Assembly: GCF_000835495.1 (NCBI RefSeq)
Contig: NW_015622546.1
Location: 1,242,883-1,306,882 of the forward strand
DNA from: Cladophialophora immunda
Lineage: Eukaryota; Ascomycota; Eurotiomycetes; Chaetothyriales; Herpotrichiellaceae
Reading direction: 5' to 3'
Length of the DNA stretch: 64,000 nucleotides
Part shown: piece by piece, positions 1 through 64,000 of the stretch
Layout: every line of letters begins with the position of its first letter
Position numbering within the stretch: position 1 is the first letter of the stretch
Notes under the pieces: generated by a model
The model's input: the letters and a program-made list of their open reading frames with translations, nothing else
Databases searched by the model: none
Told to the model about the DNA's origin: nothing
Made by a program: the position numbers and the translations under genes

Positions 1-529
1 GCACATTGGAAGCATCCACGTAAGGCGGACACTGCTGTCCGTCGTAGCCATGTAGAGAATCGGGCGGCAGCGCAGGCGTCGGGGAACAGAGCGATGCTGA
101 ACTAGAGATTGTGGGACAACACGATCCCGCTCCCGCTCCTAACTCCTGTTGAATTATGTCCACAGCATCCAAATCGCCGGTGCGCAATGCCATCGGTTGG
201 TGATATCTCGGCCTGATCTGGCGATGCGCAACCGCTGCTGTATTGCCAGGTAGCGCTTGCATGCCGTGGCGGCCGAAGTTCTCGACGACGTCAGGGGTGA
301 TACCAACATAGTGCAATAGATCTCGCAGCCGAGCATTCTCGACTTGCAGGTCGACGTAGGCTGCGCGCTGCAGGTCGGCCTCGCGACAAGACACCTGGCA
401 TTCTTTCACCCGTCTTTCCAGGCCGGCCAGATACTCCTGGCGTCGAGCACGGCTGCGGCGTTGATTGTCGCGGATCCGTTCTTGCTTGGATATGGTAACA
501 TTGGGCGCTATGCTGGCTTCAGACGCCAT
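1..529 (-). CDS. bZIP transcription factor, 5' part (cut by window edge)
   Basis: The first 176 codons are open and run off the left edge. The start is the ATG at 529, with an in-frame TGA four codons upstream. Residues about 16-60 form a fungal bZIP: a basic region containing RDNQRRSRARRQEYL, followed by a leucine-zipper-like stretch (LERRVKECQ... LQVENARLRDLL) that should dimerise and bind DNA in the nucleus. The part after the zipper is Pro/Ser/Gly-rich and looks unstructured. NxxRRSRARRQEY is the common basic-region form of many Pezizomycotina bZIPs, so target genes cannot be named. No intron is visible in this part, and the C-terminal half lies outside the window. The family is secure; the function is unknown. 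Confidence 0.85.
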   Translation of the reverse strand, partial: MASEASIAPNVTISKQERIRDNQRRSRARRQEYLAGLERRVKECQVSCREADLQRAAYVDLQVENARLRDLLHYVGITPDVVENFGRHGMQALPGNTAAVAHRQIRPRYHQPMALRTGDLDAVDIIQQELGAGAGSCCPTISSSASLCSPTPALPPDSLHGYDGQQCPPYVDASNV

Positions 530-3513
530 GTCCAGCAAGCATCAACGCTCGGCGGCTGAGGAGTTGGTGTCTGGGCGCAGACCACATCAGAGACGTATCA
601 TCGACAGGAAAATGCTTCTTTGGGGACCGAGAAAAGCTGCCCAAGCGGCTTGGCCTGGGATTTTGAAGTGCTGGAAGTGAGACTCAGGGCCAGGGAAATG
701 ATGAGTAAAAGGAAAACCACGATTGGTCAAGTAACCCTGGCGCTCTGCTGGGGGGTGGCTTTGGAGGGGGGAGACGTGGCAGGGACCAACGCCGGCTTCG
801 AGCGGCGGCTCTAAGCTTGACGAGCGGTGAAAACGTATGATGGAAACAGGCAACGACGAGTCTGGAATCGGCGGGAAAAGTGGCACCACTAGAATTGCGA
901 TGGCAAAAGGGGTCAGGCCAGATGGTGATGAGGATTCTGGACAAGGGGGGGATCTCCCAGCAATATATACACATCTGGACAGCATATATTGGATCTCCAC
1001 CATTCGCCAACCAGAAGAAAAACCCCAGAGAGGGAACTGCCCCCAGCTCTGCCGCGGAAATGGGATCTCTCGTCCCAAGTCCTGGGACCTAGGAGGCGAG
1101 CTTGGATAGATCGGGCAGGTGGCATGGCTCTGGGAAGGGAACGGACTTGGTCCTGGAGCAACTGAGTTTCTGGACAGCAGCACCAGCAGGTTGCCTTGCA
1201 CGCATGGTTTGCAGATAGAACTTAGTGAGATAGCGAATGGGGGCAGCGTGTTTGCTGTGTGCAGAGAACGACAAACCATCAGGCTGTCCACATGCAACCA
1301 AGGACCAGATGGAGATGGACATGGACATGGCGATGGCGATGGAGCAAGAGATACAAAGGCGAAAGTCTAAGTCCATGTCCCACGGACGCGTATGCAGCTG
1401 GACTGCGCCACCACCATGGCATTTGCTCAAACTTCGGTCTTGGGCTTGGTGATGGCTACTTCTCCATACCTGCGTGATATGCTGCCTCTCTGCCTCTCTC
1501 CTGACCCAGTGAGATCAATGAACCACTCTCTCGATAAACCTTGGCTCACGGCAGGACGGACCCCTTTCTCCCCTACTCTTCTCCAGTCTGTCCCTATAGG
1601 TACTTACATGTCCCTCAAGGTTCCGGATGGTGACCACGCTGATCGGTCAAGAAAGACGCTATTCTCATTCTGCGAAGAAAAGGCCAAAAGGGGTGATCTT
1701 TGCTTGTCTCCATGAGACATGATTGTCCCCCACCAATGCGAATGCCCCAAAAAGGGAATACAGACGTGAAGGGTCGGCGTTGGCAATCGATGGCACCAAT
1801 GCTCTTCTGTTTCTTCGCGCTGACACCCTTCCTTAAGCCTTGCACAGCTGTCCATCCACAAGCACGGCATGGCTGAGAGCCATAATGGTCCAGAGTCGCC
1901 TTTCCAGCACTGAACTGCGCACATTATTGTCCTTGGGTCAGACTGACTTTCGAGGTAAAGAGTCTGCTCTAAATCCTCCTCATTTGTCCATGGTTGGGCC
2001 TCGGGGCAGTCCGAGCCAATTCCAACATCTTTAGACTTACTTGGTCTTACAGTTCTCGGTGCTGCCGGGCCAAACCCAGATCTACCCTGTTTCTCTGGGC
2101 CGCTCTTTTTAAGCTATCTCAACGGCCTAGTTCAAAAAAAAAAAAAAAACAGACATTTTTACCATAGCGTGCATGGATACCGTCCGAATTCTGGCGCACA
2201 TGTTTGCGGGTACCCCCAGACACCCGGGGTTTTCTGCAGTGCTGAGCCCGTTTGAACCATGAGTGATCGATCGGTCCCCCCGCAGAGGGTTGCCACCAGA
2301 AAAACCCAAACGCTTGGATCTCACAGAAGAGGACGGATATTCTTCTCACCTGTTGGCCAGTCATAACGAAGACCAGAGGTTCGGGGCGCGCTTATCCAAG
2401 TTTCCCAGACGTTTGGTTCAAAGTGAAGCCCCCTCCTCCCTCCCTCGAACCACAAGTGCAAGAACTCAGCACATGTCTGGGGCCTCAAATTCCAAATTTG
2501 GCGTTCCCGACCACTTTTCAGCAATGGCCACCCCGAGACCTCGTGAGCTGGCTCCTACCCGGAGAGTGTGGAGGATCTGCGCGCGCCGTTTGGGCTTCTG
2601 CCCAAAGGAAAAAGATTCCAGGAGCTAACTCCCAACGTGGGTGTGTTGAGGATCGTGACTCAGCAATCCATGCTCCAGTATATGAGATAGTCCCAAGGAA
2701 ACGGTGAGTTCGGTAAGGCCGAGAGTGCTCTGGAGCTTCACGACTGGGGGGGATACGGCCTCCCTTCCTACGACCTCTGTGACTAACGAGAGGTTCAGCG
2801 AACCCGTGATACATCAAGACCTAGTGAACGCGGACTGTCCATGTGCTGTCCCAGCAAGCTGAAACCTAAGTCCCACGATGCTCTAGATGGATAGGTATGT
2901 ACCAAGTTCGAGGTTGTGATTTGACTGTGGTAGACCGAGCCTTCAAACTCTGTCCTGAGGCATATAGACAATCAAAGTCTAAGTCTTCTCTAGCGGGAAC
3001 CGAAAGATGCATCTTTGAGTCCAGGCCGCAACGGAGGACGTTTACTGACCGTTGGAAGACTCTTTCAGCAAATATTGTCTAGACAAGCGCAAAGAACCAA
3101 GTGCCACCATCCGTTTTTTTATCGTTACTCCGGTGTTTGGCGGTGGGCGAATACCTTGTTACCTCTGGGTTTGGTCTGGGGACTGGAGAGGAAGTTTCGA
3201 CGAAGGCAACGAGCTCGGGGCGATGCTGAGAAAGAGGGGGTTTACGGGGATCATCTGAGAACTGCAGACGCGTACTCACTCATTCAACCATTCAGAAGCA
3301 CGCACGAAAGGGGAGACAGGAAGAGAAGAACTCCAAGGAGCAAGTTTGGACGATTTGCAGATACACAAAGCAACTTTCGACCCCTTTTTCCTTTGATTAC
3401 AGCCAATCAACAGAAACCAAGCAGGCGCAGCATCCAACCCACAAGTCATCACTCTCTCCCACTCACAACCTGGACCGCGAGTTCGTCGCGCGCGCCCAGA
3501 CTTGATGGAAAAG
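530..3513. other. 3-kb stretch with no supported gene
   Basis: This lies upstream of the bZIP start and downstream of the acyl-CoA dehydrogenase stop. The open frames here (for example a 236-codon one on the minus strand around 587-1297) show no domain, no signal peptide and no splice-linked partner. The stretch holds a short ATGGAC/GATGGC-type repeat near 1309-1346 and a run of 16 A at 2134-2149. It may contain a long 5' leader or regulatory region of the bZIP gene. Confidence 0.5.
2134..2149. repeat. A16 homopolymer
   Basis: Sixteen consecutive A residues in intergenic DNA. On the minus strand this is a T16 tract, a possible nucleosome-disfavouring promoter element for the bZIP gene, although it is 1.6 kb from that start. 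Confidence 0.9.
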
Positions 3514-5260
3514 CTACAACTTGGACTGACCTCCGCTGACCCGCCTCAAGGCCAACGGGTCCCTGGGCTCCAGGCCATACTGGCGGAGCAACTCCTTGGT
3601 CTTCTCCTTCTGGGCGGCGATGCGCTTCAGCAGCGCCGGGCCGCGCTTGTTCTCGTTGCGGCCCAGCTGCAGCATGTGCACCTCGTCGGGCCCGTCGACG
3701 ATCCTCATGGTCCGGCCGCTGGCCCACATGTTGGCCAGGGGCGTGTCCTGGGACACGCCGGCGCCGCCGTAGGCCTGGATGGCGCGGTCCAGGACGTCGA
3801 GCAGCATGTTGGGCACCTGGACCTTGACCTCGGCGATCTCCTTGAGCGCGTCCTTGGCGTTGGACTGGTCGATCTTGATGGCGGCGTTGAGCACGGCGAG
3901 CCGCGCCGCGTCGATCTCGATGCGCGACCGCGCCACCCGCTCGAGCATGATGCCGTGCTCGGCGAGCAGCTTGCCGAAGGGCTTCTTGGCCGGGTCGTTC
4001 ATGCGGGCGAGGAAGTATTCGAGCGCTCTTTCGGCCTGGAAATGAAAAAAAGAGAGAGGTCTCGGTTAGAGACCATTCATTGTCCACCAAGCGCGTTGGA
4101 AAACGAAAGGGGATGGAGGTAAAAGTCTACTTACAGCACCGACGGATCTCATGGCGTGGTGGATTCGCCCAGGTCCCAGACGGCCTTGGACGACCTCGAA
4201 GCCGCGTCCCTCGCCCAGGATCATGTTGCTCTTGTGGACGCGCACGTTGTTGAACGAGATGTGGCCGTGCCCGTGCGGGGCGTCATCAAAGCCAATCACC
4301 GACAACATCCGCTCGATCGTGAGGCCGGGCGTGTCGGCGGGCACGAGAATGACCGACTGCTGCTTGTAAGGGTTCGGGTTGTTGGGGTCAGATTTGCCCA
4401 TGACGATGTAGATCTTGCATCGGCGGTCGCCCGCACCGCTGGACCACCATTTCTTTTTAGAGCGATTGTTAGATAAACGACGAGGAAAGCAGCGATGAGT
4501 GTAAAACCAACCTGGCCGTTGAGCACGTAGTAGTCCCCGTCTCTCCTCATGTCGAGTTCGATGTTGGTGGCATCGCTGCTCGCCACTTGCGGCTCCGTCA
4601 TCAGGAACGCCGACCGGATCTCACCGTTCAACAGGGGGCCAAGCCATTTCTGCTTCTGCTCCTCGGTCCCGTACTTGGCGAACACCTCCATGTTGCCCGT
4701 GTCCGGGGCGGCACAGTTGGTGGCCTCGCTGGCGACGCCCGACTTGCCCAGGTACTCGGCCATCAGGCCGTACTCGAGGTTGGAGAACCCGGCGCCTTCC
4801 TTGAAGTGGTTCTTGGGCAGGAACATGTTCCACAGGCCCAGCTTGCGAGCTTTGGTCTTGAGGTCTTCAATGACCTGGGGGTGGGCGTCGAAGCGCGAGA
4901 CTGTGTCGCCACCCTTTTGGTTGAGCTGCTGGGCGAAGACGGCATCGGCGGGGATGCATTCTTCTTCGACGAATCTCTCGACCTAGCGAGCACCGGGTTA
5001 TTGGCATTGGCTTTCGATGCTTTACGGCAAGTGTCATGGAAGGATGTATTGTTTTGAGGCTAGTTCAAGCACCCCGTAGAGGACGGCGGCGATGGAATGG
5101 GATGCAGAAAAGAGCTTGCAAAGAAATATTTGCGAGTCTGACTTACCAGGTCCAATGTCTTCTTTGCTCGCTCGCTCACGAAAGGTCTGGCGATAACTGG
5201 GATTCTCTCCGAGGCAGGAATGTGCCCGGCGGCACTGTTGATGAGGTACGGAACAGACAT
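3514..5260 (-). CDS. Peroxisomal acyl-CoA dehydrogenase (ACAD10/11-like)
   Basis: Four exons join in frame: 5147-5260, 4512-4982, 4135-4452 and 3514-4035, giving 474 aa. The order is that of the ACAD family. It has an N-terminal helical part ([13 protein letters not shown]), the middle beta-domain with the [14 protein letters not shown] segment, then KWWSSGAGD...[12 protein letters not shown] and [13 protein letters not shown]. The C-terminal helical domain follows with [15 protein letters not shown]. The FAD enzyme makes a 2-enoyl-CoA from an acyl-CoA. The last three residues are SKL, a textbook peroxisomal targeting signal, so a peroxisomal rather than mitochondrial site is expected. The segment order matches the dehydrogenase part of ACAD10/11; the aminoglycoside-phosphotransferase-like part of animal ACAD11 is absent. 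It is divergent from the nitrilase across about 416 bp. Chain-length or branched-substrate preference cannot be read from sequence. Confidence 0.9.
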
Positions 5261-5676
5261 TCTGGAGTAGCTTGAGAGACGGAGAAGAAGCTGGGGAAGT
5301 TGGTCAGAGGGTTCCTCGATCGAAGCGGCGAGGTCAGGATTAAATGGATCTGGAAGAAGGGGATGATGGGAGATGATGGATTTAGTGATCAACAACAAAT
5401 ATCAGAAGCTGCAACGAAGCCAGAGGCTGGACGGTTCGACGGGGGGCCGTTGGCGTAATCCGAGAACCGAGGCAGCAGAGGCCACATTCGGAAAAGCAAC
5501 AGCTGCAGCAATTAATATTCCGGTGCCCTGGGCGAGATGCCTGTATCATGGACTCCTGCTGCCCCGGATCCATCAGGCCACATGCTCCCCGGCCTGGCTC
5601 CTCCATCTCGGCTGACTACTGCTTCAGGCTTTGGTCCTGGCGAACAAGAATGCCTCCAGACTCTCTATCATGATTC
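5261..5676. promoter_or_regulatory. Divergent intergenic region, ACAD / nitrilase
   Basis: 416 bp lie between two outward-facing starts and must hold both promoters. I recognise no specific operator. Confidence 0.5.
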
Positions 5677-6822
5677 ATGGCTCTACCCAGCCTGAGAGCA
5701 GCAGCATGCCACATCTCACCCCACATTCTCTCCGCGGCTCGCACAACGCAGAAGACCATCCATTGCATCAACACCGCCGCCAGACAATCGGCACATCTGG
5801 TCGTCTTCCCGGAAGCTTCAATCCCTGCATTTCCACTATGGTCCTCACTGCTTCCGCCGACTCACACCCACCACTTCTTCCGACGGATGGTGCAGGAGTC
5901 GGTCTATGTCGATGGCGAAGAGATCTCTGCCATCCGTCAAGCAGCCCGCGACAACCGCGTGGTTGTCAGTCTGGGAATATCTGAGAGGGTGCGATACAGT
6001 TCGGGGACCCTGTTCAACACTAATATAATCATTGGCGAGGACGGCGAGATTCTCGTCCATCATCGCAAATTGATGCCTACATTCTTCGAGAAGTTGACCT
6101 GGGCTCCCGGGGATGGCTATGGCCTACGCGTCGCACAGACCCGGTACGGCAAGATTGGGGCTTTGATCTGTGGTGAGAACACCAACCCGCTGGCCAGATA
6201 TGCTCTCATGGCACAGGGGGAGCAAGTTCATATTTCCACGTGGCCCGCCATCTGGCCTACCCGAGTCCTTGTCGAGAACGCTGGCAATGAACACAATCCT
6301 GTAAGCACAAGGAGTCGCAACTACGACAACATTGCTGCAAATCATACGCGAGCAGCGGCTCACTGCTTTGAAGCCAAATGCTTCGGAATCATGAGTGCGG
6401 GACACCTTGATGATGCTGCCATGGCTGACATTGCTGCCATGACTGAGGCACCCGAAGACATGCGCAAGAGGCTAGCAAGCTACCCCCGAGGAGCAAGTCA
6501 ATTTCTCGATCCCACTGGCAAAACCGTCGAAGGTGGTTTCGCCATGGACCTCACCAAGGACCAGCTGCTGGATGGACAAGCCATGGTCACGAATATGGAA
6601 GCAATCCTCTTTGCAGACCTAGACCTGAACGAGTGCATAGAAGGCAAGCAGTACCATGACGTTGTCGGCGGATATCAGAGATTCGACGTCTTCTCGTTGC
6701 ACGTTAACCGCCAGCGACATGAACCTGTACAGTTTCATGATGGAAACGAGGACGCGTCGAGCTCGAGCAGCCTTGGGCACGACGGCCAGACCAATTCCGG
6801 TGGGAAAGGGCGGGAAGGGTGA
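5677..6822 (+). CDS. Nitrilase (aliphatic/aryl-acetonitrilase type)
   Basis: A single exon of 381 aa, C-N hydrolase superfamily. The catalytic triad is visible: Glu46 in VVFPEASIP, Lys131 in HHRKLMPTFFEK and Cys165 in ALICGENTNPLARY. CGENTNPLARYAL followed by a QGEQVHIS segment is characteristic of true nitrilases (nitrile to carboxylate plus ammonia) and of the related fungal cyanide hydratases. Which of these it is cannot be decided by eye. Length is close to the 330-380 aa norm, with a polar Ser/Gly-rich tail after about residue 340. There is no signal peptide, so it is probably cytosolic. It is divergent from the acyl-CoA dehydrogenase, which may be chance. Confidence 0.92.
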   Translation: MALPSLRAAACHISPHILSAARTTQKTIHCINTAARQSAHLVVFPEASIPAFPLWSSLLPPTHTHHFFRRMVQESVYVDGEEISAIRQAARDNRVVVSLGISERVRYSSGTLFNTNIIIGEDGEILVHHRKLMPTFFEKLTWAPGDGYGLRVAQTRYGKIGALICGENTNPLARYALMAQGEQVHISTWPAIWPTRVLVENAGNEHNPVSTRSRNYDNIAANHTRAAAHCFEAKCFGIMSAGHLDDAAMADIAAMTEAPEDMRKRLASYPRGASQFLDPTGKTVEGGFAMDLTKDQLLDGQAMVTNMEAILFADLDLNECIEGKQYHDVVGGYQRFDVFSLHVNRQRHEPVQFHDGNEDASSSSSLGHDGQTNSGGKGREG

Positions 6823-7373
6823 GATAATACGGACAAAGATCCGGTGGAAGCGGAGAGCAGCTCGGAGCATATAGCCGACTGGAGGGCTCAGGCTACCTCG
6901 ATACATACCTCGGGAGTGGTAATAATTCACCTACCCCAACTTTCTCCATCTGATGCACTTCGCGTTTCTTTGGGGGGGGGAACCGAGGAATCGGTCACAT
7001 AATGTGCTATGCGTAGACGTGTGATCTTCTACGTCCACGTTCATGAGATGTTGTGCATGTGGCAGCAGAGACCAGCCTTTGCTTGACCGAGAAATCAGTC
7101 ATTTGAAGCCTTACACGTGACTGCGGTGGTCTCTCGGCTTCTCGGATGCTGAGTTTTTCCGCCTCCGATCCAAAATTTCCATGCCCTTTTTTGGCGCATC
7201 GAACGAGTGGTAACGAAATTCAATCCTCGTCGTTGCCCTGCGTTGTACCACCAGCATTATCCTTCTTTTTCCCTCTTTGACTGTACAGTTCTACCTTTCT
7301 GTGGTCTTGCTTCCAACATTCGTGCAGGCTCCTTTTCTTCATCTCATTCCAAAGCTAACCGCGCAAAACGTTC
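6823..7373. other. Intergenic, nitrilase to carrier gene
   Basis: 551 bp that hold the nitrilase 3' end and the promoter of the carrier gene, including pyrimidine-rich stretches near 7255-7345 just upstream of the carrier start. No other feature is seen. Confidence 0.4.
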
Positions 7374-8603
7374 ATGACCTTTCCTGCGGCGACTCCCGAG
7401 CCTTTCCAGGGTACCAGCGCGAGAGGAGAAAGTCCTCTGATTCTTCAGTCCCGGGAGACTGGACAGGTTGTGCCTGGGGGACGGAATGACCATGCGACTA
7501 CGGTGACAAAGGATGGGCCCAAGGCAAAGCCATGGGCCCATTTTGTCGCAGGAGGGTATGCGGCCACAACTGGGTCCTCAAACACTTGAAGTCAAAACTC
7601 ATGATGTCCTAGTATCGGTGGCATGGCCGCGGCCACTCTCACTTCTCCTCTCGACGTCCTGAAGACCCGACTCCAATCGGATTTCTACCAAGCTCAACTC
7701 AAAACCTTACACGCTCAACATCCTCTACCACACAAAGTCACGCTCACCTCGGTTCCCAGAGCAGCATTCTTCCACATCGCCGAGACTGTACAGATCCTGC
7801 GGTCGATATACCAACACGAGGGGTTTCGGGCGTTATTTCGAGGTCTCGGCGCAAACCTGATTGGCGTCGTGCCCGCAAGGAGCATCAATTTTTACGTGTA
7901 CGGGAATGGCAAGAGGATCCTGAATAATTACCTCAACCCAGAGGGGCGTGAGAATGTCTGGAGCGTCCATCTTCTCGCCGCAGCCACGGCGGGAATAGCG
8001 ACGGGTACTGCTACAAATCCCATCTGGGTCGTCAAGACGCGACTGCAACTGGACAAAAACACCGCCAGCCATGATCCTTCGAAAGGACGACAATACAAGA
8101 ATAGCTGGGACTGTATCAGGCAGACTGTGCGCCATGAGGGCATCCGGGGTCTGTACCGGGGCTTGTCAGCCTCGTATTTGGGAGTTACCGAGTCCACTCT
8201 TCAGTGGGTGTTGTACGAGCGGATGAAGCTGTCCCTGGCCAGAAGGGAAGCCAAGCGCCTGTCGCACCCCGGGTACCAACGAACCATGCTCGACGATGCG
8301 GAGGAATTCGGAGGGAAGTTCTGCGCGGCAGCCGGTGCTAAGCTCTTCGCCGCGGTCATTACATATCCTCATGAAGTTGTCCGTACGAGGTTACGGCAAG
8401 CGCCAACCATCACGACGGAGACGGGCAGAGTCACGATGAAATACACCGGCCTGGTACAGTGCTTCCGCCTTGTGGCCAAGGAAGAAGGGCTGGCTGGGTT
8501 GTATGGAGGGATGACGCCGCATTTGCTTCGAGCTGTACCCGCCGCCGCCGTGATGATGTCGACCTACGAGATTTTCCTCCGGCTCTTCGGAACAACTTCG
8601 TGA
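7374..8603 (+). CDS. Mitochondrial pyrimidine-nucleotide carrier (Rim2-like, SLC25)
   Basis: Two exons, 7374-7555 and 7613-8603, give 390 aa; the 57-bp intron has GTATGC...TAG ends. Three mitochondrial-carrier repeats are present, each with the PxD/ExxK/R-type signature: SPLDVLKTRLQ (from about residue 72), NPIWVVKTRLQLDK and YPHEVVRTRLRQ. The aromatic NPIWVVKTRLQLDK in repeat 2 is typical of the yeast Rim2 / SLC25A33-36 pyrimidine-nucleotide carriers. These exchange pyrimidine (deoxy)nucleotides across the inner membrane and affect mitochondrial DNA replication and iron handling. About 60 N-terminal polar residues precede the first helix, as in other fungal members. A housekeeping gene is expected here; nothing looks damaged. 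Confidence 0.9.
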
Positions 8604-9804
8604 CACCGGGGCGGTTGTTGGACCTTGAATTGAACAAAGGGGCCTCGATCGTCACCGCAGCCCGGCATTATTGTACATTTTGTATCTCTTCTTACGGACG
8701 GACGTCATCATTGTCACCGATTGCATAGAAAGATGGCGTTTCGGGGGGTGCCTCGGCTTGTCCAACACTGAGCGTTAAGCCACTGCGCGTTGAGACAGGC
8801 GCTTGAATTAGGGTCAAGGGGGAACGGAGAGGGAGGATTAATTGTCCCGGTTGACGAAAGAGATACCCACCTCCAAGCCAGTGTATGATAGACAGGGCGC
8901 GCAAGAGAAGAATCTTTCTCACTTCGACCAAAAAGACCGTTGCGGTAGGACGATGAGGCTGGTGATGCCACTCTTAACTTAGGGTGAATCCGAGGTCCTC
9001 TGTAGCGTTCGATTCTTCGTGTCTTGTGCGTAGCGCAAGGTCCATCCATCCATGGGTGTCGCTCGCTGTATCATTAATAGTAAGAGGGTCAACCTCAACG
9101 CATCTAGCTACCTACTTACTTCCTTCGTTGCGTTAAGACCCTTGTCCGGGGGGGGGGGGGGACGGCAGCAACAAGACGAGGAGTCTGGTACGAGCGCTTG
9201 AATTGACTCCATACGATTTGTTCAATAATGTCGATAATGGCTCCAAACTGTATATTGATTGATTGTATCGGCGTAGGTACGTACCATACCTATGAATCTA
9301 ATTGCCTAGGTAGCTACGTATCGACCGTCCAACCCGACTAATTCTATCCATGGCTTTTTCGGGATTGTTCTCGTGCATTGACTAACCCCTACTGGAAAGC
9401 CTGCGCTCTGCAAGGCCATTGATTCTTCTCGAAGACCTATCTCAAGTGAATGAGGCTCGTGCATCCTGCCCGGGTCGGTAAGGGGACCTAGCGTCGCGTC
9501 GACGACGGAGAGTTCGGTTCGCGAAGTCTTGTACATCTGAGCTGTAGCTCCAAACCCGATGTCTTGTCGCCCTTGCTGAGAACTTCGATGGCAAGGGTCA
9601 AGAGACCTGTTTCGTGCGGAAGTCAAGGCGTGGGCTTTGTTGTCAGGGAACTCTGGTGATGGGAGATTGAGTCAGAGACATTTCTCACTTCCAGGTGAGG
9701 CGTTGGACTGACTACCTGGCTCACTATGTATCGTGACAGGGCGGAGTGGGACAGACTTACGGGCAACATCCCTGAGGCGGCGATGTGAACTTCGCTTGCA
9801 CATC
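8604..9804. other. Intergenic between two convergent genes
   Basis: 1.2 kb separate the carrier stop and the PKS stop. I see no gene. A run of 14 G lies at 9148-9161. Confidence 0.5.
9148..9161. repeat. G14 homopolymer
   Basis: Fourteen consecutive G. This is a candidate for polymerase slippage or a guanine quadruplex in the convergent 3' region. Confidence 0.9.
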
Positions 9805-12800
9805 CTAGCGGACGCTGAACTTGGCCAGCGCCTGTTCTATGGCTCTCCCAAGGCCATCGACCTATCGGACATTGTAAGAACCGGTAACCAAAGAGCTCAA
9901 ACTGAAAAGAGAGAAGGGGGGGAGCAATGAGCCAGTCACTTACATAGGGCTTCTGGACAAGCGAGAAATGGTCCCCGTCGACCACGAGCGTCTCGACGGC
10001 TCCAACCAGGCGGTCCCATCCGTTGGCGCCGAAGTCGTGCCTCCTGGAGCAGAACCAGGCCCGGAAGTCGACGTCGTGGTCATACATGATGTTCTTGCCG
10101 GCCGGGTCGACGAGGTTCTGGAGCTCGGCGGCGTCGCGGCCCTGCGCGTCGGCCGTCTCGCAAAGACCCCGTCGCGCCCAGACGACCAAGGTGCCTTTGG
10201 CGGGCTGCTGGCCCCGTCGCATCGGGAGCGGGTCGTACCTCGTCACGCACAGGCTGGTCGCCAGTACGTGCTCCAGCGTCTTCTCGCCCAGCGGGCCCAG
10301 GTCTCCCGAATGCGCACCACCGCCACCACCACGCAATCGTGCGAACATCCCGATCGCCTCACGCGTCGGCATGCCGACTTGCGGATCATGCGGCGCACCC
10401 CGGGGCACCTTCATGTCGATGAGCAACAGGCCCAGGACCTGCTCGCCCCGGGCCAGCATCTGGCGCGCCACCTCGTAGGCAAAGGCGGCGCCGGCGGACA
10501 AGCCACCCAGGCGGTAAGGGCCGGCACGCTGCACCGCCTTGATGGCGCGCTCGTACAGCGGGGCCAGGGCTTCGACCGAGCAGGTCAAGGCCGCGGGATC
10601 CTCGAGGAAGGGGGACTCCAGCGCGTAGAGGGCGGTGCTGGACGGCAGGGGCGGCAGGTCTGCGAAGGCGACGGCCGACCCGATGCCGTCGCAGATGAGG
10701 AAGAGCGGCGGCTCGGTGGCGTCGGCCTCGCCCCCCTGGATGAGCACTGCGGTGCTGGAGTAAGTGGTTGGGCGCGCGTCAGAGAGGAAGGCGGGTTCAT
10801 CGACGTCGGTCGGCGGCGTGGTCGACCACACAGGGTCAAGATCGTTGTCCGAGCGTTCAGAAGCCGAGTTTTCGCTGTTTGACGTCGGCGCATTCGTTGC
10901 TGTCTTCGGGGATTCTCCCCCGCTCGACCTCTTGGATCCAAATCTGGTCCTCAGCGCTCCGACGGTCGCTGTCTCGAGGAACAGCGACAACGGCAGGACG
11001 ACGCCCGTGCGACGCTTGATCGCGTCGACGACGACCATGCTCATCAGCGAGTCGACGCCCATATCTGCGAACTCGGTATCGTCGTGCACCTCGCTTGCGT
11101 CAAACCCCGTCTCGGCAATGACCATCTCCAGGAAAATCTCTGCAATCTCGCCATCGTCGACCTTTGCAGCCCTTGTCCCGGAGACGGCGCGAGGCGGAGT
11201 GGGTTTCTGGTTGACGGGGTCAAGCACAGGCTTGCCGCTCGGGAGTTCTCGGTGCAGCGTCGTCGTCACTGGGGATTGTTGTTGTGTCGTAGACGTTCGC
11301 CTGACAGATGTGATGTCTGGTTCAGAGACCCCAAGAAGCGTATTGAGGACGCTTTTCTTCATCTGCTGGAACTTGACACCTTCGCAGCAGCCAATCACTC
11401 GAGCTCCGTCCAGCATGTACACGTCGCCGATGGAAGCGCCCTTCTTGCCCGCTGAGCGCATATGTACGTAGCTGTGGTACGTTGTCCCCTCGGCGAGTTC
11501 CTCCACGAGCGTCATACGGTCAAGCCCGCCGGAGATGTATGCCACATCCTCCGGCGTCTTGCTGCTGCCGTTCAAGATAAACCCCGCCAGGTGCACCATG
11601 GAGTCAGTCCAGTACGGGTTGGCCGTCCACGTACCTCGGCCGACTCTGGGCCTGAGCTTGACCACGGCTACGGCGTCTTGTTTGTCTTCGTCCATGTAGA
11701 TCTCGTGCAGCCCTTGGTAGGCTTCGTCGTATCTGACCACCGAGTTGAACAGCTTGTAGATATACGGCCTCTTGAGCCGGCTGACGTGTTCCTCGCTGTC
11801 CCGGCTCTTGAGGCTCTCGATCCTAGACCGGATGAGATGGGCGCTGCGTTCCCAGTCGGATCGAATCTGGCACACGTCGCTGAAATCGACGTGGCATCGG
11901 CCGCGGCCGACGAAGTCTTTGCCGCCACGTTTCGAGCTCGAGGAGAAAGAGAGATGCACCTTCCACATGTCCTCCGCCGCGGCCGAAGCGGTGACGCGGA
12001 GAGTTTGGGTTTCGTCAGAAGGCGACAGGACGAGAGCGTTGAAAATGTCCAGGTCGCAAAGGGATGCAGATGGAATGGGGTCGCGAGGATGAGCCAGGCT
12101 CCGGACATATTTGGCCGCGCCGAGTGCCATGTCCGCGAAAACGCTCGAGGGACAGAGTGCCACACCGCTGATGATGTGGCCGTTGATGGCGGCGAACAGA
12201 TCTTCCTGGGCGGCCTTGGACTCGAATACCACACGAATCTCCTGACCGCTGACCGTCTCCGAGGTGATTTTCTGCAGCGCCGACGTCAACAATTTCCCTG
12301 GTTGGGAGGCTCCATCCGTGGCGCTGATTGTGCCCCAGCTATTCGTGGTTTTGTAGGTCTCCCAGAAGTTCTTGGTGTCGAATGCATACGTCGGCATGTC
12401 CACCAGGCTGACCGAGTCGAGATACTCTTTGTGGAATTCGGCCCACTGGATATGAACTCCGTTCTGATACAATTGCCCAAGGGAGCTCGACAGCGTCTTG
12501 AAGTCGGGCTCTCCGGCTTTGAGAGAAGCCAGGGTCCTTTCGGGAGGGACTTTAAGCGTTGATTTGACGAAGCCGGTGCAGAATGGAGTTGGCCCGAGTT
12601 CGAGCCAGAAGCTGCCCTCGTCCACCAACCCGCTTGCTCTCAGATTCTGAAGGGCTGAGACGAATTGGACTGGCTCGCGCATCTGCCTGGCCAGGTAGGA
12701 TGCTGTGAAGACCCCGCTGTCTCCGACCAGCTTCCCATTCAAGGTAGACATGACCGGTATCGCTGGCGCCCCGAAATTGACGCTGCTTGCTGCTGCTTCG

Positions 12801-15800
12801 AAGTCGTCCAGAATCGGGTCGAGCTGGGCGGAGTGGAAACCATACGGGACCCGGACAGATCTGGTATGAACCGCGTTCTGTTCAAGAATACCAGCGAGTT
12901 GCTCGATTTCTCGCTTCTTCCCACTGACGACCGTCGATGCTGGCGCGTTCAAGCAGGATATTTGGCACGAAATGTCTAGCCCCGAGCTTTGCAGGACTTG
13001 CTGAATCGTCTCCGCTGGAGCGGTGGTTGAGAGCATTCCGTACTCGGCCACGGTACACCTCGACTCCACGAGCGTCGCCCGCGTGCCGACGAGGAAAACT
13101 GCGTCGCTGGCCGACAGCACGCCGGCAACGCAAAGTGCAGCGTACTCGCCGAGGCTGTGGCCCATGACGGCCAAGGGCTTGAGGCCCCACGACATCCAAA
13201 GGTGTGCAAGAGCGATTTCAAGGGTCAATATGGCCAGCTGGACCTGCGTAGTCGATTTCTCCGCCATGGTTACGTCGGCGTCTCTGATGATATCGAGAAA
13301 ATAGGGGAAGCCGAGATGTGTGGCGATTTTCTGAAGCTCAATGGCCTCTCCCCGGAAGCGGCGTGACTGGTGGAAAATCTGGCATCCCATGCCGGCATAC
13401 TGAGAACCCTGCCCGGTAAATGTAAAGATGACAGTTGACTTCGTCTTCAGCGACGGCCGTTCAGTGTCGGGGGATTTGTGTAGGTTCGCCTCCAGCTGGG
13501 AGATGATATCGTCCACCGACGAGCCGGTGTACGCAACTCTCAGCGTCTCGTGCATTCGCCTGGCCGTGGTGCTGTATGCCAGGTCAGCCAGTCTTGTAGC
13601 CTTGTGCGCTTCCAGGTAGCTCAATAGCCGCCGTTGATTGCCTCTCAGCGACCGGGCAGTGCGGCCTGACAAGGCCACGACATGCCATTCTCGCGGGTCC
13701 GCATTCTTGCCGGCTTCTTTGCAGGGGCTGTTCTCGAGGAGCAAGCAAGTATTCCCGCCAGCCGCGTCGAAGTTGTTGACCAAGATCCTGTTTTGACGGC
13801 TTTTGTCGTTCGTGTTCGAGAGGGGAATCGGGTGCGACGGGATGCGCACGTTCAAAGCATTCAGATCAGGAAAGTTCGGGTTCAAAGGTCGCGGCATTCC
13901 GGCCTGCGGGGGAATCAGTCCTTCCTGCAGCATCATCGAAGCCTTGACCACCGCAGAAACACCGGCCACCGCCTCACCGTGGCCGATATTGGCTTTGACG
14001 GCTCCAAGGTGGAGAGGGTTGTTGGGAGAGCGGTCCCTCGCAAACACACTGAGGACTGAATCCATCTCCACCACGTCTCCTGCTTGCGTGGCTGTGCCGT
14101 GCATTTCCACATATCCAACGTCGGTAGGCTCGATGCCCGCTTGTTGTAACACCTGGCGATACAGTTGTTGCTGCGTTTCAGAATGCGGGTGCGTGATGGA
14201 GATGGCATTGGCAGAATGGTTCCGACCCCATCCACTAATCACCGACACGATGTTGTCATTCTCTGCAAGGGCATCCTCAAGCCGTTTAAGCACGACCATC
14301 CCCACACCCTCACCGCGACAGTACCCGTCCGCGTCTGCTCGGAAGGTCTTACACCCGCCGGTGGTCGACAGCATGCCTGCCTTGTCGAGGCTCGAATACT
14401 CGAGAGGAGTGTTAGCCAGCTGAGCGCCACCGGCCAACGCCATGTCGCATTCGCGCGCAATTAGCGCGGAGCATGCCAACGCAATGGCAGTCGAGCTCGA
14501 TGAGCATGCTGCGTCGACGCTGTAGGACGGCCCTTCGAAGCCAAAGTGGTAGTTCAGGCGGCCAGGTGCAAAGGCACGCAAGAGGCCAGGGGCGGTATAT
14601 ACGTCCGTCCCTTGCGCCGAGGAGAGAACATCTCGCCAGGGCTCAACACACTGGCCGGCGTAGACGGCAACTCGCTTCCGGTCGGTTGAGAGGCTGCTCG
14701 AGGGACTGTACCCCGAGTTCTCGAGCGCCTCATGAGCGGTCATGAGGAGGAGACGGTGAAGAGGGTCCATCTGGAAGGCTTCGCGGGGTGAAGCATTGAA
14801 AAGCCTCGCGTCAAATTCGCCAGGATTGTTGATAAAGCAGCCGTGCCGCACGGCCGTGCTGTTCGGCTTGTTGCCCGCGGAGTCATACCACTGTTCTACA
14901 TCAAAGCGGTCTGGAGGTATCTGTTTTGTCACGCAGCACAGTCAACAAAAGCTGCGATACAAGAGGTGATAGCGCCCATGCTTACTTCAGTGTGAGTCTC
15001 AACACCTTCCAGAATGACCCTCCAAAGCTCGTCAACGCTGTTGCTTTGTGGAAATCTCCCTGCCATCCCCACAATTGCGATCTTGTCCGAGCCACCGCGA
15101 ATGCCATGGGCCCCGTCCGCGTTCAACTGGGGAGACATGGTCAGGGTGTATCCCATGCCCATCTGTTGTAGGACCTTTTCGAGGAACTTGGTCTGCGCCA
15201 TCGGTCCGACACGGATGATATCGATGTCCCCGCCACCGTACATGCGGCTTATCGTCGCACATATGCAGTCGACGAGACGCAGTGGCCTGTCTAACGCGTC
15301 CTTTAAAACCTCCAGCAGAACGGCACCCAGAGTCCTACCCGTATAGGGCATACACGTGCTGGTGGAAATGATTGATATCCTCTCTGGCAGAGGCTTTTCC
15401 AGCGCCGGCGAGTTCCCCATGATCCATTCATAGTCCATCAAAGGCAGGTGGGGCGCGTGAGCGAGGACCGCGATGGGTATCCGGATCTGGGGAAGTCCAG
15501 TCACACGCGGGGACCAAGATAGGAATCTGCGCAAGGTTGATGGTGGACCAGAGACCGTCGTCCAGTTGGGACCCAATACACTGATATAGACACCGCGGTG
15601 TCTTGGTATAGCCTTGAATGGTTCGGCTTGTGTCAGGTTCTGCAAGCTTGGTGCAAAGGACGGGATATATCATTGCGCATACTTACAGAGACAGCATGAA
15701 ATTCGTCGATGACGGATTGCAAGCTCGTGCTGTGTATGTCCTTCAGCACATAGCTCCAAGCCCCTGTCGACACTTCGAGCCTTCGGGTCCTTTGCTCGGC

Positions 15801-16329
15801 ACTTACCGCCAGCCTCACACAGAAGGGAATGAAAGTGAGACCCAGGTCGGCCAGCTCTCGGGCGTCTTTTGCAGCGGCTGCTACTACGGCTGGGAGCAGA
15901 CCTACACAAAGTCCCAGAACGGTCATGGGACTTGTCAATAACACTGGGTCTTTCTCGGCGTATCTGTGTCAGTCGTTAGTCTTGAGATTTCTCCGGCGTG
16001 GTATGAACGAGCTATACATACATTAAAAGCTCGCCAATTCGGGTGACATAGCTAAGAACCAAGGAAACAGGACCCGATGACCCATCCGAAGATTCAAACT
16101 TTAACGAGAGATCGAGAATCGAGCGAAAGGACGGGAAAAATCGCCGAGGAAGCCAGTCCAGCGCAGCGATGGCTGTTTGCAACGAGTCGGCGCATCGAGA
16201 CAAGAAAGACGAGAGCAGAACGGAGGATTTTGCCTGTTCGAAGAGATGCTTGATTGCCAGGTCCGTGCGGTCCGTCTGATCCCCATACACAAGTAATCGT
16301 TGCGGTCGACTGGCAGACACGCTCTCCAT
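9805..16329 (-). CDS. Non-reducing polyketide synthase, SAT-KS-AT-PT-ACP-TE
   Basis: Five exons (16022-16329, 15687-15963, 14986-15639, 9944-14920, 9805-9861) join in frame to about 2090 aa. In order: SAT starter-unit transacylase with Cys122 in GLCVG; KS from about 380 with the active Cys near 552 in VDAACSSS and later HGTATQAGD and NIGHGEA; AT with GQGSQYAGMG near 916 and GHSLGEYAA near 1001; product-template domain with His near 1327 (NGHIISGV) and Asp near 1519 (TDSMVHLAGF); one ACP with phosphopantetheine Ser near 1703 in GVDSL; and a thioesterase with GGLSAGA near 1888 and DGDHFSL. No ketoreductase, enoylreductase or methyltransferase domain is seen, so it should make an unreduced aromatic polyketide. 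A single ACP argues against the two-ACP melanin-type architecture. The 65-77 bp introns and the tiny last exon are clear. The product cannot be named. The nearest companions are an MFS transporter and a Ser/Thr-rich gene. Confidence 0.93.
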
Positions 16330-17856
16330 CGTGGATATAAAAGTTCTGTCGACGAGCGTTGGGCTGAGAGAACGAGGAAGTCATGGACTAAAGTAACAGT
16401 GTCCTAAGGCCGAAAGAAAGAGATAGATAGCCCAGATAGAAGGATGTGAATCCAGTGGTGCTTGGTTTATCCACCAAGACTGCGACATGTACATCAACCT
16501 CTTTTCAGTGTCGATCATTTCTGCAGGTGGCATATCTCCATGTGCCTGATCCTGGGCGATTCGAACCGCATCATGTCCTCTTGCAGCTGGCGCACAATTG
16601 TGTCAATATTGCAGCAACGAGGAACGAAATTGCAACACTGCAGGAAACTAGTCTGTAGGCCAGGTGGTCCCTGGGGCACGGCTCGACGGGTAAGCTGACA
16701 CGGTGAGACAGCGAGCCCATTCGGACCTATTCCAGCTGTGCTTCTTGGTGGGTACCTGTTGTTAGTCTCGAGACTGAAATGGGTTCGAAAAGGGCAGGAG
16801 AGAGGAAGACAACCAGGGATAAAGCAACTTGTCCCATCTCCTCCTCTTTAGGCATGGCAGATGTCCCTCGCAAGCTTCAACTTGTATTATCAATGTCTTC
16901 TGCATCTCCGTCCCACCTTGGAAACCTCCTTTGTTCAATTTGTTGGGCAGCCGTGCGATGAGCATGATCACTGATGTCCTATCTAGGGTAAAATAGAAGA
17001 GGATGAGGTGCTCGGTAGAAATAAGCGATTGTGTTTTGCGCATGGAGCAAGTGCCGAGCCGAACCGTACACGGCGCCAATGGTGACCGGGTTAGTCCAAC
17101 GTCGGCAAGAAACCTCCGCTGGCGATAACTAGACATCGCCGTCCTCCGAGAATCCGCAGGACGTTGGATGTCCATCCTGTTTATATCCTACGCGATGGGG
17201 CAGACGGCTTAGCGTAGCTGTCGAGCTATGAATCTCAAGCTGTAAACCTGGGTGCCCGCGCCCGCGGCTGCTGGACTTTCCGCACACGAGCATGCTCGTC
17301 GGCAAAGTTTGGTGTCGCAACAACAGAAACGCTATGGGGCGCAGGCCCCATTTCCGATGGTCCGCTGCAGTAAGAGACAGATAACAGGACTTTTGGACGG
17401 TCAAAGGATCACGGGCCGAGATATACAAGTCTGTACAAGCCAATGAGGGCAATTGTTTCCCGGGATCAGTGACAGTCGATCGCGGCATACAGAATGCTCC
17501 ATCGTCACTCTGTTCTGCGTCCGGCTCATGCTTGCCGATGGTCTTGAACCACTTCATAGCCGGAATAATGCTATCAATGTAATCCGCCTTAACGCCGGTG
17601 TTGATACCCATGACTCAAGCGAAACACCCATCCTAAACCGAACGGTTGCCCAGAGCCAGACTTCGAGCTCGTCGACCTCGTCTGGTAGCGAATTTGGAGA
17701 TATACAGCCGTAGCACCACTTCCATTGCCCCATTACGCCAAAAGCAGCCGCCTGCCCCCATTCATATCGTTGACCCAAGGTAAGCCTGCATAAGCCCGGA
17801 AAATGTTTTCCAGCTCTCTCTTTGCCCCACCTGCGATTTGGGGGGCATGTTCCGGG
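16330..17856. other. Upstream region of the PKS, no supported gene
   Basis: 1.5 kb contain the PKS promoter. A minus-strand frame of 160 codons at 17129-17611 and a plus-strand frame at 17453-17713 overlap each other, and neither shows a recognisable domain. Confidence 0.4.
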
Positions 17857-18723
17857 CTATACACAATGATTTGACGAAGCACAGTCGCTGCCAAACTCGC
17901 CATCGTTCTTGACGCACGTATCCATGCCGTAAAACGAGTATTTGTTGACACAATCACTGTCGGTGGCGCAGGTTTCACCGCTGTTGGCGCAGAGTGCAGT
18001 GCCCGTGTTGCAATCAGGTGTCTGGCCATCGTTGCGTCCGTTGCAGAAGCAGGAGCCACCACTCGCGCCAGAACAAGCTTGATATTGAGGGCCACTGCAT
18101 GATGCTGATGTGGTTAGAGGTGGTGCTGCTGCTGATGTCGTGGTTGTCGTGGTTATAGATGATGTTGTTGATGTTGTCGATGTGCTTGATACAGTTGATG
18201 GAGTGGAAATAGTTGTTATCGTCGATGTGGTTGACGTGGTTGACGTTATAGACGTTGATGATATAGTTGATGTGCTTGAAGTTTTCAACGTTGTTAATGT
18301 AGTCGATATAGTTGATGCGGTTAATGGGATTGATGTAGTTGAGATCGTTGACGGCGTTGACGTCGTCGAGGTGGTTGACGTTGTATGTGTAGATAATACA
18401 GTTGATATAGTTGAAGTGGAAGCTGTTGATGAAGTTGGCGTGATTAAAGAGATTGATGTGGTTGGGGGAGTGGACGTCGTTGACGGGGTTGATGTTGACA
18501 GACTCTACGTCGTTGTTCTCGCTGACGATGTAGATGTGGTTGAGGGAGTTGATGTAGTCGATATCGTCAATATCGTTGATGGAGCTGATGTACTTAATGG
18601 AGACGAGGTAGTCGATGTACTTGGCGTTACCGTAATCTTTACAGTGGTTGACGTGGGAGTGGTTGCGACTGGAGTTGAAGTCGTGGTTCCTCTATTATCG
18701 TGGGATGTAGAGGTATACATGTG
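17857..18723 (-). pseudogene. Ser/Thr-rich protein with Cys-rich tail, interrupted by a stop
   Basis: One minus-strand frame encodes more than 200 residues of almost pure Ser/Thr with Pro and Ile. The tail of about 75 residues has some 12 Cys (SCSGPQYQACSGASGG ... GMDTCVKNDGEFGSDC). The composition suggests a secreted or cell-wall mucin-like protein with heavy O-glycosylation. The frame is broken by one TAG at 18505-18507, with the same composition on both sides. Either the gene is damaged, an intron is hidden, or there is a base error in the repeat. No ATG lies between that stop and the Cys-rich part, and no signal peptide was found in the upstream half (ATG at 18723 or further 5'). The opposite strand is also open because of the repeat and is regarded as a shadow. 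Confidence 0.45.
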
Positions 18724-18725
18724 AG
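18110..18725. repeat. Low-complexity GTTGATGT/GTCGAC-type imperfect repeat
   Basis: About 600 bp of degenerate trinucleotide-phased sequence (GTTGATGTAGTCGATATC-like units). It codes for Ser/Thr on the minus strand and reads as Val/Asp-rich on the plus strand. Confidence 0.8.
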
Positions 18726-19101
18726 CCTGGATATAGTCGTCAGGCTTTATCCTAACCAAGCTAGAATATGGATAATATAGCAGAGCTCTAAGTACGCTAC
18801 TCTGAGCTGTGCCTATTCCACGCTGACCACATTTTAGATCAAAGGCCCTACTCAAAGGGCACTCTTCGTGGAGTGGAGACTATGGGGTTGCAAAATCAGC
18901 CTAGTTCTCGACGACCGCAACCCTAAACTCGCGACAGCTGCGGTGTGCCATATGTCTCGAAAGCCTCGTGCATGTGAAGAGTGGCGAATGGAACAGTAAC
19001 GGGGTCTCTAGTAGCCCACGAATCATCTGTCTTGCACGAGACGACCGATTTAATACATAGAAGTCACGTCGTCGTTGTCGTGACATTGGGATCTCGATCG
19101 G

Positions 19102-20883
19102 TCAGTCGACTCCGCTTTGTCCGTCCAATACAATACACCAGCAAGCAGCAATAATACCAGCTAGAAGCACGAGATCGACTTCCCAGATCTTGCTCTCGAT
19201 CCCATTTCGGGCATACTGCAGAGTGATGTATCTTGGACCACTTGGAAAGCTATCCACCGCACTGATGTCTTTGAGGGCTACGTCAGCAAACTTCTGGCCT
19301 TCCTTTTCACCATACGCGCGTGCAAGTCCATCCCTCAGCAAGCTCTCATACCGCAGTGGAGCATAAGCGAGCGCCATGGCTGAAACGATATTCCCTGCCT
19401 GCGATGAGAGCGCCTCTGCCGCCGGTCGGTCTATGTCAAGTCAGCGTATTGGGCGTAAATTCAGGGGTATCGTCAACTGACCACGTTCACCCACCGCCGC
19501 GAAAAGGAAGGACGAAAGGCAATTATCGGCCGACCCGTTTGCAATGCCAGCGAATAGTGTTATCGCTATCGGCCCCAAACTCGCCCCAGTTAAAGAACCG
19601 GTAATACCATGGCCAAACAGTTGGACAAGCGTGAAGTAGGCAAGCAGAGACCCTGCCAGCGGAGTGGATTCGCGACCCAGCTGCTTGATGGCGGCAGCTG
19701 CCCCGAACTCCCCTAGAAGTATACCAAGGCTGTGCACAGGCAACATGTAATCATCCGGAAAATGAAAGCTTCCGACCTCGGTGTTCAATCCCTGGCGCCG
19801 AGACCCAGCAACAAGATGAGACCGTTGCTTGTCCGGACCGGCCTCTATCATCATCCGAATCTGGAAGTAGAGGGGGAGCCGGTACTGGAGCGTTTGAACC
19901 ATAACGCTCGCTGTGGCCCGGGCTCCTACAAGGAGCCTCACTTGTCTGGAGCCGACGACATTCACTGGATAGAGGGAGGTGGTCTCGAAACGGAGAGAGA
20001 TCAGGAGTGTTGCAAATATGAGCCACAGGATAAAGGCCATGACGAAGTAACTCACGGGCATGTCCCACAGGATGAGAATGCTGCACAATGTGGCGGGAGT
20101 GCCCGTCAAGAGAACCGCACACACAGTCTCTAACAATCCCGACCACACGGACTCGGATACCAACCCGTCTTCTTCCCTCGAGCCTGGATTGCTGTATATG
20201 ACCCAAAAAAGACCCAGCACGAAGATGAATTCTAGGAGGAAAGGGAACTGCCAGGGTCGAAGGGCTGTGGCGAAGGCTGTCTGTTCAAAGTACCTGATGA
20301 TTGCCGGTCCCCCCAGAGCGCCGACAACCATTCCCGATGTCATGATGATCTGGTAACAAGCCCGGTAGTGGGCATAACCCGGAGAGCTTTCTGTCGCCTC
20401 TCTGATCGCCAAGTACGTCAGCAAGTTCAACAACCCAATGCCAAAGGTCGAAATGCATTGCCACAGGGCAATCAACCATAGTGGGCGCGGACTGCCCATC
20501 ACGCCCGCAGTGCCGCTGCCAAGGAAGCCGACCGCCATTGCAAGAGGGCCTATCAGCATCGAGGAGCTTCGGGAGAGATTGCGCCTCAGGAAGGGTACAA
20601 GTGGAGGTACCAGTGCGGAGGCCACAGTTGGTAGGAGGACGATGATCACCCCGTCTTGCATTTCGCCCATGTCTTTGCCGATGTATGTAGTGTTGGTGTT
20701 CTTGGTGTATCCCTCGTTCACCCCGATCACAAAGGCGGCTAGAAAGGCTGAGGGGAGCGCCCTTCCGTTACGCCCCCACCACCCTGCAGGCGATTCTCTT
20801 CCGGTTTCAGGCTGTGACTGATGATCCGAGCCTGGCTGGAGAAGGCCCGTTCCTTCGGTTGGGGACTCGGACGAGTTGGCCAT
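19102..20883 (-). CDS. MFS transporter (multidrug/metabolite efflux type)
   Basis: Two exons, 19482-20883 and 19102-19430, join at GTCAGT...TAG to about 576 aa. A polar N-terminus is followed by many hydrophobic helices (FLAAFVIGV, VIIVLLPTVASALVPPL, MLIGPLAMAVGFLG, FLLEFIFVLGLFWVIY, VSYFVMAFILWLIFATLLI, LVLLAGIIAACWCIVL), as expected for a plasma-membrane major facilitator. The start is taken as MANSSESPTEG; another ATG lies 17 codons upstream. Two stretches read poorly: residues around NEGYTKNTNTTYIGKD, and a polar insert near 19750-19870 where a helix would be expected. An unrecognised intron or a local frameshift is possible there. It neighbours the PKS and could export its product, which is inference only. 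Confidence 0.72.
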
Positions 20884-21933
20884 CCCGCTGGGGTTGTGGC
20901 GATCGGTCGATACGAGTAGGGGTTCTATTACCATCAAGTCTGTGGGAATAGATACAGGTCGGGTTAGGCAGGGACGAAAGAGATGCGGTGGCCAAACCGA
21001 GAATACGGAGAGGCGCCAAGTAGTGCGTGGCTGTGGATCTGACAAGCGCAGTCTATGCATCATTGAGGCTCTGGACGCCCAACCAAACGGGCGGGCCTAG
21101 GACCGGTGAGCGCTTTTGGACGTTCCAGTCGCACTTCTCGATGGTTTCGATGCCTAGCGCTCAGTCGATGATGCCTGTACCTTAGGCTGGTAGCCCTCTG
21201 AGAGGGACGCCTGGCAATAATGGCCGCTTGTGATTGCTCCGTACGGGAGCACGGCATAAGTTGGCACCTAAATGACTATGCCACATGTCAAAATACGAGA
21301 GGTCGAGATCACACGGCGACAAGTTCGCCGAAGCAATTCACAGGAGGTGAGTAGACGTACGATGAAGGCGGTTGGAAACCCCCATACGGCAGCACTTCAA
21401 GCATAATAATCCAGTAAGCCGTCATACCGCTTGCATTTCCAGCTTCTCGCGCCTTACTCTCAGCCCTGAACTAGGGGCAACCTCGCATACTGACCTGCCC
21501 TAGAAATTGGGTCAACACTTTTGGAAGTGGCCGAAATTGAGGCAGCCGCCAGGTGTGATCAGCACAGGTTTCGGTTCAGCCTCATCAGCCTTGGTCTCGC
21601 TTCATTGCAATGGGGGGATGTCACTGGCCGACTTGATGACCTTTAGCTGCCAATCAACAGTCGCAGGGTGCGCAATAGGCTGCATCAAAGAATCCCCCAG
21701 AATTTAGGGTGTATGTTGGCCATTAAGTGTTTCCCACAGGCCTCTTCCCAGGTCTGGCACCCGACAGCCTGCTGATTTCCACCCAGCATGCTTTCTCTCT
21801 CCTCCCCGCTGTTGCCCTAACCAAATTAGGAAGTTTAGCCAGATTAGATTCTCACGTCGGCGCGCGTCCCCGCTAGTTAGATAGGACAATCAATCGATCA
21901 AGTTGGTCCCACACTCCCCCTCCTTCTGAGATA
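20884..21933. other. Intergenic upstream of the MFS gene
   Basis: About 1 kb with the MFS promoter and the 3' flank of the NACHT-TPR gene. No gene is recognised. Confidence 0.4.
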
Positions 21934-24900
21934 TCAGGGGCTGGTGATGTTGTCAAGTCCTGTTCCGCCCAACTGGCAAGCGCATTGGTCTGTATCAACA
22001 TGTCGTGGTGCACGATATCTCACCGTGTCGGTATCGGCTTTCGGACCACCTCCGAATAGCCAAAAGTCTTTGTCCCGGACCCATTTCAACTTCTCGCTCT
22101 CCAAGAGTCGCCGTGCTTCCTTGGGGCGCGCATCCCGTGTGAGCCTCAATGCTTGTTCCGCAATCTCAAGGTGTCGAGGGTTATCAAGCCAGACAGCATC
22201 TTCAGAGGACGGGGAAGGAGGCGAAACGCCGAAATGGTCAGGGGGGCAATCGGAGTCTGCCGAAAACTCTGCGTCCGTGGAAACAACCAGCTCTGTGAAC
22301 AGTGATGGGATAGAGTGATCATCGTGGTGATGGCGAGCAGCGTCCGCGAGATTAAGGCGCACCCACAACAGCTCACGGTTGTTTTGCTCGCGGTTCTCCC
22401 CAGTCGACAGCATGACCAGCCGGGTCAAAGCATTGCGCGGCTCCTCGTATTCACCATTATCGAATGCAAGCAGTGCCCTGAGGTGTTCTCTCTGACACAG
22501 CCGCTCGAAGGTAAGCTCGAAAGCCTGAGACTCTTGGATCTGGGCCAAGAAAGCCAGAGCACGGTCGCGCATTCTCTTCTCTCGGTAGAGCACCACTAAG
22601 TGCAGCCCCGAATCCACTGTGGTGTCGTTCTCAATCGTCAGAAGCCGCAGCCTTGTGGCAAACGCCTCAAAGAGCAGTTCCTCCGCCCGATCGTACTGTT
22701 CCTGTTTTCGCAGAGCCGAGCCGAACGAGGTCAAAATCCAGGCGGAGAACAAGTTGGAGGTGCCGTTGACGGTGACCCACTTGTCGTAGATGTCGCCATA
22801 GGCCGCCGATGCTTTGCCAATATTACCTGCACAGTCGAAAGTGTTCGCCAATCCCATTGACACCGCGAGAACAGCCTTGGAACGCGCACCCTGCTTACGC
22901 TTAAATCCTGCGAGAGCTTCCTCCAGCATTGCGCGAGACTCATCGAACCTGGTAAGCAGTTGGTAGCAAATACCGATCCATCGAGTCGTAACGTAGATGT
23001 CGATATCGTCTTCGTCAAGAAGCTCCTTCTGCAGCTTCAGAACGTCTTGGTAACCAACAGCTGCTTCATCTGGTCGTCTCAACGCCAGGATCCCTTGGTA
23101 ATATACCAGTCTTGCGTTCAGGGTGTTCCGATTTCGGGGTCCGAGATACTTGGTGAATCCGTCAACTACGCGCTGAGCATACTGCAGCGCCTCTTCGAAG
23201 TCTGCTCTTGTCCGTCCCCCGTTGTTGAGGTATCCATTCACGCGTATGAGAGGAAGGAATTGCAGCTCGGGTCTGTCGTCCCGACGCCCCAACATTGCAC
23301 TCACATCCCGGTATGGCTGCAGGAACAGATTGCCAATGGGTAGCTCAGGTTTTGACACGTCTGGTGAGCGTTTATACCATTCTGCCACTGCCACTAGCCT
23401 CTGAAGATGGGGGTCAAGGCCACCCCGGCCAAGGAGGATGTAAAGGTTCTCGGCCCATGACACAAACGCGTTCCGGAACAGGAAGGTGCGCAACTTCTCC
23501 CACAACTCGGAAGGCAGGTATTGTAGTTGCTGAGCGTATTCGTGCCAATGCAAAGTGGCGTGGTCATACAAACCCGGATCGCCCGTGGTGTTTGGAGGAT
23601 TTGGCGCGGATGTACCTCTTGGATCAAGCAAATTGTCTTCCAGCATGTGGGTGCAGCAGTCCAATTCCATATATTTCTGCTCAATTAACTTCGTCAAGCA
23701 GACATCCAGCAAGAAGGTGTTGGCGTCATCCGTTGTCACCTCAAATTTCAGCACGTATTCCCGTGCCGATTCATCTTGGAAGTAGACCTTGCCATCGGAG
23801 ACAATGATGAAAGGTTCGCAAAGATCTGCTATCGCCCCTGACGGATCGAACTGTTGCTCACCTGGAGGCTCAACGTTCCTCGCCGGGTCAAGCATAAGGG
23901 CGGAATTGATTTGACAAGGGGCCAAGGGCTGTTGAGCGCCAGCAACGAGGTACAAAATCTTTGACCTGTGGGCTCTGTCCTCAAGACTGAGACTCGTGAC
24001 CTTCTTTGCCGATAATTCTCGAAACATGGCCTCCAATCCTGCGGGGCTCGTTTCGAGTATCCGCCCTTGATTCGCAGGGGATCGGCATTGTTGAATCTGG
24101 CTCAATAACATCCTGGCGTAGTTGAAATCGCCGCTGCCCTTGGCCTGGATTGTGGCAATAATGGCATGCTTAACCACTTCCAAACGTGGAAATAGCCGCG
24201 CCGCTTCGCCTACGAGGATGGCAATGTCGTTGTTGGCAATGTCGTTGGTGATGTCTAGCTCCATCACCTCATCCATACTTTGGGAGATCCAATCTCGAGG
24301 CCGTGTCAGGGTAATCAGCGAAACGGAGGATTTGGTGGGGATGCCACTGATCAAAGCAACGAGTTCGTTTGCTGAATCCTCTTGACGACAGTAATCCTCT
24401 TGATGACAGTCAGCCGTGCTTTTGAGCTGATCCAGGCCGTCGATGATCAGCAAGAGCGGTGGCACAAGAGCGATAATGCTTTGCAGCTTCTCCATCAGAG
24501 TTTTCGTGGGTACCGCAACAGCTGTTCGTGATCCATACATCTGCACGCCAATCAGAATGTCACGAATTTTGAGGAAATTCTTGTCTGTCCTGATGGTGCG
24601 GTGCTCAGAAATGAGGGCTAAGAGTGAGACGACAAGATTGCTGGCGGGTGTCTGACTGAAGGTGCCGACTGGAAGAACCGAAACGTGTATCACAAGTTGG
24701 CCTGCTTCAGCCGCGGAGCGGGCCATTGCATGGGACAATGACGACTTGCCCGAACCTGACAGAAGTCATTCTCGTGCGGCCACGTTGGTTGTGTGCTCCC
24801 AGACTTACCTCGTGGTCCCCGGACACAAAGAGCTTTGGTACGCGTGGAGGATATCCATGCGCAGTACTTTGGGTGCTCATAGACCCAGGTGCACGTCCCT

Positions 24901-26378
24901 TTCGCAGTTGCTGGCGGAGCACTGTGTGGGATGAGATCCGTGGTCAGCCACTTGCTGAGTTGTTGATCTGGAACCGAACCGCATATTAGTCTAGCTTTGG
25001 AGACAGATTCTGCAGTTTTCCAGGCCATAATTACCTCTGGCGTCCAAGTCATGCTGGAACCCAAGGTCACTCCGGACTGGCTACGGTCAGCCCATTCCAC
25101 GGCGTACCGCATGCCTTGGACAAAATTTGGTTACGAACCAGATGCAATCCCATTCCCTAGCATTTTCTTGGTGTCGTCGAGGTTGAGCAGGAGTTGAGTG
25201 TGATGTGCTACGCGGCGGTGAGACGTAGGCGTCCTGAGGGAGTGTCACACTAACCGAGCTCCACCAGCCTTAGCTGCTCCAGAGCTTTGACGCGATGAGT
25301 GTCAGCTACCTCGAGGTGGTCAGTTTGGGTCGAGACTCTTACATTGAGCACTTTGGGTTGAGACTTGGGCCTCTACTTCGTTCGCGAGAGAACAGAAGTC
25401 TTTGTAAATACTTGGGAGTTTACTGCTCAACCCTCTGAGGACCCGATTCCAACGGGACGACTTGCAGATTCGAGCAATGCGTGTTGCGTAGCTGAGGAGG
25501 ATGGCGTAGAGCTGCACAATAGAATCTCGACTTTGCTTATTGATGATGAGATACTGTAGCTGTTGTCTGATAGTCAAGACTCGGCGCGCGACAGCACAGA
25601 TGTTGTTGAGAAGCTCTTGACCAAAGCTCAAGCCTCGCGACGTCACCTGATCTCGGCAGATTAATAACTGGTCCTTCAGCAAATCAAGAGAAGCATTCCA
25701 CACTGTGAGAAAAGAGCACGCGCAATCTCAGCCGCACGCATGCCTTTCAGTTGCTGGGGGGAGGTGACACAGGGGGTGGAGCTGGGAATCTGAAGCGGGG
25801 CGTGGGGCGGGGTTAGTCTCTGCTGTTGCCCGCCGAGTTAGGCTCCGGGGCGCCCCCATGCAGAGCCGCATTCTTGACATTTTCGCTTCCACCCCCTTGG
25901 ATGAAGATCCCCAGCCCTGAGTATCCTTTGCCTCACTCTCACTTCTCGAGAACACGGCACGCCGGCACTTACCTCGAGGACGATCCGGATCGTTCCCCAG
26001 CACACCGACACGGCGCTAGGAGCCCCTTGGGAGAAAACGTCCAAAATCGGGGCGTATTGGCGGATCTCTTGAAGAGCCGAAGTTATGGCCCTTCTTTTGG
26101 CAGACGCGTTTTGCACTGCGTACAATTGCTCGCACAGGTCCTTGGCCACCCCTACCAACTCCTCGATGTTGTCAGGAGGCTGTGCCGACTGCCCGTTTCT
26201 GTGGTCGATGAGGCTGATAGGGTGGTTGGGGCAGTCACGGTTGTAAATCTGTATAGAAAAGCTCAGCCTCATCGCCGCGCCCACGCATCGGTCACTGCCT
26301 CACCTCGATGGCTTCCCTCCAAATCTCCCTTTCTGCGGCCTCAAGCTCAACCAGACCTGCTTGGCTGGTCTGGTTCAT
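21934..26378 (-). CDS. NACHT-TPR STAND protein (fungal NLR-like)
   Basis: Exons read are 26304-26378, 25973-26248, 25343-25702, 25255-25305, 25139-25207, 25035-25076, 24809-24967 and 21934-24755. The phase between the second and third shows that one small exon or a different splice site is still missing. About 1280 aa. The N-terminal 220 residues resemble the helical domain ahead of many fungal NACHT proteins (ILDVFSQGAPSAVSVCWGTIRIVLE). The P-loop is created by splicing near residue 345 (GPRGSGKSS), and Walker B is LLLIIDGLDQL. A winged-helix-like region follows, then tetratricopeptide repeats (FEEALQYAQRVVDGFTKYLG, GRFDESRAMLEEAL-like units, DRAEELLFEAFATRL). STAND NTPases of this build oligomerise on ligand sensing and often act in heterokaryon incompatibility or other self/non-self responses. 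The trigger and effector here are unknown. Confidence 0.82.
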
Positions 26379-26825
26379 TCTGCTGGAACGCGATCAACAG
26401 CGAAGGGAGAGTGCAAACCTCGCAACCATTATAAGCCAGCACATCATCTGCTCGACTTTCAACAAGCAGCCTTACCCCAGCACACCCAACGCATCTATCT
26501 GCAATGCTGCCCAAACACTGAAGTGCCTGGCTGTCAGCTGCAGATTTGTTCGTATTCGAGGGTGGTATGCGTGCCGCTGGTGCTGGTGTGGAGGGTGGTA
26601 GCCCCATTTATTCGCTGTTGTCCGCCTGTACTTTTCCAGTCGCCTTTGTTGGCAGAAATGCGCTTTGCCTTGTGTGTGCTGGCATAGCTGCCGGGGTGTC
26701 TTTATCCTCGTAGGGTGGGCGGCGGTCCTGACCTGTCGCTGCCATTGGCACTCCTACATGAAGATTGCGAACGCCTCCCAGCCCGGCTTGCCAACTGACA
26801 GTCTCGCCACTTGTGGCAGACTTAA
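26379..26825. promoter_or_regulatory. Divergent intergenic region
   Basis: 447 bp between the NACHT-TPR start and the start of the disordered protein gene. No defined motif is recognised. Confidence 0.4.
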
Positions 26826-28911
26826 ATGATCGCGAACTCCTGTATGATCCGTCGTCATCTCAGCTTCAGTCGATTCACCGTTGTATCTGCGAGACTATCA
26901 GGCCGCAATATGGTTAATGGAAGCAACTGCGGCTTCGTGTACCCTCTTACGGACTTGGTACATCACACTTGCTCCTGTGGTGATGGATATATGAACGACG
27001 AAGGGACTTTGATTGCAGGTAGCGTGATCAAAGCGGGCTATGCTCTCAGACGCGCCGAATACCATGCGCATAAGGATTGTAAAAGATGCGCAGTGGATGC
27101 GCTAAAATGCCATACGCGCCGGCAACAACTCAGCCCGTCGAACACTAACACGACCATCACAGCGCCTCCAGATGGAATCTTCGAATTCTTCTTTCCCGGC
27201 GACGGCGTTTCCGAGAGCGTGCTTCGAGCATTCCTTGAGAGGAACAACCTTGGCAGCACCACTTGCCTGCCAGGACGTCGCTTCATGGTATGTTCTTCTG
27301 GCGTAACAGGGTTTAGATGGGTCGCTAACGTCAATTGTGTAGGGCGAGAACGGCTTCTTTGTGCGTTCTAGCTTCCGCCTCAACGGCCAAGACCAGAAAC
27401 AGCTCAAGGCGCTCACACTATTGGAGCATCGTGGAGAGCAATGGAAGGGTCGGCTCCTACGCGCGGCGCCGCCCTCGAGGCAACCATTCAACGAATTCAC
27501 CAGCTATCTAAAGCTAAACCCGACCACCTCTCCTAGCACAACCCAACTGCTCACCACATCTCCCTTGACGTCAGCGCCAAAGCAGAGCCCACAGCACCAA
27601 GACCCCTACATTCGTCGTGGCGTGGATAACAACGATCAAGTCAGCTCCCGGTATGACCGCACTAGTACCGAGTTCGAAGAAGATCTATCTCAGGTGACTT
27701 CTCGAGCGAGCCAGATGGCTGTGTCTGGCAGGCGAAAGGAACGATCACCACAGCCAACTCCGTACGGTCGAAATTCAAAAGATAGCATTCAGAACCCCAG
27801 AAACCAGAATGAAGACAGTTACGAGATCCGGCAAGGGGTGCCCCCTGGGTTCCGCATCCAAGGACCCCGGAATCGGAATGAAAGCCAGCAATCTTATGCA
27901 ACTGATCAGAGGACTGAAAGCCGCGGTCGCTCCAGTCGACCACAGCAGGGCGATTCTCCCAACGAAGAAGCTGCGTTCAGCCAGCCGATCCCTTCTGAGG
28001 AGCGTTTTACAGGCGCGGAAGGTGATCAGCGTGAGTCTGGTGAACGACACAGCTCGCGCCCTGACCCGACCCGACGTTCTTCAACCTTTCATGAACCTCT
28101 TGGAAAACGGATCACACCCGAGGCCCAGACACGGTCAAGACATCATGCAGCAGTCACAAGGCAAGATGAAATGAGACATCTGGACCGAGACCCACGCGAT
28201 AGCTTCACCCGGCGGCAAGAGAGCTACAGCGGTTCAGACACAAGACCCGGCCGTGCACCAATAAGCCCCAACACACCTGCGACAGTTTACAGGCGTCCTA
28301 CCTATGGCGGTCCAGACACAAACTATGGTCATACAACCACCCCGTACAGCACCACAGCTTACGGCACTCAAAGCTATGGCGGACCAAACACGAACTACGG
28401 CGCTGCAACAACTGGCTACATCTCGCCCGCGACGACTTATAGCACATCTCCAACCACCGCGGCCAGGAATCCAATATTCAAGGATCTCTCTCGCGCCGAA
28501 CCCCGGGCCCATGCATACGACATTCAAAAACATGCTAACACCCCAAACCAGCCAGCCAGCCACATTGCCCGAGCAACGAGCCCAGAGCCAAAGTCCGGCA
28601 TACCACAAGCCCCTCCAGTCCAGAGGGTCAGATCTTCTCTCCCTGCTACCGACATCGACCAAGAGGTGCTGATTCTATATCTGAAGCACTACGTCGACCC
28701 CAAAGCTCGCATCACGGTGGACGACCGTAACGTCTTCGTTGTCGAAGCTGCCCGCAAGCTGACGAACCACGAGATAGAGGACATCACTGAGGACTCCAAG
28801 AGCTGGCAGCGTGAGCGGGAGAAGGGAAAGGGGAGAGTATCATATCAGGAATCTGAGACTGCTCAGAGGCGAAAGAGACAGCGCGGTGGGACGCGACACT
28901 CAACAGCTTAA
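26826..28911 (+). CDS. Large, mostly disordered protein of unknown function
   Basis: Two exons, 26826-27287 and 27343-28911, join in phase across a 55-bp intron (GTATGT...TAG) to 676 aa. A short ordered-looking block around the junction (IFEFFFPGDGVSESVLRAFLERN, then GENGFFVRSSFRLNG) is followed by about 400 residues rich in Arg, Ser, Gln, Pro and Gly. Two copies of a YGGP(D/N)TNYG motif occur near 28306-28401, with a Tyr/Thr-rich segment around them. Near the C-terminus a compact stretch (DQEVLILYLKHYVDPKARITVDDRN) precedes a basic end (RRKRQRGG) that could be a nuclear signal. I do not recognise the family. The start is the first in-frame ATG; a later one (MVNGSNCG, codon 29) is possible. 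Confidence 0.6.
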
Positions 28912-29634
28912 CATCACGAGACTTCGAGTTAAGGCCTCTTAAGACACATCGCGTTCCTGACAGGCTGATAGGATTGGCCTGATGGTCTATCGTCGACAAT
29001 ATTTGCTGCGCACCAATGCACAATATTATCAAACCATATCGATGTCTGAATATGGCACATACTGACAGGTACCCCTTGCGACTGGAAGTTTACCACCCAA
29101 TATCGTCCCCAGATGCCCTACATCGCACCCGCAGACTCATCACAACATCGCACAGCCAACCGGCTCTGGCTCCGTCATCGCCACCTCCACCTCTATCTCC
29201 CATTGCATTCACGACTTTGAACTCAGCAAGACCTCATCAACGCAAACCATATCATAACACGCTATTCGGCAGTTCCGCCCCCTTCGCTATTTCAAAAAAA
29301 GGTCGCTTGTTGCGACCTGTACACTATATCATGGGCGTCGTGCCCATCTTCGCTGACATCGGCGGGAATTACGCTTGTTCGATGGGATTGCGGAGCGAGA
29401 AGTGGACTACAGGAAAGCCAGAGAAGCCACAGAATTGTATGTGTATAGCTCGAGTACGACGTTTACGCGATGACGCTTCTCATGGGTAAGGAAAGGACGC
29501 CGCGAGGTCCATGCCAGGAAAAAGAGAACGCATGATAAGGCTCTGGAGCGGAACCCACAAGCGTTCATTGTTCCCCCGATGGACGTGGGGGGTGATTTGT
29601 ACAAGTGGCGGCGAGCAGTTGCAGCATTTGAACC

Positions 29635-29660
29635 AAAAAACAAACAAACAAACAAACAAG
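29635..29660. repeat. (CAAA)n microsatellite
   Basis: Five to six tandem copies of CAAA directly after an A6 run. Confidence 0.85.
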
Positions 29661-30075
29661 CAGCATTGACATAGATATAGACGGGCAAGACAAACTGCGC
29701 CCGCGCTCGATACGTCCCGCCCTGGTGGCGCGAACTTTTGTACATAGCTCTTCCCTCTAGTCTCCTCCATTAGCCAACCACCTATCGAGCTTTCGTGATG
29801 CTCTCTGGCTGGATGATCATCCCGCCACAAGGAAATTTGTGCACAAGGTGGAGGAAAAACCAAGCCTGCTCAGGGCAAACTGACCAAGTCCGCAAGCATG
29901 CGATGAAAATTCGTGTCTGGAGGACTGGAGGAATGCTTTTATATTTTTGAGGCTGCGGTTGTGACAGGGAGAGAGGACCTCGTTGTTAGTTTGATGGGAC
30001 TGGGCGCATTCAGGAAATCATGGAAGATTGGGATTCGACGCCGTAAATGCACAGGAACCGCTTTTTGCACCTTTT

Positions 30076-30092
30076 GGGGGGGGGGGGGGGGG
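30076..30092. repeat. G17 homopolymer
   Basis: Seventeen consecutive G, the longest G run seen in the window. Confidence 0.9.
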
Positions 30093-30490
30093 CTTTCAAT
30101 GGTTTTGCAATGATACTCGATGCTCTCCCCTTTTATTTTACACATAAACAACAGGCTAGTTCACAATGCGATGGACTCAGGCATATGGGTCTGGAGACGC
30201 AGGGTGGGCGTTACTACAACGGTCTGAAGCACGAGGATATCTACACTCTCAGGAATGGCATTCATAGGAGGTTGATCCAAGATTCTCGGTTCCAACTCTA
30301 GTGTTCTGCATCCCGAACACTCACCTTCTTCGTGGCATCTTCGAGTATTCGAGACTTGATGACTGACTACGCAATCATTCGCGATGTAGAGTGGGTCGAG
30401 AACGGTGGCATTGTCGGCAGGGGCATCTTGCTCTGGGCTATGTCCGATGGCGACAAGAGACGGGGCTAGCCGAGTCACTTCCTGACGAAT

Positions 30491-31870
30491 ATGGCTGGCC
30501 AAGGCAAGAATTCGCGTGGTTACAGGATTAAGGAGCAGCTTTGTGGCACGGCACGACCCCTTCGTGTAATCCATCTGGGAGGCGGCGCCTCCGGAATCTG
30601 TTTCGCGAAATTCTTGCCGGAGGCTCTGCAAAACATTTCTGTTGTGTGTTATATGACAAGAATGCCGAGACTGGAGGAACACGGTGGGAGAATCGGTATG
30701 TCAGAGACGTCAAGACGTCGTCCCATTTCCAGTTTAACAGGTATTCTCCAGGTATCCTGGTTGTGCATGTGATATAACCTTGGTCAACTATCAGGTGAGG
30801 AATGCTTCAGGCCGGAGGCTTCAGCAATATGTGATTAAGAGCAACGTTAACACTCTCCCATCACAGTTCACATGGGCGCGCACTCCCAACTGGACACATT
30901 GGAGGAGACTGACTGTAAGTATGAGTGTGTTATATTTTACTGAAGCAAAGCGTGGCTCACGACAAAAATGTGGTGTACGCGAAACAGCCCGGCAATGGGT
31001 TCTTTGAAGCTCTTACAAGGCCGAACGGAACCGTTTCCACCAAAGAGATGGCCAAGATTACTCCTAGAGGCTTCATTGACCATAAAGGCAAGGAACATGA
31101 GGTTGAAGTGATCATCTGTGCGACTGGGTCCGTTCTCCCATCTAGTACTTCTCCGTCACGAGTCTGCTCACGAAGATGTCAGATTCGATACCACCTGGGT
31201 TCCACGCTTTCCAATTGGCAATCATAGCGCAAGGGAAGAATTTGCAAGATGTTTGGAGAGAAAGGCCTCTATCTTACCTATCGATAGGCATGCCAGAAGG
31301 TAAGTCGTCTTGGTAGAGGATGCAGTTAGATCTCTCCTCATTTACGATTCATTGCGGATGGAGGACAATTCGCAACCAATCAGTGCCCAACTATTGGAAT
31401 GCAGTGGGGCCTTACGGACCGCTAGGGCACGGCTCATTCCTGCCTTCTGTCGAATTGATCTACACCCACTTCCTGAAATTAATTTCAAAGATGCAGACCA
31501 AAAACATCAAGTCTGTGACTCCGCGCCGGGATGTCAGCGAAGCCTTCGCCGACCATGCCGACCTGTTCCTCAAACGTACAGCGTGGCCACATCCCTGCCC
31601 AAGCTGGTGGAAGCAGGGTCGTCTTGACGGGCTATTGGCCATGTTCCCCGGCTCGCGGCTCGTGTTCTTCGACTTTCTGAAAGAGCCAAGGTTTGAGGAC
31701 TACAAGATTGTGTACCGTGGTTCTGAAAATTACGGCGCCTTGGAGGTAATCCCTTTAGGTCTTTAGGCAATGGGTTCCATGTTATTGAATTTGAGGAGAA
31801 GGCCGATCTTGCTTGGTACTTGAGGACCAAGGATAGAATTGGATCATTTCTTCCGCAGCCGGCGGATGTG
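30491..31870 (+). pseudogene. Decayed Baeyer-Villiger/FAD monooxygenase
   Basis: Recognisable pieces of a gene related to the intact one at 61-63 kb. From the ATG at 30491: an FAD-binding turn (VIHLGGGASGICFAKFLPEA) and NAETGGTRWENR in a different frame. An intron follows, then YPGCACDIT and QFTWARTPNWTHW. After about 40 bp comes the C-terminal third (PGNGFFEAL, ITPRGF, VEVIICATGFDTTW, YWNAVGPYGPLGHGS, AMFPGSRLVFFDFL, GNGFHVIEF). About 240 codons are missing at 30920-30960. There are frameshifts near 30645 (two extra bases) and near 31225, yet the splice sites around 30715, 30800, 31128 and 31305 still look usable. No complete enzyme can be made. The exact 3' end is uncertain. Confidence 0.85.
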
Positions 31871-32124
31871 ACTGCATTGAGAGCCACTACCTATCAGGAC
31901 GGGAGGAGAGGCAAGCTTTATTACGACCACCTGGAAATAACGTTGAATGTTTGGCTAAAGCCAGGCAGAATGATTGTCTCTCGCACGCTGGGAGGAAGCG
32001 CCATTTATCTACCCCATCTCAATAGTTCAGCATAGACCATGTCATACCGAAACTATATGCCGGCAAAGCTGTGTTATTTATACCCGAGTTCATTCTTAAT
32101 GACCGAAACCTGGGACAAAGGAAT

Positions 32125-32490
32125 TGGCATACCTGGGGCAACAGAATCGATACGCAAGCAGGGTCAGTCCTGAGCCCACGCCCGAGTCAAGCCAACGACA
32201 GCATGCTTGGAGGCGCAATACGCAGCCAGGCGCCCGATACCACGTACGCCTGCTCCGCTTACAGACATTGACAATAGAACCAGCCGGTAGATCGCGCCTT
32301 GAGCCTGGTGGGAGGCCTTCAGTCACTCTGGGCTTCTGCTGATTCATGCGGGCGATGGCTTCGGTGCCCATGTTCCATGATCCAGTTACATTGACGGAGA
32401 AGATGCGATGGATGAGGCCGTCGAGGCGTCCGGGGATGGTATCTATAAAGGCTTTGCAGTTGTCCCTATTATCTAAGACGCATGCATTAG
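32125..32490 (-). pseudogene. Short-chain dehydrogenase/reductase remnant
   Basis: Fragments of the middle of an SDR lie in at least two frames: GRLDGLIHRIFSVNVTGSWN, then AGSIVNV, then after a frame change GVRGIGRLAAYCASKHAVVG (the YxxxK motif) and RIDSVAPG. The N-terminal cofactor-binding glycine motif and the C-terminus were not found, and stops interrupt the frame. It lies just 3' of the broken monooxygenase on the opposite strand, so both may come from one decayed locus. Its core sequence differs from the intact SDR at 56-57 kb, so it is a different subfamily. Confidence 0.7.
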
Positions 32491-33579
32491 TGGCACTTGC
32501 GAAGACTTTGAGTACCGGAAAGGCGAACGACGCAAGCTACGCTGAGGACATCGGTTGCCAGCATCACTTAGCCTCCTTAGCCTTGGGGACCTGGAGGCAG
32601 GACACAATGCACTTTCCCCGAGCACGATTCAACCTCGGAGCCTCTATTGGCGCCAAAGCAGCTTAGCTATCTAGCATACAGGACACCCGGGATGCTGCCG
32701 TGCGGATATCCAGCCTTTCCGAACTACATTCCATGACCTTCGACCTCGCTTGCCATCGCGATTGAATCTTCACCTTAGTGGATACTTTGGGTATATCCTC
32801 GTCTCATCCGGCCATCATGGATATAATACAATAGATCATGAAGTCCCACTGCCACTGAATGCCACAGCTACGTTCAGCAAAGCATTTCAAGCATTTCTTT
32901 TCGTGACCGTTCGCCACATTATTGACATACAAATTGATCAGTACCATGATGAAGACTTGAGAAGCACGAGGGAAGCACGGTCCGTGGACGCGACAAAAGA
33001 TATAGCACGACTTGTTCCCATGAGTATTCCCGCCCCAGAGCTCATCACCAATGGAGAACACACTCATTACTGTGGACGTGCGTTAGCGCACAATGCTCAC
33101 CGTGCTCACTGTGCTCGGCGCTGCCCAGTCGATCCACTTTTGACCACATGGGTGCAGTATTTAGTGGGCACGGGGAGTTGACTTCCGGAAGAGCCGTGGC
33201 GAGGCACGAGGTAAATGCAGCCAAAAGTACGGACCTAATGCAGTGGCCCGCAGAATCCATCACCATTTCGCCAGAGTCTATTCGCCCATCAGTCGCTATC
33301 GAATTGCTGTGCGTTGGACGGGCATGGGAGCTGAGAATGTGGTGCCACTTGCGACCAATTGGAACTCCTGCCAGAAATTCCTTCGTGTGAAGAATCATCT
33401 CAGGGCATTGCTATCCTGCCACCAGTGGGGAGCAGGTCGCACAATCCCCGGACGCACAGGTCCCTTGCCCCCCGCCCATTAGCATTACTTGTAGCTCCCC
33501 GCCGGCATCTCGTGCAAGTCAAAACTGTGTTCTCCAACCACGCCTCCGTCAGTATGAGACTGTGAACGACTCTTTCTCC
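32491..33579. other. Region without supported gene
   Basis: About 1.1 kb between the SDR remnant and the methyltransferase. Short frames on both strands show no domain. It may contain further debris. Confidence 0.4.
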
Positions 33580-34716
33580 ATGGCGACTGAAGCAGGAGAA
33601 TCGATAGTTCGACCTGTAGGGGAGATTGGCAAGGACCATGGTCCATTTCCGTAAGAAAAGCTGATGATGCTTAGGAAACTGATCATCAGCAAGCCGAGGA
33701 GGACCTGGACTCAGCCTACGGCGAAGAGATGTACGAGTTCCATCTGCCCTCGGTCGAAAATCGAGAGACCAGCGGACGGAGGAGGCGGCTGACCACAAAC
33801 CTTGGACAGTGCCAGCGAGACTGTGTCGTTGACGTCTTCCATCACCAGATACCGGTTTGAGAATGGGCGGCGGTATCACGCATACAACGATGGCGCATAC
33901 TGGGGTCCCAATGATGAGACGCAGAACGAGCAACTCGATATCGCACATCACGTCTTCTTCCTCCTCTTCGACGGCAAGCTCTTTCTGGCCCCAATCGGCC
34001 CCAGTCCGCAGGAAGTGCTCGACGTGGGCACCGGCACTGGGATCTGGGCAATCGACTTCGCCGACCAATTCCCCTCCGCAATAGTAACCGGGACGGACCT
34101 ATCGCCCATTCAACCAACCTGGGTCCCCCCCAATTGCCGCTTTGAGATCGAAGATTGCATGGACGAGTGGAGTTTTGATTTGGATCGTTTCGACTATATC
34201 CACGTGCGCTGCCTTTTCGGTTCGGTCGCAGACTGGCCCGCCTTCTACCGACAAGTGTATGCCCACCTGAGACCGGGAGGTTGGTTCGAGCAGGTGGAGT
34301 ACAGTGTCGATTGGATTGCGGACGACGATTCCATTCCTGAAGGGCACATCTTCCGGAAATCCTCCGCGCTGTACGTCGAAGCCGGGGACAGGAATGGGAA
34401 GACATTCCGGATTCTCGACCTCCAGAAGGATTATGTCCAACAGGCGGGGCTGATCAATGTGACGGAGAAGCGGTATAAAATGCCCCTTGGGCCGTGGCCG
34501 AAGGACGAGAAACAGAAGGAGATTGGACGATGGCATCTCTTTGAGGCTGATCGAGGGCTCGAGGGATGGACATTGGCACTTTTTACACGCGTTCTAGGCT
34601 GGACTCTTGAAGAGGTGCAAGTATTCCTCGCACAGGTGCGACAGGGATTCAAAGACAGGAGCGTTCACGCATATACGAGAGTCTCGGTCGTCTACGGGCA
34701 GAAGCCGCTGGGATAG
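33580..34716 (+). CDS. LaeA-like class I SAM-dependent methyltransferase
   Basis: The main exon runs from about 33803 to 34716 (about 304 aa). It carries YRFENGRRYHAYNDGAYWGPNDE, then motif I VLDVGTGTGIWAIDFA, GTDLSPIQPTWVPPNC, FDYIHVRCLFGS and HLRPGGWFEQVE. This is the order of the TAM-type methyltransferases related to the secondary-metabolism regulator LaeA. No ATG opens this exon. A preceding exon ending DLDSAYGEE around 33690-33735 with a GTACGA...CAG intron fits the family. The ATG at 33580 (MATEAGESIV) is the best guess for the start, but the first splice junction is not resolved. The methyl acceptor is unknown. Such genes are abundant in Pezizomycotina, so a LaeA-like regulatory role must not be assumed. 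Confidence 0.78.
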
Positions 34717-35068
34717 TTGTACATTGTTCCCCTTATTTCTGTCCGTGCTACTAGATTGCGATACAAGAGATCCCGATCTGGGCTGACTGACTATCTTCCC
34801 TTGGGATTAGGGGGCTTCGTTCTCTCACAGTCCCCCCCACCATGCCCCGCCACCGTCCTACAGTATGCATGCGCTGTCCAGTCACGCCAACGAACAACGA
34901 CACGAGAGGGAATGGGATTCGGGCGGCCTCCACTCGCACTGATTATATTCCTGAGGTTCCTGTCAGGTTAAAGATAAACTTCCCCCCGCCCAATTTGTGC
35001 GATCTCCCGTGCCACTTTTTCCCTGAGTAACATTGAGCCTTCGTGGATCGAACACCAATACTATTACC
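34717..35068. other. Intergenic, methyltransferase to P450
   Basis: 352 bp between two genes in the same direction. It holds the P450 promoter; no motif is recognised. Confidence 0.4.
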
Positions 35069-36730
35069 ATGTCACACATATCTCCCTTCACGTGGCTGTT
35101 CTGGATCTTCTTGCGAGCTCTAGGCATCGCATTTGGCGTTTGGGTCGTCTATCTTGTCTGTCTAGCCGTCTATCGACTATATTTTAGTCCTCTGTCCAAA
35201 TTTCCCGGGCCGCCGCTCGCCGCGCTGACGCTGTGGTACGAATTCTATTACGATGTTGTCAAAGGAGGGCAATACACGTTCAAGATACGTGAACTGCATT
35301 CGAAATATGGTCAATGGCCAACGCGTTCTCGGGGGCATTCATCGCACTGGCTAACCTATCCCAAGGCCCGATCGTGCGGATCAATCCATACGAACTGCAC
35401 ATTGACGACCCGGAATACTATGATGAAGTCTATACGGGTCCAACAAAGCCCCGTGACAAATGGGCCTGGTCCGCATCCATGTTTGGGAATTCGTCGTCCC
35501 ATTTTAGTAGCGTGCCGTACAGTTTGCATCGGATGCGACGTGCACCGTTGAATCCTTTCTTCTCCAAGAAAGCCGTGGCTCAACTCGAGCCTACGATCCA
35601 GGCACTCGTCGAAAAGCTCTGTGTGCGATTGGCGGGCTTTCAACGAACCCAGGAGCCGGTTAACCTCCGCCATGCCTTTGCTGGATTGACTATGGACATC
35701 ATCACTGAGTATTCATTTGCAAATTGCTACAACTGCCTTGACGAGCCGGACTTTGCCCCTGTGTGGGTGGAGGCAGTCGATTCACTTTCCGTGCAGAGCC
35801 ATGTCAACAAGCAATTCCCATGGATGCTGCCTGTCATGAGGCTGGTACCGTTGTGGCTGGTGGAACGGATGAACCCGCACATCATGCGCATGATCAACTT
35901 TCAGATTGTTCGTACCATTCTTCGCTTCCTCGGCTGCTTGCGGAGGAGGGGACAACTGCTAATGAAGTCATCTATAGAGCTTGACCCAGCAAGTTTCGCA
36001 AATCATGGCGGATAAAGGCGCGGACTCCAAGAGTCAAAGCCACCCTACCATCTTCCACGAGCTCATTCACACAACTGAGCTGCCTCCAGAGGAGAAGACC
36101 CTCCAGCACCTGGTGGAAGAGGGCCAGTCCGTGGTTGGAGCAGGCATAATTACAACCAGCCATTACCTGAACACGACGACTTACCATATTCTTGCAAACC
36201 CGGACATTCTCGACAAGCTGAAAACCGAGCTGAACGAGGCCATGCCCGACGGGAAACTGCCCTCGTGGCAGAAACTCGAAAGGCTTCCGTATCTCACCGC
36301 GGTCATCTTCGAGGGCTACCGGATCTCCTACGGAGTCTCACACCGTCTCCAGCGAGTCTCGCCCAACGAGCCCCTTATCTACCACGACTATGTGATCCCG
36401 GCAGGCACCCCGGTGAGCATGACGGCGATGTTCATGCACGAGAACACAAAGTACTTTCCCGAGCCCAAGGTGTTCAAGCCGGAACGATGGCTGAACCCGG
36501 GCTCGCGCGACCGCTTGGAGAAATACCTGGTCAACTTTAGCAAGGGCACCAGGGGCTGTCTGGGGCGACATCTCGCCGAGGCCGAGATCTATCTCACCTT
36601 GGCGGCACTATTTCGCCGGTTCAACTTCGAGCTATACCAGACGACCAGAGACGACATTGACGTCGCGCACGACTTCTTTAATCCGCAACCAAGGCAAGGT
36701 TCGAAGGGCTTGAGGGTGCTGGTGAAGTAG
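35069..36730 (+). CDS. Cytochrome P450 monooxygenase
   Basis: Three exons (35069-35309, 35366-35907, 35978-36730) join in frame to 511 aa, a normal P450 length. An N-terminal membrane anchor ([26 protein letters not shown]) precedes the Pro-rich hinge FPGPPLAAL. Further on are the I-helix region ([19 protein letters not shown]), the ExxR-type EGYR near 372, the PERW segment, and the heme loop [14 protein letters not shown] with the iron-ligand Cys near 455. The pattern [19 protein letters not shown] is common in the large fungal group loosely annotated trichodiene-oxygenase-like; this does not imply that substrate. It is expected on the ER membrane with a separate reductase. It sits 352 bp after the methyltransferase in the same direction. 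All key residues are present. Confidence 0.92.
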
Positions 36731-37633
36731 TGGGATTGCAGATGGTGCAGCAGCTGTGGACAGCGACCACTCCCTTTTCTTTTCGACGGAGCTCTGTAGG
36801 CATCGGGATGTGGCGCCATGGTCTGACCACGGGCGTCTTTCCGAATCGGATCCAACATCCGCTCCCCTGTGCAGCGGATGTTCACCCATTGGCGCTCATG
36901 TGGTCGAATTGTATTGTCGAAATCTCATATGCCTGCCTCTAATACCGGTGCATCTGTTAAGGTTTCACTCCACAGAAATTATGTCCAGACCCACTTCCCC
37001 AGACGTATTAAGCATGACTATTTCCTGACAATTCCCACGAGGCTAGTAGCCGGATCCGAGTGAAGGTGGGCGTGGGCACTAAGGGCAGGATAGGTCTGGA
37101 GGAGAGCTTTGAAGCATTCCATGTAGAATGAATCTGGCCCTTTTTCGCCAAGAGCAACACTCGTCTCCCGACATTCATGTCCACTAACATTGAAGAGATG
37201 ACGGATCGTGGACATCTTCGAGCCTGCTTCGGTGGAGATATAGGCTTTGCAAGATTCAGGACAGTCATAAGGGTTGACGTGGACAAGCACGCCATTTGAG
37301 AATATCAAATGCGGCCGATCCCCTGAACAACCCAAATGCAACGTCCTCTGATCGGAGATTGACAATGGGTGCTCCTAGGGGTGGAGCCAACCGCTTGATG
37401 CATGTACTGAATCTACTGGTTTGGGCGCTGATCCCCCTCCCTTCCTGGCCCAGAGGACTTGGAAAAGTTCAGTTGAAGGATATCCTTCGCGAAACGGGGT
37501 AATCTAGACCATTATTCCTCAGCTTGGATGTGATCGTGGTTCGAGAGAGACCTTTTTCAACCACGTCCAGTGCAAGAAAGGATATAAGAAACTTCTCTGG
37601 CATTATTCGAAGCCCTTTTAATGTGATGACCAG
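36731..37633. other. Intergenic with one doubtful frame
   Basis: Between the P450 and DUF3433 genes. A minus-strand frame of about 115 codons at 37018-37365 (NPYDCPESCKAYIS, GHECRETSVALGEKG) has some protein-like composition. It has no ATG at its head and no recognisable domain; it may be an exon of an unknown gene or chance. Confidence 0.3.
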
Positions 37634-39787
37634 TTAGACCTCCACAATCCTCGAATCCCCCGGGCGTTCCCAGTTTTCTACCTTCCATCTCTTGTTCAAG
37701 AGATCAGTCGACCACGAAAGCCATGGTGTCTTCCAATGAAAACACCACATGTCACCTCTGGCCTTCTTGTGCTTCAACGCCATTCCATCCCTTCTGGCTT
37801 CCTGTTCGTTCCGGAGATCAAGCGCCAAGCTTGTAACGCTGCTGTCATACAGCAAGATTGCTGATCCCAAAAGGCCGATGGGCTCCTCATATAGCGATGA
37901 CTCGTGGTTGATCACGTCAATAGCTATGAGAGCAGCAAGAACGACGAGGACGCCGAGCATGCTCAGGAGAACGATTGCTATTGAGTCGACGACAACAAGT
38001 CGCACTGTTGGGATGGTCAGGCTGCCTGTCACCAGGTCTCCAGCGTCATGCTGCCACAAGAAGCTGCTTGCCATGACAGCGTACGCGGCTGTGAATACCG
38101 CTGAGGTTGAGTTGATCATGACCTCCTTGTCAAACGGAGATTCCGACCTCGGCGCATATTTCGTGGCGTGGGCGAGCACAACGCGCCCCAGGTCTGTGGC
38201 GGAATAGGTGGCGGTGTCATCAACGATACTCGGCTGATGGATCTGTTGCTCAAAGTTCTGGTAGTAGACGGGCAATGGGTTGACAAGGGCTTTTCGTTCT
38301 CGGACGAGGAAGCCGCCAATGCTGGGAGAGGAGCTGCTTTGTGAGTATGTGACATTCAGGGTGCCCTCGTCCTTATAATAGGATGTTCGGCACGCTAGGA
38401 CCGTGGTCTTCGTGGGCTTGATGTTGCTCGGATCCGGTGTATATGCAGCAAGGACGAAGAGACGGCTGTTCCCTACTTCAGGAGAACAAGAGACATTGGA
38501 GAACGTTTGTAAATAGTACTTAAACCCAGCAGTCGCTGTGACGAGGTCTGGTGAGAAATCGCAACCATTGTCTTGTGCGCCAAATGTCCAGGTGTCTTCC
38601 TCGACATTCACTTTCAGAGTGTAGTCATTGAGACCCAGGGCTCTACAATTCAGCTGAGCTGAATAAGCCGTTGTATCTGCTTCGTAGGTAGCCAATGTGC
38701 TTGAATCCAATTGCATGTCCGGACGTGCAAAGCTCTGAAAGCTTTGGTTGAAGGTGGTCCAACCAGGCATTAAGCCACCGTATACGAGCGTGCTCGAAAC
38801 CACGTCAATTACGGGTGTCAGGTCGGTCAAATAGCCAAAGTTCGAAGGGTTGAAACTTGACGTGACTGGAGTATGCTTGGTTGTGACGATGGGAACGGCG
38901 ACAGCAATGAACAGGTGCGAAGCCAGCGAGCTCAGAAATAGAGCAACCAAGAGCGCAGCTGAGAAGCTCACAGATAGCGTCCAGTGGCCGTTCCCAATGG
39001 CAACGAAAGGTCTCATCAGCGATAAAGTGCGCTTGTAGTCGAGGAGGACTGTAGTTTTAGTGTTTGAGCCATTGTCCCTTCGCAGAGCCACGAAGGGTTG
39101 TCGGTCACCCAGTGCTCCGACGATCGCTGTGAACCATAGTCCGAAGATCTGGAAGATCAAGACAGGGAAGAAAGTCCACCACAAACTCTCGCCTACTTGG
39201 TAACTCAAGACTTTTTGCGCCCCGGCGGAGACGTCTGCAAGCCCTTTTCTCTTGTGTGAGACCACCTTGATGGTGACAATACCTGCTATCAGGCCTAACG
39301 CGAAGAGCAGGAAGGCAAGCAGACTGTGTGGCAATAGCCAGAAAGATATCCATTCTTTCGGTTCCTTTCGGTTGTTGTAGAAACGTCCAAAGCGTTTTTT
39401 GAAAGATGTTCGAGTCCCCGAACTTGAAGTGATGCCAGACGGGCTAGGCACAGCCGGTGCATTAGTGGCAGGTGTACTTGCAGACACGGCTTGGGGAGGC
39501 GAGTTAATTTGATTTGCAGATGCTGGAGGACGCCCGAGGTTGGCATTCGATGTTGGTGAGCTCGTCGTGGACGTAGTTGTGGCTGGCGAAGATGCATTTG
39601 GTTGGCTCAACGATGCAGACGGACCTGAGGCAGTTGATGATGAACTCGACAAGGGGATAGGCTGTGCTAAAACGTTCGTTCCTGGCGGAGACGAAGGTAA
39701 AGAAGTCAGTGGTATGCCAGACTGAGGTGTTGCAGGCTGCGTCGAGCTTGTTGGTGACGGAGGAGGTATAGAACCGGCGCGTGACAT
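37634..39787 (-). CDS. DUF3433-type multi-pass membrane protein
   Basis: A single exon of 717 aa from the ATG at 39787. The frame is open 53 codons further upstream, but that part looks like leader sequence. The first 150 residues are Ser/Thr/Pro-rich and disordered, followed by a basic stretch. Hydrophobic segments include FWLLPHSLLAFLLFALGLIAGIV, SLWWTFFPVLIFQIFGLWFTAIV and SFSAALLVALFLSSLASHLF, and near the C-terminus SIAIVLLSMLGVLVVLAALIAI. The WWTFFPVLIFQIFGLWFTAIVGALGDRQPFV segment and SSLYEEPIGLLGSA match the fungal DUF3433 family as I know it. Many members carry two such modules and exceed 1000 aa; only one is seen here. The large middle part with several Cys and Asn-x-Ser/Thr sites is probably extracytoplasmic. 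Function is unknown. Confidence 0.8.
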   Translation of the reverse strand: MSRAGSIPPPSPTSSTQPATPQSGIPLTSLPSSPPGTNVLAQPIPLSSSSSTASGPSASLSQPNASSPATTTSTTSSPTSNANLGRPPASANQINSPPQAVSASTPATNAPAVPSPSGITSSSGTRTSFKKRFGRFYNNRKEPKEWISFWLLPHSLLAFLLFALGLIAGIVTIKVVSHKRKGLADVSAGAQKVLSYQVGESLWWTFFPVLIFQIFGLWFTAIVGALGDRQPFVALRRDNGSNTKTTVLLDYKRTLSLMRPFVAIGNGHWTLSVSFSAALLVALFLSSLASHLFIAVAVPIVTTKHTPVTSSFNPSNFGYLTDLTPVIDVVSSTLVYGGLMPGWTTFNQSFQSFARPDMQLDSSTLATYEADTTAYSAQLNCRALGLNDYTLKVNVEEDTWTFGAQDNGCDFSPDLVTATAGFKYYLQTFSNVSCSPEVGNSRLFVLAAYTPDPSNIKPTKTTVLACRTSYYKDEGTLNVTYSQSSSSPSIGGFLVRERKALVNPLPVYYQNFEQQIHQPSIVDDTATYSATDLGRVVLAHATKYAPRSESPFDKEVMINSTSAVFTAAYAVMASSFLWQHDAGDLVTGSLTIPTVRLVVVDSIAIVLLSMLGVLVVLAALIAIDVINHESSLYEEPIGLLGSAILLYDSSVTSLALDLRNEQEARRDGMALKHKKARGDMWCFHWKTPWLSWSTDLLNKRWKVENWERPGDSRIVEV

Positions 39788-40481
39788 CGTTGGGGGAAAG
39801 AAGTCGAGATCAAGCTGTAGTCTTCCAGCTTCCGTGAGGATTGAAAGAAGCAGCGAGCATCCGGACGCACTGGGTTCATTCTCCAGATAATAGGCAGCAT
39901 CGCATCTTCCAGATTTGTAGTCCACGCGGGGATGGCATTTTGGCATCTGCCGTGGGGAGAGGCTTGGACTTTGTGGAAAGTGTCGTCAACCTCTCTGCCA
40001 CAGCTTCCAAGGGCGCTTGCAATCCCGTGTCGCCAGAATCGTCGAGTGGGTTTTCCATTTTGCAAGGCAAGGCAGTACTCAGCCTACTTCTTCTGGACAG
40101 AATCCCTCCAGCTGAGGCTTTGGCTTGGTGGCGTTCAAGCCACAAACCTCCGCAAATGTGTCTGATTTGACACGTCGCTGGCCTTCTAGACCGCTGCCCA
40201 GATATGTGGAGTAGTTACTCGCGACTCTTTGCCACCCTGAGGGCGTGAAGTGGTCTCGAATCCGTGCGGCTGATGCCGTGCTTTCCGATGGAAAGAGTCG
40301 TAATGCGCGTAGCTTTGCAAGGACAATGGCGGAAGGCTTCCAGAAGGCAAACACAATAGTTTAGATGGGAATGACTTATAAACGGAGCGATTCTTGCTCG
40401 TAGTCAGAAAAAGCCAACCTGCAAACACCCAATTTCGTCCCCCCAGCCTGGAGAGCACCGCTTGCTTGAGCAACCCCAATA
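39788..40481. promoter_or_regulatory. Divergent intergenic region
   Basis: 694 bp between the DUF3433 gene and the secreted Cys-rich gene, both facing outward. Nothing specific is recognised. Confidence 0.4.
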
Positions 40482-41290
40482 ATGTTTGCAATTTTGATCT
40501 TGAGCTGGACTTTGCCGGCTTTCGCTCAGATTACCGACTGCTGGTCGAGCGGCTCGACGTACGTTACTTCTCTGCCGGCATGTAGCAAGTTTGCAAGCTC
40601 TCATTCGAAGTGCTTTGCAATTGGACCGGCAACAGTGGACACACCAGCTTTTAAGGACTGCATCTGTGCTCAAAAATTCTTCAATCTAATTGTCGAGTGT
40701 GTAGCTCTCCCCACCCTTCAATAATGATTGACTGATGGCTTCTGCAGCTGTGAGAGCGAAACTCGCGTCTGTTTGGAGTCCACAGAAGAAGACGGAGCTG
40801 CACAGCAAGCCATTTCAAACTGGCACGCAGAGTGCGACACTTGGATCGACTACACCGTCACCACTCCAATATTGTCAGCGCCGACGGTCACTCTCGCGCC
40901 GCTCGCCGAGTGTAACGCGATTAAAACCGTATGCAAGAGTTACGGCGATGTCACTCAGTCCTGTAAACAATCGTTCGGGTTCTACAACAATCTCGCTGCT
41001 CATCCCAAGCTGGAGAGCTGTCTCTGCAAGCCGAAGTTACTAGCGATGGAGTCGCGCTGCATAGTTGATGGCGATACCACTTGCAAAGGCATACCGGGGC
41101 CAGCGGTCACAAATCTAGATCTGTGGAGGGAATGCCCTGTAAGTGGCACTGTCCTGTCCTTTTCAATGTGTATAGCAGTCATGGCTGACATATATATAAC
41201 AAGAAAACTGCTCGGCCAACTCCTGCCCAGGTCGAAGCCAGAGCGACGGCTGCACCAAAATATCACGAGAAGAGGACATGGCAGGCATAA
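40482..41290 (+). CDS. Small secreted cysteine-rich protein
   Basis: The best model has three exons (40482-40696, 40748-41138, 41204-41290) and 230 aa. The N-terminus MFAILILSWTLPAFAQ is a typical signal peptide with a likely cut after AFAQ. The mature protein has about 15 Cys in spaced pairs (SCSKFASSHSKCFAI-like, DCICAQKF, CESETRVC, CKSYGDVTQSC, SCLCKP), a pattern common in secreted fungal proteins of unknown role. The final exon is uncertain: the splice at 41203 gives a short Pro/Ala-rich tail, while another frame continues to 41426. No domain name is claimed. Cell-wall or effector-like roles are possible only by analogy. Confidence 0.65.
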
Positions 41291-41426
41291 AGCGGGGGAT
41301 TCCCCGAAGCGGGGCTTCCTGGTCACATCTGGGGTTGAGGTTGAATTTCCCTTCCGGCACTGGAAAGCTTGTGCACAGACACGGTCACGCGGCTACTGGC
41401 TTCAGCCTCACCAGCTACGACTTTGA

Positions 41427-43233
41427 TGCTTAGTGCAAAGCAAAGAATCAAGCCCTCTTGGCTCTAGCCGAAGACAAACCTGAGCAATCACCGTGATTAT
41501 TCCTTCAAGTCTAGCACACCTTGAAGCGTCGAGTTAGCATTTCTTTTGAGGTTTCGGTCCATTAAGCTAATATACAATTGCTCTGGATGAGTGATGGCCA
41601 CAGCCGATGCATACCGCTACACCGAGAGTTTTGTTCACATACAGAGTTTCCTATCAGGCGGGGCTGCGAAGGAGCTTCCCCTCGGCTGTGATTGTACACC
41701 TGCTGTGCTGCGGCTGGAATGTGACAAACTCTCTAATTCCAGGCCCGACTGTTCAGCTTTCTTTTTCTTGTGGCTGACGAATCCATCAGGCTGGCATCCT
41801 GAAGCGGGAGGGAGCTGCAGAATCTGGAAGTGTCTTTATGCAGGGTCCTGCAGCCACCTCGCCGGCGTCCAGTGTAGGGCCAGTGTAAGGCACCACTTAT
41901 ATTGCTGCCTATCGGCATAACCACTGTTGCGTCTGGAATCCACGTGGTCCGCTGTCCGGAAAAAGATTCGGCGGAGCTAGTATGTTCCCAGTGCCACGGA
42001 AGACGCCTAGTCACCCGCCAGTCGCGGAGAACATCTGATTCTCTTCGACCATGCTGCATTGTTAGGCGTCAAAAATAAATGCCGAAGGCCTTCGCCAAAC
42101 AACGCCTACAAGTTGAAGAACAAGCCGCCGCAACGTGTACGCGTACATGTGGCGTTGCGACATGACCGATGCGAAACAAGCTTGATAGATTATTGCGACC
42201 GTGTAGGTCTCTACGTCGAACGACTGACTAGCCTGGGTCGACTTCGTTTTGGAAACCAACCATGGGAAGCCTTCACCGAAAACAGAAAGATAATGTACTT
42301 CGAGTCAAATAGGTCACGTCTCGAGACATGGGAGGTGTCGAATATTGGGACATTTACTGATACACCTGCACGGGCCGACCGGTTCAAGACATTAGGACTG
42401 GCCTTACTCGTCTCAAGCACTCAAGACGCAACTTCATAGGTATAGGACGATGGACGAGGGCTGTATAAAATCAACGTTAGAGATTTTGTATTATTGAATG
42501 AACAAGCCCCATGCTCGCCCCCAGGAGTCATGAATCCTGACTCCCACGAATCTAGCCTTATTAGGCAGGCGCAGCGTGCCCATCTCAATCCAGGCTGATC
42601 AGGCTCCGATCCAGCCAACGCCTCAAACGCTGCGCCGCCTCAAAATTCGCGGCGTAGGCGATTGCGATCTGATGTAAATTTAACGGCATTCTGGAAATCC
42701 CAGGATTTGGGCTGTGTGACGGGGCCACCAAGCCGCCATACTGTAGTATTCGAGGGGTTATCATGCTTAATTGAACGGAAGATAGTGACGTGTACTCTGA
42801 AGTTAACTCAAATGCTGCTGTTTCGCTGCGAATGCTCTATTCTCATTCTCGTCCTGAGTGCATATCTATCTCTCGGACGCTAGGCTCTCGCAGGGCAAGG
42901 CAAGCTAAGTAACAAGGCTGTCAGCTGCCTGGTACCAGAGTTACCGCGTACACGCCACACTGACGGCTGCCGTGTTTAGGGGGGCAGCCAAGTAAAGGCA
43001 GCCCTGGTCGATACAGTCCGCTCCTGGCCAAGTTCCCTTGATCCACGAAAGGGAAACGAATCGTGCCAAGTTAAGTGCCATTCGCCCATTGCCCCATAAT
43101 CAGGGCGCAAAGAAGAACGACTAACCCAATAGTGAATGATTACGAATATCTTCCTCTCTCTCTCTTCTCATTGAAGGAAACAAAGCCTGCGAGCCCGCAT
43201 ACGTATGTACTCTACCGCCAACAGCGAAACGTC
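41427..43233. other. 1.8-kb region with no supported gene
   Basis: Lies between the Cys-rich gene and the 3' end of the oxidase gene. Only short frames occur and none has recognisable features. It could include transposon debris, but no terminal repeats or transposase fragments were seen. Confidence 0.45.
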
Positions 43234-44921
43234 TCAGAAGCCCAGCTTGAATCCTCCCCAGTTCAGTCGTTGGAACACCTTGTTTGGGTCATACTTGCTT
43301 CTGATGGCCTTCATCCTTTCCGCATTCTCGGCAGGGAACGCGGCGAAGGGATCTTGAAACTCGCCCGCGTCGCCCATGTAGAGGAACTCTGAAGCAATTC
43401 CTTTCTCCTTGTTCAGGTTGTGCAAATGCTCGATCAACGATTTAGACCAGGCAGTGATGCGAAGGTCGTCCTCGGGAAGATCCCAGCCGGTCGATGTTTG
43501 AAACACTACATGAGAAAGCGATGGTCAGTCGTATCGAATAGGCTAACGATGATCACGGAGACAATGGAATGGAGGAGAGAAAAGGACTTACGAATCCATG
43601 ACTGGTCATCGTCTAGGCCCCAAGTATTACCTACGCCGTTCGTCTTCGCGATGGTATTCGCACTCTTGGGCATGACGTTCATCACGAATGTCGGGTATAG
43701 TCCTTGCACATCGGCGATTTGATCCACAGCGTCCTTCCAAATCTGGTACATTTTGTATAGCTGATCGGCGTCGGGTTTCATGGTATGGTGGGCGAATTGT
43801 ACTCTATGCCAAAATTGATCAGACATAATCCATTGCAAACAAACTTGCAGTCGCACGTGAGACCTACCGGAACATTTGATTGGGGGTGTCAAGCGTGGAA
43901 GCCCACCGCAAAGGCGTGGTGACATTCTGGACAGTCTGCACTGCTGGGATGGCAGCAAATTGGGCAAATCGCGACGGCGGCGATTCAGTGCCTTCTTGGA
44001 CCCCCAACAGCGAAGGTGAGACCACTTTGGTCGTGGCATTGTATTGGATGGAAATGACGGAGCCTGCACCCACTAAAGCGTCGTCATTTTCGGCAAAATC
44101 GCAGACGGCTTTGATGAAGTCGGGGACGGCCGACTCATTCCAGACCTGTGCCTGTATGCTGATCTTGGGGATTTCATATGCTCTGAGAACGAAATTAGTA
44201 ACGATACCAAAGTTGTTGGCCCCTCCTTTCAGAGACCAGAAAAGATCATTATAGGAACTTCGATTGGCGGTGATTAGTGTGCCATTGCCGAGAACGACGT
44301 CGTAGCTATCGACATTGTCCATGGTCCAGCCGTACTTGTTGTTGAAGTAGTGGAAGCCTCCGATCAAGGTTAGGCCCGGCACTCCGATGGTCTTCAGTCG
44401 GCCACCAATTGCGTCCAGGCCATAGGGATCCAATGCGGCATAGACGTCAAACCAGCTGTTCCCAGGCCCTACTGCGATAGTCGACCGGTTTCCGTTGACA
44501 GAGACCGTACGCTGAGAGAGACCAGACAAGCTCATGAGAATGCCATTGTCGATATTGTTGGAACCGGGATTCTGGAACACTTGGATCAGTCTGAGCCCCA
44601 GCGGATGCAGCGCCCACTCACATTCATGTGCCCTCCTCCTCGGACAGCAAACTCTGCGCCCTCCTGGCAGAAAATCTCCACAGCCGAAACGACATGGCTA
44701 ACATTCTCCGGCAGAAAGATGCAGATAGGATTAAGGTCGGAGCGCTTGTCCCAGAAGTCCGTCGCTTGGATTGTGTAGTTTGTCGACGCGGGAAATAGCG
44801 TAAACTCACTGTACAGACTGGCCAGGCGATTGCACGCGGTGGAAGAGGCGTTCAAGGCCGCTGTTGCGCTGGCAGTAACAGCGACTAAGGTGAGAAAAGT
44901 CGCAGCGCGAGTCTGCTTCAT
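43234..44921 (-). CDS. Secreted FAD-linked oxidase (berberine-bridge-enzyme type)
   Basis: Four exons (44622-44921, 43868-44571, 43592-43803, 43234-43505) join in frame to 495 aa. A signal peptide (MKQTRAATFLTLVAVTASATAA) starts the protein. The FAD-binding PCMH domain shows PICIFLPENVSHVVSAVEIF and RGGGHM with His98, the usual site of covalent 8-alpha-histidyl-FAD. VGPGNSWFDVYAALDPYG and LKGGANNFGIVTNF follow. In many relatives a second covalent link uses a Cys in a GGI.. segment; here the corresponding stretch reads GGFHYFNNKYGW without Cys, so a single link is expected. The C-terminal BBE motif YDPNKVFQRLNWGGFKL is intact. Substrate oxidation with H2O2 release outside the cell or in the secretory path is typical; the substrate is unknown. 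The start is the first ATG in the frame. Confidence 0.9.
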
Positions 44922-45866
44922 GACGGCGAGCAGTAAAACGCGAATAGCACTAGAAATGCAAATGATAGAGGGAAGAAGCAATAGATACCTGCTCAATCAA
45001 AGTCGATAGGCTCTTTTTGTACCCTTACTCGGTATCTTTAAGCTCGTTTGACTGAAGCTGTCCAGAACCGAGAAGATCAGCAACCGGGGTCCCCTGGTAT
45101 TCATTTTGCCCAGTAAGGGCGACCTAGTCGGAGAGGAACTCGTGCGGTTCCACGTACGCGACTCTATTTTCCTGTTTCCATCGTCGTGATGATGATGATG
45201 ATGATGATGATGCTGCTGCTGCTGCTGCGATTGCAGGCTCTAGACCAAGAATGTTGCTGCCTGCAAGGCTGAACGCGAGCGGGACTCGGAGACTGGACGG
45301 GGAATCAGTAGCATTAGAAAGCAATCCACAGATATATAATACGATACCAGCCTCAGTCGTCATCTGCCGCGACGGTCGGCGGGGATGGGAAAGCCATTTG
45401 GAGGAGACTGGCGTGCTACGACCATCCATTTTCAAAGAGACCGCAGCTGTTTGAGGCTTGATGGAAAGCTTAGATAATTAGAATTTGTGCAAAAAGTGAT
45501 AGACCCCGTATTGCAATACCAATCCTCGTGTCCGTATCCGTGTTCGTGTTCACGTTCGTGTACATGCGCCAATCGCATCCTTTGATCGCCTCAACCTTCC
45601 CGGTGACGTTCAGTTGGGCGCTTTTTTTTTGGACTCTGTCGGAAAAGCCTCATAGAAGTCGAGAGCATAATCTGCATCTCCCTGACTTCTGGAAACCCGC
45701 ATTTTGAAGCCAACTTTTAGCACGTGCAAAGTGGGGAATCTGGCAGTCGTGTTCTCTCCTTTTCATCGCTTCTATTTCAGGCAGCCGGAAGCTGGGAAGA
45801 TCGACCCTGCACATCTTTCCGTGGGCGGCAGCAAGCTCTGAGCTGTTGGTTTTCCTATGCACTGAA
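44922..45866. other. Divergent intergenic region with simple repeats
   Basis: 945 bp between the oxidase and the broken Zn2Cys6 gene. It holds a (GAT)n(TGC)n microsatellite near 45186-45229 and a GTGTTCGTGT-like hexamer-phased stretch near 45527-45567. Confidence 0.5.
45186..45229. repeat. (GAT)n(GCT)n compound microsatellite
   Basis: About eight GAT units pass directly into about five to six TGC/CTG units. Confidence 0.9.
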
Positions 45867-46610
45867 ATGTCTCCAGCCAGAATGGCTCCGCGCAGATCCC
45901 ACCGTAGATCCAAGCGAGGTTGTGCCGAGTGCAAGCGCCGGCACATCAAGGTACGAGTCTTCACAAACCTTTCGCCGTATGGGTCTCCGTTGGAGCTTGT
46001 TCCATTACTGGAGCGAGCTGGTCTGACCGTGTGCGTGTAACGCAGTGTGATGAAACACATTCCATCTGTGTGAACTGCACCACCTCTAAGCAAACCATGC
46101 CAGTGGGAGCCCAATGCCAGCGGCCCAACGACGACTCGCAACGAGCAGATCAGGGCCCAAAGCACCCTGACAGCTCTCCAGTCAACCGCTGGCAGCACGC
46201 ATCTGACCACTGTGGTCAGCGCCAGTTCTCAGGGGGACTCCTCCGTGGATAATGGCTCACCACTCCAAGACTTCAGCCATGGACCGTGTGGACCGTGTGG
46301 CTCCATGGTCAACATTGACCACCTGGGACTCTTGTACCACTTCTACACCGACACATGCAGGACCCTTATCCGCACGCAGGATCAAATTGAGTTGTACCGC
46401 AACGTCGTCATCACTCACGGCCTCGCTCATCCTTTTCTGATGCACCAGATCTTGGCTTTCTCCGCAATCCATCTGTGCATCCGACGATATTTATGTCTGA
46501 ATCGTACCTTGACTGGGTACGAAGCCAGAATCAGATTGAGATGTCTACATTCTTCTACATTTATGTTCTTTGACACGAACCGCTGCAAAGCAGAGATCCG
46601 ACTGGTTTGA
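45867..46610 (+). pseudogene. Truncated Zn2Cys6 transcription factor
   Basis: The first exon (45867-45950) encodes MSPARMAPRR... KRGCAECKRRHIK and splices at GTACGA...CAG to 46046, giving CDETHSICVNC. The last Cys of the cluster is displaced (12 residues after CVNC instead of about 6). The frame ends at 46252. The downstream homology (LGLLYHFYTDTCRTLI, FLMHQILAFSAIHL) is in another frame, open at about 46212-46610, and then stops. The intact relative at 48.9 kb continues for 250 more residues. A frameshift plus 3' loss makes a working factor unlikely. Resemblance to the neighbour (KRGCAECKRRHIKCDET against RDGCKECKRRHVKCDET, with an intron in the same place) suggests an old duplication. Confidence 0.75.
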
Positions 46611-47921
46611 TGTGTTTTAGCTGGAGACGATATTCATGAATCGCCACCAAAGGCCATAGCATTTCATAAGTGGATCTACAACTTTCAAGAATCCCTGAAG
46701 TGATACTCGTTATCACTGGACAACGGACCCGTTTTGATCCAGTAACTTGACGCTTTTGGAGCCCTTGCTCTCGCCGCGTACAAATAAGTTCCCCTCATAG
46801 CCCAGGGATACATCTTAATTTGTATTTCGCAGCTAATTGAAAGGAGATTCAGTTCAAGGACCGATTTCGAAATGTAGTTTGCCCCCACATTCATGCGGTG
46901 GTTCGCAGCAACCGTCGTCTCCATTCATGATAACGGTCAAGACATTTTTCCTTCCCCTTCAGTGGCTCAAGATGTTCGTATCCGTGGGGATCATTATGGC
47001 TCTCGTCATCACCGTCCCCATTCATCTCTGTCGCATTCGGTGTCGTCCTCTTTGTCCAGGGCGTCGACAATCCGAACGACTAGCGTGTGCATTCCTGAAT
47101 TAACGTATGCCGGACGCACTGCGCGAGGAAGTACCCCTGCGTCATACTCATATTGAAGCTGATGGACAAAGTCCGCGGTCAAGAACGGAGGAGCCTGCTG
47201 GTGGTGGTGGTGTTGCTGTTGGACTGATTGATTGATTGATTGGCTGGAATTTTAAATGGTGGATGAGGAAGTTTCATTCCCTAAGTTGTGAGGATCTTGT
47301 GATAAAGGAGCTGACTTCTTGGACCAAATAATGATTTATATAAATACCAAATTCACTTCTGATATTTGCTGCTGCCCGTAGCTTTCAATATGGGCCTTTA
47401 TCCTGTTTGGAAGGTGTACAGACACCGCTGGCGTGAGTAAACGCGTATTCGATGTCTGGGCTTAGGTAGCCACTATATGGCCTTGTGTCCGTCGCCTCGT
47501 ATTGCGAGGTCTGCTCGAATCTGGGACTTTACTATCACTGGGCTGAATCGGTGTTGGCTCAGAGCTGAGCAGGGGACTTCGCATCATCAACAGATTCCAG
47601 CTCTTACCGGCGGACCCGAAGTCGAGTCGGAAATCAGGCTAACCGAACACGAGGAGCAACGTTCTCAACGATCACTCTTTCGATCCGAGTTTAACTCGAA
47701 GAATTCGAACTACCACAAAACCCAATTCTTTCGTCCGGCGAACTGATAAGTATAAGACGTGTTTTGCTGGGATTCGGTAAGTTCAGCCTTCCATTTTCTC
47801 TATGCACAAGTGACAGAAAACGCGCTGTCACATAGTTCAACTTTTAACCTCCATCTTCCATCTCCCAAACCTGCCCCATTTCGAGCCTGTGTACTCCCAT
47901 CTCGGGACAAACCCTTATACA
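46611..47921. other. Region without supported gene
   Basis: 1.3 kb after the broken Zn2Cys6 gene. It contains short (GGT)n and (GATT)n runs near 47200-47242 and the promoter of the small secreted protein gene. Confidence 0.45.
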
Positions 47922-48338
47922 ATGCATCTCGCAGCGACCTTATTTGTCTTTATTTCTGCGACCGTCCCAATCCTTGGTCAAGATCTAAATTCTTTACTTT
48001 CCGAGGGCTCTGCTCTCCAGTCGTCTCTCTTTGCGAGCTCGAATACCGACTACGGATCCAAGTTGTCGTCTGCGGCATCTGCTTTCTCTGCAGCCACCGC
48101 TACTGTCACCGGCACTGATACATTGGCACAATACTCTTCAATCGCTGCCTCCATCTCAAGTGAGATTGCCTCGGCCACGATGGTTTCGGCAACAGTCACG
48201 TCCAATCCCTCGACAACTGCAGCGACCTCCACATCTGCAACGGCAAACATGGGTGGCAAATGCGTGGGAAATGTAATGACACCTGCTGCCATGGCCTTCG
48301 GGCTTGCAGCATTGATGGATTGGGTGCCATTCTTATAA
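47922..48338 (+). CDS. Small Ser/Thr/Ala-rich protein, probably GPI-anchored
   Basis: 138 aa from the ATG at 47922; an ATG 11 codons upstream would spoil the signal peptide. MHLAATLFVFISATVPILGQ is a signal peptide. The middle is a helical-looking Ala/Ser/Thr stretch (DLNSLLSEGSALQSSLF ... AASISSEIASATMVSA) followed by a Thr/Ser linker. The end is small residues followed by a hydrophobic tail (MTPAAMAFGLAALMDWVPFL), the form of a GPI-attachment signal. It should sit at the plasma membrane or cell wall. I recognise no named family; similar short proteins are common in filamentous fungi. Confidence 0.75.
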   Translation: MHLAATLFVFISATVPILGQDLNSLLSEGSALQSSLFASSNTDYGSKLSSAASAFSAATATVTGTDTLAQYSSIAASISSEIASATMVSATVTSNPSTTAATSTSATANMGGKCVGNVMTPAAMAFGLAALMDWVPFL

Positions 48339-48920
48339 AGATGCTGATTACACCGGGTCTGACTAGAGAGAGATAAGAGATGGGAGCCCTGAGTTTCGAA
48401 TGCCTATGGAACTTATGGCATTCATTTAGTACAAGTTGTCTGATTGCTTTATATTTTATAGCGCACTTCATGCCTATCGAACAGTTTGTCAATGTTGTGC
48501 ATGCTGCAAACCAAGCTTTGATGCCAAATTACTGTACCTTAGTCGCAGAAGATCCAGTAATCCTCACGGACAGGCTGGGTTGCCTTAGGAAAGGGACGAA
48601 GGGGAAGAAGCGTCCTTCAATCCTGATGCTCTGAATGTTGGGAGCCTGGTGACGATGCCGAGTCCTTTTGCTTGTTCCCGGCTTGGCATCCATTTGTTGA
48701 TGCCTGGACTTTGGCGTTTGAAGTTTTGGGATTTTTGACGGCAGCCTCAGACTCAGAAACAAAAGCCTTCCTCTAACCAGGCAGCTTTTTACCACGAGAG
48801 CATTCACTCTGTTCGCCGCAAATATGAAATCGACCATGCAAGAACCCAACAATGTGGACAAGTTGTCGATCATGCTCCTCCGGGAACATTAGATGGGCCA
48901 CGTGACGTAAAGCGACCACA
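48339..48920. other. Intergenic, upstream of Zn2Cys6 gene
   Basis: 582 bp with no recognised element beyond the promoter of the next gene. Confidence 0.4.
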
Positions 48921-50260
48921 ATGGCGCGCAAGAGCTACAAAAAGTCTCGTGATGGGTGTAAGGAATGCAAGAGGAGACATGTCAAGGTGAGCCGTTCCAG
49001 GGTGGTCGTCATGCGCCGATTTCCAGAGGCGCGCACAGTTTGCTCGTGGTTTTGAATGAAGCACCTAATGACAATGACAATGGCCAGTGCGACGAGACGC
49101 GGCCCAGATGTATAAAATGCACCTTTTCCGATCGGCAATGCGTCTATTCCATACCAGCACTCAGTCGATCCTCCAGTGCACTGTCTTCATTCACTCATGA
49201 TGCCTCGTCGACCGATCAAAGTCCCACAAGTGTTGCCCTTTCGCAGCCTCGACCGGCGGCGTCGCCTGAGGGGAACACATCCGTCCTCTCGCCTGTGGCT
49301 GTACAAGCTGCAACATCATGCTTGGCTTCCGATGTCAACATGCTACATCTCGAACTTTTCTACCATTATGAACGTGAAACTTGCCTGACAGTTTGTTGGA
49401 ACTCGGCCCATATCGACATCTACCGCCGCACAATCATTCGTCTTGCGTTTCAACGCTCTTTTCTCATGGAAGCCATTCTGGCCTTATCCTCCTTGCATCT
49501 TTCCTTGAAGCGTCCACAGTCGTGTGAGTTCTACCGCGCCACAGCTACTGCTCTGCAGTCCTCGGCGCTAGAGGGGTTCCGCTCAATCTTCCCGCACGAT
49601 GTCGATCGTTCGAACGTTTTGGATGTCCTCCTGTTCCAGCACGTCATCGCCTTGCACGTCTTTTGCGATACCTTTAGTATCATTGATGATGATTACACCC
49701 AGTTTATGGATCGCTTAATCAGCTGTATAAGGCTCTTGCGAGGGATCGACTCTGTCACCCAAGACTGGTGGGATTTTCTTTGGCAGTCAGAAATCGGCAT
49801 TATCATGCAGACTTCCCATATCCATCAGCACAATACCGAATACCAATCGCGTGGTGAATGCAACAGACTTCGAGAACTCATCAGTTTTGCTGATATGAGC
49901 CCCACGTCAATCGCCATTTGTACGGAATCACTCTCGCGGCTTCAAAGCTTCCTCGACGCCGAGAACGCGCTCGGCGAGGCGGTAAAAGAGAGTACAAATA
50001 TGATCTTCTCTTGGCTCATCAGCGCACAGCCCGAGTTCGTCGACCTTCTCGAGTCACGACGACCTGAAGCATTAGCATTGCTCGCGTCTTATGCCGTCAT
50101 ACTGCATCGAAGGAGAGGAAGTTGGGTGATTGGCGACTCAGGCAGGAAATTGCTGAAGCATATCAACGCGTATCTCGGAAATCGGTGGCAGGAGTGGCTG
50201 AGCTGGCCTACAAGTGTTATTTCTTCTGATGAGATGTCACCAGAAATGCTGAGTAAATAG
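48921..50260 (+). CDS. Zn2Cys6 transcription factor (UPC2/sterol-uptake-regulator-like)
   Basis: Two exons, 48921-48986 and 49088-50260, give 412 aa. The intron interrupts the zinc cluster just before its third Cys, a usual position. After splicing the cluster is intact: RDGCKECKRRHVKCDETRPRCIKC followed by a final Cys six residues on. The remainder resembles the regulatory domain of fungal UPC2/ECM22-type factors (LELFYHYERETCLTV, SFLMEAILALSSLHLSLKR). At about 410 aa it is a compact member. Nuclear DNA binding is expected; targets are unknown. A damaged relative lies 2.3 kb upstream on the same strand. Neighbouring genes (small secreted protein, glycosyltransferase-like protein, oxidase) are candidate targets by position only. 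Confidence 0.9.
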
Positions 50261-50852
50261 TTGGATCTCGCAGTTCCCCAAATTTACTCGGCCGACGGCG
50301 TGCAATTTGGAGGGACTGCTGAACCGAGAAAATATAGTCTGACACCCGGTGAAAGCTGCATCTGTCAATCCGGGTCGTCTTCATAAGACCTCGATATCAA
50401 GAGGTCTGTGCGCGTGCGCGCGTCAGTGTTCGTGTCCGTGTCCGTGTTCGGGTTCGGGTTCGAACCAGAACTCGCGGCAATTAAAGAGAAACTTGGCACT
50501 TCGCATCTGGACCAATAAATAGCATCAACGGCATATTATGATAGTATTTTCAATGTCGAAGGTTTGTTTCGGCCCTTCCTCGCGCAGTCCTGTCCACAAC
50601 AGTGCTGGCCAGAAGCCTATTGGAGGGTTGAGATGGCGGGAGGACTTTACGCTCGTTGACTGTCAGGTCATCCCAGCAGATGATCTTTCTGGTGCACATT
50701 CACGTCGCATAGCTTCTTTGCAATTCTCTCCATCCATTGTTCTGTCTCCAACCCCGTCGGTAACAGTCTGTCTCTCAACGACCTTCATTAAGCCACAAAG
50801 AAGTATCTGCGCCTCACCGAAGCAGCATATCTTGGAGAGGTTGCACAATACC
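50261..50852. other. Intergenic with GTGTCC/GGGTTC hexamer-like repeat
   Basis: Upstream of the glycosyltransferase-like gene. Around 50405-50462 lies a GC-rich run of GTGTTCGTGTCCGTGTCC-like and GGGTTC units. A frame open from 50538 could extend the next protein by 105 residues, but it looks non-conserved. Confidence 0.5.
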
Positions 50853-53675
50853 ATGGAGGATTCTACCTTCCCCGCCGACAAACAGTCAGAAGAACGCCCT
50901 AGGCAAAACACGCTTCTTCATCTGGACCCCCCACCGGAGTACCAACAGTCTCCAAGTGCTGAACAAATATTGGGCCCTAATGGTGACACGTCAAACGATA
51001 CGAGTGCGGTGTCGAAGGCTGAAAGAGCGGGATGGACAGTCCAAGATCACGCTGCAGATATCGTTCACTTTCTCGCCGAATTGCCTGATCATGAATCGCC
51101 TGGTCATCAACCACCTGGTCATCAGTCACCTCAGTCAGAATTACCTGATCATGCTGCAGTTTCCAGTGGTCCATCTTCACGACAGTCAACGTCGGCAACA
51201 CGATCCACTGTTGCTTCAGGGACAGAACAGCGCGCAGTTTCTGTTGCAGTCGACCGCTATGCCTCGATGAATCTTGCCTTCCTTGCATTAGGAGATGCTC
51301 ACGAGATTGCCTCTTTCATTGTGCTTGGACGAACCATGCGCTCTAAATACGGTCACCGCATCCGCCTCGCTACGCACTCGGACTTCCACGACCTCGTCAC
51401 TGAAAATGGGCTTGAGCACTACGACGTAGGCCTCCCTTCTGGAACGTCAAGTTCCATCAGAAAATTGCAAAAAGCAGATTTACAGCGCCTCTTGGCAGCT
51501 TTCTGGCTTTGCTGCACTGACCTTGATCACATGCCGAGATGGCGAAAGTCTCAGTCGAACATCGTCGATTGCGCCAATAGCAGTCTTGCCGACTCACGTT
51601 CGCCGCCCTTTGTTGCTAATGCCATTGTCGCAAATCCAACCAGCTTAGCTAGCATACATATCGCGGAAAAACTTGGGATTCCGCTTCATATCATGCATAC
51701 CCGACCGTCGACGCCGACTAAGCTATTCGAGCATCCACAGATGAATGGCTCTAAATTCCAAGACCAAGACAGACGAACGTCCAACCTTCTTTCGTACAGC
51801 CTTGTCGAGGCGCTTGCGTGGCATGATGTGGGTGCAGCGGTGAACGATTTTCGGACCAATGTGCTTCACCTCGAGCCGCTTGGGATGGGTTCGGCAGTAC
51901 ATCTGGCTCAGAAGTTGTTGATACCACACACCTACTGTTGGCCGGCGGCCTTGCTTCCAACCCCTTCAGATTGGGATGAGAATATTCACGTAACTGGATT
52001 CCTTCATCTTGAGGCTCCACAGTACGTACCTCCAGCAGCGCTTGCACACTTCCTGGCTCATAATCCGGCGCCTATATTCGTCCACCTTGTTGCATATTCT
52101 TCAGGAGAAGCTTCACGTTTGCTTCAGCTTCTATTGGACGGAATCTGTCGATCTGGTGGAAGGGTCCTTTTAAGCCGTGAAAGCATCATCAATGTGGAAG
52201 AGCATGTTTTTGACACGAAGGTCTTTCTTCTGGATGAATGTCCTCTGGAATGGCTTTTACCACGGGTCTCGTGCGTTGTGCACCATGGGTCCATTGGGAT
52301 GCTGGCTGCTGCCCTCCGCGCAAAAAAGCCGTCGGTTTTAGTCCCTCGAGACAGCGAAGATTGTTTTTGGAGTCAAATTGCTTCCAGGCGGGGGCTGTCA
52401 CCGCAGCCCATACTGTTCAAGGATTTGAATTCTTCCAATCTGGCAAGCGCTCTCTTTAGAGCCTTCAATCACAAGGTGAAAGAGACCGTGGCTGCCTACG
52501 GCGAAAAGTTCAGCTCAGACTCGGCCGCAGAGAGAACAGCCTCGATCGTCCAATCTCAATTCAACGCGCAATGTTCGCCATGCGAGATGACTGCGTCTAG
52601 AGTGGCTATGCTAAAGCACAGCAAAACGAAGCAAAAGCTATCGCCTTTCGCAGCAGCGGTTCTGGTCAACGACGGCAAGATCAACATCTCGGACCTGCGA
52701 TTATACGGACCGTGCTCTTACGACACCGACCGCGGCCCCTGGGATCCTGTCACAGGAACCGCCGGAGTATTTTTCGAGGGAATACAGAGAATGGTTACGT
52801 TCTTTAGTGGAGTATCCCGAGAGTGTTTGGCCCGACCGGTGTCACTTGAATCGTCGGATCCAGCCCTTGGGGCAGTGAGTCCAGGAGGACCTCATCGTTC
52901 CCAAGAAGACGAAACCGGCTCAATCAGCGGCCACTCCTATGTCACCGATCCGTCTTTGTCCCCCTTGACGACTGCCCTCGGCGAGATGCATACAGGGTTG
53001 CGACACTACAGCAACAATGCGAACCCTACAGCCGGCAATTCTTCGTCAAAATTTGTTTTCGATGATATAGAACCCGGATCCCTGAAGAAGCCCACAAATT
53101 CATCTGCGTCAAGGAAAGGCCGCGGCGACGGCCAAATGGCTGCGAAGGTGCTGAAAATCATCCAAACCCCTATGGATCTGAGCCTTTCCATGGCAAAAGG
53201 CTTTCATAACGCCCCGCTGCTCTACGGTGACACAACCATCCGCAAGAACAGAAAGGTCCAGAACCTGTCTCAGGGGATATTGGAGGCTGGGAGGGAGCTC
53301 GGGCTGGGCTTTTACGATGCTTTCACGGGTCTGATTACCCAGCCTATCATCTGCACCTACAACGAAGGACCCGTAGGTCTGGCCAAAGGCCTGGTATCTG
53401 GAGCTCTTGGTGTCTTGGTCAAACCTGGTGCCGCCATGATAGGTGTGCCCGGCTACACCTTGAAGGGCATCTACATGGAAGTGTCGAAGCACGCCAGCAG
53501 GTCGACGTGCGATACCATCGTCTCTGCGTTGTTGAATGGTGTCATGGAAGAATGCAAGCAGAACCCAGTTCAGAGGGAGGAAGTCCTGAGGATGTGGGAG
53601 TCAGAGGATCGAAGAAAGCATACGCTATCATCAACGTCTTCAACATCACGTTCTGGAGTGTCGGCGTCTTTCTGA
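50853..53675 (+). CDS. Sterol-3-beta-glucosyltransferase-like protein (GT1/GT28 fold), atypical
   Basis: 940 aa in one exon from the ATG at 50853. After about 150 disordered residues (with a short PGHQPPGHQ-like repeat) comes the glycosyltransferase N-domain (LGRTMRSKYGHRIRLATHSDF, LEHYDVGLPSG). Next is VANPTSLASIHIAEKLGIPLHIMHTRP and the C-domain (IPHTYCWPAALLPTPSDW, VSCVVHHGSIGMLAAAL). A tail of about 300 residues (PFAAAVLVNDGKINISDLRLYGP, GLGFYDAFTGLITQPI) is typical of the fungal sterol-glucosyltransferase-like group. In active relatives the donor site reads HHGGAGTTAAG and a later GDQPFW. Here these are HHGSIGMLAAA and DSEDCFW, and the expected glycine-rich GFGS turn is VAYSSG. The fold is clear, but activity is doubtful or the donor has changed. 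Confidence 0.82.
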   Translation: MEDSTFPADKQSEERPRQNTLLHLDPPPEYQQSPSAEQILGPNGDTSNDTSAVSKAERAGWTVQDHAADIVHFLAELPDHESPGHQPPGHQSPQSELPDHAAVSSGPSSRQSTSATRSTVASGTEQRAVSVAVDRYASMNLAFLALGDAHEIASFIVLGRTMRSKYGHRIRLATHSDFHDLVTENGLEHYDVGLPSGTSSSIRKLQKADLQRLLAAFWLCCTDLDHMPRWRKSQSNIVDCANSSLADSRSPPFVANAIVANPTSLASIHIAEKLGIPLHIMHTRPSTPTKLFEHPQMNGSKFQDQDRRTSNLLSYSLVEALAWHDVGAAVNDFRTNVLHLEPLGMGSAVHLAQKLLIPHTYCWPAALLPTPSDWDENIHVTGFLHLEAPQYVPPAALAHFLAHNPAPIFVHLVAYSSGEASRLLQLLLDGICRSGGRVLLSRESIINVEEHVFDTKVFLLDECPLEWLLPRVSCVVHHGSIGMLAAALRAKKPSVLVPRDSEDCFWSQIASRRGLSPQPILFKDLNSSNLASALFRAFNHKVKETVAAYGEKFSSDSAAERTASIVQSQFNAQCSPCEMTASRVAMLKHSKTKQKLSPFAAAVLVNDGKINISDLRLYGPCSYDTDRGPWDPVTGTAGVFFEGIQRMVTFFSGVSRECLARPVSLESSDPALGAVSPGGPHRSQEDETGSISGHSYVTDPSLSPLTTALGEMHTGLRHYSNNANPTAGNSSSKFVFDDIEPGSLKKPTNSSASRKGRGDGQMAAKVLKIIQTPMDLSLSMAKGFHNAPLLYGDTTIRKNRKVQNLSQGILEAGRELGLGFYDAFTGLITQPIICTYNEGPVGLAKGLVSGALGVLVKPGAAMIGVPGYTLKGIYMEVSKHASRSTCDTIVSALLNGVMEECKQNPVQREEVLRMWESEDRRKHTLSSTSSTSRSGVSASF

Positions 53676-54970
53676 TCGTCCAAGCGATTTTTACCGTATG
53701 CATCGGCACCGGCCGTACTTTCAAACAATAGAATTTAGGTCGTCATGGAGCATGGGTTTAACGCGGTCCACCTGTTTTCGAAAGACATTCATTCGGCTGC
53801 CATTATGTATTTTTCAAAGTATCTTCTGCTAGAATACGGCGGTCATCGTCCGCACTGGTGTAGACCATCCGTGTTCGGCACATTGCACTGAACAATACAT
53901 ATCTCGAGACAGAAAGTAGAGACGAAACGGTTTTATGTAAGGAATGAACATTTCACCTAGGAGGCTCAAGCCACATACAAACCGCAGAGAGCTTCGATAC
54001 TCGGGAGCCGGAGGACGACAGCAATGCCTACGGCTTTTTCCCTGTCCTTACCACGCTGGTATTATTGGACTAGCTTGGATTGAATCTGTGAAAGAGACGA
54101 AGGAAAACCGAACTACATGCTGTTCGCACAAAAGGTGTGCCACTGTGTGAAGACATGATATGCACCAAACCTGATTGGGTTGTAGTGGCAATGACCCATC
54201 AGAAGTCTGATGGAAATTGGTGGGTATGCTGGTTTGACTTCTTTGCGTACCGTGTGCACCATACGTCGTCTGGATCATATCGTCAGCAAAACCCATCAAA
54301 TTCTGGGCTCTACCTTACGGCCAATACCAACTCATCTCGTGACAACTACGTTGAGGGAAGCAAGCTGGAAGGAGAGTTAGCAAGTCAAGACGGACGGCTT
54401 ATTTAGATATGTTTCGAAATTGTTTGTTTACACCCTCAACGCCTATCAGTTTGATTTCCTGTGAGACTTGTCTTGCAATTGTTATAATCGTTCTATACTA
54501 GCTCGCGCACCTTGAAATGTCCGCCTATCAGAAAGAGAGACAAACACAAGATCAAAAGACCATTGGAAGAAGATTAGGTTTGGTATGCGCTCTGATAGCA
54601 GATCAGCCCAGGAAGCCATGATCCCACTCGACGTAATGTCGCCCGTCAAGTTCTGATAAGGCCACACTCTTAGCACCCAGAAGAGTGTTCTATCTCCGTC
54701 AACCACACTGCCGCTACCGTATATCCAAAACTACTCGGTTTCGGCGTCCACTTCTTTTCATTTTTGGCCCTTCATGTAACACAGTCTATGAATAAACTAT
54801 ACTCAATCCCAAAATGCTTTCCGGCGTCGTAGCTTGAGAGGCATAAAATAGGTAGGCGGGTAACAACTTTGTTCTTCTACACTGACTGTGGGAGGATCGA
54901 CGCGGTGCGGCGTATAAAGTCAGCCACCTCTAAGCACTAGGAGATTTCAGCACGTTAAATAACTATCTAC
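53676..54970. other. Region without supported gene
   Basis: 1.3 kb between the glycosyltransferase-like gene and the ankyrin remnant. Only short unconvincing frames are present. Confidence 0.45.
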
Positions 54971-55490
54971 CCAAGGGCGTCTATGATGTTTGGATCTACG
55001 CCTTTCTCCAGTAGAAATTGCATCAACTCCAGCTTCCCACGCCAAGCTGCTTCATGAAGAGGAGTGCCAAGTTCAATTGCTTGTTGTAGTCGATATGAAT
55101 CCACCCGATTCTGATATATCACGTCATTAGTAAACGAACCCTTATGGAGGAGATAATCTAGGACTTCGAGGCAATCTGGTTAATCACGACGGATAGCATA
55201 GCGAACGAGTTGTTCTGCAAAAATTGAGCCACTATGTCGAAGAGTGTCTTAATAACGTAGGACGGCGCAAATTGAACGGCATATGACAATGGAGTTAAGT
55301 CTGAGTTCAGAATTTGGATTTGCACAGTAAGAGAGGAACCAAGCGACGAGATCTGCGTTCTGAACCGTAAGCCTATTACTATAAGTAAGAAGTAGACTTT
55401 TAGATAATATTACGCAGCTTAGACATCCATCGCGTGTGGATACACTAGATATGTACATATTCCTATCGAACCGCCGCAAGGTACCTCAGT
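54971..55490 (-). pseudogene. Ankyrin-repeat protein remnant
   Basis: Read on the minus strand, the 3' end gives GTPLHEAAWRGKLELMQFLLEKGVDPN, a near-perfect ankyrin unit. It is preceded by SIFAEQLVRYAIRRD, an in-frame stop, and CLEVLDYLLHKGS. Further 5', NADLVAWFLSYCANPN runs in one frame and DLTPLSYAVQFAPSYVIKTLF in the next. Thus at least three or four repeats remain, with one stop and one or more frame changes, plus many stops above 55400. No start codon or upstream domain is recognisable. Ankyrin genes of this type multiply and decay readily in filamentous fungi. The left boundary is the TAG after DALG. Confidence 0.65.
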
Positions 55491-56133
55491 TTTCCGAGCT
55501 TAATATTGTCTTTGCTGGTCAGGAGAGCGAACGGACCAAGAGACGAATCGGATACTTTACCGCGGAGTGCTTTCCGCGCACCGTAGATAAGCAGGGACTA
55601 TAGATGCTATCGTCAGGGAGGAATAACCCGTGCTATTGACTTGAAATTGTATATGCGCCGAGGTTGATGAATTGGAAGGACTATACTATTGTCCTTTTTT
55701 GAACTCGAGGTGAATAGACAGATAGATTTACAGTAGCTACAGGTGACTAGAATTCTTCCTTTCGTAGAGTAGGGAGAGGATGCGAGAGTCTATCCTTCCG
55801 ACAGGAATCAAGTCTACCTCAGACTTGTCGTGCTGCATAAGCGCCATAAAGATGTAACCGAGGAACCAGTTACGACTGTATTCAACCCTTGATTTTCCTC
55901 CGGATACCACGGTTCGCGACCCGGATTTGGTTCATGGCGGCAGCTTCGCCTCGAGTTGTAAGTTCCAAGCCTGGATGAAGATGCCTTCTCCAGCTGCCGG
56001 TCGTGATTGACAAAGTGCTAGAAACAAGATAACTTCACTCATAATTAAATCACTTTCGGCGGTTGAATTGAAGCTGTGCCAGACATCGATGTGGCTTGAT
56101 CTCATCACCATCAAATCTATATATCAGACTACC
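55491..56133. other. Upstream region of the SDR gene
   Basis: About 640 bp that hold the SDR promoter. No specific element is recognised. Confidence 0.4.
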
Positions 56134-57269
56134 ATGTCTGCGTCACCTGTGAATGCGGATTCTTATCGCAAAACATCTGTCACCGATCTATTCTCCCTGA
56201 AAGGCAGAACAATTGTCATAACCGGTGAGTAGCCATCTCCACTCACCTTCAGTGAACACTTCCAACGCTCATACCTGCCGCAGGTGGTGCTCGAGGCCTC
56301 GGCCTGACCTTTGCCTGGGCTTGCGCAGAGGTCGGGGCTAACATCGCGGCCTTGGACTTACTGGAGAAGCCTCATGAAGATTTCGCTTTGTTACATGACG
56401 AGTTAGAGGTCAAAGCTAAATTTTACCGGTGCGTGAGCTGGTAAAACCCTCCATTGAAGGTTTGCTGCAATGCTCATGCCCAAGTCGATCACTAGAACAG
56501 ACGTCACGAACCTTGAACTGCTCACGCAGACGTTTGCGGAGGTGGTGAAAGATTTCGGCCGCATCGACCATTGGTAGGAGAGCACGTCTTTGGACATTCT
56601 AGATTCAGTCTTAACGCGACAGGTCAGTGTCACGGCCGCAGGAATCGCGAAGGATAAGGCTTTCCTCGAGCAAACCCAAGACGATCTGTCGTCGATCCTC
56701 ACAGTCAATGTAAGAGTCCCTAGATGACAGACCCAACAAAGCTCACCTTCCCGACCCTAGGTTCTGGGAACATGTTACACCGCGCAACTAGCTGCCAAGC
56801 AAATGATTGCACAAGGCGACGGCGGAAGCATCCTCCTTGTCTCTTCCATCGCAGCTCATTGCTCGGTGCCCGGGAGATCAGTGTCTGGTTACTGTGCGTC
56901 CAAAGGCGCCGTGTTATCTTTGTGCCGCGCAATCGCAGACGAGCTGGTGCCTTACAAAATCAGAGTCAACACCATAAGCCCTGGGTATGATGAATCCTCT
57001 CTTCTTCGAGCCCTCCTTCAACTTCGAGGTCAGATGTTGCAGTGTTCCCCGCTGACACATGGTATGTCAGGTTCATGTTGACCGACATGGCAATTCGAGA
57101 CATTGACAAGCGCCCCAATATACTGGAGGAGCTCTGTGCCAATGTGCCTATGAAACGCATGGGAGACCGTCGAGATCTCAAAGGTGCTGTAGTGTTGCTC
57201 TTATCAAACGCGTCGGCATATACCACCGGATCTGACCTCATCGTTGACGGAGGCGTAGTCTCTCATTAG
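56134..57269 (+). CDS. Short-chain dehydrogenase/reductase (classical SDR)
   Basis: Six exons (56134-56224, 56284-56428, 56496-56573, 56628-56709, 56761-56984, 57071-57269) join in frame to 272 aa, the standard classical-SDR size. The cofactor motif is created across the first splice (VITGGARGLGL). An acidic residue ends the second strand (ALDLLEK), hinting at NAD(H) preference. The catalytic Ser lies near 162 (LLVSSIAA), with Tyr near 176 and Lys near 180 in YCASK, followed by RVNTISPG. The C-terminus LLLSNASAYTTGSDLIVDGG is typical. It should interconvert an alcohol and a ketone. It opens the group of catabolic-looking genes that runs to the right edge. No targeting signal is seen (ends VVSH). 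Confidence 0.9.
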
Positions 57270-57465
57270 TAGACCGCGATTGAGGAGCTTGGACCCCAAT
57301 ACAATCCAATTCTATGCTTCATTTCAACATCCCACAAATATGGCACAGGAAAGATAGAAGGAATTCGCCTCAAGATTTCACACGTTCAACTTCTTGGTAT
57401 ATTGGAGTAGTATAATAGACAAAGCTGTAGGGCTACCAAAATGTCCATGGGCATGTATTCCATAT

Positions 57466-58758
57466 CTAAAGTTTCGGAGACCCTCTGCCGCTGAGAATCT
57501 CAATAACCAGTTTTCCAAAGTTCTTCCTTTCCTTCATCAACGTGAAGGCGTCCTCAACGTTCTCGAATGCGTGGACTGAATCTACAACAGGCTTGATCCT
57601 CTTTTCTGAGACATACTCCACCATTTTCCGGAATTCCTCTCTGGAGCCCATGGTTGAACCTCTCAGCTGTTTGGGGCCATCTCGTGTCAGCCCAACTAGA
57701 AATCTATAGCGCAGATTCAGGAAAGAGAGAAAAGGAAATGGAAAGTAGGAGATGAAAACGAACCTCGATGTTCCTCATTACGGCGGACATGCTAAAAGTC
57801 ACCTTGGGACCAAGGGTCATACCGTAGGAGGAAATGATGCCCCCGGCTTTCAGCAGGTGTAGGGACCTCGACACAATGTCGCCGCCGGCTCCATCGATTA
57901 TTGCGTCCAGGTACGGTCTCTCCTGTGGAAGAAGGTCCTTCAGCTGCTCACTCCACTTAGAATCTTTGTAGTTCACTCCTGCCGTGGCACCTAGAGCCTT
58001 CGCTTTGGACAATTTGTCCTCGGAGCCAGACGAAACATAGACTACCGCGCCGCGAGCAAGTGCAAACTGAAGGCAGAATAGGGCGACGCCTCCACCAATG
58101 CCCGTGATAAAGACATTCTGTCCTGGCTTGACCTCGGCCTTGGCAAACGTTGCTCTCCATGCGGTGAGTGCTGCGAGTGGAATGGCCGCCGCTTCCCGAT
58201 CAGAGAGATGTGCCGGGCACAGCTCGATCTCTGCGGCGGGCACGGCAATGTATTCCTGACAACTGCCGTTCTTCAAGTTCACCGTCCCTCCGAGAATAGA
58301 AAAAGCAGACTCGGGACCCGCAGGATCACATTTCCAGCTAGAGGCATGGGTGTTATTAGCTTGCCTTGAAGAAATTCTTCTTGACAGGGGGCCGTAACCA
58401 CCTACCCTCTGGCCGGCGCCAGAAGAACCCTTTTCCCCAACCATTGTTTTTCGATTTCTTCAGCTGCGGCAGATACAACGACCCCTACTGCGTCTGCCAT
58501 GATGGGTACCCCGGGAGTGGCCCCCCGGTACAGTCGTTGACGGGCAAACAAATCTCGATGGTTCAAGGACGCACACGAAATTCGCACCACCACTTCACCT
58601 GGAAGCGGTTTTGGAAAAGGCACGTCGACGGTTTCGAGACTAGAACATCGTCAGCGCCTTGCCGCGTAAGAGAGCCAGTATTTTGGGGAACAAACTCACG
58701 GCCAGTAGGCTGCTCCTGGACTTCCGCCAGCCTCTACCATCACGATCGCTTTTGGCAT
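57466..58758 (-). CDS. Medium-chain dehydrogenase/reductase (quinone-oxidoreductase-like)
   Basis: Four exons (58700-58758, 58406-58639, 57764-58337, 57466-57666) join in frame to 355 aa. The GroES-like N-domain has VRISCASLNHRDLFARQ and PIMADAVGVV. The usual zinc-ligand GHE is replaced by MADA, as in the zinc-free quinone-reductase-like branch. The Rossmann domain shows the nucleotide-binding GIGGGVALFCLQFALARGA and YVSSGSEDKLSKAKALGA, the latter without a clear NADPH-type basic patch. The C-terminus (AFTLMKERKNFGKLVIEI) is family-typical. Reduction of an enone or quinone, or alcohol oxidation, are the options. It is convergent with the SDR (197 bp) and 276 bp from the thiolase stop, so the genes are packed together. 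Confidence 0.88.
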
Positions 58759-59034
58759 TGTTGCGACACGTTAGTGGTTATGATACTGGCCCCTTCGAGA
58801 GATTAGTTTCTCTGCGTTGAAAAGGAACATACTGCGGTGTGAAGTATATCATTGCATTCCAGCCATGATCTTGTTCAACCAATATAATCGGTATGGTCCT
58901 TCCACGATTCGGCTTATGAGCCGAGGCCATTCTCCCGAGGAATCTGATGGTTTTGCAGGATACGAAGCTGTGTCTATAATTTATCTTTTTTCTAATTTTC
59001 TTCTTCTTTTGGTTTGCGGAGGGCAAGAACCTCC

Positions 59035-60522
59035 CTACAGCAACGCCGAGATTTTCCGACCTTCTACATCCATCCAGGTGCTATGATTGCGATCACTTCT
59101 TACTTTCACAATATCCGCACCGGTGACAGGCCTTGCTTCTACAGCGGGATTATACCCCATTCGTGAAACGGTAGACACATCCGTAATGGGCGTGTTCGAC
59201 TGTCCATCTGCGCGCTTATAGACCGTGACAACAGCTGCGCCACCGAGTCCAAGGTTATGTTGCAAGGCAACAGAGGCCCCCGGGACAAGTCTGTTCGTTG
59301 CCCAACCACGCAGCTGCCAGCACAACTCTGCGCATTGGGCTAACCCTGTGGCTCCGAGTGGATGACCTTTTGAAATGAGACCGCCCGAAGGGTTGACCAC
59401 CACCCTGCCACCGAAGGTGATGTTGCCCTCCCGAACGAATTGATGAGCCTTTCCTGACTCACACAAGCCCAGGCCGTCAATGGTGATCATTTCATTTGCC
59501 GAGAAGCAATCGTGAAGCTCGCACACTTTGACCATCTTTGGAGTAATACCAGCTTGGGCCATAGCTTCCTTTGAAGCTCGCTTCGTCATCTCAAAGCCCA
59601 CCAGATCTATGGCAGAAGTCGAGTATAGGCGAGGAGAGTCAGTGGCCATTGCACAGCCCGCGATTGCGATCGCCTGAGGCTTGAGCTCAGGGTGGGCCTC
59701 AAGAAACTTTTGCGAGACGACGACGGCCGCAGCTCCGCCATCTGAAGTAGGACAGCTGTGAAAGGACAAAGGGTCGCGTCAGCCAAATGATCTCTGTCTA
59801 AGCTCGCTGAAATATACACACCATTGCAACTTGGTTAATGGGTAATGGATCATCGGGCTCTTCATTATTTCCTCCAAGGTATAAACGTCCCGGAACTGGC
59901 TGTAAGGGTTTTTCGCCGAATGCTCGTGATTCACCCGAGCGATCTCTGCGAAATCCTCCAATGTTGCCCCAAATTTCTCCATGTATTCGCAGCCAGCATT
60001 GCCAAACGTCTGTGGTGCCCTCGGGACATTTCTGTCATATCCGTGGGTTGCTGCGATCATTTTCACGGTGCGTTCGTTGGGTGGCGCTCGATCACTGTAG
60101 GCCGACTTGAGCGAGCCAGGCGCCATCTTCTCGAAGCCTACAACAAGCACGCAATCGGCGAGCCCTCCGCTTATCAGCTGAAACGCGATGAAAAGCCCCG
60201 TGGATCCCGTAGCGCAGTTGTTGTTGACGTTGTAGATGGGTATCTGTGTCATTCCTTTCGGACACGATCAGCAAAAATGCGGGCCGGCAATCAAGGAGTA
60301 CCTAGTGCTCGTACCGAATTGATAGAAAACCCGCTGGCCGCAAGTCGAATCTCCATAACAGTAGCATGCAATCCCTTGGTCTACTTGATCATAGTTGATT
60401 CCAGCATCCAGCATGGCTTTAACCCCGGCTTCCAATCCAAGCTCTGGGTAATCCACGAGCCCCCTGGGCTTGATAAATTTAGTCAACCCGACCCCAATGA
60501 CATACGAAGGAATTTTGGCCAT
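59035..60522 (-). CDS. SCP2/SCPx-type thiolase
   Basis: Three exons (60315-60522, 59822-60254, 59035-59755) join in frame to 453 aa. The acyl-accepting Cys83 lies in NVNNNCATGSTGL. Later come CELHDCFSANEM and the basic His of GGLISKGHPLGATG, with the C-terminal NLGLGGAAVVTVYKR. This is the order of the sterol-carrier-protein-x thiolase subfamily, which cleaves (often branched or steroid side-chain) 3-oxoacyl-CoAs; no SCP2 lipid-binding domain is attached. The subfamily is usually peroxisomal. The last three residues here are ALL, which departs from the consensus (S/A/C)(K/R/H)L at the middle position. It is divergent from the monooxygenase gene across 479 bp, so shared control is plausible. 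Confidence 0.92.
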
Positions 60523-61001
60523 GTTGATCGGCCACAGAGCGGATTCAACACAAAAATCAAAATGTTTCTGATTTGAGCATTGGTGTTCGAATGTGTAAGT
60601 GACGACTTTAAGCTCTTGGAACCATACACCCCCCTTGTGCCATTCTCGAAACGACTAATTCTAAACGGAACAACTCTTCAGATACACGATGTACATTGTA
60701 GAACGCCAATCCTAGACCTAGGGGCTGTCAGCCTCGCAGAGTCACCAGAGGCGCTTGACGGACCGAATCCCTCGGACCCTCCTCCCGGAATCAACATGGG
60801 AAAGGTCCCGAGGCTTTTGATTCTCCACTTTTCTTGCCCAGAGAGCGGCAAAGAGATCTATCCGTTTCAGAGTATATTTGTGCCTTAGCGCAAATATCTG
60901 ATGAGGGTCTGAAGTATTGATATTGCTCAACATAATTAGGGGGTTGACAGCTAGCAAAACCTTTCACAGCGGACAGCAGACTGGCGCATCCACAGTGAAA
61001 T
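60523..61001. promoter_or_regulatory. Divergent promoter region, thiolase / BVMO
   Basis: 479 bp between two outward-facing starts of functionally compatible genes. No operator motif could be assigned by eye. Confidence 0.5.
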
Positions 61002-63198
61002 ATGGCTGCCCCTGACGGTAAACAACAGTCAACTAATGGCCAGGTCGGCTTGGGTCAAAGCGTCAGGATTGGAAGCAACACACCTGGAGCTCACCCGTCC
61101 TCTGAGCATCGCCCTGTATATCACAAAGAATGGGGCACGCCGTCCGCGAGAGGGTATTCTATTTCAGACCACATGATCAATGAACCTCCCCCGGACAAAC
61201 CGTTCAGAGTCATCATGGTAGGAGCCGGGGCGGCTGGGATTGACTTCCTCCACCATGCACCCTCCGCCCTCAAAGATCTCAACGTTGACATCGTATGCTA
61301 CGAGAAGAACGAGGAGGTTGGCGGCACTTGGTGGGAGAACCGATACCCGGGCTGTGCTTGTGGTAAGAATCGATACTGGCAACACATTCAGCGAACAATG
61401 CGGTGCTGACGGTGTGAAAAGACATACCCAGTGCGAGCTACCAGTTCGCCTGGAAGCCCAACCCAGAGTGGAAGAAGTACTATAGTTCCGCCAAACAGAT
61501 ATGGCAGTATTTGAAGGGCATTGTGGACGAAGAAGGCATGATGAGATACATCAAACCTGGAGTTGCCGTGGTCCGCGCCGTCTGGCAAGACGACAAGTCC
61601 AAGTGGCTCGTGGGACTTTCTCGCTCTGAGGATGGCGAGGGGTCCGAGTGGACGGAAGAATGCGACCTACTGGTTAGCGGTACGGGATTTCTAAAGTCTG
61701 TATATCTCCGCTGTTTTCTCTCGTTTGGACCAAAGAAGTTGTCGTTTTACCCTGTTGCTGATTCCGTTCTCTTAAAGTGCTTGGAAGTGGCCTACAATTC
61801 CTGGCCTTGAAACGTTTAGAGGGAAGCTTTTCCACAGTGCAAAGTATGAAGACGGCTTTGACCTCAAGGGGAAGCGTGTGGCCGTGGTCGGCTCCGGCAG
61901 TTCGGGCGTCCAAATCGTCGCGTCTATCTATAACGACGTGTCGAAGCTTTATACCTGGGTACGGACTCCGACCTGGATTACGGCAGGGTTCGCACAGAAG
62001 TATGCTGGCGAGCACGGGGCGAATTTCGATTGTGAGTGATAGGGCTTTGCTATGCTACGCTATTCGGCTGAAATGCCAGCCCCTCCACTCTCTTAAAAAG
62101 TCCTTTCATACTAACAAGACGGTCCCAGACTCGGAGGAACAGAAGGAGGATTGGCGGCAGAATCCCGAGAAATACAGAACATACAGAAAACTGATCGAGC
62201 TGGAGTTGAATCAGAGGTTCAAGTTCGTCCTTAGAAACACTCACGAATCGGACGAAGCCAACGCTGTAAGAGAGAACTCTTGAGTTACATTGCCGTCGTT
62301 CCATATCACTAACTTTCGGGGCTTGAAGTTTGCCTATAAAGAAATGTCCTCAAAGCTCGGCCACAATCCCCGTCTTGTAGACCGGATGATTCCCAAGGAC
62401 TTCAATGTTGGTTGCCGCCGGCCGACACCCGGAAATGGCTACCTCGAGGCCCTTGTGGCCGAGAAGACAACATGCTACACTGACAGCATTGCTGCCATCA
62501 CTCCCAAGGGCTTCATTACCGCTGATGGGGAGGAGGTCGAGGTCGATGTAATCATCTGCGCCACAGGATTCGACACCTCTTTCCGGCCCCGGTTCCCGAT
62601 CATCGGGATGGAAGGGACCAACCTGTCTGAGCGATGGAAAGAGGTGCCAGCCAGCTACATTTCCGTGGCGGCACCCCAAATCCCCAACTACTTCATGTAC
62701 ACGGGACCATTTGGCCCCGTTGCGCAAGGCTCCGTGCTTCCCCTCCTCACACTGTGTTCCCAGTACGTCATTCAAGTGATACGGAAGATGAGGAAAGAGC
62801 ACATTCGCCGCCTCTACCCCAAGGACAGCGCGATCGAGGACTTCATGGAGCACACCGCAACGTACATGCCACGGACGTGCTGGTCGGACCCGTGCACCAG
62901 CTGGTTCAAGCAGGGTACAAAGGACGGGCCGATCGTCATGTGGCCTGGCAGCAGATTGGCCTTCTTCGACCTGATGGAGACGCCAAACTTCGAGGACTAC
63001 GAGATCGAGTACTGGAGCCGGAATCGGTGGGGATGGCTGGGCAACGGGTTCAGCACGATTGAATTCAACGGGAAGAGCGACATCACGTACTACCTGGATT
63101 CACAAGCAGGGAGGGAAGTCGGAGGCCAGAAAAAGCCTGCGGCGACGAACGGCCACACGAATGGAATTAAGGCTGATGAACCATGCAGCGGTCTTTGA
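61002..63198 (+). CDS. Baeyer-Villiger-type FAD monooxygenase
   Basis: Five exons (61002-61362, 61422-61695, 61778-62031, 62129-62265, 62329-63198) join in frame to 631 aa. The FAD Rossmann motif is VGAGAAG at 74-79. GGTWWENRYPGCACDIPS and the NADPH Rossmann VVGSGSSGVQI follow. Between the two folds sits FRGKLFHSAKYED, which matches the FxGxxxHxxx(W/Y) fingerprint of Baeyer-Villiger monooxygenases. DVIICATGFDTSF is the ATG-containing motif of the family. The enzyme should insert one oxygen beside a ketone to give an ester or lactone, using NADPH and O2. It appears undamaged and is the working counterpart of the pseudogene at 30.5-31.9 kb. The substrate is unknown. Confidence 0.92.
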
Positions 63199-63891
63199 TA
63201 TGGAAGCAACGATGATGTTTAAAATGTTTAGGAGATTGAGGGGTTTGATCCCAAATATGCCACGAGCGCTTTTTTGTCAAGCTCAACTCCAAGACTGGAA
63301 AAGAGGCGTGAACCTATTTGCCCTGTTCCCAGAAATGAACTCTAGCGATGCCTTCATGTACTCAACTTTACTCCATCTCCTCCGCAGCTTTTCTTCGTCG
63401 TGGTAAAAGCTACGGTGGGGACTGCAATGATATATAGACTTTGTCCACCTTTCTCCCTCGCACCGCACACTCCTGCCCAGGCATGAACCTAAATGGCAGC
63501 ATAGATGGTGTAAAAACAGATGAAGGATGTCTAGGCCTGACAGGATGCAGGGTGGAAAAGAGAGCACATCCGAAAGGGCATACATGCCTCTGCAGCAGAT
63601 GCGCGGATTGATTGCAGGTCTTCTCGGTAAGAGATCCGCGGACCGAAAGTCCAGAATCCCACACACACAGAGCAAATCACAGAACCGACGCATGTGGACC
63701 TCGGGACTCTCTTCGCGTACCTGACACTAACTGCATCTTCTTTCTTTTCTACAATGGCCTTGTACCATAATCACTGTCTATCGTGACAAGATACGCCAAA
63801 GCACGCTGGTGACTGACTGATTGATTGACTAAAGCGAGCTGAACAGAAGAATTCGAGCCAGTTCCGGTCCAGATCGCACTTGCTCAGCACA
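63199..63891. other. Intergenic, BVMO to MaoC-like gene
   Basis: About 690 bp with the promoter of the last gene. No other feature is recognised. Confidence 0.4.
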
Positions 63892-64000
63892 ATGTCCGCG
63901 TCTGTGCAAGACTTTGAGTACCCCGACAGACCATGCGCTTGGAACGAGCGAGACCTCATTCTCTTCGCGGCAAGCATCGGCTGCAAGGATGACGAATTGA
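63892..64000 (+). CDS. MaoC-like hydratase/dehydratase, 5' end (cut by window edge)
   Basis: An ATG at 63892 opens a frame of 36 codons that reaches the right edge. The translation contains CAWNERDLILFAASIGCKDDEL. This resembles the start of the MaoC-like hot-dog hydratases (peroxisomal 2-enoyl-CoA hydratase 2 type), in which WNERDVILYALGIGA.. DEL is the usual opening. Such enzymes hydrate trans-2-enoyl-CoA to (3R)-hydroxyacyl-CoA. The position next to a thiolase, an SDR and a monooxygenase supports the call, but only this first piece is visible. Confidence 0.7.
   Translation, partial: MSASVQDFEYPDRPCAWNERDLILFAASIGCKDDEL

What the first reader, a model, noticed from the sequence alone, without database searches (positions are those of the whole stretch)
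56134..64000. Compact catabolic gene set: SDR, MDR, SCPx-type thiolase, BVMO, MaoC-like hydratase
Five adjacent genes encode steps that fit one route: alcohol/ketone interconversion (SDR), reduction of an enone or quinone (zinc-free MDR), oxygen insertion next to a ketone (BVMO), enoyl-CoA hydration (MaoC) and retro-Claisen cleavage of a 3-oxoacyl-CoA by a thiolase subfamily known for branched or steroid side-chain substrates. Spacing is tight (197-690 bp) and thiolase/BVMO share a divergent promoter. The domains are seen in the sequence; the pathway is inference. Degradation of a cyclic terpenoid, steroid or alicyclic compound, probably partly in peroxisomes, would fit. I know of no described fungal cluster with exactly this order, but could not search.
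Basis: partly seen in the sequence, partly recalled or inferred. Interest (0 to 1): 0.75.

Follow-up and report, generated by a model that had tools for sequence, protein, structure and literature searches.

The report
Putative fungal ring-degradation gene cluster
A black-yeast chromosome carries about eleven neighbouring genes for enzymes, a regulator and a transporter that look like one pathway for oxidising a ring-shaped compound and cutting the resulting acid into small pieces; the enzymes are ordinary, their combination is unusual, and the compound is unknown.

Summary
The five genes are real and intact by conserved motifs: SDR, zinc-free MDR, SCPx-type thiolase, BVMO-type flavin monooxygenase and unfused hydratase 2 (MaoC), the last cut by the window's end. 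The genome is Cladophialophora immunda or a very near relative.

For a functional unit: the monooxygenase-hydratase pair is adjacent in C. bantiana and Pseudogymnoascus; a second locus here has monooxygenase-hydratase-NMO within 6.5 kb; thiolase and MaoC genes lie within 15 kb at 3 further loci (0.06 expected). Against: five other pair types show no clear excess, and the species closest in thiolase (C. psammophila, Exophiala mesophila) list no close monooxygenase or hydratase, so the whole set was seen only here.

Most likely it oxidises an alicyclic or terpenoid compound to a ketone, opens the ring and degrades the acid by CoA-dependent β-oxidation. Substrate, co-expression, lactone opening and the acyl-CoA oxidation step are unshown; a steroid is not favoured. 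Peroxisomal location is partly supported. New variant of a known kind.

The parts
56134..57269 (+). SDR (short-chain dehydrogenase), 272 aa, 6 exons
   Evidence: model; adh_short on exon 5; best NCBIfam match gluconate 5-dehydrogenase, below its cut-off
57466..58758 (-). MDR, zinc-free type, enoyl-reductase-like, 355 aa, 4 exons, ends -PKL
   Evidence: model; ADH_zinc_N; best solved relative 'Trans-acting enoylreductase' 9mc1, E 1.7e-92
59035..60522 (-). SCPx-type thiolase without SCP2 domain, 453 aa, 3 exons
   Evidence: model; Thiolase_N/_C; the 89% identical C. psammophila protein passes PRK08256 (564 over 436 bits)
60523..61001 (.). 479-bp region between the divergent thiolase and monooxygenase genes
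61002..63198 (+). BVMO-type flavin monooxygenase, 631 aa, 5 exons
   Evidence: model; CLAIMM_03718 differs at 2 of 631 residues; best solved relatives cyclohexanone monooxygenases
63892..64000 (+). First 109 bases of the enoyl-CoA hydratase 2 gene (two hot-dog domains, unfused, 317 aa, 3 exons); the gene runs to 65187 in continued window numbering. Six further cluster genes lie beyond the window, at C6:1308344-1323443; see the full report
   Evidence: model; Pfam; right flank

Best explanation
A catabolic gene cluster of about 24 kb and 11 genes for a cyclic, probably terpenoid or other alicyclic, compound. Proposed order: the MFS protein imports it; the P450 with the FAD/NAD reductase hydroxylates it; the SDR oxidises the alcohol to a ketone; the MDR or the NMO-family flavoprotein saturates a conjugated double bond; the BVMO-type enzyme inserts oxygen beside the ketone; the lactone opens, spontaneously or by an enzyme outside the cluster; the acetoacetate-type ligase makes the CoA thioester; hydratase 2 adds water; a dehydrogenase (this SDR or the cell's MFE-2) oxidises; the SCPx-type thiolase cuts off acetyl- or propionyl-CoA, partly in the peroxisome. 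Shown: genes, families, motif intactness, co-location, recurrence of parts. Inferred: each reaction, the order, the substrate and co-regulation.
Against: Of six family pairs tested, only thiolase-MaoC is in clear excess; monooxygenase-thiolase, monooxygenase-MaoC, monooxygenase-ligase and thiolase-ligase occur once each (0.34, 0.45, 0.91 and 0.12 expected) and MaoC-ligase not at all; MaoC-NMO once against 0.12 (P 0.12). C. psammophila and E. mesophila have the closest thiolases (89%, 83%) but their listed monooxygenases are at most 59% and 51% identical and they are absent from the hydratase list. No lactone hydrolase was seen and no acyl-CoA dehydrogenase lies in the cluster (nearest C6:1247502, over 50 kb away); acyl-CoA oxidase was not searched. 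The thiolase and monooxygenase lack PTS1-type ends. The hydratase tree does not firmly join the Pseudogymnoascus protein to the window's. The toluene study's main text has no 'Baeyer' or 'steroid' and no tag beginning CLAIMM_036 or CLAIMM_037.
Confidence: 0.4

Rival explanations
1. Catabolism of an aryl ketone or aryl-alkanoic acid: the CoA enzymes shorten an aromatic side chain and the monooxygenase turns an aryl ketone into an ester.
For: C. immunda degrades toluene (PMC5595782, abstract). Hydroxycinnamates are degraded in A. niger by ligase, hydratase/dehydrogenase and thiolase, with ligase and thiolase genes adjacent (PMC8140964, passages). Sister cassettes here pair SCPx thiolase with AMP-binding ligases and MFE-2/MaoC.
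Against: The ligase is of the acetoacetate type and the hydratase is unfused; no aromatic ring-cleavage gene was recognised among the frames read to the right.
Confidence: 0.2
2. Steroid or sterol side-chain and ring catabolism.
For: SCPx-type thiolase; steroid monooxygenase is among the solved relatives of the monooxygenase.
Against: Cyclohexanone monooxygenases and OTEMO score higher; SCPx thiolases are at nine loci with varied neighbours; no ketosteroid-type gene was recognised among the frames read, though none was searched for by model.
Confidence: 0.12
3. Chance neighbours: several enzymes of large families with separate roles, the ligase and thiolase for instance salvaging acetoacetate.
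For: About 64 monooxygenase-like and 22 ligase-like loci in the genome; an FAA hydrolase-thiolase-ligase group at C2:5311583 fits acetoacetate salvage; the whole set was not seen in another species.
Against: Conserved monooxygenase-hydratase pair, second monooxygenase-hydratase-NMO locus, thiolase-MaoC excess.
Confidence: 0.18
4. Secondary-metabolite tailoring rather than catabolism.
For: The best solved relative of the MDR is called a trans-acting enoylreductase, a role that, as recalled, belongs to polyketide pathways; BVMOs and P450s are common tailoring enzymes (recalled).
Against: No polyketide, peptide or terpene synthase was recognised among the frames read from 56134 to the HET gene; the polyketide-synthase-like frames of the window are about 40 kb left (9623-15669).
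Confidence: 0.1

Closest known systems
Camphor (cam) pathway of Pseudomonas putida (PMC4097962, passages seen)
   Same: P450 hydroxylation, dehydrogenase to ketone, Baeyer-Villiger oxygen insertion, CoA activation, then oxidation to acyl-CoAs
   Different: Bacterial; ferredoxin-type P450 partners; two rounds of Baeyer-Villiger oxidation, one on a CoA ester; no homology of the whole set tested
Limonene use by Grosmannia clavigera (Wang et al. 2014, not held; seen through passages of PMC8120277)
   Same: A fungus; two BVMOs, listed as peroxisomal, implicated in terpenoid detoxification
   Different: Gene neighbourhood unknown to me; the BVMOs were not compared with this one
hcsA-katA-foxA hydroxycinnamate β-oxidation of Aspergillus niger (PMC8140964, passages seen)
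   Same: CoA ligase and thiolase genes adjacent, hydratase/dehydrogenase step, peroxisomal signals
   Different: No monooxygenase or P450 named with it in the passages seen; fused hydratase/dehydrogenase FoxA; ligase HcsA is FatB-like; whether KatA is of the SCPx type was not tested

Membership tests
Type I Baeyer-Villiger monooxygenase | Fingerprint FxGxxxHxxxW[P/D] (recalled) | tested here: not met
   FRGKLFHSAKYE: Y for W. Of 120 listed relatives 84 have Y, 21 W, 8 F, 1 L, 6 no match. So it is called BVMO-type by homology, not filed as a proven member
Type I Baeyer-Villiger monooxygenase | Second motif [AG]GxWxxxx[FY]P[GM]xxxD and two Rossmann motifs (recalled) | tested here: met
   GGTWWENRYPGCACD, GAGAAG, GSGSSG; second motif in 112 of 120 listed relatives
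Type I Baeyer-Villiger monooxygenase | Closest solved relatives are BVMOs | tested here: met
   Top hits cyclohexanone monooxygenases (best 183.9 bits), OTEMO 163.7, steroid monooxygenase 158.2; first entry named flavin-dependent or flavin-containing monooxygenase 67.4
SCPx/SCP2-type thiolase | Passes the curated lipid-transfer-protein/thiolase model | tested here: met
   On the 89% identical P0121: PRK08256 564.1 over 436 bits; nearest solved SCP2-thiolase type-1, E 1.1e-141
Acetoacetate-CoA ligase | TIGR01217 equivalog cut-off | tested here: met
   587.9 over 520.9; the subfamily model NF002937 falls just short, 631.3 under 639. Substrate not testable here
Enoyl-CoA hydratase 2 | N-terminal and MaoC hot-dog domains | tested here: met
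   PF22622 66.9 and PF01575 86.2 bits, both cut-offs 27
hcsA-katA-foxA type cluster | Fused hydratase/dehydrogenase (FoxA type) | tested here: not met
   Hydratase 2 is a separate 317-aa protein
Fungal catabolic gene cluster | Functionally linked genes co-located beyond chance | tested here: inconclusive
   Thiolase-MaoC excess and recurring monooxygenase-hydratase(-NMO), but other pairs not in excess
Fungal catabolic gene cluster | Co-expression on one substrate | not testable with these tools

The most novel reading that the evidence does not exclude
A modular fungal way to use rings as food: SCPx-thiolase cassettes that combine, from locus to locus, hydratase 2 or MFE-2, an acetoacetate-type or other CoA ligase, a BVMO-type monooxygenase and an NMO-family reductase, giving one fungus a family of ring-opening plus β-oxidation pathways, a fungal counterpart of bacterial camphor or cholesterol catabolism, with the window's cluster its fullest form. 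Its monooxygenase belongs to a group kept in Onygenales, Eurotiales and others for which I found no function.
Probability: 0.27. Interest if true: 0.65.

Novelty: new variant of a known kind. Interest (0 to 1): 0.4.

Why it matters
If the set works as one route, it is a testable gene list for fungal use of alicyclic or terpenoid carbon in a hydrocarbon-associated black yeast; the 2014 review PMC4097962 counts only three monoterpene pathways known in full at gene and enzyme level (passage). It would also give a setting for a flavin monooxygenase group found in many ascomycetes.

Tried and rejected
Steroid reading: not excluded, but nothing beyond the thiolase class favours it. Bacterial template: the 80 best of 94 bacterial loci with thiolases 51-61% identical to P0121 held related SDRs in 22, MFE-2/hydratase 2 in 8, an AMP-binding ligase in 3, MDR in 2, monooxygenase in 2, NMO in 1 and the acetoacetate-type ligase in none (stretches of 3.5-21 kb), so no bacterial counterpart of the cluster was seen; no test for horizontal transfer was made. 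Shared regulator site: CGG-N8-CCG occurs in 4 of 5 upstream regions tested, not in the thiolase/monooxygenase one; the spacing is not enriched in the segment (0.31 against 0.33 per kb elsewhere; 20 against 17 expected in the window). A narrower form, CGGYWNNNGANCCG, hits three upstream regions (55910, 58910, 63625) and once in 239,257 bases of other loci, but was drawn from those three sites, and 4 of 100 shuffles reach three; the second cassette has none. Left as a lead. Trees: the thiolase tree holds 27 of 120 listed homologues and 8 paralogues stitched from tblastn pieces that include intron residues; the monooxygenase tree is a quick one, with 67 of 120 listed proteins and 6 own paralogues. 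The thiolase loci C1:4706470, C1:7437235 and C2:2030886 were fetched and looked at only as frames and by an SDR search; no cassette was recognised. Placement tests put genes uniformly on eight contigs, with the length of C4 taken as the remainder of the genome, and ignore gene density. Literature: searches listed no paper that I recognised, from titles and opening abstract lines, as describing this cluster; only open-licence papers are held. Structure prediction was not used.

Full report
What is there. The five genes are real. Spliced by hand at GT-AG introns they give full-length proteins: SDR 56134-57269 (+), MDR 57466-58758 (-), thiolase 59035-60522 (-), flavin monooxygenase 61002-63198 (+), hydratase 63892-65187 (+; 109 bases in the window). 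The monooxygenase equals CLAIMM_03718 of Cladophialophora immunda except at 2 of 631 residues. The contig lengths differ (408,214 against 4,175,021), so this is another assembly of that species or a very near relative. The genome has 42.2 Mb in 39 contigs.

Extension. To the right follow, in window numbering continued past 64000 (add 1,242,882 for contig C6): a ligase 65462-68201 (-), a fungal transcription factor about 69143-71478 (+; half of a Zn2Cys6 motif seen at 69143), a P450 about 72047-73624 (-), an FAD/NAD reductase 74632-75819 (+), an NMO-family flavoprotein 76547-77578 (+) and an MFS transporter about 78749-80561 (+; one exon scanned, slightly under the Pfam cut-off), then a HET gene. 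The ligase has nine exons and 695 residues, passes the acetoacetate-CoA ligase equivalog and ends in -ARL. To the left, between 53732 and 56133, one search lists one frame of at least 100 codons (54092-54406); beyond lies a glycosyltransferase-like gene whose Pfam matches are below cut-off. The SDR is therefore taken as the left end. The whole is about 24 kb; the genes after the ligase are known at frame level only.

Enzyme types. The MDR's best solved relative by far is a 'Trans-acting enoylreductase' (9mc1, E 1.7e-92, next 2.6e-46), which favours reduction of an enone or enoyl group over a quinone. The monooxygenase is closest to cyclohexanone monooxygenases, then OTEMO and steroid monooxygenase, which does not choose a substrate; its fingerprint has Y for W, as in 84 of 120 listed relatives, so the BVMO name rests on homology. 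An 89% identical thiolase passes the SCPx-type model and is nearest to SCP2-thiolase type-1. The hydratase is an unfused hydratase 2. The NMO protein is about equally near to FabK enoyl reductases and a putative nitroalkane dioxygenase; the FabK equivalog is not reached (164.9 against 453.1).

More than chance? Evidence for. Outside the cluster, thiolase and MaoC genes lie within 15 kb at 3 loci, 0.06 expected, 0 of 5000 placements. C3:4546500-4552999 holds monooxygenase, hydratase and NMO homologues in one orientation; chance about 0.005, computed after seeing it. Evidence against. The other five pair types among monooxygenase, thiolase, MaoC and ligase show 1, 1, 1, 1 and 0 pairs against 0.34, 0.45, 0.91, 0.12 and 0.15. 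The closest thiolases are in C. psammophila (89%) and Exophiala mesophila (83%), but these species' listed monooxygenases reach only 59% and 51% and neither is in the hydratase list; conversely C. bantiana, with the closest monooxygenase and hydratase (81%, 78%), is not named in the thiolase list. The lists show the best 120 of a database clustered at 90%, so this is not proof of absence, but the whole set was seen together only here. The hydratase tree leaves the Pseudogymnoascus protein unresolved.

Sister cassettes. SCPx-type thiolases occur at nine loci. Five others have CoA-related neighbours: C1:1311650 and C2:2967089 with an AMP-binding ligase, a regulator and a MaoC hydratase; C6:3706880 with a carboxylesterase and an MFE-2 (SDR and hydratase parts); C2:5311583 with an FAA hydrolase and an acetoacetate-type ligase; C5:2787270 divergent to a monooxygenase, with an AMP-binding ligase, a regulator and esterases (the C1 regulator was recognised by eye with no Pfam match, and the C1 hydratase only). 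Three were not recognised as cassettes. FAA hydrolase with ligase and thiolase suggests acetoacetate salvage there (inference), which warns that the ligase here might do the same. The window's thiolase forms a 6-row clade (100/100) with C. psammophila, E. mesophila, E. viscosa, Malbranchea and one unnamed protein, apart from the C1:7437 copy that groups with the widespread form. The monooxygenase falls in a 55-row clade of a 73-row tree, with C. bantiana, Onygenales, Eurotiales and others, apart from the 6 own paralogues sampled.

How it most likely works. P450 hydroxylation, dehydrogenation to a ketone, enone reduction, Baeyer-Villiger oxygen insertion, opening, CoA activation, hydration, oxidation and thiolysis would use all enzymes. 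The camphor route has the same logic and a lactone that opens spontaneously (PMC4097962, passages), which would excuse the missing hydrolase. No acyl-CoA dehydrogenase is in the cluster (oxidases not searched); an already unsaturated intermediate would avoid that step (inference). Hydratase 2 makes a (3R)-hydroxyacyl-CoA (recalled), needing a matching dehydrogenase; the SDR could serve, but it is only 26-33% identical to SDR parts of the sister loci. Alicyclic or terpenoid is my first choice from the enzyme combination and from the Pfam families reported as over-represented in C. immunda (PMC5595782: outline and abstract, passages and section 13 seen). The substrate is inference.

Peroxisome. 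Ends: ligase -ARL, hydratase -LKL (-SRL and -TKL in the two relatives), MDR -PKL, thiolase -ALL, monooxygenase -SGL, SDR -VSH. Of 120 listed hydratases 73 end in -SKL; of 120 listed thiolases 104 end in -ARF or -SRF. Ligase and hydratase are likely peroxisomal, the rest open.

Novelty. Ten searches of open-licence papers (listed under Tried and rejected) showed none that I recognised as describing this cluster. The nearest fungal precedent, limonene use by Grosmannia clavigera, was seen only through passages of a review. I rate it a new variant of a known kind: ordinary enzymes in a combination I did not find described.

Noticed in passing
L054 (C3:4546500-4552999): Compact monooxygenase, hydratase 2 and NMO homologues in one orientation, a partial sister of the window's cluster.
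   Followed up: partly
L044-L045 (C5:2780000-2799899): A second divergent SCPx-thiolase/monooxygenase pair, with AMP-binding ligase, transcription factor, carboxylesterase and abhydrolase genes; esterases could open Baeyer-Villiger products.
   Followed up: partly
L046 (C2:5307000-5316999): FAA hydrolase, SCPx-type thiolase and acetoacetate-type ligase together, fitting salvage of acetoacetate.
   Followed up: partly
L050 (C5:3911000-3920999): Monooxygenase, SDR and acetoacetate-type ligase within about 6 kb.
   Followed up: no
whole genome G000: About 64 loci match the BVMO-type monooxygenase and about 22 the acetoacetate-CoA ligase type (fragments merged within 2.5 kb); large expansions.
   Followed up: no
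C7:1826626-1831913: Acyl-CoA dehydrogenase next to an acetoacetate-type ligase.
   Followed up: no
window 9623-15669: Large frames reading like a polyketide synthase with a C-terminal thioesterase (by eye); not scanned.
   Followed up: no
window 55910, 58910, 63625: CGGYWNNNGANCCG sites upstream of SDR, MDR and hydratase; a possible Zn2Cys6 site, motif drawn after the fact.
   Followed up: partly
window 54980-55160: Minus-strand stretch that reads like a decayed ankyrin repeat, left of the cluster (by eye).
   Followed up: no
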